NCBI GenBank assembly: GCA_019084245.1
Contig: JAHRFE010000040.1
Coordinates: 62,001-126,000 of the forward strand
Direction of reading: 5' to 3'
From: Hoeflea sp.
GTDB lineage: Bacteria > Pseudomonadota > Alphaproteobacteria > Rhizobiales > Rhizobiaceae
Length of the DNA: 64,000 nt
The notes below the pieces were generated by a model. It ran no database searches and had not been told where the DNA came from. It saw only the letters and a list, made by a program, of their open reading frames with translations. The position numbers and the translations under genes are program-made. Below, in pieces: positions 1 to 64,000 of this stretch; position 1 is the first letter of the stretch; the number at the start of each line of letters is the position of its first letter.

Positions 1-1
1 G

Positions 2-724
2 GATCTGGCGCTCGACTGGCTGCCTGGTGCGGCGAAGACGCAGGGCATCGCCATTGCCGGCATTCGCCGCTCGCATCATTGCGGGGTCGCGGGCGTGATC
101 GTCGAGGCGCTGGCCGAGCGTGGCGTGGCGGCGCTGATGGTTGCCAACGCGCCGGCGGCGATGGCGCCTTGGGGCGGGCGCCGGCCCCTGTTCGGTACCG
201 ACCCGATTGCCTTTGCCGCACCGCTTCCGGGCAGCGATCCGGTGGTGGTCGACATCTCCCTGTCCAAGGTGGCGCGCGGCAAGATCATGGCGGCGGCGCA
301 GAAGGGCGAGCCGATCCCGGAAGGCTGGGCGCTCGACCCCGACGGCGAACCCACCACCGACGCCAAGGCGGCGATGGCAGGAACCATGATCCCGCTCGGC
401 GACGCCAAGGGCACGGCGCTGGCGCTGATGGTGGAACTGCTCTGTGCGGGGCTGACCGGGGCCAATTATGCCTGGCAGCAGACGTCGTTCTTCGACGACA
501 AGGGCGATCCGCCCGGGACGGGTCAGGCGATCATCGCGATTGATCCCGACGCCTTCGGACCCGGTGGCGCCGAGCGCATGGCGATGATGGCCGACATGGT
601 GGCGGGAACCGAGGGCGCGCGTCTGCCCGGACGCCGACGTCAGCAGATCCGCGCTGATTTCCTCACGAATGGAATTCCCGTCAATGCGGACTTGATGGAA
701 TCAATCCGCGCCATCGGGACTTGA
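2..724 (+). CDS. Ldh2/YlbC-family NAD(P)-dependent oxidoreductase (3' part)
   Basis: The 5' end lies outside the window; the frame is open from base 2 and stops at 722-724, leaving about 240 C-terminal residues. The fragment carries SHHCGVAG, the counterpart of the family's SxHxG motif, then FGTDPIAFAAP and a glycine-rich cofactor region. The family (malate/L-lactate dehydrogenase Ldh2, sulfolactate and ureidoglycolate dehydrogenases, delta1-pyrroline-2-carboxylate reductase) oxidises 2-hydroxy acids or reduces 2-imino acids with NAD(P) in the cytoplasm. The substrate cannot be told from the fragment. It converges on the TRAP operon and may belong to the same catabolic block, which is inference. 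Confidence 0.85.
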   Translation, partial: DLALDWLPGAAKTQGIAIAGIRRSHHCGVAGVIVEALAERGVAALMVANAPAAMAPWGGRRPLFGTDPIAFAAPLPGSDPVVVDISLSKVARGKIMAAAQKGEPIPEGWALDPDGEPTTDAKAAMAGTMIPLGDAKGTALALMVELLCAGLTGANYAWQQTSFFDDKGDPPGTGQAIIAIDPDAFGPGGAERMAMMADMVAGTEGARLPGRRRQQIRADFLTNGIPVNADLMESIRAIGT

Positions 725-761
725 GCCAGCCGCTGCAGACTCATCCGAGTTCCGGCACGGA

Positions 762-2084
762 TCAATAGAGCAGCCTGACGGCGACCAGGGTTATGGCCGG
801 GAACATGGTCAGGATCGCGACGCGGATGATGTCGGTCATGACGAAGGGGAACACGCCCCGGTAGGTGGCTGACAGCGGCGTGTCCTTGGCCATCGAATTG
901 ATGACGAACAGATTCATGCCCACGGGGGGCGTTATCAGTCCAACCTCCACGACGATCAGCACGATGATGCCGAACCAGAGCGCGAATTCCTCGGGCGTCA
1001 GGCCAAAATCCAGCGCCGACATGATCGGGAAGAAGATCGGCACGGTGAGAAGGATCATCGACAGCGAATCCATGACGCAACCGAAGATGAGATAGAGCAC
1101 CAGCACCACGACCATCACGATCCAGGGATTGAAGCCCTGGTCGCCGACGTAAGCCGCGGCGGTCTGCGGCAACTGGCTGAGCGCCAGGAACGCATTGTAG
1201 ACGCCGGCCCCGAAGACGATGAGAAAGATCATCCCGGTGGCGCTGGCCGTCGTCAGGATGGAGGATTTCAGCGTCGAGCGGTTCAGTCCGCCATTGAAGA
1301 GGGCAATCAGCCCCGTGCCGAAGGCGCCGATGGCGGCTGCCTCGGTGGGGGTGAAGATGCCGCCATAGATGCCGCCGACGACAGCGATGAACACGATCAG
1401 CACCGGCCAGACCGCAATCAGGCTGCGGAAGCGCTCGGAATAGGGCGCGCGCTCCCTCTGGCCGGCGGAACCGGGCTTGAGCCGGACATAGATGGCGATG
1501 GCGATCATGTAGCCGAGTGCTGCGAGGATGCCCGGAATGAAGGCCGCGACAAACAGCTTGGCGATGTTCTGCTCGGTCAGGATGGCGTAGATCACCAGGA
1601 TCACCGAGGGCGGGATGAGAATGCCAAGTGTGCCGCCTGCTGCAAGCGCGCCGGTCGCCAGTTCGCCGGAATAGCCGTAGCGTCGCAGTTCAGGCAGCGC
1701 GACCTGGCCCATGGTGGCTGCTGTCGCCAGGGACGAGCCGCAGATCGCGCCGAAGCCGGCGCAGGCGCCGACGGCCGCCATGGCGACGCCGCCCTTCTTG
1801 TGGCCCATCCAAGTTTCCGCCGCCTTGAACAGGGCCTGCGACATGCCGCCCAGGGTGGCGAACTGGCCCATCAGCAGAAACAGCGGAATGATCGACAGCG
1901 AGTAGCTCGAAAACGTGCCCCAGGTCAGGTTCTTGAGCTGGGCGAAGATCATCAGGAACGAGCCGTTGATGAAATAGCTGCCGCCAATGCCGGTGACGAG
2001 CATGGCAAGCCCGATCGGGATCCGCAAAAAGATGAGGATCAAAAGGACCGGAAAGGAGAGCAGCGCAATGTCGATATGGCTCAA
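762..2084 (-). CDS. TRAP transporter large permease (DctM type)
   Basis: Large membrane subunit of a tripartite ATP-independent periplasmic transporter, which imports an organic acid using an ion gradient. About 440 residues, many hydrophobic segments, and typical DctM stretches such as GILIPPSVILVIYA and FTPTEAAAIGAFG. I place the start at the TTG at 2082-2084: it is preceded by GGGGAG at 8 nt spacing and overlaps the TGA stop of the small permease as TTGA, which implies translational coupling. Upstream in-frame codons read through the small-permease gene and lack membrane character. It is the last gene of a dctP-monooxygenase-dctQ-dctM operon. Confidence 0.9.
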   Translation of the reverse strand: MSHIDIALLSFPVLLILIFLRIPIGLAMLVTGIGGSYFINGSFLMIFAQLKNLTWGTFSSYSLSIIPLFLLMGQFATLGGMSQALFKAAETWMGHKKGGVAMAAVGACAGFGAICGSSLATAATMGQVALPELRRYGYSGELATGALAAGGTLGILIPPSVILVIYAILTEQNIAKLFVAAFIPGILAALGYMIAIAIYVRLKPGSAGQRERAPYSERFRSLIAVWPVLIVFIAVVGGIYGGIFTPTEAAAIGAFGTGLIALFNGGLNRSTLKSSILTTASATGMIFLIVFGAGVYNAFLALSQLPQTAAAYVGDQGFNPWIVMVVVLVLYLIFGCVMDSLSMILLTVPIFFPIMSALDFGLTPEEFALWFGIIVLIVVEVGLITPPVGMNLFVINSMAKDTPLSATYRGVFPFVMTDIIRVAILTMFPAITLVAVRLLY

Positions 2085-2611
2085 TGCTGCATCTCCCCGT
2101 GGGCCTGGTCCTGCCCGGTCAGAAGCGCGCGGGCGCTCAGCACCACGCACCAGAAACTGGTCAGCACAAAGCCTATGGCGCCGGCGAGACCGGAGGCATA
2201 GGCCCACCAGATCGGATACTGGATAATGAAGGTGGTTTCGCCATAGGCGAGCTTGTCGAGCGTGCCGTCCCAGTGTTTCCAGGTCAACAGCACCGCAATG
2301 GCAAGCATCAGCAGATCGGCGCCCATGTCGATCAGTCGGTTTATCTTTCCACTCAATTGCATGGTGAGGATTTCCACCGACGCGTGCTGGCGGTTGATCT
2401 GGACCCAGGGCAGAAAGGCAAAGACCGCGAAGCCGGTGCCCAGTTCGACAAGTTCGAAATCACCGCGGATCGGGCCGAGACCGATAAACAGCAGCGCGCG
2501 CCCCGAGACCGAGAGGACCGTGATCAGGATGATTGCAATGAGCGCCAAGCCACCCATAATGGCAAGGAAACCCGCCAAGAGCCGCATCCCGCGGTCAATC
2601 CGGTCAAGCAT
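2081..2611 (-). CDS. TRAP transporter small permease (DctQ type)
   Basis: Small membrane subunit that bridges the periplasmic binding protein and the large permease. About 176 residues with four hydrophobic segments, the usual size and topology. The chosen ATG (MLDRIDRGM) overlaps the monooxygenase stop codon by 8 nt; an ATG 18 nt further upstream (2629) is possible but would extend the overlap. The gene ends in the TTGA overlap with the large permease. The charged loop ending WVQINRQHASVE is DctQ-like. Function is assigned from family and operon position; the substrate is unknown. Confidence 0.87.
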   Translation of the reverse strand: MLDRIDRGMRLLAGFLAIMGGLALIAIILITVLSVSGRALLFIGLGPIRGDFELVELGTGFAVFAFLPWVQINRQHASVEILTMQLSGKINRLIDMGADLLMLAIAVLLTWKHWDGTLDKLAYGETTFIIQYPIWWAYASGLAGAIGFVLTSFWCVVLSARALLTGQDQAHGEMQH

Positions 2612-3884
2612 CGGCAGTATCCTGAACAACTGTGCCTGAAATCAGCGGCGGCCGTGAATTGAGCGTTTCAAGATCAAATCCGGCCAGCGCCTTGTAATGG
2701 GCGGCATGATCGGCGAGTTCCTCAGCGCTCATGACTTCATCAATCGTGCCGAACAGGCCTTCGCATTTCTCCTCAACCACCTGCATGATCTGGTCCGGCC
2801 CGTTGCCGCGGTTGGCCAGAACAATCCTGGTGGTTGCGGGGCGCCGTTCGTCCTCATAGGCGATCAGGGCCGCCTCTGACACTTGATGGTTGACGAGACA
2901 TTTGCCCAGGATGCGAGCGTCGAGAATGGCCTGCGATGCGCCGTTTGAACCGATCGGGTACATCGGGTGGGCTGCATCGCCCATCAGCGTGGCCCGGCCG
3001 TCGCGCCAATTGTCGAGCGGATCGCGGTCGACCATGGGGTATTCATAGATCTGATCGGCGCTTCTGATCAGGGCGGGAATGTCGAGCCAATCGAAATTCC
3101 AGCTTTCGAAGGCGGGGAGGAAATCGGCGGTGTTCCCCGGCCGGTTCCAGTCCTCGCGGTTCCACAAGGCATCCGGGGCCTTCTTGATCTCGGCCACCCA
3201 GTTGATGTCGGCGAGACCGGTTTCGGGATCGGTCGCGGAGATCGGATAGGTGACGAATTTCTGCCATTCGTGTCCGACCATGGCCATGGAGGCGCCGGTC
3301 AAAAAGGGGCGGGCGCGGCTGGTGGCGCGCCACAGGACGGCGCCGCCCCAGACCGGGGGGCCTTCTCCGGGATGCATCTGGGCGCGGATCGCCGAATGGA
3401 TCCCGTCGGCGGCGACGAGGAGGCTGCCGCGTTCGGTTCTGGTCTCGCCCTTGCGGTTGGCGAGGGTCAAGGTCACGCCATTCCTGTCCTGGGAATAGAA
3501 GGTGGCCTTCCATCCCGTCGCGACGGCGTCCGCGCCGAGCCGGTCGCGGACCACATCCATCAGCATGAGTTGCAGCTTGCCGCGATGGACCGACAGCTGC
3601 GGCCAGTTGTATCCCGCCTCGATGCCGCGGGGCTCTGACCAGATCGGGCGTCCATGCTTGGAAAAATAGGCGACTTCGCGGGTTCTGATGCCGATGTCGT
3701 CGAACCAGGATTGAAGGCCCAACTCCATCAGTTCGCGAATGGCGTGCGGCTGAAGATTGATCCCCACGCCGAGCGGCCGGATCTCGTCGACCTGCTCGAA
3801 CAGTCTGACCGGGATCCCGATCTGATGGCAGGTCAAGGCAAAGGTCAGTCCGGCAATGCCTGCGCCGGCAACAAGTATGGTCAT
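2604..3884 (-). CDS. FAD-dependent monooxygenase (PhzS/salicylate hydroxylase-like)
   Basis: Group A flavoprotein monooxygenase of about 426 residues. It opens directly with the Rossmann dinucleotide fold (MTILVAGAGIAGL, GxGxxG) and carries the second FAD motif GDAAHPMYPIGSNG near residue 300; a DG-type motif (VAADGIHSAIR) lies between. Such enzymes hydroxylate an aromatic or heteroaromatic ring using NAD(P)H and O2. An in-frame upstream ATG at 3980 would overlap the binding-protein gene and add a non-conserved tail, so the ATG at 3882-3884 is preferred. The gene sits between the TRAP binding protein and the TRAP permeases, which suggests that it acts on the imported compound. Confidence 0.87.
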   Translation of the reverse strand: MTILVAGAGIAGLTFALTCHQIGIPVRLFEQVDEIRPLGVGINLQPHAIRELMELGLQSWFDDIGIRTREVAYFSKHGRPIWSEPRGIEAGYNWPQLSVHRGKLQLMLMDVVRDRLGADAVATGWKATFYSQDRNGVTLTLANRKGETRTERGSLLVAADGIHSAIRAQMHPGEGPPVWGGAVLWRATSRARPFLTGASMAMVGHEWQKFVTYPISATDPETGLADINWVAEIKKAPDALWNREDWNRPGNTADFLPAFESWNFDWLDIPALIRSADQIYEYPMVDRDPLDNWRDGRATLMGDAAHPMYPIGSNGASQAILDARILGKCLVNHQVSEAALIAYEDERRPATTRIVLANRGNGPDQIMQVVEEKCEGLFGTIDEVMSAEELADHAAHYKALAGFDLETLNSRPPLISGTVVQDTADA

Positions 3885-3960
3885 TGTCGGAACTCGCAAT
3901 ATCTGACCGGCGGAGCGGCCATGTGGGGCAAGCTCCGCCGGATCTGGGACGTCGGTCGAC

Positions 3961-5010
3961 TTACTTGGTGTTGCTGGCAATCAGCTCTTGCGCCTTGGCG
4001 TAGAGCGCCTCGCCATCAATGCCCTTGGCTTCCATTTCGGCAAACCAGTTGTCGCGCACCTTTTCGCCGACTTCCTTCCAGCGCGCCACTTCGGCCTCGT
4101 CGAGAACGACGATCTCGTTGGCGGTGCCCTCGGCGATCTCGCGACCGGGCGCATCATAAGAGGCCTGCGTCAACCCGGCATAGGCCGAGAAATCTGCACC
4201 CGAGTTGTCGTCGATCACCTTCTTGAGGTCATCGGGCAGACTGTCGTATTTGGCCTGGTTCATGGCAAGCACGAAAGCCGCTGTGTAGAGTGCATGATCG
4301 CCGGAGAACTCGGTGTGGGTGTTGACAAGTTCCGCGACCTTGAGCGACGGCGTGACTTCCCAAGGGATCACCGTGGCGTCGATCACACCCTTGGACAGGG
4401 CTTCCGGAATTGCGGGCACCGGCATGCCGATCGGTTCGGCCCCGGTTTCGGCGAGCAGGCTGTTGATCACCCGCGTCGGTCCGCGAAGCTTCTTGCCCTG
4501 CATGTCTTCCAGCTTGCGCACGCCCTCGCCCTTGGCATGGATGACGCCGGGGCCGTGAACCCAGGTGGCCAGGATCTTGATGCCCTGGAATTCCTGGGCT
4601 TCCATGTCGGACTTGAACAGATCCCAATAGGCGCGCGACGTGGCTTCCGCATTGGTCATCATGAAGGGAAGTTCAAACACTTCAACGCGCGGGAAGCGGC
4701 CCGGCGTGTAGCCCGGAAGCGTCCAAACGATGTCGACCACGCCGTCACGGGCCTGGTCCATCAATTGCGGCGGCGTGCCGCCGAGCGCCATGCCGGAGAA
4801 AACCTCAACCTTGATGCGTCCGCCTGAGTCGGTCCCGATCTTCTCCGCCCATGGAATGAGAACGCCGGTCGGCACGTTGGCCTGGGCCGGCAGAAACTGG
4901 TGCATGCGCAGGGTGACTTCCTGTGCGGAGGCGACCATGGACGAGGCGCCGAATGCAGACAGGGCGACCGCCGCAACGGCTGCGGATTTCAGGAAATTGC
5001 GTTTTTTCAT
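3961..5010 (-). CDS. TRAP transporter solute-binding protein (DctP type)
   Basis: Periplasmic substrate receptor of the TRAP system, 349 residues. A clear signal peptide (KKRNF, hydrophobic core, cleavage near ASA-QE at residue 29) precedes a DctP fold. The ligand-binding arginine region of the family is represented by LRGPTR near residue 170. First gene of the operon; its start follows a GGAGGA ribosome-binding site. Its coding region ends 76 nt before the monooxygenase start. The divergent intergenic region to the Mo-hydroxylase genes should hold its promoter. The ligand is unknown; a small aromatic or hydroxy acid would fit the neighbours (inference). Confidence 0.92.
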   Translation of the reverse strand: MKKRNFLKSAAVAAVALSAFGASSMVASAQEVTLRMHQFLPAQANVPTGVLIPWAEKIGTDSGGRIKVEVFSGMALGGTPPQLMDQARDGVVDIVWTLPGYTPGRFPRVEVFELPFMMTNAEATSRAYWDLFKSDMEAQEFQGIKILATWVHGPGVIHAKGEGVRKLEDMQGKKLRGPTRVINSLLAETGAEPIGMPVPAIPEALSKGVIDATVIPWEVTPSLKVAELVNTHTEFSGDHALYTAAFVLAMNQAKYDSLPDDLKKVIDDNSGADFSAYAGLTQASYDAPGREIAEGTANEIVVLDEAEVARWKEVGEKVRDNWFAEMEAKGIDGEALYAKAQELIASNTK

Positions 5011-5490
5011 TGTATCCTCCCAGATTGATGGTGCGGTCCCAAAACCGCAGTTCCCCAGAAAATAAAGCTATTTTTTGTAACTGCCTAGGGTGTGTTGCAT
5101 AGCATCGCGCGGATGCTGTCGCCAGCAAATATGCCGCTTGCGACAAGGTGGCGCCGCAATGACGGCTGATGAATTCCGGATTGTCCTCCCAAACATTCCT
5201 CACGGCAGTCAGCAAGGAATTAACCGACCGTCCGGTCAGTTTATAAGTGGAAAAACCTTGCCCGGCAAGCGCTATTTTTACCGGCTCCGACGAAAGGCGT
5301 AATGCCCATGCCCGTGATGGGGCCAGGCAAGAGCCTTGACACGAGATGTAAACATGACAGCCCGGCAAGCCCGCCCATGGTGCCTTGACGCGCCGGCGCA
5401 TTATTCCAAGTTTCCCTGTTGATCCTTTTGCAAAAAAGGAAAATGATGGCTGTGGGTGAGAGAGGAATTTGCACCCTAGGGAGGAAATTT
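5011..5490. other. 480-nt divergent control region, TRAP / Mo-hydroxylase
   Basis: Non-coding stretch between the divergent dctP-type and 2Fe-2S subunit genes. It is more AT-rich than its neighbours. It contains the 18-bp near-palindrome listed separately, a TTGACA at 5336-5341 with no convincing -10 partner, and an A/T-rich stretch (5040-5080) just upstream of the binding-protein gene. No open frame in it looks coding and no regulator gene is present here. Confidence 0.6.
5223..5240. promoter_or_regulatory. Near-perfect 18-bp palindrome, probable operator
   Basis: The sequence ACCGACCGTCCGGTCAGT matches its own reverse complement at all but the central pair and one flanking pair. Length and symmetry are typical of dimeric repressor operators, for example TetR/AcrR family sites. 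It lies between the TRAP operon and the divergent Mo-hydroxylase operon, so it could control either or both. No cognate regulator gene is seen in the window; the assignment rests on symmetry and position only. Confidence 0.5.
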
Positions 5491-5982
5491 ATGGCGACTG
5501 TATCGATGACCGTGAACGGGCGAACCGTCTCCGGCCAATGCGAGGACCGGACGCTTCTGGTCCAGTTCATTCGTGAAAATCTAGGGCTCACCGGAACCCA
5601 TGTCGGGTGCGACACGTCCCAGTGCGGCGCCTGCGTGGTGCATGTCGACGGCAAGGCCGTCAAATCCTGCACCATGCTTGCCGCGCAAGCCGACGGGTCG
5701 GAGGTCATGACCATCGAGGGACTGGCGTCCGGCGGCGAGTTGCATCCGGTGCAGGCGGCATTCCGCGAGCATCACGGCCTGCAGTGCGGCTTTTGCACGC
5801 CGGGCATGATCATGTCCGCCGTCGACATGATCAAGCGGCATGGCGGCCAGCTCGACGAGAAGACCGTGCGTTCGGAACTGGAAGGCAATATCTGCCGCTG
5901 CACGGGCTACCATAACATCGTCAAGGCCATTCTCGATGCATCGTCCAAGATGGGCGATGGCGCGCGGATTGCAGCCGAATAG
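5491..5982 (+). CDS. (2Fe-2S)-binding subunit of a CO-dehydrogenase-type Mo hydroxylase (CoxS-like)
   Basis: Small iron-sulfur subunit (163 residues) of the xanthine oxidase/CO dehydrogenase family; it passes electrons from the molybdenum site to FAD. The N-terminal plant-ferredoxin-type cluster has Cys40, Cys45, Cys48 and Cys60; the C-terminal cluster has Cys99, Cys102, Cys135 and Cys137 (CGFCTPGM and CRCTGY). All eight ligands are present. The start at 5491 follows AGGGAGGA; an in-frame ATG at 5419 would add an unrelated leader. First gene of an S-L-M operon. Confidence 0.93.
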
Positions 5983-6159
5983 GCAATGCCTGAACAGGCA
6001 ATGGCGAAAGGCTGCGGTTTTGAACGGGTGGGCAGTGCGACGGTAATTTGCAGCGGGCAAGCCGGATAAGGTCCGGTGTCCCAAGATCGCAGTCACTGAC
6101 GTATTTGCTCACATTCCGCACCGGCTTTTCTCCAACACTCAACCGGAGGAGTTTGAGAC

Positions 6160-8508
6160 ATGGGAATGGAAGGTATCGGCGCCCGAGTGGTGCGCAAGGA
6201 AGACAAGCGGTTCATCACCGGCAAGGGCAAGTATACCGACGACATGGTGGTGCCGGGCATGAAGCAGGCGCATTTCGTCCGCTCGCCGCATGCGCATGCA
6301 AAAATCAAGTCCATCGACACGTCGGCAGCCGAGAAAATGCCGGGTGTGATCGGCATTCTCAATGGCGCGCAGCTGACCGAAGACGCCATCGGCAACATCA
6401 TCTGCGGCTGGATGATCCATTCCAAGGATGGTTCGCCGATGAACATGGGAGTCTGGCGGCCGCTGGCCCAGGATACCGTGCGCTATGTCGGCGATGCCGT
6501 CGCCATCGTGGTCGCCGACACCAAGGCGCAGGCGCGGGATGCGGCGGAAGCCGTGGTGGTCGAGTACGAAACTCTGCCGGTGGTGACCAGCGCGGTCGAG
6601 GCCCTCAAGGAGGGCGCGCCGCAGATCCATCCCGAGGCCAAGGGCAACCTGATCTTCGACTGGGAAATCGGTGACGCAGCCGCCACCGATGCGGCGATCG
6701 CCTCGGCGGCGCATGTCACCGAGATGAAGATCGTCAACAACCGGCTGGTTCCAAACCCCATGGAGCCGCGCGCCGCACTCGGCGTCTATGATGAGGGGGA
6801 AGATCACTACACGCTCTGGACCACGTCGCAGAATCCGCATGTTGCGCGGCTGGTGCTGAGCGCCTTCTACAATGTCGCGCCCGAAAACAAGCTCCGCGTG
6901 ATCGCGCCCGATGTGGGCGGCGGGTTCGGCTCGAAGATCTACATCTATCCCGAAGAGATCGTCTGCCTGTGGGCGTCCAAGCGCACCGGCGTGCCGGTCA
7001 AATGGAACTGCGACCGGACCGAGGCCTTCCTCACCGACGCGCACGGGCGGGACCACGTCTCCACCGTGAAGATGGCGTTCGATGCCAACAACAAGATCAC
7101 CGGCTTCAAGGTCGACACGATCGCCAATCTCGGCGCCTACATGTCGCTGTTTTCGAGTTCGGTGCCGACCTATCTCTATGCGACGCTCCTGTCGGGCCAG
7201 TACAACATCCCGGCGATCCACGCCAATGTCAGGACGGTCTACACCAACACGGTGCCGGTCGATGCCTATCGCGGCGCCGGGCGTCCGGAGGCCACCTATC
7301 TGATGGAGCGGGTGATGGAGACGGCAGCGCGCGAACTGGGCGTGACACCGGCGGAGCTCAGACGGACCAACTTCATCCGCGAGTTCCCGCACCAGACGCC
7401 GGTGATCATGTGCTACGACGCGGGCGACTACGAAGCCTCGCTGTCAGCGGCGATGAAGGCGTCGGACTATGACGGCTTTCCCGCGCGCAAGGCGGAAGCC
7501 AAGAGCCGCGGCAAGCTCCGCGGCATCGGCATGAGCTGCTACATCGAGGCCTGCGGCATCGCGCCGTCGGCCGCAGTGGGATCGCTCGGCGCCGGCGTGG
7601 GCTTGTGGGAATCGGCCGAGGTGCGGGTCAATGCGGTCGGCACCGTCGAGATCCTGACCGGCTCGCACAGCCATGGCCAGGGCCATGAAACCACCTTCGC
7701 CCAGCTCGTCGCCGGCCGCTTCGGCGTCGGAATCGACAGTGTGTCGGTGGTCCATGGCGACACCGACAAGGTGCAGATGGGCATGGGCACCTATGGCTCC
7801 CGTTCGGGCGCGGTCGGCATGTCGGCCGTGGTCAAGGCGCTCGACAAGGTCGAGGCCAAGGCGAGGAAGATCGCGGCGCACCTGATGGAAGCCGACGAAA
7901 GCGACATCGTCATCGAGAATGGCGAATTGAAGGTGGCAGGCACTGACAAGAGCGTGCCGTGGTTCCAGATGGCTCTGGCCGCCTACACCGCCCACAACCT
8001 GCCCGAGGGCATGGAACCGGGATTGAAGGAGGGCGCGTTCTACGATCCGTCCAACTTCACCTTCCCAGCCGGCTGCTACATCTGCGAGGTCGAGGTCGAT
8101 CCCGAGACCGGCAAGACCGAGATCGTGCAGTTCGTCGCCGCCGATGATTTCGGCAAGATCATCAACCCGATGATCGTCGAAGGCCAGGTGCATGGCGGGC
8201 TGGCGCAGGGCATTGGCCAGGCGCTGCTGGAAGGCACCCATTACGACCCGGAAACCGGACAGTTGCTGACAGCAAGCTACATGGACTACACCATGCCGCG
8301 CGCCGACGATCTGCCGTCGTTCCAGGTCTCGACCACCGAAACCGCATGCCCGTCGAATCCGCTCGGGATCAAGGGCTGCGGCGAGGCAGGCGCCATCGGG
8401 TCTCCGCCGGCGCTCATCAACGCCATCACAGACGCAATCGGCAACAATGACCTGACAATGCCTGCCACCGCTCCGCGGGTCTGGGCAGCGCTCCGGTCGG
8501 CACAATAA
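6160..8508 (+). CDS. Molybdopterin-binding large subunit, form II CO-dehydrogenase type
   Basis: Catalytic subunit of 782 residues carrying the molybdopterin cytosine dinucleotide cofactor. The active-site loop reads AYRGAGR (residues 369-375), the form II signature, not the AYxCSFR of genuine aerobic CO dehydrogenase, so CO oxidation is not supported. VGGGFGSK and the catalytic glutamate region GCGEAGAIG (Glu742) are intact, so it should be an active hydroxylase, of a heterocycle, aldehyde or other carbon centre. Start follows CCGGAGGAG. The 177-nt gap upstream holds no convincing gene. Maturation genes (CoxD/E/F/G types) are not in the window. Confidence 0.93.
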   Translation: MGMEGIGARVVRKEDKRFITGKGKYTDDMVVPGMKQAHFVRSPHAHAKIKSIDTSAAEKMPGVIGILNGAQLTEDAIGNIICGWMIHSKDGSPMNMGVWRPLAQDTVRYVGDAVAIVVADTKAQARDAAEAVVVEYETLPVVTSAVEALKEGAPQIHPEAKGNLIFDWEIGDAAATDAAIASAAHVTEMKIVNNRLVPNPMEPRAALGVYDEGEDHYTLWTTSQNPHVARLVLSAFYNVAPENKLRVIAPDVGGGFGSKIYIYPEEIVCLWASKRTGVPVKWNCDRTEAFLTDAHGRDHVSTVKMAFDANNKITGFKVDTIANLGAYMSLFSSSVPTYLYATLLSGQYNIPAIHANVRTVYTNTVPVDAYRGAGRPEATYLMERVMETAARELGVTPAELRRTNFIREFPHQTPVIMCYDAGDYEASLSAAMKASDYDGFPARKAEAKSRGKLRGIGMSCYIEACGIAPSAAVGSLGAGVGLWESAEVRVNAVGTVEILTGSHSHGQGHETTFAQLVAGRFGVGIDSVSVVHGDTDKVQMGMGTYGSRSGAVGMSAVVKALDKVEAKARKIAAHLMEADESDIVIENGELKVAGTDKSVPWFQMALAAYTAHNLPEGMEPGLKEGAFYDPSNFTFPAGCYICEVEVDPETGKTEIVQFVAADDFGKIINPMIVEGQVHGGLAQGIGQALLEGTHYDPETGQLLTASYMDYTMPRADDLPSFQVSTTETACPSNPLGIKGCGEAGAIGSPPALINAITDAIGNNDLTMPATAPRVWAALRSAQ

Positions 8509-8526
8509 GAAAGGGAGGCAGACATC

Positions 8527-9327
8527 ATGTATGCAACCAATTATCACCGCGCCTCCTCGGTGGAGGACGCCGTCAAGCTGGCATCGGGCAATGACGAGGC
8601 CAAGTATCTCTCCGGCGGGCAGACCCTGCTGCCAACCATGAAGCAGCGGCTCGCGGCACCCTCGGATCTCGTTGATCTGAGGCATGTGGGCGAGCTGAAG
8701 GGTATCTCGGTCGATGGCGGGAAGATCCGGATCGGGGCCGCCACGACGCATTCGGAGGTGGCTCAGTCCTCCGACATCGCCAGCGTCTGTCCCGGCCTCA
8801 CGCATCTGGCTGCCCATATCGGCGACCCGCATGTGCGCCACATGGGCACGATCGGCGGTTCGATCGCCAACAACGACCCGGCGGCGGATTACCCGGCGGC
8901 CCTGCTCGCCCTCAATGCGACCATCGTCACAAATACGCGCTCGATTGCCGCCGATGCGTATTTCACCGGCATGTTCGACACCGCGCTGGAAGAGGGCGAA
9001 CTGATCGTGGCGGTCGAGATCACCGCGCCCGCCAAATGCGGGTATGCCAAGTTCCCCAACCCGGCGTCGCGCTATGCGCTGACCGGCGTCTTTGTCGCAA
9101 GACAAGGCGATGGATCGGTTCGCGTGGCGGTCACCGGCGCGGGCTCCGACGGCGTGTTCCGGCAGGCTGAGATGGAACAGGCGCTCAAGTCGGATTTCTC
9201 CGCCGCGGCGCTTGACGGCATCACGGTCGACGATGCCGACCTGATGGCGGACATCCACGGCTCCTCGGCCTACCGCGCCAATCTGGTCAAGGTGATGGCC
9301 AAGCGGGCGGTCACTGCTGCCGGGTGA
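8527..9327 (+). CDS. FAD-binding middle subunit of the Mo hydroxylase (CoxM-like)
   Basis: FAD subunit of 266 residues, third gene of the S-L-M operon, 18 nt after the large subunit and preceded by an AAGGGAGG ribosome-binding site. It shows both FAD motifs of the family: AGGQ-type (LSGGQTLLPTMK, near residue 35) and TIGGSIANNDPAADYPAA (near residue 115). It accepts electrons from the 2Fe-2S subunit and hands them to a quinone or other acceptor. S-L-M order is typical of form II operons; form I operons are M-S-L. A strong terminator follows. Confidence 0.93.
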   Translation: MYATNYHRASSVEDAVKLASGNDEAKYLSGGQTLLPTMKQRLAAPSDLVDLRHVGELKGISVDGGKIRIGAATTHSEVAQSSDIASVCPGLTHLAAHIGDPHVRHMGTIGGSIANNDPAADYPAALLALNATIVTNTRSIAADAYFTGMFDTALEEGELIVAVEITAPAKCGYAKFPNPASRYALTGVFVARQGDGSVRVAVTGAGSDGVFRQAEMEQALKSDFSAAALDGITVDDADLMADIHGSSAYRANLVKVMAKRAVTAAG

Positions 9328-9373
9328 GCGCACCCTGCCCAAAGGGCGGCACGATGCGATGAGATAGATACAG

Positions 9374-9399
9374 GGGCGGGTCTCATGATCCGCCCTTTT
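9374..9399 (+). terminator. Intrinsic terminator after the Mo-hydroxylase operon
   Basis: GGGCGG and CCGCCC form a 6-bp GC stem with a 10-nt loop, followed directly by TTTT. It lies 47 nt after the FAD-subunit stop codon and just before the convergent end of dxr. Confidence 0.75.
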
Positions 9400-9409
9400 G
9401 CTTGGGTGG

Positions 9410-10597
9410 TCAGGCCGGTTCGCGCAGCAGCGACCTGGCCACCGCGCGGGCTTCGCGATCCGCCGCATAGACATCTTCAATGCTTGCAGCCTCGCGGCCG
9501 TCATGGAGCCGGTCCATCGTTTCGGCGACGATATCCGCCATGTCCAGAAATCCGGTCCGGCCTGCAATGAAGACGTCGAGTGCGGCTTCCTTGGCGCCGT
9601 TGAGAATGGCGCCTTGAAGCCCGCCGCGCTGCATGGCGATGCGGGCAAGCGCGAGCGCCGGAAACCGGGTCTCGTCGGGCGCGGAAAAATCGAGCCGCGC
9701 GAGCCTGGCGAAATCCAGCCGCTCGACGGGAAGGTTGGCGCGACGCGGATGGGAGATGGCGTAGCCGATCGCGTGGCGCATGTCGGGAGCGCCGAGTTGG
9801 GCCAGCACAGAGCCGTCCGAGTAGCCGACCATCGAATGAATGATGGACTGCGGATGGACGATAACCTCGATCTGATCGGGCCGCAGGCCGAACAGATGGC
9901 GCGCCTCGATCATCTCCAGCGCCTTGTTGAACATCGAGGCGCTGTCGATGGAAATCTTGATGCCCATCGACCAGTTCGGATGCGCGGCGGCGATTTCGGG
10001 CGTGACCGCGGCCATCTGTTCGCGTGTGTAATCGCGGAATGGTCCGCCGGACGCAGTCAGGATGATGCGCTCGACCGCATGGCGCTGGTTTTCCTCCAGC
10101 ACCTGGAAGATGGCGTTGTGTTCGCTGTCGACCGGCAGCAGCCTGCCGCCGCCCCGGCTCATCGCCGCCGTGAACAGGTCGCCTGCGGAGACCAGGCATT
10201 CCTTGTTGGCAAGCGCGATATCGGCGCCGCCGGCGACAGCGGCAAGCGTCGGGGCAAGTCCGGCGATGCCGACTATTCCCGCCAGCAAGAGATCGGTGTC
10301 GCGATGACCGGCTTCTATCAAGGCCGACGGCCCGGCTCCGACCTCGATGCCTGAGCCTGCGAGCGCGGATTTCAGCTCCGCATAGCGGTCCGGATCGGCG
10401 GTTGCGGCAAAGCCCGCGCCGGTTTGCCTTGCCTGCCGCGCCAGAAGCTCGATGTTGCCCATGCCGGTGATGGCGGGAACCGCGAAGGCGTCGCGGCCGC
10501 CGAGATGTTCCATGACATCAAGCGTGTTGCGGCCGATGGAGCCGGTTGAACCGAGGATGGAAATGCGGCGTTTTGTTGCGAAGGCGGCACTGTTCAT
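9410..10597 (-). CDS. dxr: 1-deoxy-D-xylulose-5-phosphate reductoisomerase
   Basis: Second enzyme of the methylerythritol phosphate pathway: rearranges and reduces DXP to MEP with NADPH and a divalent metal. 395 residues, full length. N-terminal NADPH site STGSIGRNTLDV, then ANKECLVSAG near residue 125 and the metal-binding DSEHNAIFQ near residue 155; the C-terminal helical domain is complete. Dxr is usually found in a uppS-cdsA-dxr-rseP cluster; here it stands alone, 102 nt after the end of a 3-hydroxyisobutyrate dehydrogenase-like gene, so it may be a second or relocated copy (inference). Confidence 0.95.
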   Translation of the reverse strand: MNSAAFATKRRISILGSTGSIGRNTLDVMEHLGGRDAFAVPAITGMGNIELLARQARQTGAGFAATADPDRYAELKSALAGSGIEVGAGPSALIEAGHRDTDLLLAGIVGIAGLAPTLAAVAGGADIALANKECLVSAGDLFTAAMSRGGGRLLPVDSEHNAIFQVLEENQRHAVERIILTASGGPFRDYTREQMAAVTPEIAAAHPNWSMGIKISIDSASMFNKALEMIEARHLFGLRPDQIEVIVHPQSIIHSMVGYSDGSVLAQLGAPDMRHAIGYAISHPRRANLPVERLDFARLARLDFSAPDETRFPALALARIAMQRGGLQGAILNGAKEAALDVFIAGRTGFLDMADIVAETMDRLHDGREAASIEDVYAADREARAVARSLLREPA

Positions 10598-10699
10598 GAA
10601 AACACCATCGTGGGCTTCTTGGATGCGGTCAAGCCATCCTCAGGGTATAATGCGCGTGGCATTCAGGCTGGTTTCCAACGGCAAAACGCGCGGATTTGC

Positions 10700-11593
10700 T
10701 CAATCCCGAGGTGTTTTTGAAAGCTTGTTCAGATCAAGCAATTCGAGGAACAGGGCGGAATGGTCGAGATCGCCGCCGCCGAGATTCTCCGCCAGGCGCA
10801 CGAACCGATCACGCACGGCCTCGACCAAGGGAAGGCGGATACCGAGTTCGCCGGCCTCGATGAGAATGTTGTCGAGATCCTTGATCTGGACAAGCACCCT
10901 GCCGCCGGGCTTAAAATCGCCTGCCTGCATGCGTGCGCCATGCTGTTGCAGGATGGCCGAATCGGCAAAACCGCCACTGAGTGCGGAGCGGAAGGCCTCG
11001 AGATCGCCGCCGCCTTCCGAGACCAGCAGCGTGGCTTCAGCGACGGCGCCGATGGTGATGCCGACGATCGCCTGATTTGCGAGCTTGGCGAGTTGGCCCG
11101 CACCCGAGGGACCGACCCGTACCGCCCGGCCCAGGGGCTTAAACAGATCCGCCGCTTCGTCAAACACTGGCTGCTCGCCGCCGGCCATGATCGCCAGGGT
11201 CCCGGCTTCGGCGCCCTTGGTGCCGCCGCTGACCGGCGCGTCGAGGTGGTGAACTCCAAGCTTGGCAAGGCGCGATGCGTGATCCCGGGCCTGGGATGGC
11301 CGGATCGAGCTCATGTCGATGACGGTGGCGCCAGCGGTGATCGCGCCGGCCACGCCGGTTTCGAACAGGACATGGTTCACAACCGCGCCATCGGTCAGCA
11401 TGGTGATGATATGGGTCGCGCGGCTGACTGCATCCTTTGGGTCACGAGCGATCCGTGCACCCTCAGCCGCGAGAGGGGCGGATTTTGAGGGGTCCCTGTT
11501 CCAGACGGTCAGGTCAAATCCCGCGCCAAGGAGCCGCCGCGCCATGGGCAGGCCCATCAGCCCGGTGCCGAGCACTGCAATCGATGTGGTCAT
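10700..11593 (-). CDS. NAD(P)-dependent beta-hydroxyacid dehydrogenase (3-hydroxyisobutyrate dehydrogenase family)
   Basis: 297 residues with an N-terminal Rossmann fold (GTGLMGLPMARRL, GxGxxG) and the family substrate motif DAPVSGGTKGAEAGTL near residue 117. The catalytic lysine lies in the helix of GAGQLAKLANQ (about residue 170). Members oxidise 3-hydroxyisobutyrate or reduce tartronate semialdehyde or succinic semialdehyde; the exact substrate cannot be read from the sequence. It begins 12 nt after the SapC-like gene ends and is probably co-transcribed with it. Confidence 0.9.
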   Translation of the reverse strand: MTTSIAVLGTGLMGLPMARRLLGAGFDLTVWNRDPSKSAPLAAEGARIARDPKDAVSRATHIITMLTDGAVVNHVLFETGVAGAITAGATVIDMSSIRPSQARDHASRLAKLGVHHLDAPVSGGTKGAEAGTLAIMAGGEQPVFDEAADLFKPLGRAVRVGPSGAGQLAKLANQAIVGITIGAVAEATLLVSEGGGDLEAFRSALSGGFADSAILQQHGARMQAGDFKPGGRVLVQIKDLDNILIEAGELGIRLPLVEAVRDRFVRLAENLGGGDLDHSALFLELLDLNKLSKTPRD

Positions 11594-11605
11594 ATCGGTC
11601 TACCT

Positions 11606-12367
11606 TCAGGTGTTGCGGAGGCTTGCCTGATGCAACAGCGATGTCCAGCTGTTCATCGAGGCAAGGTGGCAATAGACCGTGGCCAGCGCGTCGGCCTTGC
11701 GCAGCTTGAGGAAATCCTCATCGCTCATGGCCAGAAGCTTCGCCTCGTCGACCAGGTGAAATCCGGTAATGTTGAAGTTCTGGCCGTCGCCAAGGGTGAT
11801 CTTGCTGGTGCGTTCGGCAAGCAGGCCGCTGTCTGCGATCACCTTCATGATCTGCCTGGTTTTGACAAACATGCCCTGGTACTGCTCGCAGAAAGACAGG
11901 GCGCTCTTGATGACTTCGCTTTGATCGCTGTCCTCGAAGAAGGGCTTGACCTCCTTGCCTGAGCCGGCATCGAAATCCACCAGCCGGGCGGGATCGTTCT
12001 CGATGCACAGGGTCAGCCGCTCGTCGGTTTCACCGCCGGCGAGGATGAAGGGATAGCGCCGGACATAGGCGGGAACATAATGCGGTTCGGCCCATTTGCC
12101 CTCAGAATTGATGAAGAGGTTCTCCCCGTCCCTGATTCCGGTGATGACCATGGGCATGTAGTCAGGGCCGGAAAAGACGATCGGATAGGACCGCATCGCC
12201 GCAGGCATTTCCGCCGCCATCAGCGGGATGACGATTGCGTTCGCCGCAAAACCCAGATCGCCGCTCAAGGCCAGTCCCTTGCCGCCATGCCGCTCGCGGT
12301 TCAAGGCCTCGGGCGACTTGTAAAAAAGCGGAAGTTTTTCTGCCTGCTTGTCCTTGCTGCCGGTCAC
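11606..12367 (-). CDS. SapC family protein
   Basis: 253 residues matching the SapC family (PF07277): N-terminal LPLFYKSPEALN, then the conserved stretch with PIVFSG and YVPAYVRRYPFIL, and C-terminal LYxxL-like HLASMNSW. The name comes from Campylobacter fetus S-layer proteins, but most proteobacterial members have no proven role and often sit with tryptophan halogenase or cupin genes, which are absent here. No signal peptide or membrane segment is seen. It leads a likely two-gene operon with the hydroxyacid dehydrogenase. Confidence 0.88.
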   Translation of the reverse strand: MTGSKDKQAEKLPLFYKSPEALNRERHGGKGLALSGDLGFAANAIVIPLMAAEMPAAMRSYPIVFSGPDYMPMVITGIRDGENLFINSEGKWAEPHYVPAYVRRYPFILAGGETDERLTLCIENDPARLVDFDAGSGKEVKPFFEDSDQSEVIKSALSFCEQYQGMFVKTRQIMKVIADSGLLAERTSKITLGDGQNFNITGFHLVDEAKLLAMSDEDFLKLRKADALATVYCHLASMNSWTSLLHQASLRNT

Positions 12368-12531
12368 TGGCCGTCTCCCCCATATGGTTGTATCCGTCTC
12401 CGGAGAGACTTTTCGCGCGTATGATCATGAAATTCAAGAGCAATCGATACCTGTTGAGACCCACGGACAATTGGTGTTTCGATGCAGCGGGCAGCTATAC
12501 AAGCCTTTCGGCGCTCAATAAGTTGGCCGGC

Positions 12532-13752
12532 ATGACAGATTCCGACATTCTTGACAGCCGGTATTCGTGGATGCGGCTTGGTGCGACCCTGGCGATTGCC
12601 GTTATCGGCAATGTCGGGATGTGGGCGATCATCGTGATCATGCCGGCGGTGCAAAGCGAGTTTGCCATTGCACGGGCGGATGCCTCGCTTCCCTACACAT
12701 TGACCATGGTTGGCTTCGGCCTTGGCAATCTCGTGATCGGCCGCGCAGTCGACAGGTGGGGGATCACCGTGGCGCTGATCGGGTCGGCGCTCACCATTGC
12801 AACGGGGTTCGGGCTGGCCGCGATCAGCGACTCGGTCCTGACGCTGACGGTCACGCATTTCATCATCGGATTCGGCACGGCTGCGAGTTTCGGGCCGCTG
12901 ATCGCCGACATTTCCCACTGGTTCTACAAGCGGCGCGGCATTGCGGTGGCGATTGCCGCAAGCGGAAATTATCTGTCCGGCGCGATCTGGCCGATGCTGC
13001 TCGCCGGAATCCTGAGCGAACATGGCTGGCGGTCCGTCTACCTTGTGCTTGCCATCGTCCCGGTGCTGCTGATCCTTCCGCTGTCGATGCTGCTCAGGCG
13101 CCGGGTGCCTGACGATGCGACGGCGCACGCCAACAGGATGTCGGCGGCCAATGCAAAGTCGGTCAGCTTCTCGCCCAGCGCCCTGCAATGGCTTCTGGGC
13201 CTGGCCGGGATCGGGTGCTGCGTGGCGATGGCGATGCCGCAGGTTCACCTGGTCTCCTATTGCACGGATCTGGGCTATGGCCCCGCGGTCGGCGCTGAAA
13301 TGCTGTCGCTGATGCTGATGGGCGGCGTCGTCTCGCGGCTGGTGTCCGGCCTGGTCGCCGACAAGCTGGGCGGGGTGAAGACGCTGCTCATCGGCTCGAC
13401 CCTGCAATGCATCGCCCTGTTTCTGTATCTGCCGTTCGATGCGCTGGTGCCGCTCTACATCGTCAGCCTGATCTTCGGTCTTTCGCAGGGCGGGATTGTG
13501 CCGAGCTATGCGCTGATTGTCCGCGAATACCTCCCGGCGAAGGAAGCGGGCGCTCGTGTCGGGTTCGTCATCATGGCGACGATCACGGGAATGGCGCTCG
13601 GCGGCTGGATGTCGGGCTGGATCTACGATCTCACCGGCTCCTACCAGGCGGCCTTCCTCAACGGCATCGCCTGGAACTTCCTCAACATCGCGATCATCGC
13701 GCTGTTGTTGTTCAAGTCGCGGGCGCGGCGCGGCGAGGCGGTTGCGGCTTGA
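12532..13752 (+). CDS. MFS transporter
   Basis: About 406 residues with roughly 12 hydrophobic segments and a central charged loop (LLRRRVPDD), typical of the major facilitator superfamily and closest in style to the oxalate/formate antiporter and monocarboxylate group. The start is uncertain: I use the ATG at 12532, which begins just before the first membrane helix; ATGs at 12421 and 12427 are in frame and would add a soluble leader of about 37 residues. It diverges from the SapC-like gene. The substrate is unknown. Confidence 0.85.
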   Translation: MTDSDILDSRYSWMRLGATLAIAVIGNVGMWAIIVIMPAVQSEFAIARADASLPYTLTMVGFGLGNLVIGRAVDRWGITVALIGSALTIATGFGLAAISDSVLTLTVTHFIIGFGTAASFGPLIADISHWFYKRRGIAVAIAASGNYLSGAIWPMLLAGILSEHGWRSVYLVLAIVPVLLILPLSMLLRRRVPDDATAHANRMSAANAKSVSFSPSALQWLLGLAGIGCCVAMAMPQVHLVSYCTDLGYGPAVGAEMLSLMLMGGVVSRLVSGLVADKLGGVKTLLIGSTLQCIALFLYLPFDALVPLYIVSLIFGLSQGGIVPSYALIVREYLPAKEAGARVGFVIMATITGMALGGWMSGWIYDLTGSYQAAFLNGIAWNFLNIAIIALLLFKSRARRGEAVAA

Positions 13753-13856
13753 TAAGGGAGGGGTGCACGCGGCTCAGCCATTCGCGCCGGAAAGAGTGTA
13801 AACCATCTCTCCGGTACAAACCGTGACCTAAGTTTCAGGGCCGGACAATTGCTGGG

Positions 13857-13932
13857 TGGTGATCCCGGAAGGATTCGAACCTTCGACCCCAGGATTAGGA
13901 ATCCTGTGCTCTATCCCCTGAGCTACGGGACC
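13857..13932 (-). tRNA. tRNA-Arg (anticodon CCT)
   Basis: 76 nt including an encoded CCA. The acceptor stem GGTCCCG pairs with CGGGATC (one G-U pair), the D arm is GCTC/GAGC, the anticodon stem CAGGA/TCCTG encloses TTCCTAA with CCT at positions 34-36, and the T arm is GAAGG TTCGAAT CCTTC. The cloverleaf is complete. It reads AGG codons, which are rare in GC-rich genomes. Confidence 0.97.
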
Positions 13933-13943
13933 ACGCGATCACC

Positions 13944-13972
13944 TGCATACAGAAACCCGGGCGGTTCTTCAA
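13944..13972 (-). promoter_or_regulatory. Candidate tRNA-Arg promoter
   Basis: On the minus strand TTGAAG (13967-13972) and TATGCA (13944-13949) are separated by exactly 17 nt, and the -10 ends 12 nt before the mature tRNA. The -35 box falls inside the loop and stem of the hairpin at 13957-13989. Confidence 0.4.
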
Positions 13973-13989
13973 TACGAAGAACCGCCCGG
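13957..13989 (-). terminator. 14-bp perfect hairpin after the M20 gene
   Basis: CCGGGCGGTTCTTC and its exact reverse complement flank a 5-nt loop. Read on the minus strand the hairpin is followed by the modest T-rich run GTTTCTGT. It starts 65 nt after the M20 amidohydrolase stop and ends 25 nt before tRNA-Arg, so it most likely terminates the amidohydrolase transcript. Confidence 0.6.
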
Positions 13990-14053
13990 ATGAGAGGCGA
14001 TGCACGATTGCCGAGATCTCCAGCCTGATCTCAGCCATGAGGGCATTGACCGG

Positions 14054-15220
14054 TCAGGCAGCCAGCGCCTTTTCGGCCAGATTGACCCAGTAGGACACGC
14101 CCACCGGGATGGCGTCGTCGTTGAAATCATAGGCCGGGTGGTGGAGGCCGGCGGTGTCGCCATTGCCCATGAAAATGAAGGCGCCTGGCCTTGATTCGAG
14201 CATGAAGGAGAAATCCTCGCCGCCCATGGTGGGTGGCTGGTTGCGCTCGACCATGCCCGCGCCTGCAAGACCCTCAGCCACATCGGCGGCAAAGTCGGTC
14301 TCGTCGGCGTGGTTGAAGGTGACAGGGTAGTTCCTGAGATATCTCACACTGGCTTCCACGCCATGGGCGGCGGCGACGCCGCGGGCAATCTCGTTGATCC
14401 GGGTTTCGGCCAGGTCCCGCATCGCCAGCGACAGCGTGCGCACGGTGCCGGCCAGTTCAACGGTCTCGGGGATGATGTTGTAGGCGGATCCGCCGATGAA
14501 TTTGGTCACCGAAACCACCACCGACTCAAGCGGATTGGCGTTGCGCGAAGCGATCGTCTGGAGCGACGAGACGATGGCCGAGCCAGCGACAATCGGATCG
14601 ATCGTCAGATGCGGCATCGCGGCATGACCGCCGAGGCCCTTGAGGGAGATGTCGAAGATGTCCGTCGCCGCCATGATCGGACCCTTGCGGATGGCGAACT
14701 GGCCAACCGGAAGTCCCGGCAGATTGTGCATGCCGAACACCTTGGTGATGCCGAAGCGCTCCATCATGCCGTCATTGACCATCTCGCGGCCGCCGCCGCC
14801 GCCTTCTTCCGCAGGCTGGAAGATCACGGCCACGGAACCGGTGAAATTGCGCGTCGCAGCGAGATGGCGGGCAGCGCCCAGCAGCATGGCCGTGTGGCCG
14901 TCATGACCGCAGGCGTGCATCTTGCCGGGCGTGCGCGAGGCCCATGGCAGGCCGGTGATCTCGGTGATCGGCAGGGCGTCCATGTCGGCGCGCAGGCCGA
15001 TCGCCGGACCATTGCCGCCCGGGCGGCCATGAATGATGCCAACAACGCCGGTCTTGCCGATGCCGGTCACGACCTCGTCGCAGCCAAAGGATTTAAGCTT
15101 GTCAGCGACGAAGGCGGCCGTGTTGTGCACGTCAAACAGCAGTTCAGGATCGGCGTGAAGCGTGCGGCGCCATTCGGCAACCTCGTCCTTCATGGAAACA
15201 ACATCGGCAACAAGCTGCAT
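14054..15220 (-). CDS. M20 family metallopeptidase/amidohydrolase (hippurate hydrolase-like)
   Basis: 388 residues. The M20 metal-binding elements are visible: MHACGHDGHTAML near residue 100 and FQPAEEGGGGGREM near residue 137, with HNLPG further on. The dimerisation domain follows and the catalytic core resumes at the C terminus (GGEDFSF). Such enzymes hydrolyse N-acyl amino acids, hippurate or indole-3-acetyl amino acids in the cytoplasm. It is transcribed alone, with a hairpin terminator downstream. The precise substrate is not predictable. Confidence 0.92.
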   Translation of the reverse strand: MQLVADVVSMKDEVAEWRRTLHADPELLFDVHNTAAFVADKLKSFGCDEVVTGIGKTGVVGIIHGRPGGNGPAIGLRADMDALPITEITGLPWASRTPGKMHACGHDGHTAMLLGAARHLAATRNFTGSVAVIFQPAEEGGGGGREMVNDGMMERFGITKVFGMHNLPGLPVGQFAIRKGPIMAATDIFDISLKGLGGHAAMPHLTIDPIVAGSAIVSSLQTIASRNANPLESVVVSVTKFIGGSAYNIIPETVELAGTVRTLSLAMRDLAETRINEIARGVAAAHGVEASVRYLRNYPVTFNHADETDFAADVAEGLAGAGMVERNQPPTMGGEDFSFMLESRPGAFIFMGNGDTAGLHHPAYDFNDDAIPVGVSYWVNLAEKALAA

Positions 15221-15408
15221 TTTAAACCCCTATGTGACCTTGTTCTCCGGCTAAGACGCTTGTGCAGTTATCGCCTTTTGCCATCTGTCTGCCATATAGG
15301 TTAAGTAGGCGCTTGTGACGAGTAAAAAGCAGTGGCCTGTTCCCCTTGAGCCAGATGCCGATCGTCATTTTCTACGGCGGGACACCGTTAAATACAATTG
15401 GAAACCGG

Positions 15409-16620
15409 ATGCCCAGAATGAGCTTGAATGAACAGATGCGCCGAATCGGCACAGGAATGGCGCTTCTGGCGCTGGCGCTGGTTTTTTCCAATGATTCGAT
15501 GGCCAATCCAAGAATCGCCGTGGATGTGAACTCGGGCCGGGTGATCGAGCATGAACAGGCGTTTCAGCGCTGGTATCCGGCCTCGCTGACGAAACTCATG
15601 ACCGCCTATGTCGTGTTCTCGGCGATCCGGTCGGGCCAGATGACCACCGAAACGCCGATTGCAATGTCGGTTCATGCTGCCCAGGAGCCACCAAGCAAGA
15701 TGTATTTCAAGCCCGGCGAACGGTTCCCGCTCGATTCCGCGCTCAAATACCTGATGGTCAAATCCGCCAATGATGTCGCCGTGGCGATCGCAGAGGCGGT
15801 TTCCGGCAGCGAGGAAGCCTTTGTCCGGGACATGAATGCCGCCGCCTTGCGGATCGGCATGACCTCGACGCGCTTCGTCAATCCGAACGGCCTGCCAGGC
15901 AGCGGTCAATACACCACCGCCCGCGACATGGCGCTGCTGGCGGTCGCCATTCGCCGCGGGTTTCCGGAATTCGCGCATTATTACAGCTACGAGGGTTTTG
16001 CCATCGGCACGGCGACCCACATCAACTACAATTTGCTGATGGGGAGATTTCCGGGCGCCGATGGCATGAAGACGGGTTTTATCTGCGCGTCCGGATTCAA
16101 TCAAATCTCTTCGGCAACCCGCAACGGCAAGATTGTGGTCAGCGTGGTGCTGGGCGCGCCGTCTCAGGAGGCGAGGGCGGAAGAATCGGCGCGGCTTTTG
16201 AACAAGGCGCTGACTGAAACCGCGCCGGGCGGCGTCACGCTTTCGAGCCTGGCGCCTTACGGTGACGGGCGCGACGTGGTGGCGGACATTTCCGGCGACA
16301 TATGCTCCAAGGCAGCACGGGAAGCGCGCTATGAGGGCCGGGATGTGGAGGGCAAGATGGTGCTCGATTCGCCCTATCTGGTTGCGCTGACGCGCGAACC
16401 GCGGCTGGTCCAGGCCCCGGCAGGGCCGCCGGCGCCAAGCACCGAGATCGCGTTGTCGAGAATTCCGCTTCCGATCGCGCGGCCATCCTCTGCGCTTGAC
16501 GGACAGGTCGAGCCTTTTGCGGCCACGGCGTTCACGGCGACGGCCGGGTCCGCGGCGGCCGCCGAGGCGATGCCGTTGCGCTCGAGCGTTCCGATTCCGA
16601 TCCCCCGCCCCGCAAATTAA
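15409..16620 (+). CDS. D-alanyl-D-alanine carboxypeptidase (S11, PBP5/6 family)
   Basis: Trims the terminal D-Ala from peptidoglycan pentapeptides in the periplasm. A signal peptide covers about residues 1-32 (cleavage near MA-NPR). The three serine-peptidase motifs are present: SLTK (Ser59), SAN in KSANDVAVA and KTG in MKTGF. The C-terminal third is alanine/proline-rich, unlike the classical PBP5 domain, and lacks an obvious amphipathic anchor. In-frame starts at 15346 and 15418 are possible; 15409 leaves a normal signal peptide. A GTPase gene follows at 18 nt. Confidence 0.9.
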   Translation: MPRMSLNEQMRRIGTGMALLALALVFSNDSMANPRIAVDVNSGRVIEHEQAFQRWYPASLTKLMTAYVVFSAIRSGQMTTETPIAMSVHAAQEPPSKMYFKPGERFPLDSALKYLMVKSANDVAVAIAEAVSGSEEAFVRDMNAAALRIGMTSTRFVNPNGLPGSGQYTTARDMALLAVAIRRGFPEFAHYYSYEGFAIGTATHINYNLLMGRFPGADGMKTGFICASGFNQISSATRNGKIVVSVVLGAPSQEARAEESARLLNKALTETAPGGVTLSSLAPYGDGRDVVADISGDICSKAAREARYEGRDVEGKMVLDSPYLVALTREPRLVQAPAGPPAPSTEIALSRIPLPIARPSSALDGQVEPFAATAFTATAGSAAAAEAMPLRSSVPIPIPRPAN

Positions 16621-16638
16621 CCCCGGAAGACCCAAGAT

Positions 16639-17766
16639 ATGACGCCAGAGAGCCCATCGAAGCCGGCCTGGTCGGCCCCGCGCGGCATCCCCGTGTCGAT
16701 CCTCACCGGATTTCTGGGAGCGGGCAAGACAACCTTGCTCAACCGCTTGATCCGTGATCCGTGGCTCAGCGACGCGGCGCTGATCATCAATGAATTCGGC
16801 GATATCGGCATTGATCACCTGTTTGTCGAAAGCTCCGGTGACGGGGTGATCGAACTTTCAGACGGATGCCTGTGCTGCACCGTGCGCGGCGAACTGGTGG
16901 ACACGCTGGCGGACCTGATGGACCGGATGCAGTCGGGGCGCGTCCGGCCGTTCTCGCGGGTGGTCATCGAGACCACGGGGCTTGCCGACCCTGTTCCGGT
17001 CATGCAGTCGGTGATCGGCCATCCGGCGCTGGGTCAATCCTACCGGCTTGAAGGTCTGGTCACCGTTGTCGATGCGGTCAATGGTCTCTCGACGCTCTCC
17101 GCCCACGACGAAGCGCGCCGCCAGGTAGCGGTGGCCGATACACTGGTGCTCTCGAAGACCGGCCTTGTGCCGCCCTCGGAGGACTTGCGCGCGCTCCTGC
17201 ATACTCTCAATCCGCTGGCGCGCGTCCTGGATGCAGGCGGCCCCGATATCACGGCCCAGGGCCTGTTCGACACCGGAGCCTATGACCCCGGCACACGCAG
17301 TCTTGATGTGGCGCGGTGGCTGATTTCGAGGGACGACGGTCACGATCATCACCACCATCATGCCCATGATGTGAACCGTCACAATGCTGACATCCGCGCC
17401 GAATCCATGGTTTTTGAGAAGCCGGTTTCGCCTGAAGCGCTGATGATGTTTCTCGATCTGCTGCGCTCGGCACACGGTCCGAACCTCTTGCGGATGAAGG
17501 GCATCATCAAGCTGTCGGATGATCCGTCGCGCCCGCTCGTGCTGCACGCGGTGCAAAGCCTGATGTCGGAACCGGTAAGATTGGCGGCCTGGCCTGAGGG
17601 CGCCGGGCACAAGACCAGACTGGTGGTGATCACCAGGGACATGCCTCAAGGCTTTGTCAGCGAGCTGTTTTCGGCCTTTGCCGACGAACCCGGAATCGGG
17701 CGTCCGGACAGGGCCGCGCTTGCCGAAAATCCGCTGGTCATCCCTGGCATGACGTCGTCGCGATAG
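16639..17766 (+). CDS. CobW/G3E family GTP-binding metallochaperone
   Basis: 375-residue P-loop GTPase of the COG0523 group, which delivers metal (zinc or cobalt) to client enzymes. Walker A is GFLGAGKTT (residues 24-32), the metal-binding CxCC motif is GCLCC (Cys77, Cys79, Cys80), and SKTG stands where the NKxD-like base-recognition motif is expected. A histidine-rich run (about residues 232-248) suggests metal storage or sensing. The C-terminal CobW_C domain is present. It is likely co-transcribed with the carboxypeptidase. Whether it serves cobalamin synthesis or zinc homeostasis is not decided by sequence. Confidence 0.9.
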   Translation: MTPESPSKPAWSAPRGIPVSILTGFLGAGKTTLLNRLIRDPWLSDAALIINEFGDIGIDHLFVESSGDGVIELSDGCLCCTVRGELVDTLADLMDRMQSGRVRPFSRVVIETTGLADPVPVMQSVIGHPALGQSYRLEGLVTVVDAVNGLSTLSAHDEARRQVAVADTLVLSKTGLVPPSEDLRALLHTLNPLARVLDAGGPDITAQGLFDTGAYDPGTRSLDVARWLISRDDGHDHHHHHAHDVNRHNADIRAESMVFEKPVSPEALMMFLDLLRSAHGPNLLRMKGIIKLSDDPSRPLVLHAVQSLMSEPVRLAAWPEGAGHKTRLVVITRDMPQGFVSELFSAFADEPGIGRPDRAALAENPLVIPGMTSSR

Positions 17767-17771
17767 CGGGA

Positions 17772-17999
17772 TCAGGCCTTCTCGATCAGGAAGGCGTGAC
17801 CGCCTTCGACCGGCTGGCTGCTCAACAGCTGATGACCGTCTTCCCGGCAGAAATGCGGAATGTCGATCACCGCCAGCGGATCGGTGGTCTCGATCCGGAG
17901 CCGAGCACCAGTGGCCAGGTCGCGCAGATGCTTGCGAGTGCGCAACACCGGAAGCGGGCATTTGAGCCCACGCAGATCGAGTGCATCGCTGCCGCTCAA
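17772..17999 (-). CDS. TusA/SirA family sulfurtransferase
   Basis: 75 residues with the family motif KCPLPVL, Cys14 being the expected persulfide carrier. TusA-type proteins relay sulfur for tRNA thiolation or molybdenum cofactor biosynthesis; this one may also serve the Mo enzyme in the window (speculative). The start is a TTG that overlaps the TGA of the L,D-transpeptidase gene as TTGA, indicating translational coupling. It converges on the CobW-type gene. Confidence 0.88.
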   Translation of the reverse strand: MSGSDALDLRGLKCPLPVLRTRKHLRDLATGARLRIETTDPLAVIDIPHFCREDGHQLLSSQPVEGGHAFLIEKA

Positions 18000-19264
18000 T
18001 TCTTGCTCCAGATTTTCCAGAACGGTTTTTCGGCCTGAGTCGCCTGAGACTGCTGCTGCACGGTCTCCACCTGTGCGGATGCGGCAGGGTTGGGGACGGG
18101 AACGGGAATGCCGCCGAGCGCAGGCTCCGGAGTTGTTTGTTCCACCACCTCTGCCGCCTCTGCCGCCTCTGCGGGGTCTGCAACGCTCGCTACAGACGTC
18201 TCGGCGGGCGAAGGCATGAGCGGTGTTGCGGGTGGTGATCCTGGCGCCAGGGCCCTGAGCGGATTGCCGGTGGAAAACAGGCTGAGAACCGGTACGGACG
18301 CAGTCTGCCCGCCGTTGGTAGCCATTCTGGCGGCCAGCTGGGCTTCTTTCTCGGCGCGCCGGGCTTCGGCTGCAGCCTTGGCCTCATTGGTGGCGATCTG
18401 CCTGGCTTTCTCCCGATCAAATTTGTCGGCAGCCTTGAGAAAGCTCTCGTTCCAGGACTTCTCGTAGGCATAGTGGGCAGAGGCCAGCGTGGTTGGCACG
18501 CTCGCCGGCGGGCATGCCGCACTTGCCTGAAACGCGGCGTTCTCAATCTCGGGGATCTGGTTGAAGACGTACTGGCGATCGCACACTTCCACCTTGGGCG
18601 GGCGCTTCGTCAGTTCGAAATGATCGTAGCCGACCTTCAGCATCTTCCAGAACTCGAAATGCTCGCTGTCGCGGTGCCGCGCCATATTTTCAGGCGTCAT
18701 GCGGAAGGGCAGCGCCTCGACCAGGAAATACTCCTGTCCGCCCTTGAAGGCGTCCCGGGCAAAACCGTAGATTTCCAGCACCTGCTCGTCGGTCATCGAA
18801 TAGCAGCCCGCCGATGAGCAGGCGCCATGAACCATCAGGTTCGTTCCGGTGCGGCCATGGGAGCGGTCATAGCTGTTGGGGAATCCCATGTTGAACGACA
18901 GATAGTAGCTCGACTTCGGATTCATCTGCGCCGGGTAGATCCGGTAAAAGCCCTCTGGCGCCTGCCGGTCGCCTTCCTTGAATTTGGGTCCGAGCCCACC
19001 AGACCATTTGCAGATTTCATAGGAGGCAATGATGTCGAAACGGCCATTGCCCTTTTGCTTCCATACTTCCAGAACGCCTTCTTCCTTGAATATCCGCATC
19101 ATGATCGGCGACCGCGTGCTCATGTCCTGCGCCTTCATCTTGTTGACAAGCTTGGCGGGCAGCGGGTGTTCGACCTTGTTGGAGACGGAGTCGAGTGCGT
19201 CCTGGCACCCGGTCAGGCCCAGAAGCAGAATGGGGAGGAATCGCAGTGTTCGCATTGGAGTCAT
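17996..19264 (-). CDS. L,D-transpeptidase family lipoprotein (YafK/DpaA-like)
   Basis: About 422 residues. A lipobox (LLGLTGC) follows a short hydrophobic signal, so it is probably an envelope lipoprotein. The YkuD domain follows, with catalytic HGACSSAGCYSM near residue 150. Members cross-link peptidoglycan or act on lipoprotein-peptidoglycan links. The C-terminal part is an Ala/Glu/Lys helical stretch, then a Pro/Ala/Thr-rich low-complexity tail of over 100 residues ending in WKIWSKN. The ATG at 19264 has an AAGAGA site; 19255 and 19285 are alternatives. Confidence 0.88.
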   Translation of the reverse strand: MTPMRTLRFLPILLLGLTGCQDALDSVSNKVEHPLPAKLVNKMKAQDMSTRSPIMMRIFKEEGVLEVWKQKGNGRFDIIASYEICKWSGGLGPKFKEGDRQAPEGFYRIYPAQMNPKSSYYLSFNMGFPNSYDRSHGRTGTNLMVHGACSSAGCYSMTDEQVLEIYGFARDAFKGGQEYFLVEALPFRMTPENMARHRDSEHFEFWKMLKVGYDHFELTKRPPKVEVCDRQYVFNQIPEIENAAFQASAACPPASVPTTLASAHYAYEKSWNESFLKAADKFDREKARQIATNEAKAAAEARRAEKEAQLAARMATNGGQTASVPVLSLFSTGNPLRALAPGSPPATPLMPSPAETSVASVADPAEAAEAAEVVEQTTPEPALGGIPVPVPNPAASAQVETVQQQSQATQAEKPFWKIWSKN

Positions 19265-19458
19265 GGTGTCTCTTGAACTTCGCAATTGCTGGTTCGGCGC
19301 CGATGTGCCGCTTTTGAAGCGACCTGCGGCCGGGCAGTTCGTGCAACTTTACACCAAACACGGTTCATGAAGCATTAACCGTTCTGGCGTTTGGCCGCAA
19401 TATCCCGTCCCGGGCGAGCGTAGATGCCGTTGCAAATGTGGCCCGATTGCGGCGACTG

Positions 19459-20415
19459 TCAGCCGATCTGCCGTCCGATCTTGAGAAACTTCTTGCGCCG
19501 ATCTGCCCTGAGCTCGTCGCCCGAATGGGCGGACAGTTCTGCGAGCGCGGCGGCGATCGTGTCTCCGGCGCGGGCGATGACGCCGGCGTGATCGCGATGG
19601 GCGCCGCCCACCGGTTCGGCAATGATGCCGTCGATGATGCCCAGGTCACGCAGATCCTCGGCGGTGATCTTCATCGATGTTGCGGCGTCGCGGGCACGGG
19701 TGGCATCACGCCACAGGATCGAGGCGGCCCCTTCGGGCGAGATCACCGAATAGATCGAATGTTCGAGCATGTAGACCCGGTTTCCGGTGGCGATGGCGAT
19801 GGCGCCGCCGGAGCCGCCTTCGCCGATGATAATCGATATCAGCGGCGCGCGGAGATTGAGGCAGGTTTCGGTTGAGCGGGCGATGGCTTCGGCCTGGCCC
19901 CGCTCTTCGGCGCCCACGCCGGGATAGGCGCCGGCCGTGTCGACAAGCGTGATCACCGGGATTTCGAACCGGTCGGCCAGTTCCATGATGCGGATGGCCT
20001 TGCGGTAGCCTTCCGGACGCGCAGAGCCGAAATTGTGGCGGATGCGGGTCTTGGTATCATGGCCCTTTTCCTGACCGATGACGACAACCGGCCGGCCGCG
20101 GAAACGGGCGAAACCAGCCTGGATGGCGGCATCCTCGGCGAATTTCCGGTCGCCGGCGAGCGGGGTGAATTCGTCAAACAGAGTCTTGGCGTAATCGCCG
20201 AAATGCGGCCGGTCCGGATGCCGGGCAACCTGAGTCTTCTGCCACGGGTTGAGCTTGCCATATATATCGGCCATGGCGTCGCGGGCCCTGGTTTCGAGCC
20301 GGGCGATCTCGTCGCCGGTGTCGATGCTCTCATCCTCGGAAGCCAGCTTCCTCAATTCATGGATCTTGCCCTCCAGGTCGGAGATGGGTTTTTCGAAATC
20401 AAGGTAATGGTGCAT
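19459..20415 (-). CDS. accA: Acetyl-CoA carboxylase carboxyltransferase subunit alpha
   Basis: Transfers the carboxyl group from biotin-BCCP to acetyl-CoA, first step of fatty acid synthesis, as an alpha2beta2 complex with AccD. 318 residues, full length. N-terminal [12 protein letters not shown] is characteristic, and the crotonase-like core shows [11 protein letters not shown] and [11 protein letters not shown]. The ATG at 20413-20415 is preferred; a TTG directly before it is in frame. It follows xerD by about 100 nt on the same strand, a conserved rhizobial order. Confidence 0.97.
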
Positions 20416-20515
20416 CAAACTTTTCCGCGCGGGTATCCGCTTTTTGTATCGCCGGGCACAGTCAATCGCAGTCAGAAGGATCTGTCACGCGTTAGTTTGC
20501 CGCATGCGAGCGGGC

Positions 20516-21457
20516 TTAATCGCGATTTTTTGTGGCTTTTGCAAGGGGGTGATGATCATTGACCAATTGCCGCAGCCGCTCATCGAGCACATGCGTGTAG
20601 ATTTGAGTGGTCGAAATATCAGCGTGGCCCAACAACTCCTGGACCGCTCTGAGATCGGCGCCACCGGCCAGCAGATGGCTGGCGAAGGCATGGCGCAGCA
20701 CATGCGGCGAGACCTTGGCCACCGGGATACCGGCACGCCCGGCGACATCCTTGAGATCCCGGGCAAAGACCTGCCGCGACAGATGGCCTTCGGTCGAATT
20801 GGCCGGGAACAGGAAGCCCGCCTCCTGCGCCGCTTCGCCGATGGTCGCCAGCCAGGCGTCAAGCGCTGCGCGGGCCGGACGCGACATCGGCACCATGCGC
20901 TCCTTGGCGCCCTTGCCGCGCACGACCAGGAACCGGCCTTGATCGGCAAGCACGCGGTAGGGCAGGCTCACCAGTTCGCTGACCCGCATGCCGGTGGCGT
21001 AAAGCAGTTCCAGAAGCGCGCGAAAGCGTATGCGTTGCAGCGCCTCGGCCTTGTCCCGGGCCATTTCGATATCGGTCTGTGCCTGCGCCAGGAGCCGGGA
21101 GACATCCTCTATGCTGAGCACCTTTGGCAGCGACCGGCTCTTGCGCGGCGAATCGACCACGCCGGTCGGATCATCCGTGCGCAGTCCCTCGGCGTGCAGG
21201 AACTTGTAGAATTGCCGCAAGGCGGACAGCCGCCGCGCCTGCGATGCGGGGGAGAAGCCGCGTGCGGCGAGATCGCTGAGGAGGGCCCGGATGTCATCAG
21301 GCCGGGCGCTCGCCAGCGTCGATCCAAGCGATTTGAGCACGGCGGAGGCGTCGTCGAGGTCGCGGCGGTAGGCGTCAAGCGTATTGTTGGCCGCGCCGCG
21401 CTCGGCGCTCATCATCTCGAGAAAGGCTTCGGCATTGGCGGCGCTGAGATCGCGCAT
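20516..21457 (-). CDS. xerD: Site-specific tyrosine recombinase XerD
   Basis: 313 residues. The N-terminal SAM-like core-binding domain is followed by the catalytic domain with Arg in ATGMRVSEL, then [12 protein letters not shown] (H-x2-R), the later His in LLGHADIS, and nucleophile Tyr in TQIYTHV. XerD acts with XerC at dif to resolve chromosome dimers. Its setting between a small membrane gene and accA is the ordinary chromosomal one, so this is not an integrase of a mobile element. Confidence 0.94.
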
Positions 21458-21474
21458 GGCTGGGGATGGCCTTG

Positions 21475-21618
21475 TCAGCGGTTGAGTTTTTCAGTGGGGA
21501 CACGCACGGTGAGTTCGCGATCCACCGGTTGTACATACATCACCAGCGCAAACATCGAACCATAGACAATGCCAAAGAGCACGGCGCACAGGAACAGAAA
21601 TCGGAACAATGAGGGCAT
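21475..21618 (-). CDS. Small single-span membrane protein (47 aa), conserved upstream of xerD
   Basis: 47 residues: a basic start, one hydrophobic segment (about residues 5-30) and a short charged tail (PTEKLNR). The ATG at 21616-21618 follows a GGAG site. Longer in-frame starts would add an arginine-rich, non-conserved leader. It lies 17 nt before xerD on the same strand and is probably co-transcribed. A similar tiny gene is common at this place in rhizobia; no function is known. Confidence 0.65.
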
Positions 21619-21844
21619 GAGGACTCCGGCGAACGTGCTAAATGCTGTTATGAGGCAGGGAGCGCGTTGTTTCAAGGCGGATGCGGACAGCCACGTGCGC
21701 TTGACGCGCCGCCGGACATGGCCAATAGAAGGGCCCAACCACTGGATTGCGGAGCTGTGCGCCAAAGTCCAGGCGCAAGGGACGCAGTAACATCCGAGGG
21801 GCGCGCATCATCCTCTTCCTAAATCGGGTTCGGTTTGAAGTTGT

Positions 21845-22468
21845 ATGCGTCAAGGGTGGGGGAGAGTGTTGACGCAACCGCAGCCAAGTGTGCTGGAGCA
21901 GGATATCGCCGCGGCGCGGAGTGTGCTCGGCCGCCGCAATCTGGTGTTTGTCGGCCTGATGGGAGCCGGGAAGTCAGCCATTGGCCGGCTTGTCGCGCAG
22001 ATGCTCGATATTCCGTTTGTGGACTCCGATCATGAAATCGAGCGGGTGTCACGCATGTCGATCCCGGAACTTTTCGAGGCCTATGGCGAACCGGAATTCA
22101 GGGCGCTGGAAGCGCGGGTGATCAAGCGGCTGCTCAAGACCGGGCCGCGGGTCCTGTCGACCGGCGGTGGGGCGTTCATGAACGACGCCACCCGGGCGAT
22201 GGTGCTGGCGCACGGCCTTTCGGTCTGGTTGAAGGCGGATCTTGATGTGCTCTGGACGCGGGTTTCCAAACGCGATACCCGGCCGCTGCTCAAGACTGCC
22301 AATCCCAGGAAAACACTGTCCGATCTGCTTGACCAGCGCTATCCGGTCTATGCGAAGGCGGATGTGACGGTGCAGTCACGCGATGATGCCAAGGAAACAA
22401 TTGCTGCGGAAGCCATCGCTGCGGTAGCGCGGCTCGACCGCACTCAGAAGAAAGCACCCACGTCATGA
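21845..22468 (+). CDS. aroK: Shikimate kinase
   Basis: Phosphorylates shikimate with ATP, fifth step of the shikimate pathway. P-loop GLMGAGKSAIG near residue 42, shikimate-binding DSDHEIE and the STGGGAF motif are present. The start is uncertain: the ATG at 21845 has a weak site, while a TTG at 21869 follows GGGGGAG and would give a protein about 8 residues shorter. The stop overlaps the aroB start by ATGA. First gene of aroK-aroB-CNNM transporter. Confidence 0.94.
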   Translation: MRQGWGRVLTQPQPSVLEQDIAAARSVLGRRNLVFVGLMGAGKSAIGRLVAQMLDIPFVDSDHEIERVSRMSIPELFEAYGEPEFRALEARVIKRLLKTGPRVLSTGGGAFMNDATRAMVLAHGLSVWLKADLDVLWTRVSKRDTRPLLKTANPRKTLSDLLDQRYPVYAKADVTVQSRDDAKETIAAEAIAAVARLDRTQKKAPTS

Positions 22469-23589
22469 AGCATACGGAGTCCCGGGAAACTGTTCGTGTC
22501 GAACTTGGCCAGCGCAGCTATGACATTGTCATCGGTCCTGGACTGATCGCCGAGGCCGGCGCGGAAATCGCCAGGCACAATCCCGGCATCCGCTGCGCTG
22601 TCATCACCGACCGAAATGTCGCCGCAGCACATCTGGACGCCTTGCTTGCGAGCCTTGCCGCCGGCGGTGTGGAGGCTGCGCCGCTGGTGCTGGAGCCGGG
22701 TGAGAAAACCAAGCGCTTCGATGAGTTGATCCGGGTTTGCGACCATGTGCTGGGCGCAAGGCTTGAGCGTGGTGATGCGGTGGTGGCACTGGGCGGTGGC
22801 GTGATCGGCGATCTTGCGGGTTTTGCCGCGGGCATCGTGCGCCGCGGCATGGGCTTCATCCAGATCCCGACCAGCCTGCTCGCCCAGGTGGATTCCTCGG
22901 TGGGCGGCAAGACCGGCATCAATTCGCCGCACGGGAAAAACCTGATCGGGGTGTTTCATCAACCGGATCTGGTGCTGGCTGACACCGATGTGCTCGATAC
23001 ATTGCCGATCCGCGAGTTTCGCGCCGGATATGCCGAAGTGGCGAAATACGGCCTGATCGACCGTCCGGATTTTTTTACCTGGCTTGAGACGAACTGGCGC
23101 GACGTCTTTGCAGGCGGCCAGGCGCGCATTCACGCCATTGCCACAGGGTGCCAGGCCAAGGCCAGCGTGGTGGCTGCCGACGAGCGGGAAAGCGGCGCGC
23201 GGGCATTGCTCAACTTTGGACATACATTCGGACATGCGCTGGAAGCTGCGACCGGCTATGACGGCGCCCGGCTGGTGCATGGCGAGGGCGTCGCCATCGG
23301 CATGGTGCTGGCGCATGAGTTTTCCGCACGGATGAACCTCGCGAGCCCCGATGACGCGGTGCGCGTCGCGCGGCATCTGCGCGAGGTCGGCTTGCCGACG
23401 CGCATGTCGGACATTGAAGGCGGGCTGCCTCAGACCGATATACTGATGAAGCACATCGCGCAGGACAAGAAGGTCCGCCGCGGTGCGCTGACCTTCATTT
23501 TGACCCATGGCGTTGGCCAGTGTTTCGTATCTGACAATGTGCCGGGGGATGAAGTGTATCGATTTCTGGAAGAGAAACGGGCAACATGA
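22465..23589 (+). CDS. aroB: 3-dehydroquinate synthase
   Basis: Converts DAHP to 3-dehydroquinate, with NAD+ and a divalent metal. 374 residues. GGGVIGDLAGFAA (NAD site), KYGLIDRP, and the metal ligands in NFGHTFGHALE and HGEGVAIGM are intact. Both ends overlap neighbours by ATGA (aroK before, the CNNM gene after), so the three genes are translationally coupled. Confidence 0.97.
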   Translation: MKHTESRETVRVELGQRSYDIVIGPGLIAEAGAEIARHNPGIRCAVITDRNVAAAHLDALLASLAAGGVEAAPLVLEPGEKTKRFDELIRVCDHVLGARLERGDAVVALGGGVIGDLAGFAAGIVRRGMGFIQIPTSLLAQVDSSVGGKTGINSPHGKNLIGVFHQPDLVLADTDVLDTLPIREFRAGYAEVAKYGLIDRPDFFTWLETNWRDVFAGGQARIHAIATGCQAKASVVAADERESGARALLNFGHTFGHALEAATGYDGARLVHGEGVAIGMVLAHEFSARMNLASPDDAVRVARHLREVGLPTRMSDIEGGLPQTDILMKHIAQDKKVRRGALTFILTHGVGQCFVSDNVPGDEVYRFLEEKRAT

Positions 23590-24881
23590 TGTTGGAAACT
23601 ATTGGCGCAATCCTGACCGAGAACGGTCTGACCATTCTGGCCATTCTGGTCCTCATCGCTTTGTCAGCCTTTTTCTCGGGCTCTGAAACAGCTCTGACGG
23701 CTGCATCCCGGGCTCGGATGCACTCGCTCGAGACTGGCGGTGACTTGCGCGCCGGAACTGTCAACGTGTTGATCGAGCGCAAGGACCGGCTGATCGGAGC
23801 GCTGTTGATCGGCAACAATCTGGTCAACATTTTGGCTTCGGCGCTGGCCACCAGCCTGTTGCTGTCAATCTTTGGCGATTCCGGCGTCGCGGTGGCGACC
23901 CTGACCATGACCCTGCTTCTGGTGATATTTGCTGAAGTCCTGCCCAAGAGCTGGGCGATCTCGGCGCCTGACCGGTTCGCCCTTTTTGTAGCCCCGGTGG
24001 TCAAGGTCTTCGTTTTCGTTGTTGGCCCATTGTCGAGCTTTATCAACTGGATCGTGCGCAAGATCATGTCTGTGTTCGGCATCACCTTTGGATCTGAGGT
24101 CTCGATGCTATCGGCGCATGAGGAAATCCGCGGCGCAGTTGATCTGCTTCACCGTGAAGGCTCGGTGATCAAGGCGGACCGAGACCGGCTCGGCGGGGTG
24201 CTCGATCTCGGCGAGCTGGAAGTTTCTGACGTCATGATTCACCGCACCTCGATGCGGATGCTCAATGCCGACGAGACGCCGGAAGTCAATGTCCGCGCCG
24301 TACTCGAGAGCCCTTACACGCGGATGCCGATATGGCGCGGGTCGACCGACAACATCATCGGCATCGTCCATGCCAAGGATGTGTTGCGGGTGCTGGCGGA
24401 AGTTTCCAACGAGCCGCAGCGCATGGATGTCGTCAAGATCGCGCAAAAGCCGTGGTTCGTGCCCGACACGACCAGCGTGCCGGACCAGCTCAATGCGTTC
24501 CTGAGGCGCAAGGCGCATATCGCCATCGTCGTGGACGAATATGGTGAGGTGGAAGGGTTGGTGACGCTCGAGGATATTCTCGAAGAGATCGTCGGCGACA
24601 TCACCGACGAGCACGACACCGAGGTTCAGGGTGTCCACCAGGAAGCCGACGGATCGATCGTCGTTGACGGATCAGTGCCGATTCGCGATCTCAACCGGGC
24701 GCTCGACTGGTCGCTGCCCGATGACGAGGCGACCACCGTGGCTGGCCTTGTGATCCACGAATCGCAGACAATTCCCGAGGAGAAGCAGGCCTTCACCTTT
24801 CACGGCAAGCGATTCGTGGTGATGAAGCGGGACCGCAATCGAATCACCCGGCTCAGAATCAGGCCTGCCGACAAGATCTGA
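23586..24881 (+). CDS. HlyC/CorC (CNNM) family transporter
   Basis: 431 residues. An N-terminal CNNM/DUF21 domain with about four hydrophobic segments is followed by a CBS pair (residues about 205-335) and a C-terminal CorC_HlyC domain (VDGSVPIRDLN onwards). Family members are linked to magnesium or cobalt efflux and resistance; the older label hemolysin is not meaningful. It overlaps aroB by four bases and converges on bolA. Confidence 0.92.
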   Translation: MMLETIGAILTENGLTILAILVLIALSAFFSGSETALTAASRARMHSLETGGDLRAGTVNVLIERKDRLIGALLIGNNLVNILASALATSLLLSIFGDSGVAVATLTMTLLLVIFAEVLPKSWAISAPDRFALFVAPVVKVFVFVVGPLSSFINWIVRKIMSVFGITFGSEVSMLSAHEEIRGAVDLLHREGSVIKADRDRLGGVLDLGELEVSDVMIHRTSMRMLNADETPEVNVRAVLESPYTRMPIWRGSTDNIIGIVHAKDVLRVLAEVSNEPQRMDVVKIAQKPWFVPDTTSVPDQLNAFLRRKAHIAIVVDEYGEVEGLVTLEDILEEIVGDITDEHDTEVQGVHQEADGSIVVDGSVPIRDLNRALDWSLPDDEATTVAGLVIHESQTIPEEKQAFTFHGKRFVVMKRDRNRITRLRIRPADKI

Positions 24882-24917
24882 GAGGCGCGATGCCCGTTGG
24901 ATTTGGCGCCGCAAACG

Positions 24918-25220
24918 CTACCAGCGTGTCGTTTCTCCGGGTGCAGATGCTTCGACAGCCATGGCATGAAGTCCGCCGTCGAGTTCATCCTTGAGCAGTT
25001 CGTTGACAGCGCGGTGGCGCTCGATGCGACTCATGCCTGCAAAGGCTGGCGCAACGATGCGGATGCGGAAATGGGTTTCGCCGGTGCCATCGAAGGATCC
25101 ATGATGATCGCTGTCGGAATGATGATGTCCGGCGTGCAGATGGCTTTCATTGATCACCACGAGCCGTTCGGGCTCGAAGCATACCGTCAGCGCTGTTTCA
25201 ATGCGGCTTTGGCGGGACAT
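24918..25220 (-). CDS. BolA family protein
   Basis: 100 residues with BolA features: LVVINESHLHAGH near the middle and THFRIRIVAPAFAGMSRIERHR, followed by LLKDELDGGLHAM. BolA proteins pair with monothiol glutaredoxins in iron-sulfur trafficking and iron regulation. The ATG at 25218-25220 follows GAGGAG; an upstream in-frame start would add five residues. It diverges from the J-domain gene across 146 nt. Confidence 0.93.
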   Translation of the reverse strand: MSRQSRIETALTVCFEPERLVVINESHLHAGHHHSDSDHHGSFDGTGETHFRIRIVAPAFAGMSRIERHRAVNELLKDELDGGLHAMAVEASAPGETTRW

Positions 25221-25366
25221 GCGGACGCTCCTCAAGGTTCGATGCGGTCATAAATATCGGCTGTCACGATTTGCGTGGTGGCATTCGACGCCGAGACGGG
25301 GTACGCAGCTTGAATCATCCCTGTCAATCCTTGTTCGTTAACGTGCAGAGCACCATAATTGTCGAC

Positions 25367-25984
25367 ATGAAACTGGATTCCAAATATTTCGACCGCATCC
25401 GGGTCCGCCGCAAGGGCGAGCGTCCGGTTGAGCCATCCACGCCTGAATGCCAGTGGGATGGGTGTTCCAAGCCCGGCGTTCACCGCGCGCCGGTTGGCCG
25501 TGACGCCGAAGGCCAGTATTTCCTGTTCTGCTTCGAGCACGCGCGGGACTACAACAAGGGATACAATTACTTTTCGGGCCTGTCCGATGGCGAGATCGCG
25601 CGCTACCAGAAGGAGGCGCTGACCGGGCACCGGCCAACATGGAAAATGGGCGTCAACCGCTCGGCCGAAAGCGGACCCACCCAGTCCACCGCAAAATCCG
25701 GATCTGCGACCGCGCAGGCGCGGATGCGCGACCCGCACGGGTTCTTCAACGGTCCGCGCCCGACCCGGTCTGTCCGGGCGCGAAAGGTGAAATCGCTGGA
25801 GGCCAAGGCGTTCGATACTCTGGGCCTGGCTGCAAACGCGACCTCGGCGGAGATCAAGACCCGCTACAAGGATCTGGTCAAGCAACACCACCCCGACGCC
25901 AATGGCGGCGACCGCGGCTCGGAAGACCGTTTTCGCGCCGTCATCCAGGCCTACCAATTGTTAAAGCAGTCTGGTTTCTGCTAA
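25367..25984 (+). CDS. J-domain protein with N-terminal Cys/His domain
   Basis: 205 residues. The C-terminal J domain (about residues 145-205) has the HPD tripeptide (KQHHPDAN) needed to stimulate DnaK-type ATPases. The N-terminal region carries Cys28, Cys33, Cys55 and His58 spaced like a zinc site, then a conserved aromatic run (YNKGYNYF). The linker between them is low in conserved features. The start at 25367 is the last ATG before conserved sequence. It lies just upstream of cobS. Client unknown. Confidence 0.88.
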
Positions 25985-26055
25985 GCGAACAGTCTAAGCA
26001 GGATCGGACAGGAGAGACGGCCCGTGGGCTTATAGAGCCAGGCCTTGGAGACAAG

Positions 26056-27051
26056 ATGAGCAAGATCGACCTCGATATCACCAACCTGCCGGATACCACC
26101 GTCAATGTGCGCGAAGTGTTTGGCATCGATTCGGACATCACCGTCCCCGCCTTCAAGGAACGGGACTCCTATGTGCCTGACCTTGATCCGGACTATCTGT
26201 TTGACCGCGACACAACGCTCGCCATCCTGGCTGGCTTTGCCCATAACCGTCGCGTAATGGTCTCCGGATATCACGGCACCGGCAAGTCGACCCATATCGA
26301 GCAGGTTGCCGCGCGGCTCAACTGGCCGTGCGTGCGTGTCAACCTCGACAGCCATGTCAGCCGTATCGATCTCGTCGGCAAGGATGCGATCGTCGTGCGC
26401 GACGGGTTGCAGATCACCGAGTTCAAGGACGGGATTCTTCCCTGGGCCTACCAGCACAATGTGGCGCTGGTGTTCGACGAGTATGACGCCGGCCGCCCGG
26501 ACGTGATGTTCGTGATCCAGCGGGTGCTCGAATCATCGGGGCGCCTGACGCTGCTTGACCAGAGCCGCGTCATCAGGCCGCATCCGGCGTTCCGGCTGTT
26601 TGCGACGGCCAACACGGTCGGGCTTGGCGATACCACCGGGCTCTACCACGGCACCCAGCAGATCAACCAGGCGCAGATGGACCGCTGGTCGATCGTGACC
26701 ACGCTCAACTATCTGCCGCATGACCAGGAAGTCGGCATTATCGCTTCCAAGGTCAAGGAGTTCGCCAAGGGTGACGGCCGCGAAACCATTTCGCGCATGG
26801 TGCGGGTGGCGGACATGACCCGTTCCTCGTTCATCAATGGCGATCTGTCGACCGTGATGAGCCCGCGCACGGTGATCATGTGGGCTGAAAACGCCCTGAT
26901 CTTCGGCGATGTGGCGATGGCGTTCCGCCTGACCTTCCTCAACAAGTGCGATGAACTGGAGCGGGCATTGGTGGCTGAACACTATCAGCGCGCCTTCGGC
27001 ATCGAGTTGAAGGAAAGCGCTGCCAATATCGTTCTCAGCGCAACCGCCTGA
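26056..27051 (+). CDS. cobS: Cobaltochelatase subunit CobS
   Basis: AAA+ ATPase subunit (331 residues) of the aerobic CobNST cobaltochelatase, which inserts cobalt into hydrogenobyrinate a,c-diamide. Walker A is GYHGTGKST near residue 75 and Walker B is LVFDEYD near residue 140; sensor-type ATANTVGLG follows. The start at 26056 follows CTTGGAG; the frame is open further upstream but overlaps the J-domain gene. cobT follows at 11 nt. CobN is not in the window. Confidence 0.96.
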
Positions 27052-27062
27052 CGGATACCCAA

Positions 27063-28964
27063 ATGGCCGGACGCGGCGACAACACACGACCGAAGACCAC
27101 AGGCGCCGTTGACGCCGAGCCGTTCCGGCGGGCGCTGACCGGCTGCGTGCGGGCGATTGCCGGCGATCATGAGCTGGAAGTGGTGTTCGGCACCGACAAG
27201 CCGGGGATTTCCGGTGAACGCGCCCGTCTCCCCGATCTTCCCAAGCGCCCGACCCGCAACGATTTCGCCGTTACCCGCGGCGTTGGCGATTCGATTGCGC
27301 TGCGCAAGGCCTGCCACGATGACGCCGTTCATGCCCGCATGGCACCGCAGGGGCCGGATGCGCGCGCGGTCTATGATGCGGTCGAGCAGGCCCGGGTCGA
27401 GGCCATCGGCGCGAGAAGGATGACCGGCGTCGGCGACAACCTCGCCTCGATGCTCGAGGACAAGTATCAGCGGGCCAATTACCAGGGAATCGTCAACCGC
27501 GAGGATGCGCCGCTCGAAGAGGCGGTGGCATTGATGGTGCGCGAGAAGCTCACCGGCCGCAAGCCGCCGCAGTCCTCGGGCCAGGTGGTTGAGCTGTGGC
27601 GCGATTTCATCGAGGGCAAGGCCGGCGGCGTGCTCGACACGCTCGAAGGCTCGGTCGAAAACCAGCAGGCTTTTGCCCGCGTTGTCCGGGAAATGCTCTC
27701 GGCCATGGAGATGGCCGAAGACTACGGCGATGACGACAGCGAGCAGGATGACCAGGACGAGGTCTCCGACGAGGACCAGCCGCGCAGCCAGGAAGAAAAC
27801 GATCAATCCTCGCAGGAAGAGGCCGGATCCGACGCCGCTCCCGCAGAGGAGAGCGAGACTTCCGACGAGCAGATGGATTCGGGCGAGATGGACGGCGCCG
27901 AAGCCGGCGATGACGACACCATCGATGACAGCGACGAGGATGCCGACACGCCGGGCGAGACCCGCAAGTCGACCGACCCATTCAGCGACCTCAACGAGAA
28001 GATCGACTACAAGGTTTTCACCACCGAGTTCGACGAGGAAATCGCCGCCGAGGAATTGTGCGAGGAAGCCGAGCTTGAGCGCCTACGGGCTTTTCTCGAC
28101 AAGCAACTGGCGCATCTGCAGGGCGTCGTCGGGCGGCTTGCCAACCGGCTGCAACGGCGGCTGATGGCCCAGCAGAACCGGGCCTGGGACTTCGATCTCG
28201 AGGAAGGCTATCTCGACAGCGCGCGCCTGACCCGGATGATCATCGATCCGATGCAGCCGCTGTCGTTCAAGATGGAGCGCGACACCAATTTCCGCGACAC
28301 CGTGGTGACGCTGCTGATCGACAATTCGGGTTCGATGCGCGGCCGCCCGATCACGGTTGCGGCCACCTGCGCCGATATCCTGGCGCGCACGCTTGAGCGC
28401 TGTGGCGTCAAGGTGGAGCTCCTGGGCTTCACCACAAAGGCCTGGAAGGGCGGGCAGGCCCGCGAGAAGTGGCTGACCGGCGGCAAACCTCCATTGCCCG
28501 GGCGGCTCAATGACCTCAGGCACATCATCTACAAATCCGCGGACGCGCCCTGGCGGCGGGCGCGGCGAAACCTTGGCCTGATGATGCGCGAAGGCCTGCT
28601 CAAGGAAAATATCGACGGCGAAGCGCTGATCTGGGCCCATTCCCGGCTTCAGAGACGACCGGAACAGCGCAAGATCCTGATGATGATTTCCGATGGCGCG
28701 CCGGTCGATGATTCCACGCTGTCGGTCAACCCGGGCAACTATCTCGAGCGCCACCTGCGCGCTGTCATCGAGGAGATCGAGACCCGCTCGCCGGTTGAAC
28801 TGCTGGCGATCGGCATCGGCCATGATGTGACCCGCTACTACCGCCGCGCCGTCACGATTGTCGACGCCGAGGAACTGGCCGGCGCCATGACCGAGCAACT
28901 GGCCGCGCTGTTCGCTGATGAAGCCGCCAGGCCGTCGTCCCGCCGCGGACGCAAACGGGCGTGA
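27063..28964 (+). CDS. cobT: Cobaltochelatase subunit CobT
   Basis: 633 residues, partner of CobS in the cobalt-inserting complex. An N-terminal CobT domain is followed by a long Asp/Glu-rich stretch (about residues 220-310), then a C-terminal von Willebrand A domain with MIDAS motif DNSGSMRG near residue 420. The acidic linker is normal for the family. Directly follows cobS; the next gene begins within or just after its stop codon. Confidence 0.96.
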
Positions 28965-28978
28965 CGGGGACCAAAGTC

Positions 28979-29986
28979 ATGGTCCGGCTTTCGATCATCA
29001 CGAGCGCCTTCGCTCTATTGATCGCATCTACGGTCCTGCCGGTTCGCGCCGATGACGAATCCATCGATATCAGGTCGCGTCAGATCACCCATTTCAAGGT
29101 CGGATCCGATCAGACGCGGTTTGGCGAATTCGAGTTCATGGGCGGGCTTGAGCTGAGTTCGTCCAGCGCGTCGCTTGGCGGGATGTCTGCCATTCGGCTG
29201 TCCGAGGGAAGAGACAATTTTCTCGGAGTCATGGATACCGGTTTCTGGTATGCCGGGCGGTTCGAGCGGGATGAGGACGGCGTGTTGACGGGGGTCACGG
29301 ATTTCTCAGTCTCCCCGATCCTAGATGCCGATGGCGCCGCCTCCGACGAGAAATGGCGGTTTGACGCCGAGGGTCTGGTGGTCCGCGGCGATGAAGTGCT
29401 GGTCAGTTTCGAACGAGATAGCCGGGTCGATATCTATCCAGCCAAGGCTCCGGGCGGTTCCAGGCCTACAGGATCCCTGCCGCTGCTGATCCCGCTCGAA
29501 GAATTCCGCAGCAATCGCGGTCTGGAGACAATCACGGTCGCTCCCGAAACCTCGGCGCTCGCAGGCGCGGTGGTTGTCGTATCCGAAAGAAGCCTTAACA
29601 CCAGCGGCGATATCTATGCCGCGATCCTCACCGGGCCTTCCAAGGGGGTGTTCTTCGTCAAGCGTCATGCGCCTTACGACATCACCGATGGGGATTTTCT
29701 ACCCAATGGCGACCTGCTGCTGCTGGAGCGCCGCTTCTCCATGGCCGAGGGCATCGGCATGCGGATTCGACGTATCGACGGCAGCCGGTTGGGACCGGGT
29801 AACCTTGTGGATGGACCAGTGCTGCTGGAAACCGATTTCGGCTATCAGATCGACAACATGGAAGGCCTGGACGTGACGACGGACAATCAAGGCCAGATTT
29901 TCGTCACGCTGGTGTCAGATGATAATCACTCGATCCTGCAGCGGAACCTGATCCTGGAATTCCGCTATCTGGGCGATGCTCAATAA
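28979..29986 (+). CDS. Secreted phytase-like esterase-domain protein
   Basis: About 335 residues in the esterase-like activity of phytase family (PF13449). A signal peptide (MVRLSIITSAF to VRA-DD, about 24 residues) points to the periplasm. The body is a beta-propeller-like repeat with GLVVRGDEVLVSFE and LLLLERRFS segments. I choose the ATG at 28979, preceded by GGGGA at 8 nt; a GTG at 28961 overlapping the cobT stop is possible. Commonly found after cobT in rhizobia; actual substrate unproven. Confidence 0.85.
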   Translation: MVRLSIITSAFALLIASTVLPVRADDESIDIRSRQITHFKVGSDQTRFGEFEFMGGLELSSSSASLGGMSAIRLSEGRDNFLGVMDTGFWYAGRFERDEDGVLTGVTDFSVSPILDADGAASDEKWRFDAEGLVVRGDEVLVSFERDSRVDIYPAKAPGGSRPTGSLPLLIPLEEFRSNRGLETITVAPETSALAGAVVVVSERSLNTSGDIYAAILTGPSKGVFFVKRHAPYDITDGDFLPNGDLLLLERRFSMAEGIGMRIRRIDGSRLGPGNLVDGPVLLETDFGYQIDNMEGLDVTTDNQGQIFVTLVSDDNHSILQRNLILEFRYLGDAQ

Positions 29987-30009
29987 GCGAATGCGGTCGG
30001 CGCGCAGGT

Positions 30010-30636
30010 TCAGGCTCGGCCCTGAGGGGTCACAACCGGCATCAGCGCGCCGTAGGGCGCGAGCATGGCGAGCCCGACGAGCAACTTGACGATCAGGTCG
30101 CCCAGCGCCCAGGACACCCAGCGTGGCGCTTCCATGGCGAACAGGCCCAGAAGCGGTGCCGCTTCGCTGGCAAAGGCGTCGCCCGGACCAATGGCGCCCG
30201 CAAATTGTGAAAAGGCGAGGCTGAAAAAGATCAGCGTGTCGAGGCTTGAGCCGATGACGGTGGAAGCCAGCGGCGGCAGCCACCATGTGCGATTGCGCAG
30301 CCGGTCGAAGATCGAGACATCGAGCAGCTGCGCCGCCAGGAACGCGGAGCCGGAGGCAACCGCGATGCGCGGCGTTGCCAGCCACACCGAAAGCGCCACG
30401 GCAACGATGAAGCCGCACAAGACCACCATGCGGGCGGTTGAGGGGCCAAAGCGGCGATTGGCAAGATCGGTGACCAGGAACGCCACCGGATAGGTGAACG
30501 CGCCCCAGGTCAGCAGGTCCGCCAGATTGAGCGTGCCGAGTGTGTAACCGACCGGAAACTGGACCAGGAAGTTCGATGCCACGACGACAGCGGCCATGAC
30601 GGCCATGAACGGCAAAAGGGGGAGGGTCATTCGCAT
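30010..30636 (-). CDS. Queuosine precursor transporter (YhhQ/VUT family)
   Basis: About 208 residues with six or more hydrophobic segments, matching COG1738 membrane proteins that import preQ0/preQ1 for queuosine modification of tRNA. Typical features are NLADLLTWGAFTYPVAFLVTDLANR and SSLDTLIFFSLAF. The ATG at 30634-30636 has AGGA seven bases upstream; a GTG at 30660 would lie inside the riboswitch-like element, so it is rejected. Convergent with the phytase-like gene. Its only likely transcript comes by read-through from rpmB. Confidence 0.9.
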   Translation of the reverse strand: MRMTLPLLPFMAVMAAVVVASNFLVQFPVGYTLGTLNLADLLTWGAFTYPVAFLVTDLANRRFGPSTARMVVLCGFIVAVALSVWLATPRIAVASGSAFLAAQLLDVSIFDRLRNRTWWLPPLASTVIGSSLDTLIFFSLAFSQFAGAIGPGDAFASEAAPLLGLFAMEAPRWVSWALGDLIVKLLVGLAMLAPYGALMPVVTPQGRA

Positions 30637-30663
30637 TTTTTTATCCTGGGTTGATGCCACCAG
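30633..30663 (-). ncRNA. preQ1-I-like riboswitch at the transporter start
   Basis: Read on the minus strand, CTGG (30660-30663) pairs with CCAG (30646-30649) to form P1. Loop bases GCAT (30554-equivalent positions 30554 aside, actual 30554 not used; 30554 replaced by 30554) are at 30554. Confidence 0.01.
30633..30663 (-). promoter_or_regulatory. preQ1-I riboswitch-like pseudoknot over the start codon
   Basis: Read on the minus strand, CTGG (30663-30660) pairs with CCAG (30649-30646) as P1. Loop bases GCAT (30657-30654) pair with ATGC (30636-30633) as P2, making an H-type pseudoknot. The A-rich linker GATAAAAAA is 9 nt, the P2-to-C linker CAA is 3 nt, and a lone C (30650) stands at the position of the preQ1-recognising cytosine, with T30659 at that of the conserved uridine. 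Lengths match the 34-nt Thermoanaerobacter preQ1-I aptamer as I recall it, except that P1 has four pairs. P2 includes the AUG and P1 includes half of AGGA, so ligand binding should block translation. Confidence 0.65.
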
Positions 30664-30665
30664 CG

Positions 30666-30695
30666 GAAAAAACGAAGGCGGGCCTGAAGCCCGCC
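30666..30695 (-). terminator. rpmB intrinsic terminator
   Basis: GGCGGGC and GCCCGCC form a perfect 7-bp stem with a 5-nt loop (30677-30695); on the minus strand it is followed by TTCGTTTTTT. It lies 28 nt after the rpmB stop codon and only 3 nt before the riboswitch-like element. Confidence 0.85.
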
Positions 30696-30723
30696 ATCAC
30701 AAAATAGAAGCGGTCGACCTAAA

Positions 30724-31020
30724 TCAGGCGACTGCTTTTTCGACGATCTTCTTGGCGATCTGCCGCTTGAGCAGGCGCGCGCGCATCGACAATTCACCAT
30801 CCTTGGCCTTTGCCAGAAACGCATCGAGGCCGCCACGATGTTCAACGGTACGCAGGGCGTTCGCGGAAATTCGCAGACGATAGCGCTGGCCGAGTGCATC
30901 GGAGATCAGCGTCACGTTGCACAGGTTCGGCAGAAACCGGCGACGGGTCCGGTTGTTGGCATGGCTGACATTGTTACCAGACTGAACAGCCTTACCGGTC
31001 AATTCACAGCTGCGGGACAT
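30724..31020 (-). CDS. rpmB: 50S ribosomal protein L28
   Basis: 98 residues, the usual size for alphaproteobacterial L28. It opens [23 protein letters not shown], with the conserved RRRFLPNL and [12 protein letters not shown] segments. Structural component of the large ribosomal subunit. The ATG at 31018-31020 matches the family start; longer in-frame starts are not conserved. A good promoter lies about 90 nt upstream and an intrinsic terminator follows. Confidence 0.98.
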
Positions 31021-31109
31021 TTTGCACCTATTATCTTTCGCCATCGGACGGGCCGAGCCAGATTTGAGGCTCACCCAAAGGACCGCAGGCCTTTATCGGA
31101 AGTCGCGTG

Positions 31110-31138
31110 TCTATAGTCAGACCAGCAAGCTGCGTCAA
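31110..31138 (-). promoter_or_regulatory. Predicted sigma-70-type promoter of rpmB
   Basis: On the minus strand TTGACG (31138-31133) is separated by 17 nt from TATAGA (31115-31110). This predicts a transcript start near 31103 and an 80-nt leader before rpmB. Confidence 0.6.
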
Positions 31139-31291
31139 GCGGGAAGGGCACGGAAACCGGTGAAAGTGCTGCTTCAGCCCTGACTCAGCCAAAAATTGGC
31201 ATCATGAGCATGGAAATGTCGCAATGTATGTCAAGCCTGAACCAGATCCTGCACCGCGATGAGCGCAAGTGCAAACCATTGAGGAATTCGC

Positions 31292-32077
31292 ATGAGTCGT
31301 GCCCTGTCGACACTCCTGATCCTGATGATCACGGCGCTTTTGCAGGTAAGCCTGCAGACCGGCCTTCGTGCCGAGCCGGTCAAGGTCCACGCCGATTACT
31401 CCGTACGGCTGATCGGGCTTCCCGTGGCCTATGCGAACTTCGTTTCGGAAGTAAACGGAAACGACTACCGGATCTCGGGAACTCTGCGCACATCCGCATT
31501 CTCCGACATTCTTTCAAAAACCCGCGGCAGCGCCGACGTTTCAGGAAGGCTGACGGCGGACCGACTGCAGGCAACAAACTTCCAAGTCAGTTATTCAAGC
31601 GGAAAGTCCGCGAAAAAGACCGAGATCGAGTTTCGCAATGGCAATGTGAAGTCGACGGTCAACACGCCGAAGCGCAAAGCGTCCGGCGCCGATTGGGTGC
31701 CGCTCACGGATGCAGATCTGCGGGCGGTGCTCGATCCGCTCTCGAGCCTGGTTTTCCCCGGCGGGTCAAAAGTCTGCCCGCGTAGCCTGCCGATTTTTGA
31801 TGGACAATCCCGCGTCACGCTGCACCTCGCGCCCAAAGGGGTCAGGCCCTTTCGGACCGAAGGTTTTGCCGGGGACGCGATTGTCTGCTCGGTCCGGTTT
31901 GAACCGAAAGCCGGTTACCGAACGGGATCGTCGGGCATCCAATACCTGTCACAGCTCAAGACGATGGAAGTCTGGTTTGCCAAACATGAGCGCGGCGACC
32001 TCTATGCACCGGTTTACGCCAAGATTCCCACAAAGATCGGTCAGGTAATCGTTGCTGCGACCCGCTTTGGCGGCTAA
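31292..32077 (+). CDS. DUF3108 domain-containing exported protein
   Basis: 261 residues with an N-terminal signal peptide (hydrophobic core, cleavage near RAEPV at residue 27). The rest is a predicted beta-rich DUF3108 body: VHADYSVRLIGLPVA near the start and EVWFA near the end. Two cysteines (CPRSLP and CSVRF) could form a disulfide. It is divergent from rpmB, an arrangement common in rhizobia. No function is established for the family. Confidence 0.85.
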   Translation: MSRALSTLLILMITALLQVSLQTGLRAEPVKVHADYSVRLIGLPVAYANFVSEVNGNDYRISGTLRTSAFSDILSKTRGSADVSGRLTADRLQATNFQVSYSSGKSAKKTEIEFRNGNVKSTVNTPKRKASGADWVPLTDADLRAVLDPLSSLVFPGGSKVCPRSLPIFDGQSRVTLHLAPKGVRPFRTEGFAGDAIVCSVRFEPKAGYRTGSSGIQYLSQLKTMEVWFAKHERGDLYAPVYAKIPTKIGQVIVAATRFGG

Positions 32078-32153
32078 AGCCGTCCTTCGTGCAAGAAAGC
32101 GGTGAACGCTCGTTCGGGGTCGGCTTCACACTGCGGCAAGCTGGGGGCGGAAT

Positions 32154-33029
32154 TTGGGAAACATTCCTACATTGATCGGGTTTTCGGCTGTCGTGATGTG
32201 GTCGGCCCTGGCGCTCCTGACTGCGGCTTCGGGCACCATGCCTCCATTTCAGCTTTCGGCGATCTGCTTTCTGATCGGTTCGGTGATCGGCCTCTCGGCG
32301 ATGATCAGGGACCCGTCGAGGTTTCGGGCGTTCCGGCAGCCGGCCAAGGTGTGGGCGCTCGGCCTTTTCGGCCTGTTCGGGTACCATTTTCTCTATTTTA
32401 CCGCGCTCAGGAACGCGCCCGCCGTCGAGGCGGGCCTGATTGCCTACCTCTGGCCGCTGCTGATCGTCGTAGGCTCGGCGCTGCTGCCGGGCGAGCGCCT
32501 CGGCTGGCATCATGTCGCGGGCGCCCTGATGGGGCTTGCGGGCACCGCGCTGATCCTGATGCGCGGTGCGGAGGGCGGCTTTGGCGGCGGCAGCCTGCTG
32601 GGATATGCGGCGGCGGGCCTGTGCGCGCTGACCTGGTCCTCCTACTCGCTGCTCTCGCGTCGGTTCGGCGCGACGCCCACGGATGTCGTCGCCGGGTTCT
32701 GCCTGATTTCCGCGGTGCTGTCGGCGCTGTGCCACGTTCTCCTGGAAACAACGGTCTGGCCTGATACCTCAGGTCAGTGGCTCGCGGTCCTTGGTCTTGG
32801 CCTGGGGCCTGTGGGACTTGCATTCTATGCGTGGGATTACGGAGTCAAGAAAGGCGATATCCAGGTGCTGGGCGTTGCGAGCTATGCAGCGCCGCTGCTG
32901 TCGACCTTGATCCTCATCCTGTTCGGCCATGGGCGGGCCAGCATCGGCATCGTGGTTGCCTGCCTGCTGATCACAGGCGGGGCGTTTCTGGCAGCCAAGG
33001 ATCTGCTGAGAGGAAAACCAGCATCATGA
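32154..33029 (+). CDS. DMT superfamily (EamA) transporter
   Basis: 291 residues with about ten hydrophobic segments in two EamA repeats, the standard size for drug/metabolite exporters; the closing FYAWDYGVKKGD stretch resembles aromatic amino acid exporters of the YddG type. The start is a TTG preceded by GGGGGCGG. The stop overlaps the next gene as ATGA. Substrate unknown. Confidence 0.87.
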   Translation: MGNIPTLIGFSAVVMWSALALLTAASGTMPPFQLSAICFLIGSVIGLSAMIRDPSRFRAFRQPAKVWALGLFGLFGYHFLYFTALRNAPAVEAGLIAYLWPLLIVVGSALLPGERLGWHHVAGALMGLAGTALILMRGAEGGFGGGSLLGYAAAGLCALTWSSYSLLSRRFGATPTDVVAGFCLISAVLSALCHVLLETTVWPDTSGQWLAVLGLGLGPVGLAFYAWDYGVKKGDIQVLGVASYAAPLLSTLILILFGHGRASIGIVVACLLITGGAFLAAKDLLRGKPAS

Positions 33030-33673
33030 CCGGAATGCTCGCGGGTTTTGACACGGTCGAGAACGGCATTCTGCTGCTGTCGGTGCTGGCATTTGCAGCC
33101 TATCTGTTCATGCTCGACAATCCGGTCTCATTGAAGCGGACTGTGGCGAAGACGCTCGCTGTTGCACTGCTGTGCGTGCTGGCGCTGATGGCTGGCGGTC
33201 CAAAGCTGCTGGCGCTGGCGCTGGCCTTGTCCGCCCTTGGAGATGCGTTTCTGGCACACGAAGGTGACATCGCTTTCCTCGGCGGTCTTGGCAGTTTTCT
33301 GGCCGCCCACATTGTCTATGCAGTTCTGTTCATCTCGTCGGGTCCGGGGTTCTCGGAAGCTGCGATTCCGGGAGTCCTGGCCATCATGGCTTTTGCGCTC
33401 GGGATGGGCTTCTTGATGGTGCGCAAGGCTGGGCCGCTGGCGGTGCCGGTGGCGGCATATGTGCTGGCCATCGCGGTCATGGGGCTGGGTGGTGTGACGC
33501 TGGGCGGGCTGGTGCTCGTCGGTGTCGCGTTGTTCATGGCGTCGGATGCGATCCTGGGCTCGGAAAAATTCCTGATGGCCGAAGCAAGTCGCTACAGGCG
33601 GCTGACCGGCCCTGCCGTGTGGGTGCTCTACTATGCGGGCCAGTTGTTGATCACGCTCGGCCTTCTGGCCTGA
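33026..33673 (+). CDS. Lysoplasmalogenase family protein (YhhN/TMEM86)
   Basis: 215 residues, eight hydrophobic segments, with family landmarks LSALGDAFLA near residue 70 and ASDAILGSEKF near residue 172. Members cleave the vinyl ether bond of lysoplasmalogen; in bacteria the substrate is less clear. Translation is coupled to the DMT transporter gene by a four-base overlap. The 3' end overlaps the convergent cupin gene by 23 nt. Confidence 0.85.
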   Translation: MTGMLAGFDTVENGILLLSVLAFAAYLFMLDNPVSLKRTVAKTLAVALLCVLALMAGGPKLLALALALSALGDAFLAHEGDIAFLGGLGSFLAAHIVYAVLFISSGPGFSEAAIPGVLAIMAFALGMGFLMVRKAGPLAVPVAAYVLAIAVMGLGGVTLGGLVLVGVALFMASDAILGSEKFLMAEASRYRRLTGPAVWVLYYAGQLLITLGLLA

Positions 33674-34121
33674 CCGGCGCGCCATTGAACGGCGACGGGC
33701 GCCAATCCGGCGGCGCCATTTCAAAGCTTGAGAAGTCGAATCCCGGCGCCACCGTGCAGCCGACGAGCGTCCAGGCGCCGAGAGAGGCGGCTGACTGCCA
33801 CCAGCCGGCCGGCACGACGATCTGCGGCCGCTCGCCATTGCCAAGGTTCATGCCGAGGCGATGGGACTCTGCATTGCATCCGTCGGCTGACAGGGTGAGG
33901 GCCAGCGGCCCGCCGCCATGCCAGTGCCAGATTTCCACCGCGTCGGTGACCCGGTGCCAATGCGAGCAGTCACCGCCTTCCAGCAGATAGTAGATTGCGG
34001 TGGAATGGCCGCGCTCGCCGCCCTCGGTGTCCCGGAATGTTTCGCGGTACCAGCCGCCTTCGGGATGTTCCTTCATGCCGAGAGTGGCGATGATCTCGCG
34101 GGCGGACAGGTTCTCGTTCAT
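33651..34121 (-). CDS. Cupin domain protein (DUF985/cupin_5)
   Basis: 156 residues. Cupin_5 landmarks are EGGWYRETFR, IYYLLEGGDCSHWHRV and EIWHWHGGGPL, with VPAGWWQSA and the closing CTVAPGFDFSSFEM. The histidines could bind a metal. Proteins of this family have no settled function. It starts two bases after the gloB stop on the same strand, so the two are very likely co-transcribed. Confidence 0.92.
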   Translation of the reverse strand: MNENLSAREIIATLGMKEHPEGGWYRETFRDTEGGERGHSTAIYYLLEGGDCSHWHRVTDAVEIWHWHGGGPLALTLSADGCNAESHRLGMNLGNGERPQIVVPAGWWQSAASLGAWTLVGCTVAPGFDFSSFEMAPPDWRPSPFNGAPVRPEGRA

Positions 34122-34123
34122 GC

Positions 34124-34894
34124 TCAGAACCTATCCTTGCGACGGCGCAGCTCCGCGAACACTTCCACATCGCTGGCGGCCTCCATCCCCAGATGCTTTC
34201 GGATGGACGGATCGCCGGTTCGCAGGAAGGGATTGGTGCGCTTCTCGAACCCGATTGTCGTGGGCAGGGTCGGCAGGCCCTTGGCGCGCAGGTCGTCGAT
34301 CTCCTTCATTCGCTCGGCCAGCGCCTGATTGTCCGGATCGACGGTCACTGCGAAGCGGCCATTGGATTGGGTGTATTCATGGCCGCAATAGACCCGGGTC
34401 TGGTCGGGAAGTTTGCCAAGACGGGAAAGCGAGCCGAACATGTCCTCGGGCGAGCCTTCGAACAGGCGGCCGCAGCCGAGCGCGAACAGCGTATCGCCGG
34501 CAAACAGCAGATCCTCATCCGGTATGTAGAAGCAGATATGCCCCGCCGTATGTCCCGGCGTCGTTATGACGGTCACGCTCCTGCCGGCAAACTCGAACGT
34601 GTCGCCATCGCTTACGGTCCGGGTCAGGCCCGCGATCCTGGCTTTCTCGGCGGCGGGACCGATGATTTCGGGCGACCAGGTCTCCGCAAGCGCAGCAACC
34701 CCCTCGACATGATCGGGATGATGGTGCGTCATCAGAAGGTGCGTGAGGCGCCAGCTGCCCTCTTCAAGGCGTTTTGCAATCACGGTCCCATCGGGTGCGT
34801 CGATGCTGGCCGTTTCACCGGTCAGCGGATCGTGCAGAATCACGCCGAAATTGTCCTGACGGCAGGAAAACTGGTCGATCATGAGACGTGTCAT
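34124..34894 (-). CDS. gloB: Hydroxyacylglutathione hydrolase (glyoxalase II)
   Basis: 256 residues. The metallo-beta-lactamase signature THHHPDH near residue 55, TPGHTAGH near 113, GDTLF near 133 and CGHEYT near 170 bind two metals. It hydrolyses S-lactoylglutathione to lactate and glutathione, the second step of methylglyoxal detoxification. The ATG at 34894 follows GGAGA; two ATGs further upstream are in frame. The C-terminal HAGH domain ends in ELRRRKD. It leads the gloB-cupin operon. Confidence 0.95.
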   Translation of the reverse strand: MTRLMIDQFSCRQDNFGVILHDPLTGETASIDAPDGTVIAKRLEEGSWRLTHLLMTHHHPDHVEGVAALAETWSPEIIGPAAEKARIAGLTRTVSDGDTFEFAGRSVTVITTPGHTAGHICFYIPDEDLLFAGDTLFALGCGRLFEGSPEDMFGSLSRLGKLPDQTRVYCGHEYTQSNGRFAVTVDPDNQALAERMKEIDDLRAKGLPTLPTTIGFEKRTNPFLRTGDPSIRKHLGMEAASDVEVFAELRRRKDRF

Positions 34895-35072
34895 CAGCTT
34901 CTCTCCAACAGCCATTGAATCAGTTGCCAAAGCATACCGATGGGTGCCCGGTTCGTCACCCTTCGTCGTGGGGTCTGTGTTTGGCCGGCGTCACATATTG
35001 CTGTTCGGCGGTGCATATCAGTTGTAAACATGACTCGCCGAAGCTTTGGGGATCAGAGAGGCGGGCACGTCC

Positions 35073-35711
35073 ATGAAGCTCTATTGCAGCAGAAATCCCA
35101 ATCCGCGACTTGCGGTCTCGGTGGCGCGCTATCTCGACTGCCCGGTCGAGTTCGAGTTTGCGGCGCCCTTCGCCGAAGGGCAGGCGGAGCGGTTCTCCAA
35201 GCTCAATCCAAACCTGAGCATTCCTATCCTCGAGGAAGCCGGCGGCACGCTCTGGGAAGCTGATGCGATCGCCTGCAGGCTTTCGCGGGCTATGGGGTCC
35301 GATTTCTGGCGTGTCGGTGACGATGAACCGGACATGATCCGCTGGATCAGTTGGGGCAAGGCGAATTTTGTCCATGCCTGCGACATGGTGCATTTTGAGC
35401 GAGGCACAAAGCAACGATACAGGATCGGTCCGATCGACCCGGACGAGATCGCCAAGGGACTGGAGATGTTCCATCGGTCGGCTGCAATTCTTGACGCTTA
35501 TCTTGCATCCAGGGAGTGGCTGACCGGCAGTTCGCCATCCTATGCCGATTTCCGCATGGCCACGTTTTTGCCCTTCAACGACATCGCCAAATTGCCACTC
35601 GACGGGTTTGAGGCGGTGATGCGCTGGTACGCAAGGCTTGATGCTCTTCCGGCCTGGCGTCAGCCTTTCGACGGTTTGCGGATTCCCGAACTCCCGCCGG
35701 TTCCGGTATGA
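35073..35711 (+). CDS. Glutathione S-transferase family protein
   Basis: 212 residues. The N-terminal thioredoxin-like domain begins MKLYCSRNPNPRLAV and includes NPNLSIPILEE with the cis-proline and DAIACRLSR for glutathione gamma-Glu binding; the C-terminal helical domain holds SYADFRMA. GSTs conjugate glutathione to electrophiles or reduce bound substrates. The ATG at 35073 is the start of conserved sequence. It lies between gloB and the methyltransferase gene. Confidence 0.87.
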   Translation: MKLYCSRNPNPRLAVSVARYLDCPVEFEFAAPFAEGQAERFSKLNPNLSIPILEEAGGTLWEADAIACRLSRAMGSDFWRVGDDEPDMIRWISWGKANFVHACDMVHFERGTKQRYRIGPIDPDEIAKGLEMFHRSAAILDAYLASREWLTGSSPSYADFRMATFLPFNDIAKLPLDGFEAVMRWYARLDALPAWRQPFDGLRIPELPPVPV

Positions 35712-35883
35712 CAAGCCTTCGGACCAAGGTGCAATCGCGGATCATCTCTCCTCCGCTGGCCATCAATGGCCACCCGTAGAGCGGACATGGCACTGACTCG
35801 GATCAGTGGATTTTCCGGGTGTCCGCCAAAAGCACCCGGTGCTAGGCTGCCCTGAAACTGCCGATCCATTCAGGTTCCCCGTC

Positions 35884-36639
35884 ATGCATGCCGATATCGT
35901 TGACTTGAGACAGTTCTACCATTCCCGGCTCGGCAGGTTCGCCGAACATTCCGTGGCGATGGCGCTGTCGTCGATCTGGGCCAATCTGCCGGGCGAGCGG
36001 CTGATGGGCCTTGGCTATGCGGCGCCCTATCTGGATCGGTTCGGGCCAGAAGCGGAACGAACGTTCGCCTTCATGCCGGCGGGCCAGGGCGCTGTGAACT
36101 GGCCGATGGGCGGCCCCTCGGCTACGGCTCTGGTGTTCGATGAAGAGCTGCCATTGCCGGACGCGGCGCTTGACCGCGTGCTGATGGTGCATTCGCTGGA
36201 GTTTGCCGAAAACCCGCGCGAAACGCTCAAGGAGCTCTGGCGGGTGCTGGCGCCGGGCGGGCGGCTGGTGATCGTGGCTCCAAATCGCCGCGGCGTCTGG
36301 GCCCGGTTCGAGCATACGCCGTTTGGCGCCGGGCGGCCCTATTCGCGAGGCCAGTTGATCAGGCTCCTGCGGGAAAGCAATTTCACGCCCGGCGCTTTCG
36401 CCGAGGCCTTGTTCTTTCCGCCGTCGGAGCGGGCGGTAATCCTGCGGATGCGCGCGGTTTTCGAGCGGATTGGCCGAAGGATGTGGCCGGTGTTCTCCGG
36501 CGTCATCATCGTTGAGGCGCAGAAGCGGCTGTATCAGGGTCTGCCGGTGGCAGCGCGGGCTTCGCGACGGGTGTTCGTGCCGGTGCTGTCGCCGCAAACC
36601 TCGCGCGCGGCGCATAGGCACTCCGAACCAACCACCTGA
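35884..36639 (+). CDS. Class I SAM-dependent methyltransferase
   Basis: 251 residues. The SAM-binding motif I is RLMGLGYAAPYL (a diverged GxG), and the later HSLEFAENPRETLKELWRVLAPGG matches the methyltransferase_11 post-core. A C-terminal stretch is basic. In rhizobia this gene commonly stands divergent from gloB, which suggests a housekeeping role; its substrate is unknown. The ATG at 35884 directly precedes the conserved N terminus. Confidence 0.85.
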   Translation: MHADIVDLRQFYHSRLGRFAEHSVAMALSSIWANLPGERLMGLGYAAPYLDRFGPEAERTFAFMPAGQGAVNWPMGGPSATALVFDEELPLPDAALDRVLMVHSLEFAENPRETLKELWRVLAPGGRLVIVAPNRRGVWARFEHTPFGAGRPYSRGQLIRLLRESNFTPGAFAEALFFPPSERAVILRMRAVFERIGRRMWPVFSGVIIVEAQKRLYQGLPVAARASRRVFVPVLSPQTSRAAHRHSEPTT

Positions 36640-36720
36640 TCGCCACTCTCGACAAGATCGTTGCAAGAGGCTATTTCGGCGTCACTCCGCCAGGTTTTTC
36701 GTTTGCAAGGAAATTTCACC

Positions 36721-37818
36721 ATGAGCAGCTCAGAGCGTCCCAGCCCGAAACCGGGAGTGATGGATATCGCCGCCTATGTCCCTGGGCGTGAGACCGCTCA
36801 TGGTGTGGCCAAGGTTTACAAGCTCTCTTCAAACGAATCCCCCCTGGGACCGAGCCCGCTGGTCACGGAAGCTTTCGCCGCACGAAATGTCGATCTGGCG
36901 ACTTACCCCGATGGGTCCGCGCATGAGCTGCGCCAGGCGATCTCCCGTGCTTACGGGCTCAATCCCGGAAACATCCTGTGCGGCAACGGTTCGGACGAAC
37001 TGCTCGGGTTGTTGTGCCAGACCTATCTCGCTCCGGGCGATGAAGGCCTGTTCACCCAGCATGGTTTTCTGGTCTACAAGATCCAGATCATGGCGGCCGG
37101 CGCCACGCCGGTTTCTGTCCCCGACACGGAACTGACGGCCAATGTCGACGCGATCCTGGATGCGGTCACCCGGAAGACGAAGATCGTCTTTCTTGCCAAT
37201 CCCAACAATCCGACCGGCACCTATATTCCGGTCAGTGAAGTGCGGCGGCTGCACGCCGGGTTGCCCGCGCATGTGATCCTGGTGCTGGATGCGGCCTATG
37301 CCGAATATGTCCGCCGCAATGACTATGAGGCGGGGATCGAGCTGGTTTCGGCCAATCCCAATGTGGTGATGACGCGGACATTCTCGAAAATTCACGGGCT
37401 GGCCGGACTGAGGATCGGCTGGATGTATGCGAATGAAGCCATCATCGATGCCTGCAACCGGGTTCGCGGGCCGTTCAATGTCAATGCGCTGGCGCTCATC
37501 GCAGGCGCTGCGGCGATCGGCGACCGGGCGCATATCGAACGCGCTGTCGAGCACAATGACGCCTGGCTGGGCCGTGTCTGCGAAGCTGTCGAAGCCCTTG
37601 GCCTTACGGTGACGCCATCGGTGGGCAATTTCGTGCTGATCCATTTTCCGAAGACCGCCGGCAAGACCGCGGCCGAGGCGGACGAGTTTCTCTCCTCGCG
37701 GGGCTTCATCCTGCGCCGGGTGGCGGGCTACGGCCTGCCCGATTCCCTGCGGATGACCATCGGGAGCGAGGAAGCCAATCTCGGCGCGCTGGCTGCGCTG
37801 AAGGAATTCATGGCCTGA
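36721..37818 (+). CDS. hisC: Histidinol-phosphate aminotransferase
   Basis: 365-residue PLP-dependent class I/II aminotransferase. [11 protein letters not shown] and DAAYAEYV lie near the PLP pocket; the Schiff-base lysine is in [15 protein letters not shown] near residue 222. HisC makes histidinol phosphate and may also transaminate aromatic amino acid precursors, fitting its TyrA-type neighbour. Start follows AAGGA. It is 5 nt from the next gene. Confidence 0.92.
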
Positions 37819-37823
37819 CCATC

Positions 37824-38768
37824 ATGAGTGAACCGCTATTTGAAAATGTCACCCTGATCGGTATAGGTCTTATCGGATCGTCGCTGGCGCGCGTGATTGC
37901 CGCCAAGGGCTTGGCCCGCCAGGTCACCATTGCCACGAGAAGTGCCGAAACGCTTGAGGCGGCGCGTGCGCTTGGCCTTGGGGACACCTATTCCCTCTCC
38001 AACGGGGAAGCGGTCGCCAACGCCGATCTGGTAATTGTCTCCGTGCCGGTCGGCGCCTCCGAGCAGATTGCGCGCGAGATCGGCCCGCATCTCAAGCCCG
38101 GCGCGATCGTCACCGATGTGGGATCGACCAAGGCGTCGGTCGTCCGCCAGATGCAGCCGCATATGCCTGACCATGTCCACTTCATCGCCGGCCACCCGAT
38201 CGCCGGCACCGAGCAGAGCGGGCCGGAGGCCGGGTTCTCTGAGCTGTTCGAGGGACGCTGGTGCATCCTCACGCCGACCGAGGGGACCGACGCTCAAGCC
38301 ATCGCGCGGCTCACCGGCTTCTGGGAAGCTTGCGGCTCGAAGGTCGAGCAGATGGATCCGGAGCACCATGACCTGGTGCTGGCGATCGTCTCGCATTTGC
38401 CGCACATCATTGCCTACAACATTGTCGGCACCGCCGATGATCTCGAAGCTGTCACGAAATCCGAGGTGATCAAGTATTCGGCGTCGGGTTTCCGCGATTT
38501 CACCCGCCTGGCGGCCTCGGATCCGGTGATGTGGCGCGATGTCTGCCTGCACAACAAGGACGCGATTCTCGAGATGCTGGCGCGCTTCTCCGAAGATCTG
38601 TCTTCGCTGCAACGGGCGGTGCGGTGGGGCGACGGAGACAAACTCCTGGAGCTTTTCACCCGCACCCGCGGCATCCGCCGTTCCATCGTCGAGGCCGGAC
38701 AGGATACGGACGCACCGAATTTTGGCCGCAACGCACTCAAGACAGATGCGAAGCATCCCGCCGAATAG
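37824..38768 (+). CDS. Prephenate/arogenate dehydrogenase
   Basis: 314 residues. The NAD(P) fold begins VTLIGIGLIGSSLA; TDVGSTKASV and GHPIAGTEQSGPEAG are hallmark prephenate dehydrogenase stretches. It catalyses oxidative decarboxylation toward tyrosine (TyrA/TyrC). No chorismate mutase domain is fused. It forms an operon with hisC, which may supply the transaminase step, and converges on the DUF2125 gene. Confidence 0.94.
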   Translation: MSEPLFENVTLIGIGLIGSSLARVIAAKGLARQVTIATRSAETLEAARALGLGDTYSLSNGEAVANADLVIVSVPVGASEQIAREIGPHLKPGAIVTDVGSTKASVVRQMQPHMPDHVHFIAGHPIAGTEQSGPEAGFSELFEGRWCILTPTEGTDAQAIARLTGFWEACGSKVEQMDPEHHDLVLAIVSHLPHIIAYNIVGTADDLEAVTKSEVIKYSASGFRDFTRLAASDPVMWRDVCLHNKDAILEMLARFSEDLSSLQRAVRWGDGDKLLELFTRTRGIRRSIVEAGQDTDAPNFGRNALKTDAKHPAE

Positions 38769-38774
38769 GTGACT

Positions 38775-39779
38775 TCAGAAGCCGGGCAATTGCCCCAGCG
38801 GGAATATGCCGAGCGAGACCCGATTGTCCTGAATCGACAGCGGCAGGGTGATGCCGTCATTGCCGGGATTTGTGTTCAGAGTAGCGATCAATGGGGCGAA
38901 GCGGTTGATCAGTTTGGCAATCTCCGGATCCATGGCCGCCGCAAGCTCGATGATGCGCTGCGGATTGCGGACCGTCACCTCTAAAGTGCCGGATATCCGC
39001 CTGTCCGCGCCGATTTGAACAGGGCCGGAGATTTCCAGGGACGATGTCTCATCGAGCTCGATCGACAGGCGATGGAACCGTGTTTCAAACGGAACAGTGA
39101 TCGCGGTGTAGGGTGTATTCAACAAACCGGCCTGACCAGGCAGGGTGGCCTCAAGCGTGAGGGCCTTGCCCGCAAGTCCGGCAACAAGGTTGCTTTGAAG
39201 ATCCTCTCCATAGAGGGCAATGTCGAGATCAGGGCCGTTCTTGCGGGCATGCGAGGTAATTCTGCCGGCCTGCATGGCGAGTTTTTGCGTCAACCCGGCG
39301 CCGTCGATATCGAAACTGACGGTTCGGCCATCGAGCGATCCGCGGCTGACGCCGTCCGCTGTCGCCTGAACGCTTGTCTGCAGGACTTTCCAATCCACAC
39401 GGGCGTCAAGACCAGGCGCGGTGATTGCCAGCGGCCCATCGACTTCGGTGATAATGTGACCGGGTCTGTAGAATTGTGCGGCGGAGCGAAACGCACCGGA
39501 TATGGCGGTCACGCCGTCGTCGGCGCTGGCGTAGGACAGGGTCTGGCAAAACAGGCCGAAGCGGAAAGGATATCCGCGGACCTCGGCATTCTCGCATCCG
39601 GCCTTTGCGTTCGCGCCGGTGATCCCGGCAAGCGTTTCCGGCAGACGGGCTTCGATCTTTGCGGCGACAAGAAACCAGCCGATAGTCCAGAACACACATC
39701 CGGCAACAATCGCCGCGGCAAGCCAGCCGAACCTGCGAGAAGAAGTAGATGAGGACTGCCCGGAAAGGATGGGTGGCAT
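38775..39779 (-). CDS. DUF2125 domain-containing protein
   Basis: 334 residues. One N-terminal hydrophobic segment (about residues 18-40) anchors or exports it; the remainder is a predicted periplasmic beta-rich domain, with a Cys pair (CENAEVRGYPFRFGLFC). The family is common and unstudied in alphaproteobacteria, often next to tyrC. It is 6 nt from the convergent dehydrogenase gene. Confidence 0.88.
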   Translation of the reverse strand: MPPILSGQSSSTSSRRFGWLAAAIVAGCVFWTIGWFLVAAKIEARLPETLAGITGANAKAGCENAEVRGYPFRFGLFCQTLSYASADDGVTAISGAFRSAAQFYRPGHIITEVDGPLAITAPGLDARVDWKVLQTSVQATADGVSRGSLDGRTVSFDIDGAGLTQKLAMQAGRITSHARKNGPDLDIALYGEDLQSNLVAGLAGKALTLEATLPGQAGLLNTPYTAITVPFETRFHRLSIELDETSSLEISGPVQIGADRRISGTLEVTVRNPQRIIELAAAMDPEIAKLINRFAPLIATLNTNPGNDGITLPLSIQDNRVSLGIFPLGQLPGF

Positions 39780-39920
39780 TGCGGTCTCGCTTTATGCCCT
39801 GCAATAAGGGCAGGCTTTGTGGTGGAAGCATGACCTGACAGGGTTTGCCAGTCAGGTTGCGGATCAAGACATTACCAACGGCTGCGGTGTGGCCATGTGC
39901 AGGACAATACGGGCTCGGAT

Positions 39921-40451
39921 ATGGACGATTTTTGGGTGTTTGGCTATGGTTCACTGATGTGGCGGCCGGGTTTTGATCACGAAGAAACCCGGCGTGCAAG
40001 ACTGTTCGGCTATCACCGGGCGCTATGCGTGCGATCGTTTGTTCACCGCGGCACGCCGGAGCGACCGGGACTGGTGCTTGGGCTTGATCGGGGCGGCTCA
40101 TGTCATGGCGTTGCCTTCCGGATCAAGCCGGAAAACCGGGATGTGGTCACAGCCTATCTGCGCGAGCGGGAACTGGTCACGCAGGTCTATCTCGAGACCT
40201 TGCGCACAATCCGGCTGGATACCGGGCATCATGTCCGCGCCATGACCTATGTGGTCGACCGTGCCCACCATCAATATGCGGGAGGCCTGACCGCTGATGA
40301 TGCGCTTTTGCGCGTGCGCGGCGCCCGCGGGCAGTCCGGGCCGAACGAGGAATATGTGTTCAACACGGTTACCCACCTGAACACGCTTGGAATTCGCGAT
40401 CCGCACCTCGAGGCGATCTTGCATCGAATCAGGGCCGAAAACCGGCCTTGA
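39921..40451 (+). CDS. Glutathione-specific gamma-glutamylcyclotransferase (ChaC family)
   Basis: About 176 residues. It opens with WVFGYGSLMWRPGF, the gamma-glutamylcyclotransferase substrate-binding loop, and has the catalytic glutamate region (LRERELVTQVY). ChaC enzymes degrade glutathione to 5-oxoproline and Cys-Gly. The ATG at 39921 is preferred; a GTG at 39897 adds eight residues. Ends four bases from the convergent plsC-like gene. Confidence 0.92.
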   Translation: MDDFWVFGYGSLMWRPGFDHEETRRARLFGYHRALCVRSFVHRGTPERPGLVLGLDRGGSCHGVAFRIKPENRDVVTAYLRERELVTQVYLETLRTIRLDTGHHVRAMTYVVDRAHHQYAGGLTADDALLRVRGARGQSGPNEEYVFNTVTHLNTLGIRDPHLEAILHRIRAENRP

Positions 40452-40454
40452 GCC

Positions 40455-41258
40455 TCAACGCGACCCGGCGCCTGAATCTGCGGCGCCGAGTTCTGCAAGC
40501 CTGCGGCGGGCGTCCTCGCGCAAGGGGACCTGCGGATTGGCCGCGACCGTCTCGACCAGCAATTTGTCGCTGGCCGTCTCCATCACGTCTATGAGCTTTT
40601 CCATGAAGGCATCGGGGTTCATGCCGGCGGGGATCGGTGGCAGGATCTGCACCTTGAAATGCCCGGGGTAACGCAGGAACTTGCGCCGAGGCCAGAACAG
40701 GCCAGGATGCATGACGACGGGCACCACCGGGACCTGGAGATCACGGTAGAGGCGGGCAATGCCGTATTTGTAATCCGGCGGTGCGCCGGCCGCGCGGCGT
40801 GTGCCTTCGGGATAGATGATGAGCTGACGGCCGCTGTCGATCTCGCGCTTGGTGCGTTCGAGCACCTCGGCCATGACCTTGCCCTTGGCCCCGCGATTGA
40901 CCGGGACCATCCTCATCTTGAAAATGTACTGGCCGAAAAGCGGGATCCAGCGGAGTTCGCGCTTGAGGATGTAGACCGGGTCGTCGAGCCAGGGCAGCAG
41001 CGCGTAGGCGTCCCAGAACGACTGATGCTTGGGCGCGAAGATGTAGCCGCCGGGCGGGATGTTTTCGAGGCCTTCGATCTCGAAGGTGGTGCCGACGATC
41101 TTTTCCTGCAGCCAGTGATTGGCCAGCGCCCAGTTCTTCGGCACGCTCCATGCAGCCTTGCGCTCGGCCAGGAAATAATAGGGCGAGAACACGATCATGC
41201 GCACGATCAGGTTGATGTAGAACGCGATGTTGAAGAGGATGGACCGTAGTACAATCAT
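40455..41258 (-). CDS. 1-acyl-sn-glycerol-3-phosphate acyltransferase (PlsC type)
   Basis: 267 residues with one or two N-terminal hydrophobic segments. The acyltransferase motif I is KHQSFWDA (Hx4D), and motif III is YPEGTR. It makes phosphatidic acid at the inner membrane. The ATG at 41256-41258 fits the hydrophobic start; an earlier in-frame start lacks conserved residues. It is the last gene of the ftsE-ftsX-ydcF-plsC series on this strand, a conserved rhizobial order. Confidence 0.93.
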   Translation of the reverse strand: MIVLRSILFNIAFYINLIVRMIVFSPYYFLAERKAAWSVPKNWALANHWLQEKIVGTTFEIEGLENIPPGGYIFAPKHQSFWDAYALLPWLDDPVYILKRELRWIPLFGQYIFKMRMVPVNRGAKGKVMAEVLERTKREIDSGRQLIIYPEGTRRAAGAPPDYKYGIARLYRDLQVPVVPVVMHPGLFWPRRKFLRYPGHFKVQILPPIPAGMNPDAFMEKLIDVMETASDKLLVETVAANPQVPLREDARRRLAELGAADSGAGSR

Positions 41259-41362
41259 TGCTGAATCCGGATTTGCGAGCGGCCCCGCCGGTGCTCGTGA
41301 CGGGTCCATGGTTCCGGGTTACACCATCGGCAGGCAGTGGAAAACCTGTGCGTGCGTGAATA

Positions 41363-42094
41363 TCAGTGCAAACTGGCCGCGACCGGCCGATCGCCATCAA
41401 TGTCGGCGCGCAAACCGCTCGCAGTCTTTGCGCCGCTCCAGTTGCGCAGCCGGGCGAGGGAGTATTTGGCGTATTCCACAAAGAGAGTGCGCAACGCCAC
41501 GGGATCAGACAGCCAGGCTTCCGTTTTCAAATCGGCATAGCTGACCGGATGGGCGATGAAGGTGACATCCGGACTGGCTTGCGAGAGTTCCATGAGGCTT
41601 CGCGGCATATGATAGTTGTTGGTGACCACCAGGATCCTTGTGTAGTCGTGCTCGCGGATCCAGAGGGCGGTTTCATTGGCGTTGCCGATGGTGTCGAGCG
41701 CTTCGTAGCCGATGTCGACGCAGCAATCGAAGGTGGCTGTTTGAGTTCCCGTGGCGCGACGGAGCGCTGCGCTGCTGGTCGTAGGATTCACGCCGGAGAT
41801 CAGCAGTCGCTCGCCTACACCTTCTTCGAGCAATGCCAAAGCCTGATCTATCCGCTGGTATCCACCGGTCAGGGCAACAATCGCATCGACATCGCCGGAC
41901 GTTGCCGAGGTTTGCAGGTCCGCGACGGTGTCAGTAAAGCGGAAAAAACCCATCGCGATCAGGGCAATGGCGATGATCGTTGCGATGGTGACGATGCGCA
42001 GGCCATGATGTCCCACGCGCCTTAGACGATGCATCACATCGGTCCTGGCGTTTCCCGGGGTTGCCGTTTCAGGCTGTGCGGTTTCCACACTCAT
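41363..42094 (-). CDS. YdcF family (DUF218) membrane protein
   Basis: 243 residues. A hydrophobic anchor (about residues 34-54) precedes the DUF218 domain, with DAIVALTGGYQRI, LISGVNP and VTNNYHMPRS as landmarks. Members such as ElyC and SanA act in envelope maintenance. It follows ftsX by 63 nt and is probably co-transcribed. Specific activity is unknown. Confidence 0.9.
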   Translation of the reverse strand: MSVETAQPETATPGNARTDVMHRLRRVGHHGLRIVTIATIIAIALIAMGFFRFTDTVADLQTSATSGDVDAIVALTGGYQRIDQALALLEEGVGERLLISGVNPTTSSAALRRATGTQTATFDCCVDIGYEALDTIGNANETALWIREHDYTRILVVTNNYHMPRSLMELSQASPDVTFIAHPVSYADLKTEAWLSDPVALRTLFVEYAKYSLARLRNWSGAKTASGLRADIDGDRPVAASLH

Positions 42095-42157
42095 GGATCA
42101 TGAATACTCTGAGATTCCGGCAAGGACCAGTCGGATTTGCGGCAGAAACCGGGCAAG

Positions 42158-43150
42158 TCAATCGATTTCTGCTGATGACGGATCGGCGCGCTGCCTGTCG
42201 ATCTCGCGGATGGTTCGGATGACGGTGAGGCGAGTGGTCAATGCCGTCATTGCCGATATGAGGATGACAATGCCGACAATGCCGAAATAGCCGGCCCCGC
42301 TCAGCGTGAAGCGGCCGAACAGGGCGGTGGCCTGATCATTGAGCGCCGTGGCCATGGTATTGTTCTGCCATGCGCCAAGCAGCAGGAACGCCACTGCCGC
42401 GACGCCACCGCCGAATGCAGCACCCTTGAGGCCGATCAGCAGGAAGCGCTTCTGGAACTGGGATGCGATGAAGCTGGTCTCCGCGCCGACAAAATGCAGC
42501 ACTTCGACAATATGGCGATTGCCGGCCATTGCGCCGCGTGTTGCAAATATCACGGTCAGCATGGTGGTGGCGAGTATCAGGGCGAGGATGCCGACACCGA
42601 TGAAGACAGTGATCCGGGCCATGGAGATCAAGCGGCCTGACCAGGCGCGGTGATCGTCAAGTGTGGCGGTAGGGATCGCGTCGGCGAGAGTTTGGCGCAT
42701 GGCGGCAAAATCCGGCGGGGCGGCCTCGTCAATGGTGACAATAACGAGGCGTGGCACCGGCAGTTCGTCCATGTCGAAGCCCTCGCCCAACCAGGGTTCG
42801 AGCAGCCTTGCTGTTGAGGCGCGATCCACGATCTCCGCCGACAAAGCGCCCGGAACGGCCAGAACAATGTTCCGGACCTCGGTCAAGGCGGCCTCCATGT
42901 CGAGACCGTCGTCCGGCTTGATCTGAATGGTGATCTCGCGGGAGACGTCTCCCTGCCAGGCTTCTGCCTTCTCCTGAACCATGGTGACTGCGCCAAGGGT
43001 AACGGCGCACAGAAACGACATGATGGCGATCACCACCATCAGTGCGCGGCCCGAGACATTGACCGGCGGTACGATCGGCGCCATCGGCCGCAAGGTGACC
43101 GGGCGCTTCTTCCTGCCGGTATCCCGGGCGCTGGCGGCGGGGTCAGTCAT
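42158..43150 (-). CDS. ftsX: Cell division protein FtsX
   Basis: 330 residues. A cytoplasmic N-terminal region is followed by one transmembrane helix, a periplasmic domain and a three-helix FtsX block (four helices in all). It works with FtsE to control septal peptidoglycan hydrolysis. Its start overlaps the end of ftsE by 8 nt. Confidence 0.93.
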   Translation of the reverse strand: MTDPAASARDTGRKKRPVTLRPMAPIVPPVNVSGRALMVVIAIMSFLCAVTLGAVTMVQEKAEAWQGDVSREITIQIKPDDGLDMEAALTEVRNIVLAVPGALSAEIVDRASTARLLEPWLGEGFDMDELPVPRLVIVTIDEAAPPDFAAMRQTLADAIPTATLDDHRAWSGRLISMARITVFIGVGILALILATTMLTVIFATRGAMAGNRHIVEVLHFVGAETSFIASQFQKRFLLIGLKGAAFGGGVAAVAFLLLGAWQNNTMATALNDQATALFGRFTLSGAGYFGIVGIVILISAMTALTTRLTVIRTIREIDRQRADPSSAEID

Positions 43151-43802
43151 AAATATCGAGCCGTCCCTCGGACAGGATCATCCGGCGGGCATTGACCCGG
43201 TCCATCAACGTGAGATCATGGGTGGCGATGATCACGGCGGTGCCAAGCCGGTTCAGTTCGATGAACAGATTGAGCAAGCGCTGGGCCATGGGCGGGTCGA
43301 CATTGCCGGTGGGTTCGTCGGCCAGCAGGATTTCCGGCTGATCGATCAAGGCGCGGGCGATGGCGACGCGCTGCTTTTCCCCGCCGGAGAGAACCGGCGG
43401 CAGAACATTGATGCGTTCACCCAGGCCAACCCATTTGAGAAGCTCGATCACATCGGAACGATAGCTCGATTCATCCTTGCCACGAACCCTCAGCGGCAGG
43501 GCGACATTCTCGTAGGTGGTCATATGATCGAGCAGGCGGAAATCCTGGAACACGATGCCGATCCGGCGCCTGAGCAGAGGCAGTTCCTCGCCCGGAATCA
43601 AGGAAATATCCCGGTCGAACATGCGAATCAGTCCGCGTGTCGGCTTGAGCGACATGAACAAGAGCCGCATCAGCGTCGTCTTGCCGGCGCCTGATGGACC
43701 GGTCAGGAACTGGAAGGATCGCTTCGGTATGTCAAAGGTCAAGTCGCGCAGGACCTCAGGTCCCATACCATAGCGCAACCCGACATTTTCGAAATGGATC
43801 AA
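43143..43802 (-). CDS. ftsE: Cell division ATP-binding protein FtsE
   Basis: 219-residue ABC ATPase. Walker A is GPSGAGKTTL near residue 36, the signature is LSGGEKQRVAIARAL and Walker B is ILLADEPTGNVD. It drives FtsX to activate murein hydrolases during division. A perfect CtrA box lies 82 nt before its start. First gene of the ftsE-ftsX-ydcF-plsC series. Confidence 0.96.
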   Translation of the reverse strand: MIHFENVGLRYGMGPEVLRDLTFDIPKRSFQFLTGPSGAGKTTLMRLLFMSLKPTRGLIRMFDRDISLIPGEELPLLRRRIGIVFQDFRLLDHMTTYENVALPLRVRGKDESSYRSDVIELLKWVGLGERINVLPPVLSGGEKQRVAIARALIDQPEILLADEPTGNVDPPMAQRLLNLFIELNRLGTAVIIATHDLTLMDRVNARRMILSEGRLDIYD

Positions 43803-43883
43803 AGGTCAATTCCTGTCGCGATGACGGATCTGCGCAAGTCGCCAGACCTGATGGTCGCTGGCCTGCACAGTCGCCGGCCATGG

Positions 43884-43898
43884 TTAACGCCAAGTTAA
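43884..43898. promoter_or_regulatory. CtrA full-site upstream of ftsE
   Basis: TTAACGCCAAGTTAA is an exact match to the CtrA consensus TTAA-N7-TTAA. It lies 82 nt before the ftsE start and 122 nt before the divergent hypothetical gene. CtrA is the master cell-cycle regulator of alphaproteobacteria. A further TTAA half-site is at 43944-43947. Confidence 0.65.
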
Positions 43899-44020
43899 AA
43901 CATCGGTCAAGCCGACCTTATGACACGGCCTGTTCGCCAAGCGTTAACCATTTCCGTTTACGCATCGGTAAGAGATGTTTCAATGGCTTCTGCCCGGCAG
44001 AGGCGCAAACGGGGTGGCTG

Positions 44021-44668
44021 ATGGGCGCTTCAAGCCGCGCGACACATGTGATCGAGCCAGGAAACGGCGATCTGTTGATGCCGGACCGGACCCGCAAAGA
44101 ACGCGCATTGCGCCCGCGCGATGTCGAGGACGCGTGCTTCGAGACCATCGGCGCACCAGGCGACAGGTTCTCACGCAAGCCCTCCGCAGCCGAGATCGGC
44201 GGGGTTTTCAAATCCAGGCTGACCGGGCCACCGGAGCAGGGTCCATTTCCGCCCGACTTTGCGTGTTCGGACCGGACGTCCCGGCCTGCCTCAAGCAGCA
44301 ACGGGCGGCTCGGTGTGTTCAGCGGCAAGCCATCCGCGCATGCCGGCCCCGGCTCCAGGCTCGCCTTGGCAGCGTCCGCGTTCGTCCTGACGGTGGGCGG
44401 CTTTGCCGCAGCAGCCCTCTGGACTACCAGCACCCCGGAGCGGGTCTTGCCGACCGAAGCGCATGTACAGGCTCCGATCTCCGCGCCCGCCGTGGCGGGT
44501 GCCTTGTCGAGGTCCGTGGAGGCACCGTTGATCCCTGATCCCGTGACGACGTCCTCGACGCCGGCAAAGGAGACCGAGACCGGTACCGGTTACACCACGC
44601 CTGCGCCAAGACCGGCACGGATCGAAAGAGCTGGATCAATCCTGATGATACGGCCCGGCGGCAGCTGA
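44021..44668 (+). CDS. Hypothetical single-span membrane protein
   Basis: 215 residues if it starts at the ATG at 44021, which has a weak GGGGTGG site; 44078 is another candidate. The N-terminal half is charged and unrecognised, one membrane segment lies at about residues 112-135, and the C-terminal part is Pro/Thr/Ala-rich. This inside-to-outside topology resembles a small envelope protein. Divergent from ftsE; rhizobia often have a zinc-ribbon gene here, but no CxxC motif is present. Function unknown. Confidence 0.55.
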   Translation: MGASSRATHVIEPGNGDLLMPDRTRKERALRPRDVEDACFETIGAPGDRFSRKPSAAEIGGVFKSRLTGPPEQGPFPPDFACSDRTSRPASSSNGRLGVFSGKPSAHAGPGSRLALAASAFVLTVGGFAAAALWTTSTPERVLPTEAHVQAPISAPAVAGALSRSVEAPLIPDPVTTSSTPAKETETGTGYTTPAPRPARIERAGSILMIRPGGS

Positions 44669-44802
44669 ACTTCCATCCGGACCTATCGACGCATGCCGGT
44701 GGTCTGGGGCTGTGGAAACACCGCTTTCTAATCGGTTTCGGTTTAAGGGGTTATGCGCTAGGAAAGATCAGCAATTTCGACCAAATCTCCTGGAGAGCGT
44801 GA

Positions 44803-45345
44803 ATGCCGGTTGTGCGCGGAAAGATAATTGAGCCCCTGTTCACGCCGGAGATGATTGCCGAGCGTAATCGCACCATGGCCGCGGAGATCGCCGAGAGCCC
44901 GAAGCAGGATCTGCTGGTCATCTCCATTCTCAAGGGGTCGTTCATTTTCGCCGCCGATCTGATCCGGGCGCTGCATGATGCCGGTCTCGCACCGGAAGTC
45001 GAGTTCATCACCCTGTCGAGCTATGGCAAGGGCACGAAAAGCCAGGGTGTGAAGATCATCAAGGACATCGACAGCGATGTGCGCGACCGCGACATCCTGC
45101 TGATCGATGACATTCTCGAATCAGGCCGGACGCTCAGGTTTGCCCGTGACCTGATGTATGAACGTGGCGCCAGGAATGTCGACATCGCAGTGCTTCTCGA
45201 CAAGCGATCACGCCGGGAAGGCAGTCTGGACGCCGAGTATGTCGGGTTTGAATGCCCGGATTATTTCGTTGTCGGCTATGGCATGGATGTGGCTTACGCG
45301 TTCCGCGAGTTGCCATTTGTTGGCGTCGTCAAGGGCGACGCCTGA
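44803..45345 (+). CDS. hpt: Hypoxanthine phosphoribosyltransferase
   Basis: 180 residues. The PRPP-binding motif is ILLIDDILESGRTL near residue 105 and the flexible loop region is TLSSYGKGT. It salvages hypoxanthine to IMP. It precedes cpdR, an order shared by many rhizobia. Confidence 0.95.
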   Translation: MPVVRGKIIEPLFTPEMIAERNRTMAAEIAESPKQDLLVISILKGSFIFAADLIRALHDAGLAPEVEFITLSSYGKGTKSQGVKIIKDIDSDVRDRDILLIDDILESGRTLRFARDLMYERGARNVDIAVLLDKRSRREGSLDAEYVGFECPDYFVVGYGMDVAYAFRELPFVGVVKGDA

Positions 45346-45443
45346 AGCCTGGTCACGGTCGCGGTGCGGGAAAAACCGCTTCAAGGTTACGTTGCCGCAA
45401 GGTTTGACCCCTAGTTTCCGTTCAAGAGCCGGAGGAATGGATC

Positions 45444-45812
45444 ATGGCGCGAATTCTCATAGCCGAAGATGAAGACACGCTCAGGCGCTTTGTCGCCCGT
45501 GCGCTTGCCATGGACGGCCACGACATCGTTGAGGCCGCGGATGGCGCCGAAGCATTGGAGCACATCGAGGCGGAAGCCTTCGACCTGCTGCTGTCCGATA
45601 TTCGGATGCCGGTAATGGACGGCATAGCGCTGGCCACGGCTACTGCAGATCTCACGCCCGCGATGCCGATCCTGCTGATGACAGGCTATGCCGAGCAGCG
45701 CGAACGCGCCGAGCCGCTGATGCGCATCGTTGTCGATGTCGTCGAAAAACCGTTCACCCTGCCGCAGATCCGGCAGGCCGTGGCGGACGCGCTGATGGCG
45801 AAGGCTGCCTGA
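45444..45812 (+). CDS. cpdR: Single-domain response regulator CpdR
   Basis: 122 residues, receiver domain only. The phosphoacceptor is Asp52 (LLLSDIRMP), with Asp residues in AEDED, Thr in LLMTGYAE and Lys in VEKPFT. CpdR, when unphosphorylated, recruits ClpXP to degrade cell-cycle substrates such as CtrA-dependent regulators. A good GGAGG site precedes the ATG. Its neighbour hpt and the nearby CtrA box at ftsE fit a cell-cycle theme. Confidence 0.92.
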   Translation: MARILIAEDEDTLRRFVARALAMDGHDIVEAADGAEALEHIEAEAFDLLLSDIRMPVMDGIALATATADLTPAMPILLMTGYAEQRERAEPLMRIVVDVVEKPFTLPQIRQAVADALMAKAA

Positions 45813-45834
45813 CATTCTTCATGGAGGGGAACGC

Positions 45835-48405
45835 CTACTGGAGATCGAGCAGGCGTTCCAGGTATCGTTTCTCGATATCCGGCGATAGCTGGTCGCCCAG
45901 ACGCTTGCGAATGGCGTCCAGAATCTCGCGGGCGCGCTGGATATCGATCTCGTCGGGAACCTTGACCCGGCTGCCGAAGTCCGGACCCGTGGTCGCGCGC
46001 GGGCGGCCGAGCGGGTCGCGGTCATCGGCCGAGCGATTGCCGTTGCGATCAGGTCCCTCGCCTTCGCCTTCGCCGGGCTGATCGCCCATGGCCTGCATCA
46101 TCTGGTTCATCATGTCTTCCGCACCCTGGCGCAGCGCCTGAAGCGCGCGGCCCTGATCGCCGAGCGCCTGGCCGGTCTCGCCCTGTTCAAGGTTACCGGC
46201 CGCATCGCCCATCGCCTCGCCGGCTTCTCCGAAGCCTTCGGATGGATTGATGCCCATAGCCTCAAGATCGCTCTGCAATTGGCCCAGCGCGTCGCGCAGT
46301 TCCTGCTGGCTGCGGCCGAGCGCTCCGAGCATGTCTTCCAGCGATTGATCGCCCTGGCCCTGCTGACCCTGATCCTGGCCTTCGCCGGGCTGCCGCTGGC
46401 CCTGCTGCTGGCGATCGCGGCCTTCACCCGGCTGACCTTGTTGGTTGCGGTCGGCGCGCATCGTCTCGTCCATGAGCTGCTGCTGCTGGCGCATCAGCTC
46501 TCCGAGCCTGTCCATCTGTTCGCGCATCGGCCCGCCCTGCTGCTGTTGTCGCTGCTGACGGCCTGCCTGGAGGTTGTTCATCATGCGCTGCAGTTCCTGC
46601 AACATCTGCTGGGCCTGGTCGCGGGCGCCGGACCGGGCCAGGTTCTCGATCTGGTCGAGCATGTTGTCGAGATCGCGCTGGCGAAGCGTATTCTGGGGCA
46701 TGGCCTGGTTTTCGGCATTCTGGTTGGCCGGGTTCTGGCGCGCCAGTTCACGCAGATAGTCCTGCATGGCTTCGCGCAACTCATCCATCAGCTGGCTGAT
46801 CTCTTCGTCCGTGGCACCGTTCTCCAGAGCTTCGGCCAGCGCGTTCTGGGCGTCGCGCAGACGCCGCTCGGCCAGCGAAAGGTTGCCGTCTTCGAGCTGC
46901 AGCGCCACCCCCCACATGTAGTCGATTGCCGCGCGCAGATCCTCATCCGAGCGGGCGTTCTCAAGGCGGCCCCGGACAGATTGCAGCAACAGGTAATGGG
47001 TTAAGTTGGGAATGGTTTCTTCGGGCGCGATGGTCAGCGCGTCATGCAGTTCAAAGACCCGCATCAGATTGTTGGCATCGAGCGCCAGCACACCACGCTG
47101 CTCGACGACAGCGGCGGCCAGGGGCTCGGAAAAGCGCCGGCCGGGCAGGACGGTTTCCAGCGTCTCGCTCCGACCTTCCTGTCCCGCCCCGTCGGTGGCG
47201 ACGAGGGTGATCCTTACCTTCTGGCCAGCGAGCGGATGCTCGGTCAGGTCATGGCTGGCGATTGCGCGGTTGTCCGGCGATGAGCGTCGCGGCAGGGACA
47301 AACGGTATTGCGGCGGATCGAACAACGGCCGGGCGTCAGGCGAGGGGGTTTCCGCCGGCACGATTTCGGCCTCGGCCTTGGCGACGCCGTGATCATCCGT
47401 CAGCGTATATTCGAGTTCGAGGGCGCCATTGGCGGCGCGGCGCGGCGTCTCGATGAAGGCGGCGACAGGCGGGTGATCGGTAATGACACGAATGGCGAAT
47501 TCGGCTCCGGATCGACCGGCGTTGATTGTGAGTTGGCCATCGGCGGCAGGCTTGAAGGTCCAGGCCGACCCATTGGCGGGGGCAACGCCCGTGTCGGCCG
47601 CTTCGGTTTGCTCAAGGGGCGCGAGCGACGCCTGATCCGGACCCCACATCACCTGGGCGTCCGCACCACCGCCGCCAACACGGATGGTGATTTCGCTGCC
47701 CTCGATGGCATCGACAGCCTCGCCTTCGGGGCGGGTGATGCCGGTGAGGAAGACCGGGGCCTGATTGACGTAGGGCGGCGGGGTGATCCACGCGTCGATG
47801 CGAACATCGGGCAGGTCGCTGCTCACATGGCTGACAAAGGCATCGCCGGGCCGGCCGGAATTGCCGGAGAAGGAATAGCCAAAGGCCACGAACAGCAACA
47901 GCCCGGCTGCCACCCGCAGGCCCCAGGGATCCCGCGCCGGCAGGCTCGACCGCGGAACTCCTGTTTCAAGCGTTCCGATCTTTTGCGCCATGCGGCGGCG
48001 ATGTTCTTCCCACAGCGCACGGGCGAAGGGATCGGCGGCCTCGATCCTGTCGTCCTGGGTGGTGATTGCCTGGTTGGCTATGCGGTTCTCCGCTTCAAGT
48101 CGGGAATCGATTTCGCCGCGGCTGGGTGCCCTGAACCGTGTCAGCGGCCACACCGAAGCAAGCAGTCCGATGGCGAAAAGACCGAGCAGCGTGAGCCGCA
48201 GCCAGTCGGGAACGATCCGAAATATGCCGAACCAGGAGAACGACAGATAGAGCGCGACGATACCCAGAAGCGGCGCAGACAGGGTGATCAGGCGGCCCAG
48301 CGAGAGGTTGACCCGCATGCGGAGCCGGCCAAAGGCAACCGAGCGGCGCGCTGCGTCGTTCTGATGTTCAGGGGGTTTTGCCATGCCGTCGGGGGTGCCT
48401 GCCAT
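45835..48405 (-). CDS. TIGR02302 family (DUF4175) membrane protein
   Basis: About 856 residues. Two N-terminal hydrophobic segments (about residues 30-80) and a third near residue 160 anchor a long periplasmic part. The C-terminal 250 residues are extremely Gln/Gly/Arg/Met-rich (QQGQ-type runs), predicted coiled or disordered. The ATG at 48405 follows GAAGG; an upstream start at 48471 is unlikely. Family of unknown function, adjacent to lysA on the same strand and convergent with cpdR, as in other rhizobia. Confidence 0.9.
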   Translation of the reverse strand: MAGTPDGMAKPPEHQNDAARRSVAFGRLRMRVNLSLGRLITLSAPLLGIVALYLSFSWFGIFRIVPDWLRLTLLGLFAIGLLASVWPLTRFRAPSRGEIDSRLEAENRIANQAITTQDDRIEAADPFARALWEEHRRRMAQKIGTLETGVPRSSLPARDPWGLRVAAGLLLFVAFGYSFSGNSGRPGDAFVSHVSSDLPDVRIDAWITPPPYVNQAPVFLTGITRPEGEAVDAIEGSEITIRVGGGGADAQVMWGPDQASLAPLEQTEAADTGVAPANGSAWTFKPAADGQLTINAGRSGAEFAIRVITDHPPVAAFIETPRRAANGALELEYTLTDDHGVAKAEAEIVPAETPSPDARPLFDPPQYRLSLPRRSSPDNRAIASHDLTEHPLAGQKVRITLVATDGAGQEGRSETLETVLPGRRFSEPLAAAVVEQRGVLALDANNLMRVFELHDALTIAPEETIPNLTHYLLLQSVRGRLENARSDEDLRAAIDYMWGVALQLEDGNLSLAERRLRDAQNALAEALENGATDEEISQLMDELREAMQDYLRELARQNPANQNAENQAMPQNTLRQRDLDNMLDQIENLARSGARDQAQQMLQELQRMMNNLQAGRQQRQQQQGGPMREQMDRLGELMRQQQQLMDETMRADRNQQGQPGEGRDRQQQGQRQPGEGQDQGQQGQGDQSLEDMLGALGRSQQELRDALGQLQSDLEAMGINPSEGFGEAGEAMGDAAGNLEQGETGQALGDQGRALQALRQGAEDMMNQMMQAMGDQPGEGEGEGPDRNGNRSADDRDPLGRPRATTGPDFGSRVKVPDEIDIQRAREILDAIRKRLGDQLSPDIEKRYLERLLDLQ

Positions 48406-48546
48406 GTCATCTTCCTTCAGCGTCAGAAAAGAAGATAGCAGCCTTTGTGGCCAAGGCGAGGCCTGTGACATAAAAGTGAGAGCGGATTTCCGCTTTCAGG
48501 GAACAAATTGGCCGATGGGCGGAGATCGAATGAACCGGATTTGGCG

Positions 48547-49815
48547 TCAATCGAGCCAGGCGGGAACCGAATCAAGGCCGATCAGGTCCTCGTAGGACGG
48601 GCGTCCGCGCACGACGTGAAACCTGTCGCCATGGACCAGCACTTCGGGCACAAGAAGCCTTGTGTTGTAGGTCCCCGCCTGAACCGCGCCATAGGCGCCG
48701 GCAGAGCCGACAGCAATCAGGTCACCGGATTTCAGCGCGGTCATCTCCCGGTCCTTGGCAAGGTAATCGCCGCTTTCGCAGACCGGACCGACAATATCGG
48801 CGCGAATCCGCGGCGCGCTCGCCGCCGACAGACGGACCGGGCGAATTTCGTGCCAGGCTTCATAGAGTGTCGGGCGGATCAGATCATTCATGGCCGCGTC
48901 GACGATGACAAAGGTCTTGTCGCCGCCATCCTTGACATAGATGACTTCGGACACAAGCACGCCGGCATTGGCAACGATCAGCCGACCGGGCTCAAGGATG
49001 ACCTTGCAGCCGAGGTCGCGCAACCGGGCCTTGACCATGTTGCCATAGGCATCGGGATCCGGCGGTGGCGCATTGTCATCGCGATAGGGCACGCCCAGGC
49101 CACCGCCGATGTCGAAATGATGGATCGCATGGCCGTCGGCACGCAGCGTTTCGACGAGTTCCACCATCAGCTTGAGCGCATCGTCGAAGGGCTGCAGCTC
49201 GGTAATCTGGCTGCCGATATGCATGTCGATTCCGGTGACGCGCACGCCGGGAAGGCTCGCGGCATGCCTGTACACCGCCTGGGCGCGCCGCCAGGAAATG
49301 CCGAACTTGTCTTCTTTTTTGCCGGTCGAGATCTTGGCGTGGGTCTTCGCATCGACATCCGGATTGATCCGGAAGGAGATCGGGGCGACCTTGCCCGCCA
49401 CCAGGGCGCGGGCGTTGAGCAGTTCGAGTTCGGGTTCGGATTCGATGTTGAAGCAATAGATGTCTGCGGCAAGGGCCGCATCCATTTCCCGCGCGGTCTT
49501 GCCGACGCCGGAGAACAGGATTTTCGAGGCCGGAATGCCCGCAGCCAGCGCGCGGCGCAACTCGCCTTCGGAAACCACATCCACACCTGATCCGAGCCGC
49601 GCCAGGGTCTTGAGCACCGCCTGGTTGGAATTGGCCTTCATGGCGTAGCAGACCATCGCATCGATGTCGGAGAACGCACCCGAAAACACCTTGTAGTGGC
49701 GCGTGAGCGTGGCGGTCGAATAGCAATAGAACGGGGTACCGACTTGCGCCGCGATGTCGGGCAGGCTCACGCCTTCGGCGTGGAGAATGCCATCATGATA
49801 GTTGAAATGATTCAC
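48547..49815 (-). CDS. lysA: Diaminopimelate decarboxylase
   Basis: 422 residues, PLP-dependent alanine-racemase fold. The PLP lysine is in YAMKANSNQ near residue 60, HIGSQI lies near 198, the phosphate-binding GGGLGVPY near 235, and VCESGDYLA holds the partner-site cysteine. Last step of lysine synthesis. Between lptM and the TIGR02302 gene. Confidence 0.97.
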   Translation of the reverse strand: MNHFNYHDGILHAEGVSLPDIAAQVGTPFYCYSTATLTRHYKVFSGAFSDIDAMVCYAMKANSNQAVLKTLARLGSGVDVVSEGELRRALAAGIPASKILFSGVGKTAREMDAALAADIYCFNIESEPELELLNARALVAGKVAPISFRINPDVDAKTHAKISTGKKEDKFGISWRRAQAVYRHAASLPGVRVTGIDMHIGSQITELQPFDDALKLMVELVETLRADGHAIHHFDIGGGLGVPYRDDNAPPPDPDAYGNMVKARLRDLGCKVILEPGRLIVANAGVLVSEVIYVKDGGDKTFVIVDAAMNDLIRPTLYEAWHEIRPVRLSAASAPRIRADIVGPVCESGDYLAKDREMTALKSGDLIAVGSAGAYGAVQAGTYNTRLLVPEVLVHGDRFHVVRGRPSYEDLIGLDSVPAWLD

Positions 49816-49824
49816 CTGCAGCGC

Positions 49825-50016
49825 CTATTCAAGAAGGCCGTCGAGGACGAAGCGCCGGTCGTTGACCGGGGCGGGATCTGTCGCCTCTTCAGTTGCGGCA
49901 GCAGGGACGACGGACACGCCCGGGCGCTCCAGCGGTCCCTTGCGCCCGCAGCCTGAAAGGACTGCAACCGAAAGGGTCATTGCGCAGAGGATTTTGATCC
50001 AGGGGCCAGTCGTCAT
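49825..50016 (-). CDS. lptM: LptM-like small lipoprotein
   Basis: 63 residues: signal peptide with lipobox VLSGC, then GRKGPLERP, the hallmark of LptM/YifL lipoproteins that assist LptD assembly at the outer membrane. The ATG at 50014-50016 is preferred; the in-frame start at 50061 adds a charged, unlikely leader. It lies 9 nt before lysA, in the conserved argH-lptM-lysA order. Confidence 0.88.
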   Translation of the reverse strand: MTTGPWIKILCAMTLSVAVLSGCGRKGPLERPGVSVVPAAATEEATDPAPVNDRRFVLDGLLE

Positions 50017-50127
50017 TCGCTGTTCCTCACACTCGCCTGTTAGGGCCGTCACAATCTGCAATTCGCGGGCTTACATACAAGTTTTCGGTGCACTGTGCAC
50101 CCGGTTTTGTCCGAACTTCTGGTGGGC

Positions 50128-51528
50128 TCAGTTCTGCGTGCGCCACCAGGCAATCTGCTTGCGGACCTGCGAGGGCGCCGTCCCGCCATAACTCTGGCGG
50201 CTGGCGACAGAAGCGTCGACGGAGAGCACATCGAAAATACCCTCGGTGATCGCGGCGTTGATGCCTTGCAGTTCCTCAAGCGGCAGTTCGGCCAGTTCGC
50301 AGCCTCTTTCTTCGGCCATGGCGACAGCGCGCCCGGTTGCGTGGTGGGCGTCGCGGAACGGCAGGCCTGCTTCGCGGACCAGCCAGTCGGCGAGATCTGT
50401 GGCGGTGGAGTAACCCGAGCCGGCCGCCTTGCGCATCTGGTCGGCGCGGATTTCCATGTCGCGCACCATGCCGGTCATCGCAGCCAGCGACAATTCAAGG
50501 CTTTCAGCCGCGTCAAAGACCTGCTCTTTGTCTTCCTGCATGTCCTTGGAATAGGCGAGCGGAAGGCCCTTCATAACGGTCAGAAGCGCGATCAGCGACC
50601 CGTTGATGCGGCCGGTCTTGGCGCGCACGAGCTCGGCCGCATCGGGGTTCTTCTTCTGCGGCATGATTGAAGAGCCGGTGGAAAAAGCATCCGACAGCCG
50701 CACGAAGCCGAATTGCGGCGTCGACCAGATGACGATTTCCTCGGCCAGGCGCGACATGTGAACCGCGCAGATCGCAGCGAGCGACAAGAACTCGAGCGCG
50801 AAATCGCGATCCGACACGGTGTCAATCGAATTGCGGGTCGGTTCGCGGAACCCCAGCGCGCTTGCTGTCATCTGACGATCGATCGGGAAGCTGGTGCCGG
50901 CAAGGGCTGCGGCGCCGATCGGGCTCTCGTCCATGTGCTCGATGGCGTGACGCACCCGCTGGCGGTCGCGGCCGAACATTTCGACATAGGCCATGCAGTG
51001 ATGGCCGAAAGTCACCGGCTGGGCCGATTGAAGGTGCGTGAAGCCGGGCATGACCGTGTCGGCATGTTTTTCGGCCTTGTCGAGGAATGCCGAAATCAGC
51101 CTGGACAGAGCGGTTTCAGTACGGCCAAGCTCTTCCTTGACCCAGAGGCGGAAGTCGAGCGCCACCTGGTCGTTGCGCGAGCGCGCCGTGTGCAGCCGCC
51201 CGGCTGCCGGCCCGATCAGCTCCGCGAGCCGGGATTCGATGTTCATGTGGATGTCTTCGAGCTGACGCGAGAAAACAAACCTGCCGTCCTCGATCTCTGA
51301 CAGGATCGTGTTCAATCCGTGAGTAATCTTGTCGCAGTCGTCGCTCGAAATTATGCCAGTCTTGGCAAGCATGGCTGCATGTGCGAGGGATCCGCGAATG
51401 TCCTGGGCATAAAGCTTGCGGTCGAAATCGATGCTGGCGTTGATTTCCTCCATGATGGCGTCCGGCCCGGAGGCAAATCGGCCGCCCCACATCTGGTTTG
51501 ACGCCTGTTTGTCCTTATCTGTCGACAT
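50128..51528 (-). CDS. argH: Argininosuccinate lyase
   Basis: 466 residues of the fumarase/aspartase superfamily. The signature [12 protein letters not shown] lies near residue 280, and TARSRNDQV near 110 and the catalytic His region [13 protein letters not shown] near 155 are present. It forms arginine and fumarate. The ATG at 51528 opens MSTDKDK and leads to the conserved MWGGRF. Its start is only 21 nt from the divergent thioredoxin-like gene. Confidence 0.97.
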
Positions 51529-51549
51529 GAGCCTGTCCTGGAGTTTGTC

Positions 51550-52224
51550 ATGAGCCAATCGCGCAACCGCCTTTCCACCGGCGCCCTCGTCGCAATCGCA
51601 ATTGCGCTGGGCGCCGCCGTCGGGGCTGCCGGGATATACGGGAAAGCGTCCCCCTCTGGCAATGCGTCAGCGCCCGAAAGTCTTGCGTCGAGCAGTGAGA
51701 TTGAATGCACGGCTGATCCGGAACTGCTGGCGCGGCTGAAGCCCCTGGCCAGGGGCGAGGTGGCCGCGATGGCTATCCGGGACAGCGCGATCGGACTTCC
51801 GGAGATGAGTTTCGTGTCGGCGGAAGGTGACGCCATGACGCTGGCCGATTTTGCCGGCCAGGCCGTGCTGGTCAATCTGTGGGCCACATGGTGCGCGCCT
51901 TGCCGCGCGGAAATGCCGGCCCTGGCCGAACTTCAGACGGAACTGGGGGACGATGATTTCAAGGTTCTGGCGATCAACATCGACACGGGCGACGTAAGCA
52001 AGCCCGAAGCGTTTCTGGAAGAGATCGGGGTGTCCAATCTCGGGCTCTACCGGGATGCCAGCATGGGCGTGTTCAATACGCTGAAGAGGGAAGGCGTGGC
52101 GTTCGGATTGCCGGTCACGCTGATGATCGGCAAGGACGGCTGCATGCTGGGCGCCATGAACGGTCCGGCGGAGTGGGCCAGTGAAGATGCCAAGGCCCTG
52201 ATTGCAGCGCTCAAGGCGGACTGA
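51550..52224 (+). CDS. TlpA-like thiol:disulfide oxidoreductase
   Basis: 224 residues. An N-terminal signal anchor (about residues 11-30) places a thioredoxin fold in the periplasm; the active site is WCAPC (Cys115, Cys118). TlpA-type proteins reduce cytochrome oxidase assembly factors such as Sco or the CuA site. In rhizobia it stands divergent from argH. The family's extra cysteines are seen as Cys53 and Cys197-region GCML. Confidence 0.92.
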
Positions 52225-52276
52225 CGAAGCAGGCCAGGCGCGGCATGCCCGCCGCGCCCAAAAACCTGCGTGTCGT

Positions 52277-52480
52277 CTAGTTGAAGGCGCAGCCAGGCTT
52301 TACGCCTGCCTTTTTGAAGATGATGGCCGCCGGGCAAAAGCCGGTGAACGACGACTGGATCAGGTTGAGGCCGACGAAAACCGTCAGCAGGTGCCAGTAG
52401 GGAGACACATACACGCCGAGAGCCACGGACAAGAGAACCATAAAGCCCGCAAACGCCAGAATTACACGATCGAGTGCCAT
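52277..52480 (-). CDS. DUF2892 (YgaP-like) membrane protein
   Basis: 67 residues with two hydrophobic segments and the family ending NLIQSSFTGFCPAAIIFKKAGVK, including FCPA. The second of two in-frame ATGs (52480) has GAAGGA at 7 nt; the first (52486) is too close. Some family members are fused to rhodanese domains; this one is separate. Function unknown, possibly sulfur or sulfide-linked. Confidence 0.88.
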   Translation of the reverse strand: MALDRVILAFAGFMVLLSVALGVYVSPYWHLLTVFVGLNLIQSSFTGFCPAAIIFKKAGVKPGCAFN

Positions 52481-52676
52481 TTTCATTTCCTTCAATTCTG
52501 AACGGCCGTAGCCCGTGCCGCGGGCATTCCGCAGCCTCCATGAGCAATTTATAGCAATCACGAATTCAATATACAAGATGTTTTATATAAATGGTGACGC
52601 AACTACCCGCCTGACCACTGCCGACCAGCGCGGGTTTTGTTCCGGGAACCGCGCCTGAGGAGACCATGGCTTTGCA

Positions 52677-53147
52677 TCAGCCGCCGATCCGGCTCCTGGT
52701 GTCGGGCTTGCGGCGGATGTGAAGGGTTTTGGTCACGCGCGCCACGGCTTCCGCCTCGCTGTTCACAATGTCGACGGAGAAGGTCTTGAGATACTTGGCG
52801 CCTTCGCCTTCGGTGTTGGCGCGAATATCCTCAAGCGCTTCATCGGTGAGACGGAATTGGGCCGAGACGGCGCCGCGTCCCGGGCGAAGGAAATCGATTG
52901 TCGCTGATTTGTCCCACACGGTGTAGCTGCGATCGAGATTGCGCATCACCATCATCATCCAGAATGGATCGGTCATGGCAAACAGCGAGCCGCCGAAATG
53001 GCAGCCGACATAGTTCTTGTTGTAGAACCGTTCCCGCAGTTGGACGTCAACTGCGCGGAAATCGTCGCTGATCTGGCGGATTCGGATGCCGGCGCACAGC
53101 AAGGGTGGCCACAAGTTCATGCCGCGGCGGAGGGCGCTGGCTTTCAT
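52677..53147 (-). CDS. DUF4442 hotdog-fold protein (putative thioesterase)
   Basis: 156 residues. The predicted hotdog-fold region includes NYVGCHFGGSLFAMTDPFWMMM, the family hallmark, and DFLRPGRG. DUF4442 proteins are related to acyl-CoA thioesterases and to the PaaI superfamily. The start at 53145-53147 lies 8 nt after hbd ends, so the two are likely co-transcribed. Confidence 0.87.
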   Translation of the reverse strand: MKASALRRGMNLWPPLLCAGIRIRQISDDFRAVDVQLRERFYNKNYVGCHFGGSLFAMTDPFWMMMVMRNLDRSYTVWDKSATIDFLRPGRGAVSAQFRLTDEALEDIRANTEGEGAKYLKTFSVDIVNSEAEAVARVTKTLHIRRKPDTRSRIGG

Positions 53148-53155
53148 CCGGGACC

Positions 53156-54037
53156 CTAGCGGGTGGGGACGGGGACATCGCCGCGATAGTCGTAAAACCC
53201 GCGGCCGGATTTGCGGCCGAGCCAGCCGGCCTCGACATATTTGACCAGCAGCGGGCAAGGCCGATATTTGGTGTCGGACAAGCCGTCATGCAGTACCTGC
53301 ATGATTGCCAGGCAGGTGTCGAGGCCGATGAAATCCGCCAGTTGCAGCGGACCCATCGGGTGGTTGGCGCCAAGCTTCATGGCAGTGTCGATCGCGTCGA
53401 CGGTGCCGACGCCTTCGTAAAGCGTATAGATCGCCTCGTTGATCATCGGCAGCAGAATGCGGTTGACGATGAAGGCCGGGAAATCCTCGGTCACGGTAAT
53501 GGTTTTGTCGAGCGAGTCGACAAAGACGCGAGCCGCCTGGAAGGTCTGGTCTTCGGTGGCGATGCCGCGCACCAGTTCGACGAGCTTCATCACCGGGACA
53601 GGGTTCATGAAATGAATGCCGATAAAGCGTTCCGGCCTGTCGGTGGCCGAAGCCAGGCGGGTGATCGACAGCGATGAGGTGTTGGTGGCCAGAATTGCTT
53701 CCGGATTGAGCACCGGGCAGAGCTGCTGATAGATCTTGCGCTTGACCGTCTCGTCCTCGGTCGCCGCCTCGACAACAAGGTCCATAGTCGCCAGACCGGC
53801 TATCTCTGGGGCAAAGTGAATTCGGGCGAGCGCTGCCTCGCGCTCGGCTTCCGTGGTCTTGCCCGATGCGACCTGGCGGGCAAGGTTACCGCTGATGTTG
53901 GCGAGCATGGTCTGCAGCATGTCCGCGGAGACATCGTGAACGTGGACATCATATCCCGCCATGGCGCAAACGTGAGCGATCCCGCCGCCCATCTGTCCCG
54001 CGCCGATAATGCCGACACTCTTGATCTGGTTGCCCAT
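53156..54037 (-). CDS. hbd: 3-hydroxybutyryl-CoA dehydrogenase
   Basis: 293 residues. The Rossmann motif is GIIGAGQMGGGIAHV, and HFMNPVPVMKLVELV near residue 140 carries catalytic residues. It oxidises 3-hydroxyacyl-CoA with NAD, in beta-oxidation or PHB metabolism. It follows etfA on the same strand, but a hairpin terminator lies between them. Confidence 0.94.
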   Translation of the reverse strand: MGNQIKSVGIIGAGQMGGGIAHVCAMAGYDVHVHDVSADMLQTMLANISGNLARQVASGKTTEAEREAALARIHFAPEIAGLATMDLVVEAATEDETVKRKIYQQLCPVLNPEAILATNTSSLSITRLASATDRPERFIGIHFMNPVPVMKLVELVRGIATEDQTFQAARVFVDSLDKTITVTEDFPAFIVNRILLPMINEAIYTLYEGVGTVDAIDTAMKLGANHPMGPLQLADFIGLDTCLAIMQVLHDGLSDTKYRPCPLLVKYVEAGWLGRKSGRGFYDYRGDVPVPTR

Positions 54038-54093
54038 TTGATCCGCCTGACTGATTTTAGGATGCTGCCGGGTCTACCGGTCAGGTGCACCCG

Positions 54094-54140
54094 TCAAAAG
54101 AAACTAATTGGCCGGGATGGAGACGTCCAGCCCGGCCAAT
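54094..54140 (-). terminator. Intrinsic terminator after etfBA
   Basis: ATTGGCCGGG and CCCGGCCAAT form a perfect 10-bp stem with a 14-nt loop (54107-54140), followed on the minus strand by the T-rich TAGTTTCTTTTG. It lies 26 nt after etfA and 70 nt before hbd, so etfBA and hbd are at least partly separate transcripts. Confidence 0.75.
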
Positions 54141-54165
54141 GGACCCAGAGCAAAATTTTGAAGGG

Positions 54166-55095
54166 TCAGAGCGCCTTTTCGAGCTCAGGGAGAGCTTCGA
54201 ACAGGTCTGCGACCAGTCCGTAGTCGGCCACCTGGAAGATCGGCGCCTCTTCGTCCTTATTGATGGCGACGATGACCTTGGAGTCCTTCATGCCGGCCAG
54301 ATGCTGGATGGCGCCGGAGATGCCGCAGGCTATGTAGAGATCGGGAGCAACGACCTTGCCGGTCTGGCCGACCTGCCAGTCGTTCGGCGCATAACCCGCA
54401 TCGACTGCTGCGCGTGAGGCGCCGACGGCGGCGCCGAGCTTGTCGGCAACGGGCAGGATGACGCTCTGGAACTTCTCGGACGAGCCAAGCGCGCGGCCGC
54501 CGGAGATGATGATCTTGGCCGAGGTCAGCTCCGGGCGATCGCTTTCGGCAATCGCATCCTTGACGAAGGAGGACAGGCCGGGGTCGCCTGCCGATGCAAC
54601 GGTTTCAACCGAGGCCGATCCGCCTTCTCCGGCGGCCGTAAAGGAAGCGGTCCGCACCGTGATGACGCGCTTGGCGTCGGTCGCCCTGACCGTCTGCAGC
54701 GCGTTGCCGGCATAGATCGGACGCTTGAACGTGTCAGCGGAAATGACCTCGATGATGTCGGAGATCTGCATGACGTCGAGCAGGGCCGCAATCCGCGGCA
54801 TGACGTTCTTTCCGGAGGTGGTGGCAGGCGCCATCAGGGTGTCGTAGTCGCCCGCAAGCGAGACGGCGAGGGCGGCCAGCGGTTCGGCAAGCCGGTTGGC
54901 ATATTCGTCGCCTTCGGCCAGCAGAACCTTGGTCACGCCATCAAGCTTGGCTGCCGCTTCGGCGGCTGCCTTGGCGTCCTTGCCCGCGACGAGAATATGG
55001 ATGTCCCCGCCCACCTTGCTTGCTGCGCTGACGGCCTTTGCGGTCTGGTCGGACAGGGTGGCGTGGTCGTGTTCGGCGATGATGAGAATGGTCAT
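54166..55095 (-). CDS. etfA: Electron transfer flavoprotein subunit alpha
   Basis: 309 residues. The C-terminal FAD-binding domain shows [12 protein letters not shown] and [16 protein letters not shown]. With EtfB it carries electrons from acyl-CoA and other dehydrogenases to ETF:quinone oxidoreductase. It follows etfB by 23 nt and is closed by a hairpin terminator. Confidence 0.97.
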
Positions 55096-55118
55096 GATTT
55101 GATCTCCCTGTGCCGCGC

Positions 55119-55868
55119 TTACAGCACGCCTGCTTCGTTCTTGAGCTTGTCGACGAGTTCGGCCACCGAGGCCACCTTGACGCCCGCCTTGCGGCCACCC
55201 GGCTCCTCCGTCTTGATGACTTCCAGGCGCGGGGCCATGTCGACGCCGTAATCGGCGGCGGTCTTCTTGTCGAGCGGCTTCTTCTTGGCCTTCATGATGT
55301 TGGGCAGCGAGGCGTAGCGCGGCTCATTGAGGCGCAGATCGGTGGTGACGATCGCCGGCAGCTTGACCGAGATTGTCTGCAGGCCGCCATCGACTTCGCG
55401 GGTGACATCGGCCGAGCCATCGCCGATTTCGACCTTGGAGGCGAAAGTGGCCTGGCTCCAGCCCAGAAGCGCGGACAGCATCTGGCCGGTCTGGTTGGCG
55501 TCATCATCGATTGCCTGCTTGCCCAGGATCACCAGGTCCGGGCTTTCCTCGCCGACGATGGCCTTGAGGATCTTGGCGACCGCAAGCGGCTCGACTACGC
55601 CGTCGGCCTCGACCAGGATGGCCCGGTCAGCGCCCATGGCCAGCGCCGTGCGCAGCGTCTCTTCCGACTTCGCGGCTCCGATGGACACAGCCACGACTTC
55701 GGTCGCCTTGCCGGCTTCCTTCAGTCGCAGCGCTTCCTCGATGGCGATTTCATCAAACGGATTCATCGACATCTTCACATTGGCGAGATCGACGCCGCTG
55801 CCATCTGGCTTGACCCGGATCTTGACATTGTAATCAACTACCCGCTTGACCGGCACGAGAATTTTCAT
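55119..55868 (-). CDS. etfB: Electron transfer flavoprotein subunit beta
   Basis: 249 residues opening [14 protein letters not shown]. The family signature region [29 protein letters not shown] and the loop [10 protein letters not shown] are present. Partner of EtfA. A 234-nt non-coding region upstream, ending at the rhizobial rhomboid gene, should hold its promoter. Confidence 0.97.
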
Positions 55869-56102
55869 CGGTTTGCCTTCCTCACTTTAGCTTGGCCTTC
55901 CTCTGTCCGGCCATGTCCTGGCGATCCGGTTTTGCCGGAGACAGGACGATGCTCCGGATTTTGCCTGCGAAACCAGTACCCGGATAGCCGATTGGCGACA
56001 TGGATACGCGATTTCTTCCCAAATTCAATCGCCGCCGACCAGATGATTTTGCAATGCGGAATAAATGACGTTTACGTCCGCGTCAATTCAACAGTGGCGG
56101 CG

Positions 56103-56882
56103 CTATCGTCCCCACTTCGGCGGCGCAGCTCGAGTGGCTGTTTTTTGGGGTTCCGTTTGCGGACTTTCATGGATCACGGCTTTCGGGGTTTCGATGGTCC
56201 GGTCAAACAATGGAACGCCGGACCGGCGCATGAAGAGAACCAGAATCGCGCCTGCAATGATGCCGCCGATATGAGCGCCCCAGGAGATTTCTCCGCCGAG
56301 GTCGGTGACCACCATGACGAATTGGAACCCGACCCAGAACAGCAACGGAATGAAGGCAGGCAAGGGCAGCGGAATTCGGCCCAGCACCAGAACCCAGACC
56401 CGGACCCGCGGATGCAGCATGAGATAGGCCGCAACAATGCCGGCGACGGCGCCGGATGCGCCAATCAACGGGCCTTGAGAGTCGGGCAGAAGCAGCCCGT
56501 GCACGAAAGCGCCGGCTGCGGCGCACAGGAAATAGAAAATCAGAAACCTTATGTGACCCATGGCATCTTCGACATTGTCGCCAAAAACCCATAGAAAGAT
56601 CATGTTCGAGCCGAGATGGAGCAGGTTTCCATGCAGAAAGCTGTAGGTGATATAGGTTGCGTCTTCCGGCACCAGCACAAGTGAGGCCGGGAGTTCGACA
56701 ATGTCGTTGACCACGGAGGGAATGAATCCCAGGCCCAGATAAGCGGCGTTGGTAAACTCGCTGTCATCGCCGGCCAGTCCCGTCACCAGCCATACAAGGA
56801 CATTGATGACGATCAGCGACCACGTCACCCATTGCAGCCTGATGTGTTTGAGATCGTTGGAATCATGCAGCGGAATGAACAT
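56103..56882 (-). CDS. Rhomboid family intramembrane serine protease
   Basis: About 259 residues, six to seven hydrophobic segments. The catalytic serine is in GASGAVAG near residue 140, and the partner histidine in WGAHIGG near residue 205; HGNLLHLGSNMIFL is the conserved oxyanion-side helix. It cleaves membrane proteins within the bilayer. The ATG at 56880-56882 is chosen; an earlier start (56957) would overlap the adenosyltransferase gene. Confidence 0.93.
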   Translation of the reverse strand: MFIPLHDSNDLKHIRLQWVTWSLIVINVLVWLVTGLAGDDSEFTNAAYLGLGFIPSVVNDIVELPASLVLVPEDATYITYSFLHGNLLHLGSNMIFLWVFGDNVEDAMGHIRFLIFYFLCAAAGAFVHGLLLPDSQGPLIGASGAVAGIVAAYLMLHPRVRVWVLVLGRIPLPLPAFIPLLFWVGFQFVMVVTDLGGEISWGAHIGGIIAGAILVLFMRRSGVPLFDRTIETPKAVIHESPQTEPQKTATRAAPPKWGR

Positions 56883-56932
56883 TGTGGATTTTCCTCTGAC
56901 CATGGCGGCTGCGTGGGCCGCTGCTTTTGAAC

Positions 56933-57511
56933 CTAACGGTTTTTGCCTGGAACCCAAAGCACATCGGCCCGGCCCTGATCATTGACCCAGCGCGCGGCGA
57001 CAAAGAAGAAGTCCGACAGTCTGTTGATGAAGCGGATCGCCGAGGGATTGACGATCTCGCCGTCCTGATCAGCCAGTTCAACCATCAGCCGTTCAGCGCG
57101 GCGCGCGACGGTTCGGGCCAGATGCAGATGCGCGGCCGCTTCGGTGCCACCTGGCAGGACAAAAGAGCGCAGCGGCTCAAGGTCGGCGTTGAGCGTGTCG
57201 ATATCGGCCTCGATCCGGGTCACCTGCGCATCCACAATCCGCAACGGTTCATACTCCGGTTTCTCGCCGGTGTCGGGTGTGGCGAGATCGGCGCCGAGAT
57301 CGAAACAATCATTCTGAATGCGCATCAGCATGGCGTCGAGCGCCGGCATCGCGGCCGTATGCAGCCGAACCATGCCGACGACGGCATTGGTTTCATCGAC
57401 CGTGCCATAGGCTTCAATGCGCGGGTCGTATTTCGGGCGCCTGTCGCCCGAGGCCAGGCCGGTTGTGCCGTCATCCCCGGTTCTGGTGTAAATCTTGTTG
57501 AGCTTGACCAT
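56933..57511 (-). CDS. PduO-type cob(I)yrinic acid a,c-diamide adenosyltransferase
   Basis: 192 residues. The PduO/ATR landmarks are TRTGDDGTTGL at residues 9-19, IEAYGTVDETNAVVG and FVLPGG near the middle, followed by RTVARRAERL. It adenosylates cobalamin precursors, complementing CobS/CobT in the same genome. It is followed at 50 nt by the rhomboid gene on the same strand. Confidence 0.95.
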   Translation of the reverse strand: MVKLNKIYTRTGDDGTTGLASGDRRPKYDPRIEAYGTVDETNAVVGMVRLHTAAMPALDAMLMRIQNDCFDLGADLATPDTGEKPEYEPLRIVDAQVTRIEADIDTLNADLEPLRSFVLPGGTEAAAHLHLARTVARRAERLMVELADQDGEIVNPSAIRFINRLSDFFFVAARWVNDQGRADVLWVPGKNR

Positions 57512-57580
57512 TGCGCATGCTTTCTGACTGAAATTCAGGCTGATTATGGCGTCGTGACGGGCCTGAACGGGATCACTGGT

Positions 57581-57778
57581 TCAGCGGCCGCCGCCGGTGA
57601 GCCACAAAGTGGCGACGATCAGGATGACGGCGACAAACTGCAAGACCACGCGGGCCTGCATCAGCTTGTTGGACAGGTTGCCGGAACCGCCACGCGCCAT
57701 GTTGACCAGCCCGCGCACCAGCACGGCCGCCACGGAGAGCATGACAATAATGGACAGGACATAGGTAACGGACGACAT
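57581..57778 (-). CDS. Twin transmembrane (HIG1-like) protein
   Basis: 65 residues with two hydrophobic helices flanking the basic NMARGGSGNLSNKLMQARVV linker, the HIG1-type pattern. HIG1 proteins associate with cytochrome oxidase in mitochondria; bacterial roles are unsettled. It stands directly before the adenosyltransferase gene, as in other rhizobia. The ATG at 57778 opens MSSVTYV. Confidence 0.85.
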   Translation of the reverse strand: MSSVTYVLSIIVMLSVAAVLVRGLVNMARGGSGNLSNKLMQARVVLQFVAVILIVATLWLTGGGR

Positions 57779-57866
57779 CAGACGGTTTCCTTGAGGTAAT
57801 TTGCGATCTGGAACATAGGCTGTTTTGTCTGCAAGTCCATTGTCCCGGTCCGGATGGCAGAAAGGT

Positions 57867-58709
57867 TCAAGTCTGCCTGGCCAGCCAGGGGTAAAACAAA
57901 CGCGCCGGCAACAGCCTGCGCGCGATGACGCCCAGTTTGGCCTCACGGGTCACTGCGTAGTGATAGCGCGGACGGTTCGCGGTCAGGGCATGATGCAGAA
58001 CCCGATAGACCGCTTCAGGCCCAAGCTTGCCACTGTTCGATTCTTCCTGCTTTTTGAGACGACGCAACTGATCCTGATAATCCTTGCGGTGCACCGAACT
58101 CTCTATGTCGATGGTTCGATGAAAGTGCCTGAGCGCATTGGCCCTGAACCGGCTGACAATGGCGCCGGGCTCGATCAGGCTGACATGAATGCCGGACCCT
58201 TCCAATTCCAGCGCCATTGTAACCGACAGTCCCTCAAGCGCGTGCTTGGAGGCGTTGTAGGCGCCGCGAAACCGCATGGGAACCAGTCCGAGGATCGAAG
58301 AGCATTGCACGATGCGGCCATGGCCCTGCGCACGCATCACCGGGATGACCTTGCGTGTCAGGTCATGGTAGCCGAAGAAATTGGCTTCGAACTGGGCCCG
58401 CAAGGCGTCGACAGGCAGGTCTTCGACAGCGCCGACCTGCCCGTAGCCGCCATTGTTGAACAGCGCATCACATCGCCCGCCGGTGGCTGCCATCGCGTGT
58501 TCAAAGAAATCGGCGATGCTTTCGGAATCGGCATAATCGAGACGATAGGCCTTGATGCCGTCGCTGTTGAGTTCGGCAATATGGTCCTCGGTGCGGGCCG
58601 AGGCGATTACATGCCAGCCTTCGGCCTTGAGCGCACGGGCGCAATAGGCGCCAATTCCGCTCGAGCAGCCGGTGACAAGGATGGTCTTTGTTTGGTTATT
58701 GGCCGTCAT
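57867..58709 (-). CDS. SDR family oxidoreductase
   Basis: 280 residues. The glycine-rich motif is TGCSSGIGAYCA at residues 14-25 and NNGGYG near residue 85 replaces NNAG; the catalytic set is Ser in CSSILG and YNASKHALEG (YxxxK). The product is likely a hydroxy- or keto-compound reductase, substrate unknown. Transcribed alone, divergent from the BrkB-type gene. Confidence 0.92.
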   Translation of the reverse strand: MTANNQTKTILVTGCSSGIGAYCARALKAEGWHVIASARTEDHIAELNSDGIKAYRLDYADSESIADFFEHAMAATGGRCDALFNNGGYGQVGAVEDLPVDALRAQFEANFFGYHDLTRKVIPVMRAQGHGRIVQCSSILGLVPMRFRGAYNASKHALEGLSVTMALELEGSGIHVSLIEPGAIVSRFRANALRHFHRTIDIESSVHRKDYQDQLRRLKKQEESNSGKLGPEAVYRVLHHALTANRPRYHYAVTREAKLGVIARRLLPARLFYPWLARQT

Positions 58710-58808
58710 TGTGCGGTCTGCCCCTGTACTGACGCGTTTCAGATCCCATAATCAAGCAAGACTGACAATGCCGGATCGGCTAAACAACATCCAGGCGAGG
58801 AGTTGTCA

Positions 58809-59675
58809 TTGAAGCGTTTCTACACCGTGGTCATGGATGCGATTACCCATTTCAACAATGATGACGGCTGGGCCATGGCCAGCCATGTCGCCTTGTCGAT
58901 CCTGATGGCGTTGTTCCCGTTCATGATCTTCGGAACGGCTCTGGCCAGTTTTCTTGGCGCCAACGCCTATGCGGAAACGGCTTCGCATCTGATTTTCGAT
59001 ACGTGGCCCGAATCAATTGCGGCGCCGATCTCGCGCGAGGTGGTCAATGTGCTCACCGTCGAACGCGGCGGTCTTTTGACGTTGTCGGTGCTTGCCGCGG
59101 CGTTCTTTTCCGCCAACGGGGTGGAGGCGCTCCGAGTTTCGCTCAATCGCGCCTACAGGGTGACGGAAACGCGGGCCTGGTATGTCACGCGCGCTCAGAG
59201 CCTGGGGTTTGTCGTCATCGCGGTGCTGGTCATCATGGCGATAAGTTTCCTGCTGGTGCTGGCGCCGCTGGCCATGAAACTGGCCCGGCAGTTCGCGCCC
59301 TGGATGGAAGCGATCATCTCAGCAGTGGAAAACTGGCGTATCCTGATTGCGGCGATGGTGCTGGTCATCGGGCTGGTCTTCTCGCATCTCTGGTTGCCAG
59401 CCGGCCGCCGCAGGCTCTTTGATGTGATTCCCGGCATAGGCGTCACACTTGTTTTCTGGATGGCGGGTGCACTGATGTTTGCGAGCTATCTCAAGGAATT
59501 CGCGACCTATGTCTCGACCTATGCCGGGCTCGCATCGATCATGGTCGCCCTGGTCTTTCTCTACATTATCGCGGCTATTTTCATCCTCGGGGCCGAGATT
59601 AATGCTGCAATCCTCAATGCGCGCGACCGTGCCAGAATGGCGCAGGATATCGCCCGCGCCAAGGTTAAGGATTAA
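58809..59675 (+). CDS. YihY/BrkB family membrane protein
   Basis: About 288 residues with six hydrophobic segments, as in the YihY/virulence factor BrkB family. DDGWAMASHVALSILMALFPF is the conserved first region, and FLYIIAAIFILGAEINAAI ends the membrane domain. The start is a TTG at 58809, with GAGGAG six bases upstream; a TTG at 58803 is closer than usual to the site. No biochemical role is established. Confidence 0.88.
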   Translation: MKRFYTVVMDAITHFNNDDGWAMASHVALSILMALFPFMIFGTALASFLGANAYAETASHLIFDTWPESIAAPISREVVNVLTVERGGLLTLSVLAAAFFSANGVEALRVSLNRAYRVTETRAWYVTRAQSLGFVVIAVLVIMAISFLLVLAPLAMKLARQFAPWMEAIISAVENWRILIAAMVLVIGLVFSHLWLPAGRRRLFDVIPGIGVTLVFWMAGALMFASYLKEFATYVSTYAGLASIMVALVFLYIIAAIFILGAEINAAILNARDRARMAQDIARAKVKD

Positions 59676-59762
59676 GCCAGAATCGCAATCAGCCGCCCGG
59701 CCGGCGTTTACCATGCTAAATTCCGTCCAGTGAAAAAGCGCACCGGAAAGGGAGGTTGGCTC

Positions 59763-60050
59763 GTGTTTGCCGGTTTGTCTTCGGATATGGTTCTGTATTT
59801 TATGGCCTTGTCGATCGCGGCGTCGTTCTTTGTCGGCAACGCTATGGATTCGGTGCTCGGAGCACTGGGCTTTGGCCCCTTGGGCAACATGATCGTATTG
59901 CTGGCCGGGTTCTTCATCGGCCTGAATGTGGTGGACGCCATTCCGTTTGGGCGTGTGCCCTCGGCCCTGATCATCCCGGCCGCGATTGCCGTCTCTTTCT
60001 CGATCCTGTTCCTGCTTGCCCTTTTCAAGCGAATGGTTCGGCCGACCTAG
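59763..60050 (+). CDS. Conserved small membrane protein
   Basis: 95 residues with three hydrophobic segments (MVLYFMALSIAASFFVGNAM, GNMIVLLAGFFIGLNVV, and the C-terminal one). I use the GTG at 59763, preceded by GGGAGG at 7 nt; an upstream GTG at 59730 is in frame. It ends 3 nt from the convergent gluQRS. No family or function is recognised. Confidence 0.75.
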   Translation: MFAGLSSDMVLYFMALSIAASFFVGNAMDSVLGALGFGPLGNMIVLLAGFFIGLNVVDAIPFGRVPSALIIPAAIAVSFSILFLLALFKRMVRPT

Positions 60051-60052
60051 TT

Positions 60053-60973
60053 TCAGGGCTGCAACGGCAGGCCGGCCATCGCAATAATGTCGGCGCGGGT
60101 AGCCCCCTGTTCGCGCAATGACGCAATTGATGTCGCGCCGTCGCTCTTGGAAAGCTTGCGGCCGGTCTTGTCCAGAACCAGCCCATGGTGGCGGTATCGG
60201 GGGGCCGGCAATCCGAGCAGGCGCTGCAGCAACCGGTGTACAGAGGTGGAGGCGAAAAGATCTTCGCCACGAATGATATCGGTGACTTTCTGGATTGCGT
60301 CATCGATGGTCACCGCCAGATGATAGCTGGTCGGAACGTCGCGCCGGGCGAGAACGACATCGCCCCATGCGGCAGGATCTGCGGCAATCCTGCCGGTTTC
60401 TCCATGAGGCCCGGCGCCATGTTCGTCCCAGCACAACGGTTGGCTGAGGCCATCAAGCGCCTTTCTCATGTCCAGCCGCCAGGCATAGGGTTTGCCATCC
60501 GCAATCCGCTGATTGCGTTGTTGAGTTGTCAATGTTCGGTCGTCGCCGGGATAATGCGGCGCGCCATCGGGATCGCGCGGCCAGGTTTTGCCCGAGGTCT
60601 CGGCCTCGCGCACCCGATCAGCGGCTTCGCCGCGGCTCAGAAAGGCCGGATAGACGAGATCAAGCTTGCGCAATTCAGACAGCGCCGCCTCGTAATCTGA
60701 AAAATGCTCCGACTGACGGCGCATCGGTCCGGACCAATCCAGGCCAAGCCAGGCGAGATCTTCAAAAATTGCAGACTCGAATTCGGGCCGCGCACGCGTC
60801 GTATCGATGTCCTCAATGCGGATCAGGAATGTCCCGCCATGGTCGCGGGCGAAACGCCAGTTGAGCAGCGCCGATCGGGCATGGCCAGGATGAAGCAGAC
60901 CGTTCGGGCTGGGCGCGAAGCGGACAGTCGAGGTGGGTGAACCTGTTTTTGCTGTGGATTTGATCTCTGGCAT
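60053..60973 (-). CDS. gluQRS: tRNA glutamyl-Q(34) synthetase
   Basis: 306 residues: a truncated class I glutamyl-tRNA synthetase without anticodon-binding domain. The HIGH-like motif is LLHPGHARSA and the KMSKS-like one is GRKLSKSDGA. It attaches glutamate to queuosine 34 of tRNA-Asp. The cysteine cluster expected in the E. coli enzyme's zinc site is absent; the protein has only one cysteine. Its N-terminal part overlaps no gene, since the AlkA-type gene is placed to start at 61041. Confidence 0.93.
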   Translation of the reverse strand: MPEIKSTAKTGSPTSTVRFAPSPNGLLHPGHARSALLNWRFARDHGGTFLIRIEDIDTTRARPEFESAIFEDLAWLGLDWSGPMRRQSEHFSDYEAALSELRKLDLVYPAFLSRGEAADRVREAETSGKTWPRDPDGAPHYPGDDRTLTTQQRNQRIADGKPYAWRLDMRKALDGLSQPLCWDEHGAGPHGETGRIAADPAAWGDVVLARRDVPTSYHLAVTIDDAIQKVTDIIRGEDLFASTSVHRLLQRLLGLPAPRYRHHGLVLDKTGRKLSKSDGATSIASLREQGATRADIIAMAGLPLQP

Positions 60974-61040
60974 GATGTCTCATGTCATTTTTTCCCGGTC
61001 TCGTCACCGGGGCAGGCATCAAGCGCCAGGAACAAGAGGC

Positions 61041-61688
61041 ATGCGCCGGATCGACAGTGCTGACGATATTGCCGAAGGCCTCCGGGCGCTCGCGCAGTGC
61101 GACGCGCGACTGGCGCATGCCATCACCGTGGCCGGGCCTGTTCCATTGCGGCGTAAGCCGCCCGGTTTTTCGGCTCTTGCGGAAATCATCCTGTCCCAAA
61201 TGGTATCAAAGGCCAGCGCCAATGCCTTGCGGCGGAAGCTCGAGCTGGCGGCGGGAGAAATCAGCCCTGCTGCAGTTCTCAGCTTGCCGCCCGAGACCTT
61301 GCGGACCGCGGGATTGTCGCGCGCCAAGGCGGAGACGCTGCAACGGGTTGGCGAGGCAGTGCTTGCAGGCGAGCTAGATCTTGAACAGCTCTGCGCGCTT
61401 GACGGACCGGAGGCGATTGGCGCGATGACGGCGATCAAGGGCGTCGGACCTTGGACCGCCGAAGTGTATCTGCTGTTCTGCGCCGGCCATCCGGACATCT
61501 TTCCGTCAGGCGATGTGGCCCTGCAGAGCGCTGCCGCCCATGTCCTGGGCCTTGATGTCTGGCCGCAGTCAAAGGCGCTGTCGGAACTGGCCTTGCCGTG
61601 GAGCCCGTGGCGTGGTGTGGCGGCGCGGCTTTTATGGGCCTACTATGCCGAAGTCATGCGTCGGGACGCCACCCCGCTCGGGGCCTGA
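61041..61688 (+). CDS. DNA-3-methyladenine glycosylase II (AlkA type)
   Basis: 215 residues of the HhH-GPD superfamily. The helix-hairpin-helix is IKGVGPWTAEVYL near residue 135, and the catalytic Asp is in PSGDVALQ near 157. It excises alkylated bases during base excision repair. The start at 61041 follows AAGAGGC; an in-frame ATG at 60933 would overlap gluQRS on the other strand. Confidence 0.93.
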   Translation: MRRIDSADDIAEGLRALAQCDARLAHAITVAGPVPLRRKPPGFSALAEIILSQMVSKASANALRRKLELAAGEISPAAVLSLPPETLRTAGLSRAKAETLQRVGEAVLAGELDLEQLCALDGPEAIGAMTAIKGVGPWTAEVYLLFCAGHPDIFPSGDVALQSAAAHVLGLDVWPQSKALSELALPWSPWRGVAARLLWAYYAEVMRRDATPLGA

Positions 61689-61804
61689 AGGCGGCCTGAT
61701 TCGGGCCGGAAAATCATTTGGAAAGCAGGTGCTTCACAATCCTGTCACGACAAGCCTAATATGGTCCTTGCAGATGCCGAATCGGACATGCTCAGGAGAG
61801 CCGC

Positions 61805-62362
61805 TTGACGATTTTTGTATCCCCGCAGTCCTTGCCAGCGCTCGTGCTGAACGCTGATTACAGGCCGTTGAGTTATTATCCGCTATCGCTTTGGTCGTGG
61901 CAGGATGCCGTCAAGGCTGTCTTCCTCGACCGGGTGCAGATTGTTGCCGAATATGATCACGCCGTGTCGTCACCGACATTTACGATGCGGTTGCCGAGCG
62001 TGGTCTGCCTGAAAACCTATATCAAGCCGTCGCGCTTCCCGGCATTCACGCGCTTCAACGTGTTCCTGCGCGACCGGTTCGAATGTCAGTATTGCGGATC
62101 GCCGAATGAACTGACCTTTGACCATGTCATTCCGCGGCGGTGCGGCGGCGAAACAACCTGGGAGAACGTCGTTGCGGCCTGCTCGCCCTGCAATCTGAAG
62201 AAGGGCGGTATGATGCCCAAGCAGGCGGGGATGATCCCGCAGCAGAAGCCTTACCGGCCCAGTGTTCAGGATTTGCACAACAACGGCAGAATGTTTCCGC
62301 CCAACTTCCTGCATGAAAGCTGGATGGACTACCTTTATTGGGATGTCGAACTGCAGCCGTAG
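61805..62362 (+). CDS. HNH endonuclease
   Basis: 185 residues. The HNH core is CQYCG-x-DHVIPRRCGG-x-N-x-CSPCN near residues 97-135, with two CxxC zinc pairs. The conserved N-terminal part (ALVLNADYRPLSYYP) marks a chromosomal family widespread in alphaproteobacteria rather than a homing nuclease. The TTG start follows AGGAG. Confidence 0.93.
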   Translation: MTIFVSPQSLPALVLNADYRPLSYYPLSLWSWQDAVKAVFLDRVQIVAEYDHAVSSPTFTMRLPSVVCLKTYIKPSRFPAFTRFNVFLRDRFECQYCGSPNELTFDHVIPRRCGGETTWENVVAACSPCNLKKGGMMPKQAGMIPQQKPYRPSVQDLHNNGRMFPPNFLHESWMDYLYWDVELQP

Positions 62363-62368
62363 TGCGGA

Positions 62369-62878
62369 TCAGTTCTTCATCATCGCGCCGCGGAACGCGA
62401 TCGCGGCAAGTCCGGCGCTGGCCAGTACGTTCCAGCCGGCGAACGAGAGACCCAATACGCGCAATGAGGCCTCATCGCAGGATGGCGGCTTCTTCGAGGT
62501 GAGATCACCCAGCAGCGAACCCGCATCGGTGGTCACGGCATCCGCTGATGTGGCGCAGGAGGCCGGGCCTTCCCACCACTGCCACTCGACGCCGGAATGG
62601 TAGACACCAAGCACCAGGCCATAGAGCATCAGCAACCCGCCGACAGCCAGAAGACCGCGCACCGCCCAGGAAGGGCCGCCGGCAAAGGAGATCACCGCCG
62701 CTATCAGCATCAACGGGGCGCCAATGTAATAGGGCGTGCGCTGCGTCAGGCACAGGGCGCAGGGTATATAGCCGCCGATATGCTCGAAGCCGAGCGCCAT
62801 CCCCACGACAAGAGCCATGGCGACGGCCAGTCCCAGGGCTGTGTATGAGCGTCGGGAGCGGGTATCGGTAATCAGCAT
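62369..62878 (-). CDS. DsbB-like disulfide bond formation protein B
   Basis: 169 residues with four hydrophobic segments. The first redox pair is CALC (IPCALCLTQR), and the second is formed by Cys in ASCATSADA and PSCDE. It reoxidises DsbA using quinone. The ATG at 62878 follows AAGGA; an earlier in-frame start adds a charged leader. Convergent with the HNH gene, 6 nt apart. Confidence 0.9.
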   Translation of the reverse strand: MLITDTRSRRSYTALGLAVAMALVVGMALGFEHIGGYIPCALCLTQRTPYYIGAPLMLIAAVISFAGGPSWAVRGLLAVGGLLMLYGLVLGVYHSGVEWQWWEGPASCATSADAVTTDAGSLLGDLTSKKPPSCDEASLRVLGLSFAGWNVLASAGLAAIAFRGAMMKN

Positions 62879-62975
62879 GCTGATGTTCCTTGGTTCATGC
62901 GCTTTTGTCTGCATTGATCGCAATGGTGTCGAAAAAATGATTTGGCGCGCGGTTGTTTGGCAATCTCAGACCAGT

Positions 62976-63641
62976 TCAAGCCGCAGATCCGCGATTGAAC
63001 ACGAAATCAATCAGAAAATACAGCAAGGCGGGTCCGCCGATAACCAGGATGGCGACCCAGATCATGGCCACGACTAGGCCGAGAATGACGAACAGCGCGT
63101 CGCGCTCGATCAGGCCAATGGCGGCCAGTGCGACGCCAATGCCCGGTACGGTGTTGGTCAGGGGCAAGGGCACCAGGATCGACGCGCAAGGGATGATCAG
63201 AAGCGCGCCGATCAGCCGCGCCGCGCGATCTCCGGTCAGGCTCGCAAAGCGTGGATGCGCGAGCCGCTCCAGCCAGCCGCCATAGCGCTTGGCGCGGGCC
63301 ACCACATCAAGCAGGCCGGCTACCGGCAGCGCGCGCTTGCGCAAGGTCTCTGGCAGCCACGGCGCCTTCCGGCCGGAAGCCATCTGGGCTGCCAGAACCA
63401 GCATTGGCAGGGCAACGAGTTGTGGCAGCAGATAGACGAAGGGGAGGCAGCATGGCAGAGCCAGCACCAGCAGCAGGAGCCCGAAGGCGCGCTCTTCCAT
63501 CAGATCGCTGAGTTCGCCAAGCGTGATCATCGCCTTGGCGTCGCCAGGATTGGACCGAGCCCCCTCCAGATGCGGCCTGAGGATGGCGTCAATCTTGGCC
63601 AGCGCACCGCGTGGCGCCGTCGTCGCTGCGAATTCGCTCAT
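62976..63641 (-). CDS. ExoD family exopolysaccharide synthesis protein
   Basis: About 221 residues. A soluble N-terminal region (LGELSDLMEERAFG) is followed by four to five hydrophobic segments, including PCCLPFVYLLPQLVALPM. PF06055 proteins are named from Sinorhizobium ExoD, needed for exopolysaccharide and alkali tolerance; the mechanism is unknown. The ATG at 63641 is used; one at 63656 is in frame. Confidence 0.88.
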   Translation of the reverse strand: MSEFAATTAPRGALAKIDAILRPHLEGARSNPGDAKAMITLGELSDLMEERAFGLLLLVLALPCCLPFVYLLPQLVALPMLVLAAQMASGRKAPWLPETLRKRALPVAGLLDVVARAKRYGGWLERLAHPRFASLTGDRAARLIGALLIIPCASILVPLPLTNTVPGIGVALAAIGLIERDALFVILGLVVAMIWVAILVIGGPALLYFLIDFVFNRGSAA

Positions 63642-63758
63642 AGTGATTGTCCGCAATTGGAAGCCCGAATCTACGAGGGCTTTTAGCAGAGAGCAGGTGA
63701 GCTTTCCATCGGCAGCTCAACGACATTGAGCCATTGCGTTCCAATTGGATCAAGCAGC

Positions 63759-63787
63759 TTGACCATTGCCCCGTCAGATAATATTGG
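63759..63787 (+). promoter_or_regulatory. Candidate tRNA-Leu promoter
   Basis: TTGACC (63759-63764) and TATTGG (63782-63787) are 17 nt apart. The -10 match is weak; a start near 63794 would leave an 11-nt leader before the tRNA. Confidence 0.35.
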
Positions 63788-63804
63788 ACAGATCGCAGTG
63801 GAAT

Positions 63805-63889
63805 GCCCCTTTGGCGGAATTGGTAGACGCGCCGCACTCAAAATGCGGTTCCGAAAGGAGTTCCGGTTCGAGTCCGGAAGGGGGCACCA
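63805..63889 (+). tRNA. tRNA-Leu (anticodon CAA)
   Basis: 85 nt with encoded CCA and the long variable arm of type II tRNAs. The acceptor stem GCCCCTT pairs with AGGGGGC through one G-U pair; the anticodon stem CCGCA/TGCGG holds loop CTCAAAA with CAA at positions 34-36; the T arm is TCCGG TTCGAGT CCGGA. It reads UUG. Confidence 0.97.
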
Positions 63890-63978
63890 CCACTCCCTGA
63901 TTTCTGTCAAGGAAATCAACACATTCAAAGCCTTACGCGCTTTCGGAGTACAGTTTTCCGTACAGTTCGGAGGACGGT

Positions 63979-64000
63979 ATGAGGCTTTCCGTGGTGCTGA
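63979..64000 (+). CDS. 5' end of an unidentified CDS after tRNA-Leu
   Basis: An ATG at 63979 follows a strong GGAGGA site by 4-5 nt and the frame (MRLSVVL) is open to the window edge. Seven codons cannot be identified. The setting, about 90 nt after a tRNA 3' end, is typical for an integrase gene of an integrated element, but this is inference. Confidence 0.45.

Follow-up and report, generated by a model that had tools for sequence, protein, structure and literature searches.

A pseudoknot that pairs the start codon of a queuosine-precursor transporter gene in Hoeflea and its relatives, probably a variant of the type III preQ1-I riboswitch

Why should the start codon of a transporter gene be one strand of an RNA helix, and could that helix belong to a sensor of a queuosine precursor? 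The question is raised by a 31-nt leader of Hoeflea sp. (contig JAHRFE010000040.1) within the 64,000-nt stretch of DNA analysed here, called the window. On the minus strand, positions 30663-30633 read CTGG UGGCAUCAAC CCAG GAUAAAAAA AUGC, with 4 bp in helix P1 and a second helix, P2, that includes the AUG (Table 1). The original prediction described this pseudoknot, with the AUG inside P2 and half of AGGA inside P1, as a preQ1-I-like element before a YhhQ/VUT transporter gene. The arrangement is confirmed by the sequence itself and by a covariance model match in most family genomes, and the transporter assignment agrees with protein models: the 208-aa ORF scored 94.4 bits with Pfam Vut_1 and 103.3 bits with TIGR00697 (queuosine precursor transporter; cut-off 50.95), but did not reach the threshold of NF008406, the model for the E. 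coli type (109.4 vs 252). The gene lies downstream of rpmB, and the same order is found in S. meliloti. No sigma-70-like promoter was found in 30600-31150. Perfect stems of at least 6 pairs occurred within 36-60 nt upstream of the element in 51 of 135 family genomes.

Table 1. Features of the presumed aptamer and its surroundings in the window
Feature	Position	Strand	Remarks
Whole pseudoknot element, 31 nt	30633..30663	minus	presumed preQ1-I type III-like aptamer, Shine-Dalgarno through start codon
P1 5' strand CTGG	30660..30663	minus	pairs with 30646-30649
P1 3' strand CCAG	30646..30649	minus	ends in AG, shared with the AGGA Shine-Dalgarno as its first half
Loop UGGCAUCAAC, 10 nt	30659-30650	minus	sequence
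U6 equivalent, first loop base	30659	minus	U in 135/135 family genomes
P2 5' strand GCAT (anti-start)	30654..30657	minus	pairs with ATGC 30636-30633
3-nt linker	30653-30651	minus	sequence
Specificity base C, in neither helix	30650	minus	aligns with C14 of the E. coli crystal construct
L3 GATAAAAAA, 9 nt	30637..30645	minus	A-rich crossing strand and Shine-Dalgarno-start codon spacer; sequence
Shine-Dalgarno AGGA	30644..30647	minus	AG half inside P1
VUT start codon ATG, P2 3' strand	30634..30636	minus	ATG in 135/135 family genomes
+4 base C, fourth P2 pair	30633	minus	first base of codon 2; covariation with loop base 8
VUT/YhhQ-family queuosine precursor transporter, 208 aa	30010..30636	minus	Vut_1 and TIGR00697 matches
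Terminator-like hairpin behind rpmB	30677..30695	minus	T-run to 30667, three bases before P1

The element is widespread in the family. A covariance model, R1, was built from 19 training rows including the window, its near kin and the E. coli leader, and its E-values flatter the window and its near kin, which were among those rows. At E ≤ 0.01, 135 of the 151 family genomes had an R1 match, always a single one, and every match sat at the VUT start (82 judged via the full gene, 53 of 53 via coordinates). The single match in the window's genome had an E-value of 2.8e-8, and the next stood at 5.59 (150 of 2122 candidates scored). According to a protein profile search, the VUT gene is present in 143 of the 151 genomes; eight carry it without an R1 match, and their leaders were read. 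A strict pattern applied to 111 loci found the element in 90, with named relatives from Hoeflea, Rhizobium, Agrobacterium, Sinorhizobium, Mesorhizobium and others, and missed it in 21, mostly from Roseibium, Stappia, Devosia, Cohaesibacter and other non-Rhizobiaceae groups, and also in L073 of the Rhizobiaceae group. Columns of the element carried 0.85-2.0 bits of information each, against 0-0.6 bits for those of the flanks (24 nt upstream, 21 nt after the ATG), so that conservation ends sharply on both sides.

Other targets were sought across the class in 385 genomes, under strict filters and with 17 candidates scored in each; 22 genomes gave a match at E ≤ 0.1. The 17 of 21 foreign loci that were read (all except L142, L146, L147 and L149) held no element at a VUT gene and no convincing copy elsewhere. 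The best foreign match, in genome G730 (E 0.0013), was rejected, as it has no CAU and precedes what we take to be a PP-loop gene. L131 was also set aside: it has CTGG/CCAG and UUCCAU, but G replaces the specificity C, and no long ORF follows.

Conservation at a start codon could reflect the needs of translation initiation only, the pairing being incidental. AGGA, the A-run and ATG, which form the right half of the element, are the signals that strong initiation calls for, and the nested fold of the leader showed no excess stability over shuffles (z = 0.51, a calculation in which the pseudoknot is not computable). However, CAU in the loop and the C that precedes CCAG, which are not initiation signals, were constant in 135 of 135 genomes, as was U6, these being bases that the loop parser demanded (T, [GT], [GC], CAT, C at the end and P1 without mismatch; none of the 135 R1 matches failed it, and R1 itself was trained on rows of such form). 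Furthermore, the base after the AUG tracks a loop base, three genomes retain an AUG that is out of frame, and the loop equals that of the E. coli preQ1 element save for one compensated base, all of which are described below. We therefore regard a mere initiation region as very improbable. Other positions were also strongly conserved: A precedes the specificity C in 120 of 135 genomes (C in 10, U in 5; the window has AC), L3 is GAT plus six A in 106, G stands immediately 3' of P1 in 131, and AAUG occurs in all 135. The loop is 9 nt long in 129 and 10 nt long in 6, including the window.

Within the family, the loop covaries with the second codon. When loop bases 7-8 are GG, the base after the AUG is C (54/54), and when they are GC, it is G (12/12), so in the GG and GC types P2 reaches into codon 2 with a fourth pair, G-C in the one and C-G in the other. 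When they are UC (n=69), that base is A in 31, C in 24, U in 14 and G in none. The window is of the GG type with a 10-nt loop, as are 4 of the 135 in all. A quick VUT tree of 90 rows was scored on the 82 that carry the element: the GC label changed 7 times, +4 = G 7 times and GG 4 times, and within the UC type the base after the AUG changed 14 times, never to G. The well-supported branches left two independent pairs per label, none in the wrong direction (sign test, p 0.5), a number with which this test cannot reach significance; repeated coupled change of the loop base and the +4 base is likely, not proven.

Compensatory changes among orthologous leaders, whose absence was to refute the original prediction, were found in both helices. 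We compared 25 distinct composites from the family and other classes of the phylum, in which 91% of cells pair. Changes on both sides occurred in 24 cells against 7.2 in shuffles (0/500 as high), and the score was 0.325 against 0.082 in shuffles and at most 0.028 with slid partners, which are the better control, related rows inflating such counts. Among the same composites, two of the five measures, double-change pairs (4 vs 3.5 in shuffles, 265/500 as high) and further pair types (7 vs 6.0, 170/500 as high), showed no excess, and the fourth P2 pair was unpaired in 17 of 25. P1 is nearly invariant inside the family, which counts against our best explanation: it is CTGG/CCAG in 134 of 135 genomes and CCGG/CCGG in one, the sole compensatory P1 change of the family set. 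The remaining support for P1 comes from comparison with other classes, where its sequence differs and the pairing is kept. The genome with the changed P1 (G005, locus L151) also has a long N-terminal extension of VUT, with the element still at an in-frame ATG.

The closest known relative is the leader of E. coli yhhQ, a proven preQ1 riboswitch of class I type III (PMC10622847). Members of this subclass bind preQ1 one to one with nanomolar affinity. The yhhQ leader reads UUGGG UUCCCUCAC CCCAA, a linker and AAAAAGG. The UC-type rhizobial loop is UUCCAUCAC followed by AAUG (45/135), against UUCCCUCAC followed by AAGG in E. coli, and the sole difference between the loops is base 10 (A vs C), whose partner is U vs G. 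A single compensatory pair, C-G to A-U, is the change that would convert a locked Shine-Dalgarno sequence into a locked start codon. The published structure of the E. coli element has the pairs C9-G30, C10-G29 and U11-A28; C14 reads preQ1, A27 of the Shine-Dalgarno sequence touches it, and U7 and C8 take part in triples with the ligand and in the ceiling. Contacts of preQ1 with uridines of L1 are seen in known structures (PMC10622847).

To follow base 10 across the phylum, a pattern with all loop bases fixed except positions 10 and 12, and with the position-10 partner limited to G or U, was applied to 398 genomes and matched in 68. It found 71 places, of which 30 were taken as loci, and the reversed pattern matched 12 times. 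Twenty-six of the 30 loci precede a yhhQ/VUT gene, and in all 26 position 10 agrees with its partner (A-U in 10, C-G in 16). The A-U loci are all from the window's family and the C-G loci from other classes of the phylum, so this split runs between one family and all others and may reflect no more than one event. The four loci without yhhQ had A/G, C/G twice and U/G, with 2-3 pairs in P1 vs 3-6 in the 26. Among the records used, NZ_OL790696.1 (L124) is a 4.8-Mb E. coli record filed as a plasmid, and it looks like a mislabelled chromosome.

The rhizobial element and type III (PMC10622847) share the target gene family (yhhQ/COG1738), the 9-nt loop (in 129 of the 135 relatives; the window has 10 nt), U6 and the specificity C, the A-rich L3, and an H-type pseudoknot with a translation signal as the P2 3' strand. 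In contrast, the rhizobial P2 buries the AUG (AAUG) instead of AAGG, the Shine-Dalgarno sequence is shifted into P1 and L3, L3 is short and equals the spacer between Shine-Dalgarno and AUG, and the window further differs in GG for U7C8, in the extension of P2 by a fourth pair with codon 2, and in the 10-nt loop. Measured against the type III consensus, the window has the specificity C in an AC motif before the P1 3' strand, the location before yhhQ/COG1738, and the 4-5 conserved adenines before P2 (at least 5 A before the ATG in 135/135). It has UG in place of UU beside the P1 5' strand (UU in 69/135), and its P2 3' strand is not the AAGG Shine-Dalgarno, so strict type III membership fails on these two consensus features. 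The preQ1-I-like class proposed at the outset is thus supported by pairing, covariation and position before VUT, with the qualification that the closest relative is the type III subclass and not the types modelled in Rfam. The RNA element is real and conserved, and it is very likely a type III preQ1-I riboswitch in a version that pairs the start codon.

The fold could also be kept while the ligand has changed, the GG and GC subtypes with a remodelled pocket ceiling sensing preQ0, queuine or a guanine-like base. The window has G in place of both U7 and C8, the triple-forming bases of E. coli (PMC10622847), and its pocket may differ from the E. coli one; COG1738 proteins have been suggested to split by substrate (PMC5372724). 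The specificity C, U6 and the A-run are nevertheless unchanged, and the window's genome, with queA and without a queF match, suggests that preQ1 is the substrate it can use; we consider another ligand unlikely. We think it very likely that these sequences form an OFF riboswitch acting on translation, with a 7-deazaguanine queuosine precursor as its ligand, preQ1 being the foremost candidate, and with P2 built from the start codon instead of the Shine-Dalgarno sequence.

We infer the ligand, the pocket geometry and the direction of control as follows. Without ligand, the short P1 and P2 would be weak, AGGA and AUG would be accessible, and VUT would be translated. With ligand, the unpaired C at 30650 would pair with its Watson-Crick face, and U6 at 30659 and the A-run would contact its other edge. 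P1 would then hold the AG of AGGA, and the A-run spacer would lie along its groove; the AUG and the next base would be hidden in P2, shutting off import. The whole ribosome-binding site (Shine-Dalgarno, spacer, AUG and first base of codon 2) would be folded into the 31-nt presumed aptamer.

A start codon in such a position would also be a structural strand, and its frame gives a view of this second role. The paired AUG shares the reading frame of VUT in 132 of 135 genomes (79/82 via the full gene, 53/53 via coordinates). In three family genomes (L293, L295, L296) and the named locus L108, it is kept out of frame with VUT; there, the P1 Shine-Dalgarno CCAGG has become CCAGC, and the P2 strand is AUGGA, whose GGA, as judged by eye, lies eight bases ahead of an in-frame ATG further downstream (in L295, the second of two ATGs). 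The GGA of AUGGA may be the working Shine-Dalgarno sequence in these four. Since the AUG is kept out of frame, the P2 helix appears to outlive its start-codon role, and its 3' strand seems to alternate between start codon and Shine-Dalgarno sequence. By analogy with the E. coli structure, on whose alignment the placement rests, we lean towards a view in which the AUG sits in the ligand pocket: its A would correspond to A28 in the ceiling and the preceding base to A27, which reads the ligand edge; the spacer would double as L3, codon 2 would be under selection for pairing in the RNA, a move of the riboswitch between Shine-Dalgarno and start-codon locking would take one compensated pair change, and the out-of-frame AUGGA lineages would be living intermediates. 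AAGG, AUGGA and AAUG form a natural series in which to study how an expression platform may shift while the pocket stays.

The neighbourhood of rpmB, both in the window and in S. meliloti, could instead suggest a protein-binding site or an intrinsic attenuator, for example a translational operator tied to that gene. We know of no L28 operator with such a loop. A near-identical loop stands before E. coli yhhQ, where it is a proven riboswitch (PMC10622847), and also in other classes, which makes this explanation the least credible of those considered.

How does the element relate to other preQ1 riboswitches? The Rfam family for class I, PreQ1 RF00522, had no match at the site at its cut-off of 39 bits, and gave the UC-type relative L111 11.5 bits. 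It also missed the E. coli type III element, our positive control, and was therefore rejected as a test of membership. Over 299 phylum genomes, RF00522 produced 10 matches at E ≤ 0.05, 3 of them over the cut-off and none in the window's family; in the window's genome, it gave two weak matches elsewhere. The Tte preQ1 riboswitch has a 10-nt loop, as has the window element, and the type II loops (Tte, Bsu) differ in sequence from the rhizobial one. Class I type II shares with our element the single-ligand H-type pseudoknot and the AC before the P1 3' strand, and is described in the passages cited from PMC11625349 as acting by partial Shine-Dalgarno occlusion or transcription termination, with no start-codon pairing mentioned there.

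Type III has been described as almost exclusively gammaproteobacterial (PMC10622847) or as almost exclusively found in Pseudomonadota (PMC11625349), and the presumed version reported here, missed by Rfam, spans the window's family. The passages compared from PMC3766115, PMC10570037, PMC5372724, PMC9495176 and PMC4448311 mention no rhizobial or start-codon-pairing preQ1 element. A list of 15 pathogens with preQ1 riboswitches in PMC9495176 names no alphaproteobacterium and omits E. coli as well. Control of yhhQ by preQ1 riboswitches in different bacteria is noted in PMC5372724, which refers to RegPrecise.

Finally, the queuosine genes of the Hoeflea genome fit an importer of this kind. Both tgt (484 bits) and queA (368.5 bits) are present, queF had no match, and queC gave weak partial matches alone, all under the cut-off; the same searches for queF and queC were positive in E. 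coli. The genome therefore probably depends on precursor salvage, importing preQ1 via VUT, and its organism is a likely queuosine auxotroph; an importer under feedback from its own substrate is consistent with this picture. In this genome queA and tgt are adjacent (contig C30:18237-20425). Across the family, a queC match at E ≤ 1e-20 was found in 46 of 151 genomes, so salvage may be common; the gene occurred in 6 of 8 genomes without VUT, 40 of 143 with VUT and 38 of 135 with the element. With the presumed control, regulation of queuosine-precursor salvage would become open to experiment in these bacteria.

Several small genomes depart from this arrangement. In G006, G091 and G111 (L162, L165 and L167; 1.1-1.5 Mb), VUT is kept and the element is decayed or absent; none had a queC match over the cut-off, and G006 and G091, which had no queA match either, perhaps live by queuine salvage. 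The 1.2-Mb genome G093, in which the element is absent, carries queC.
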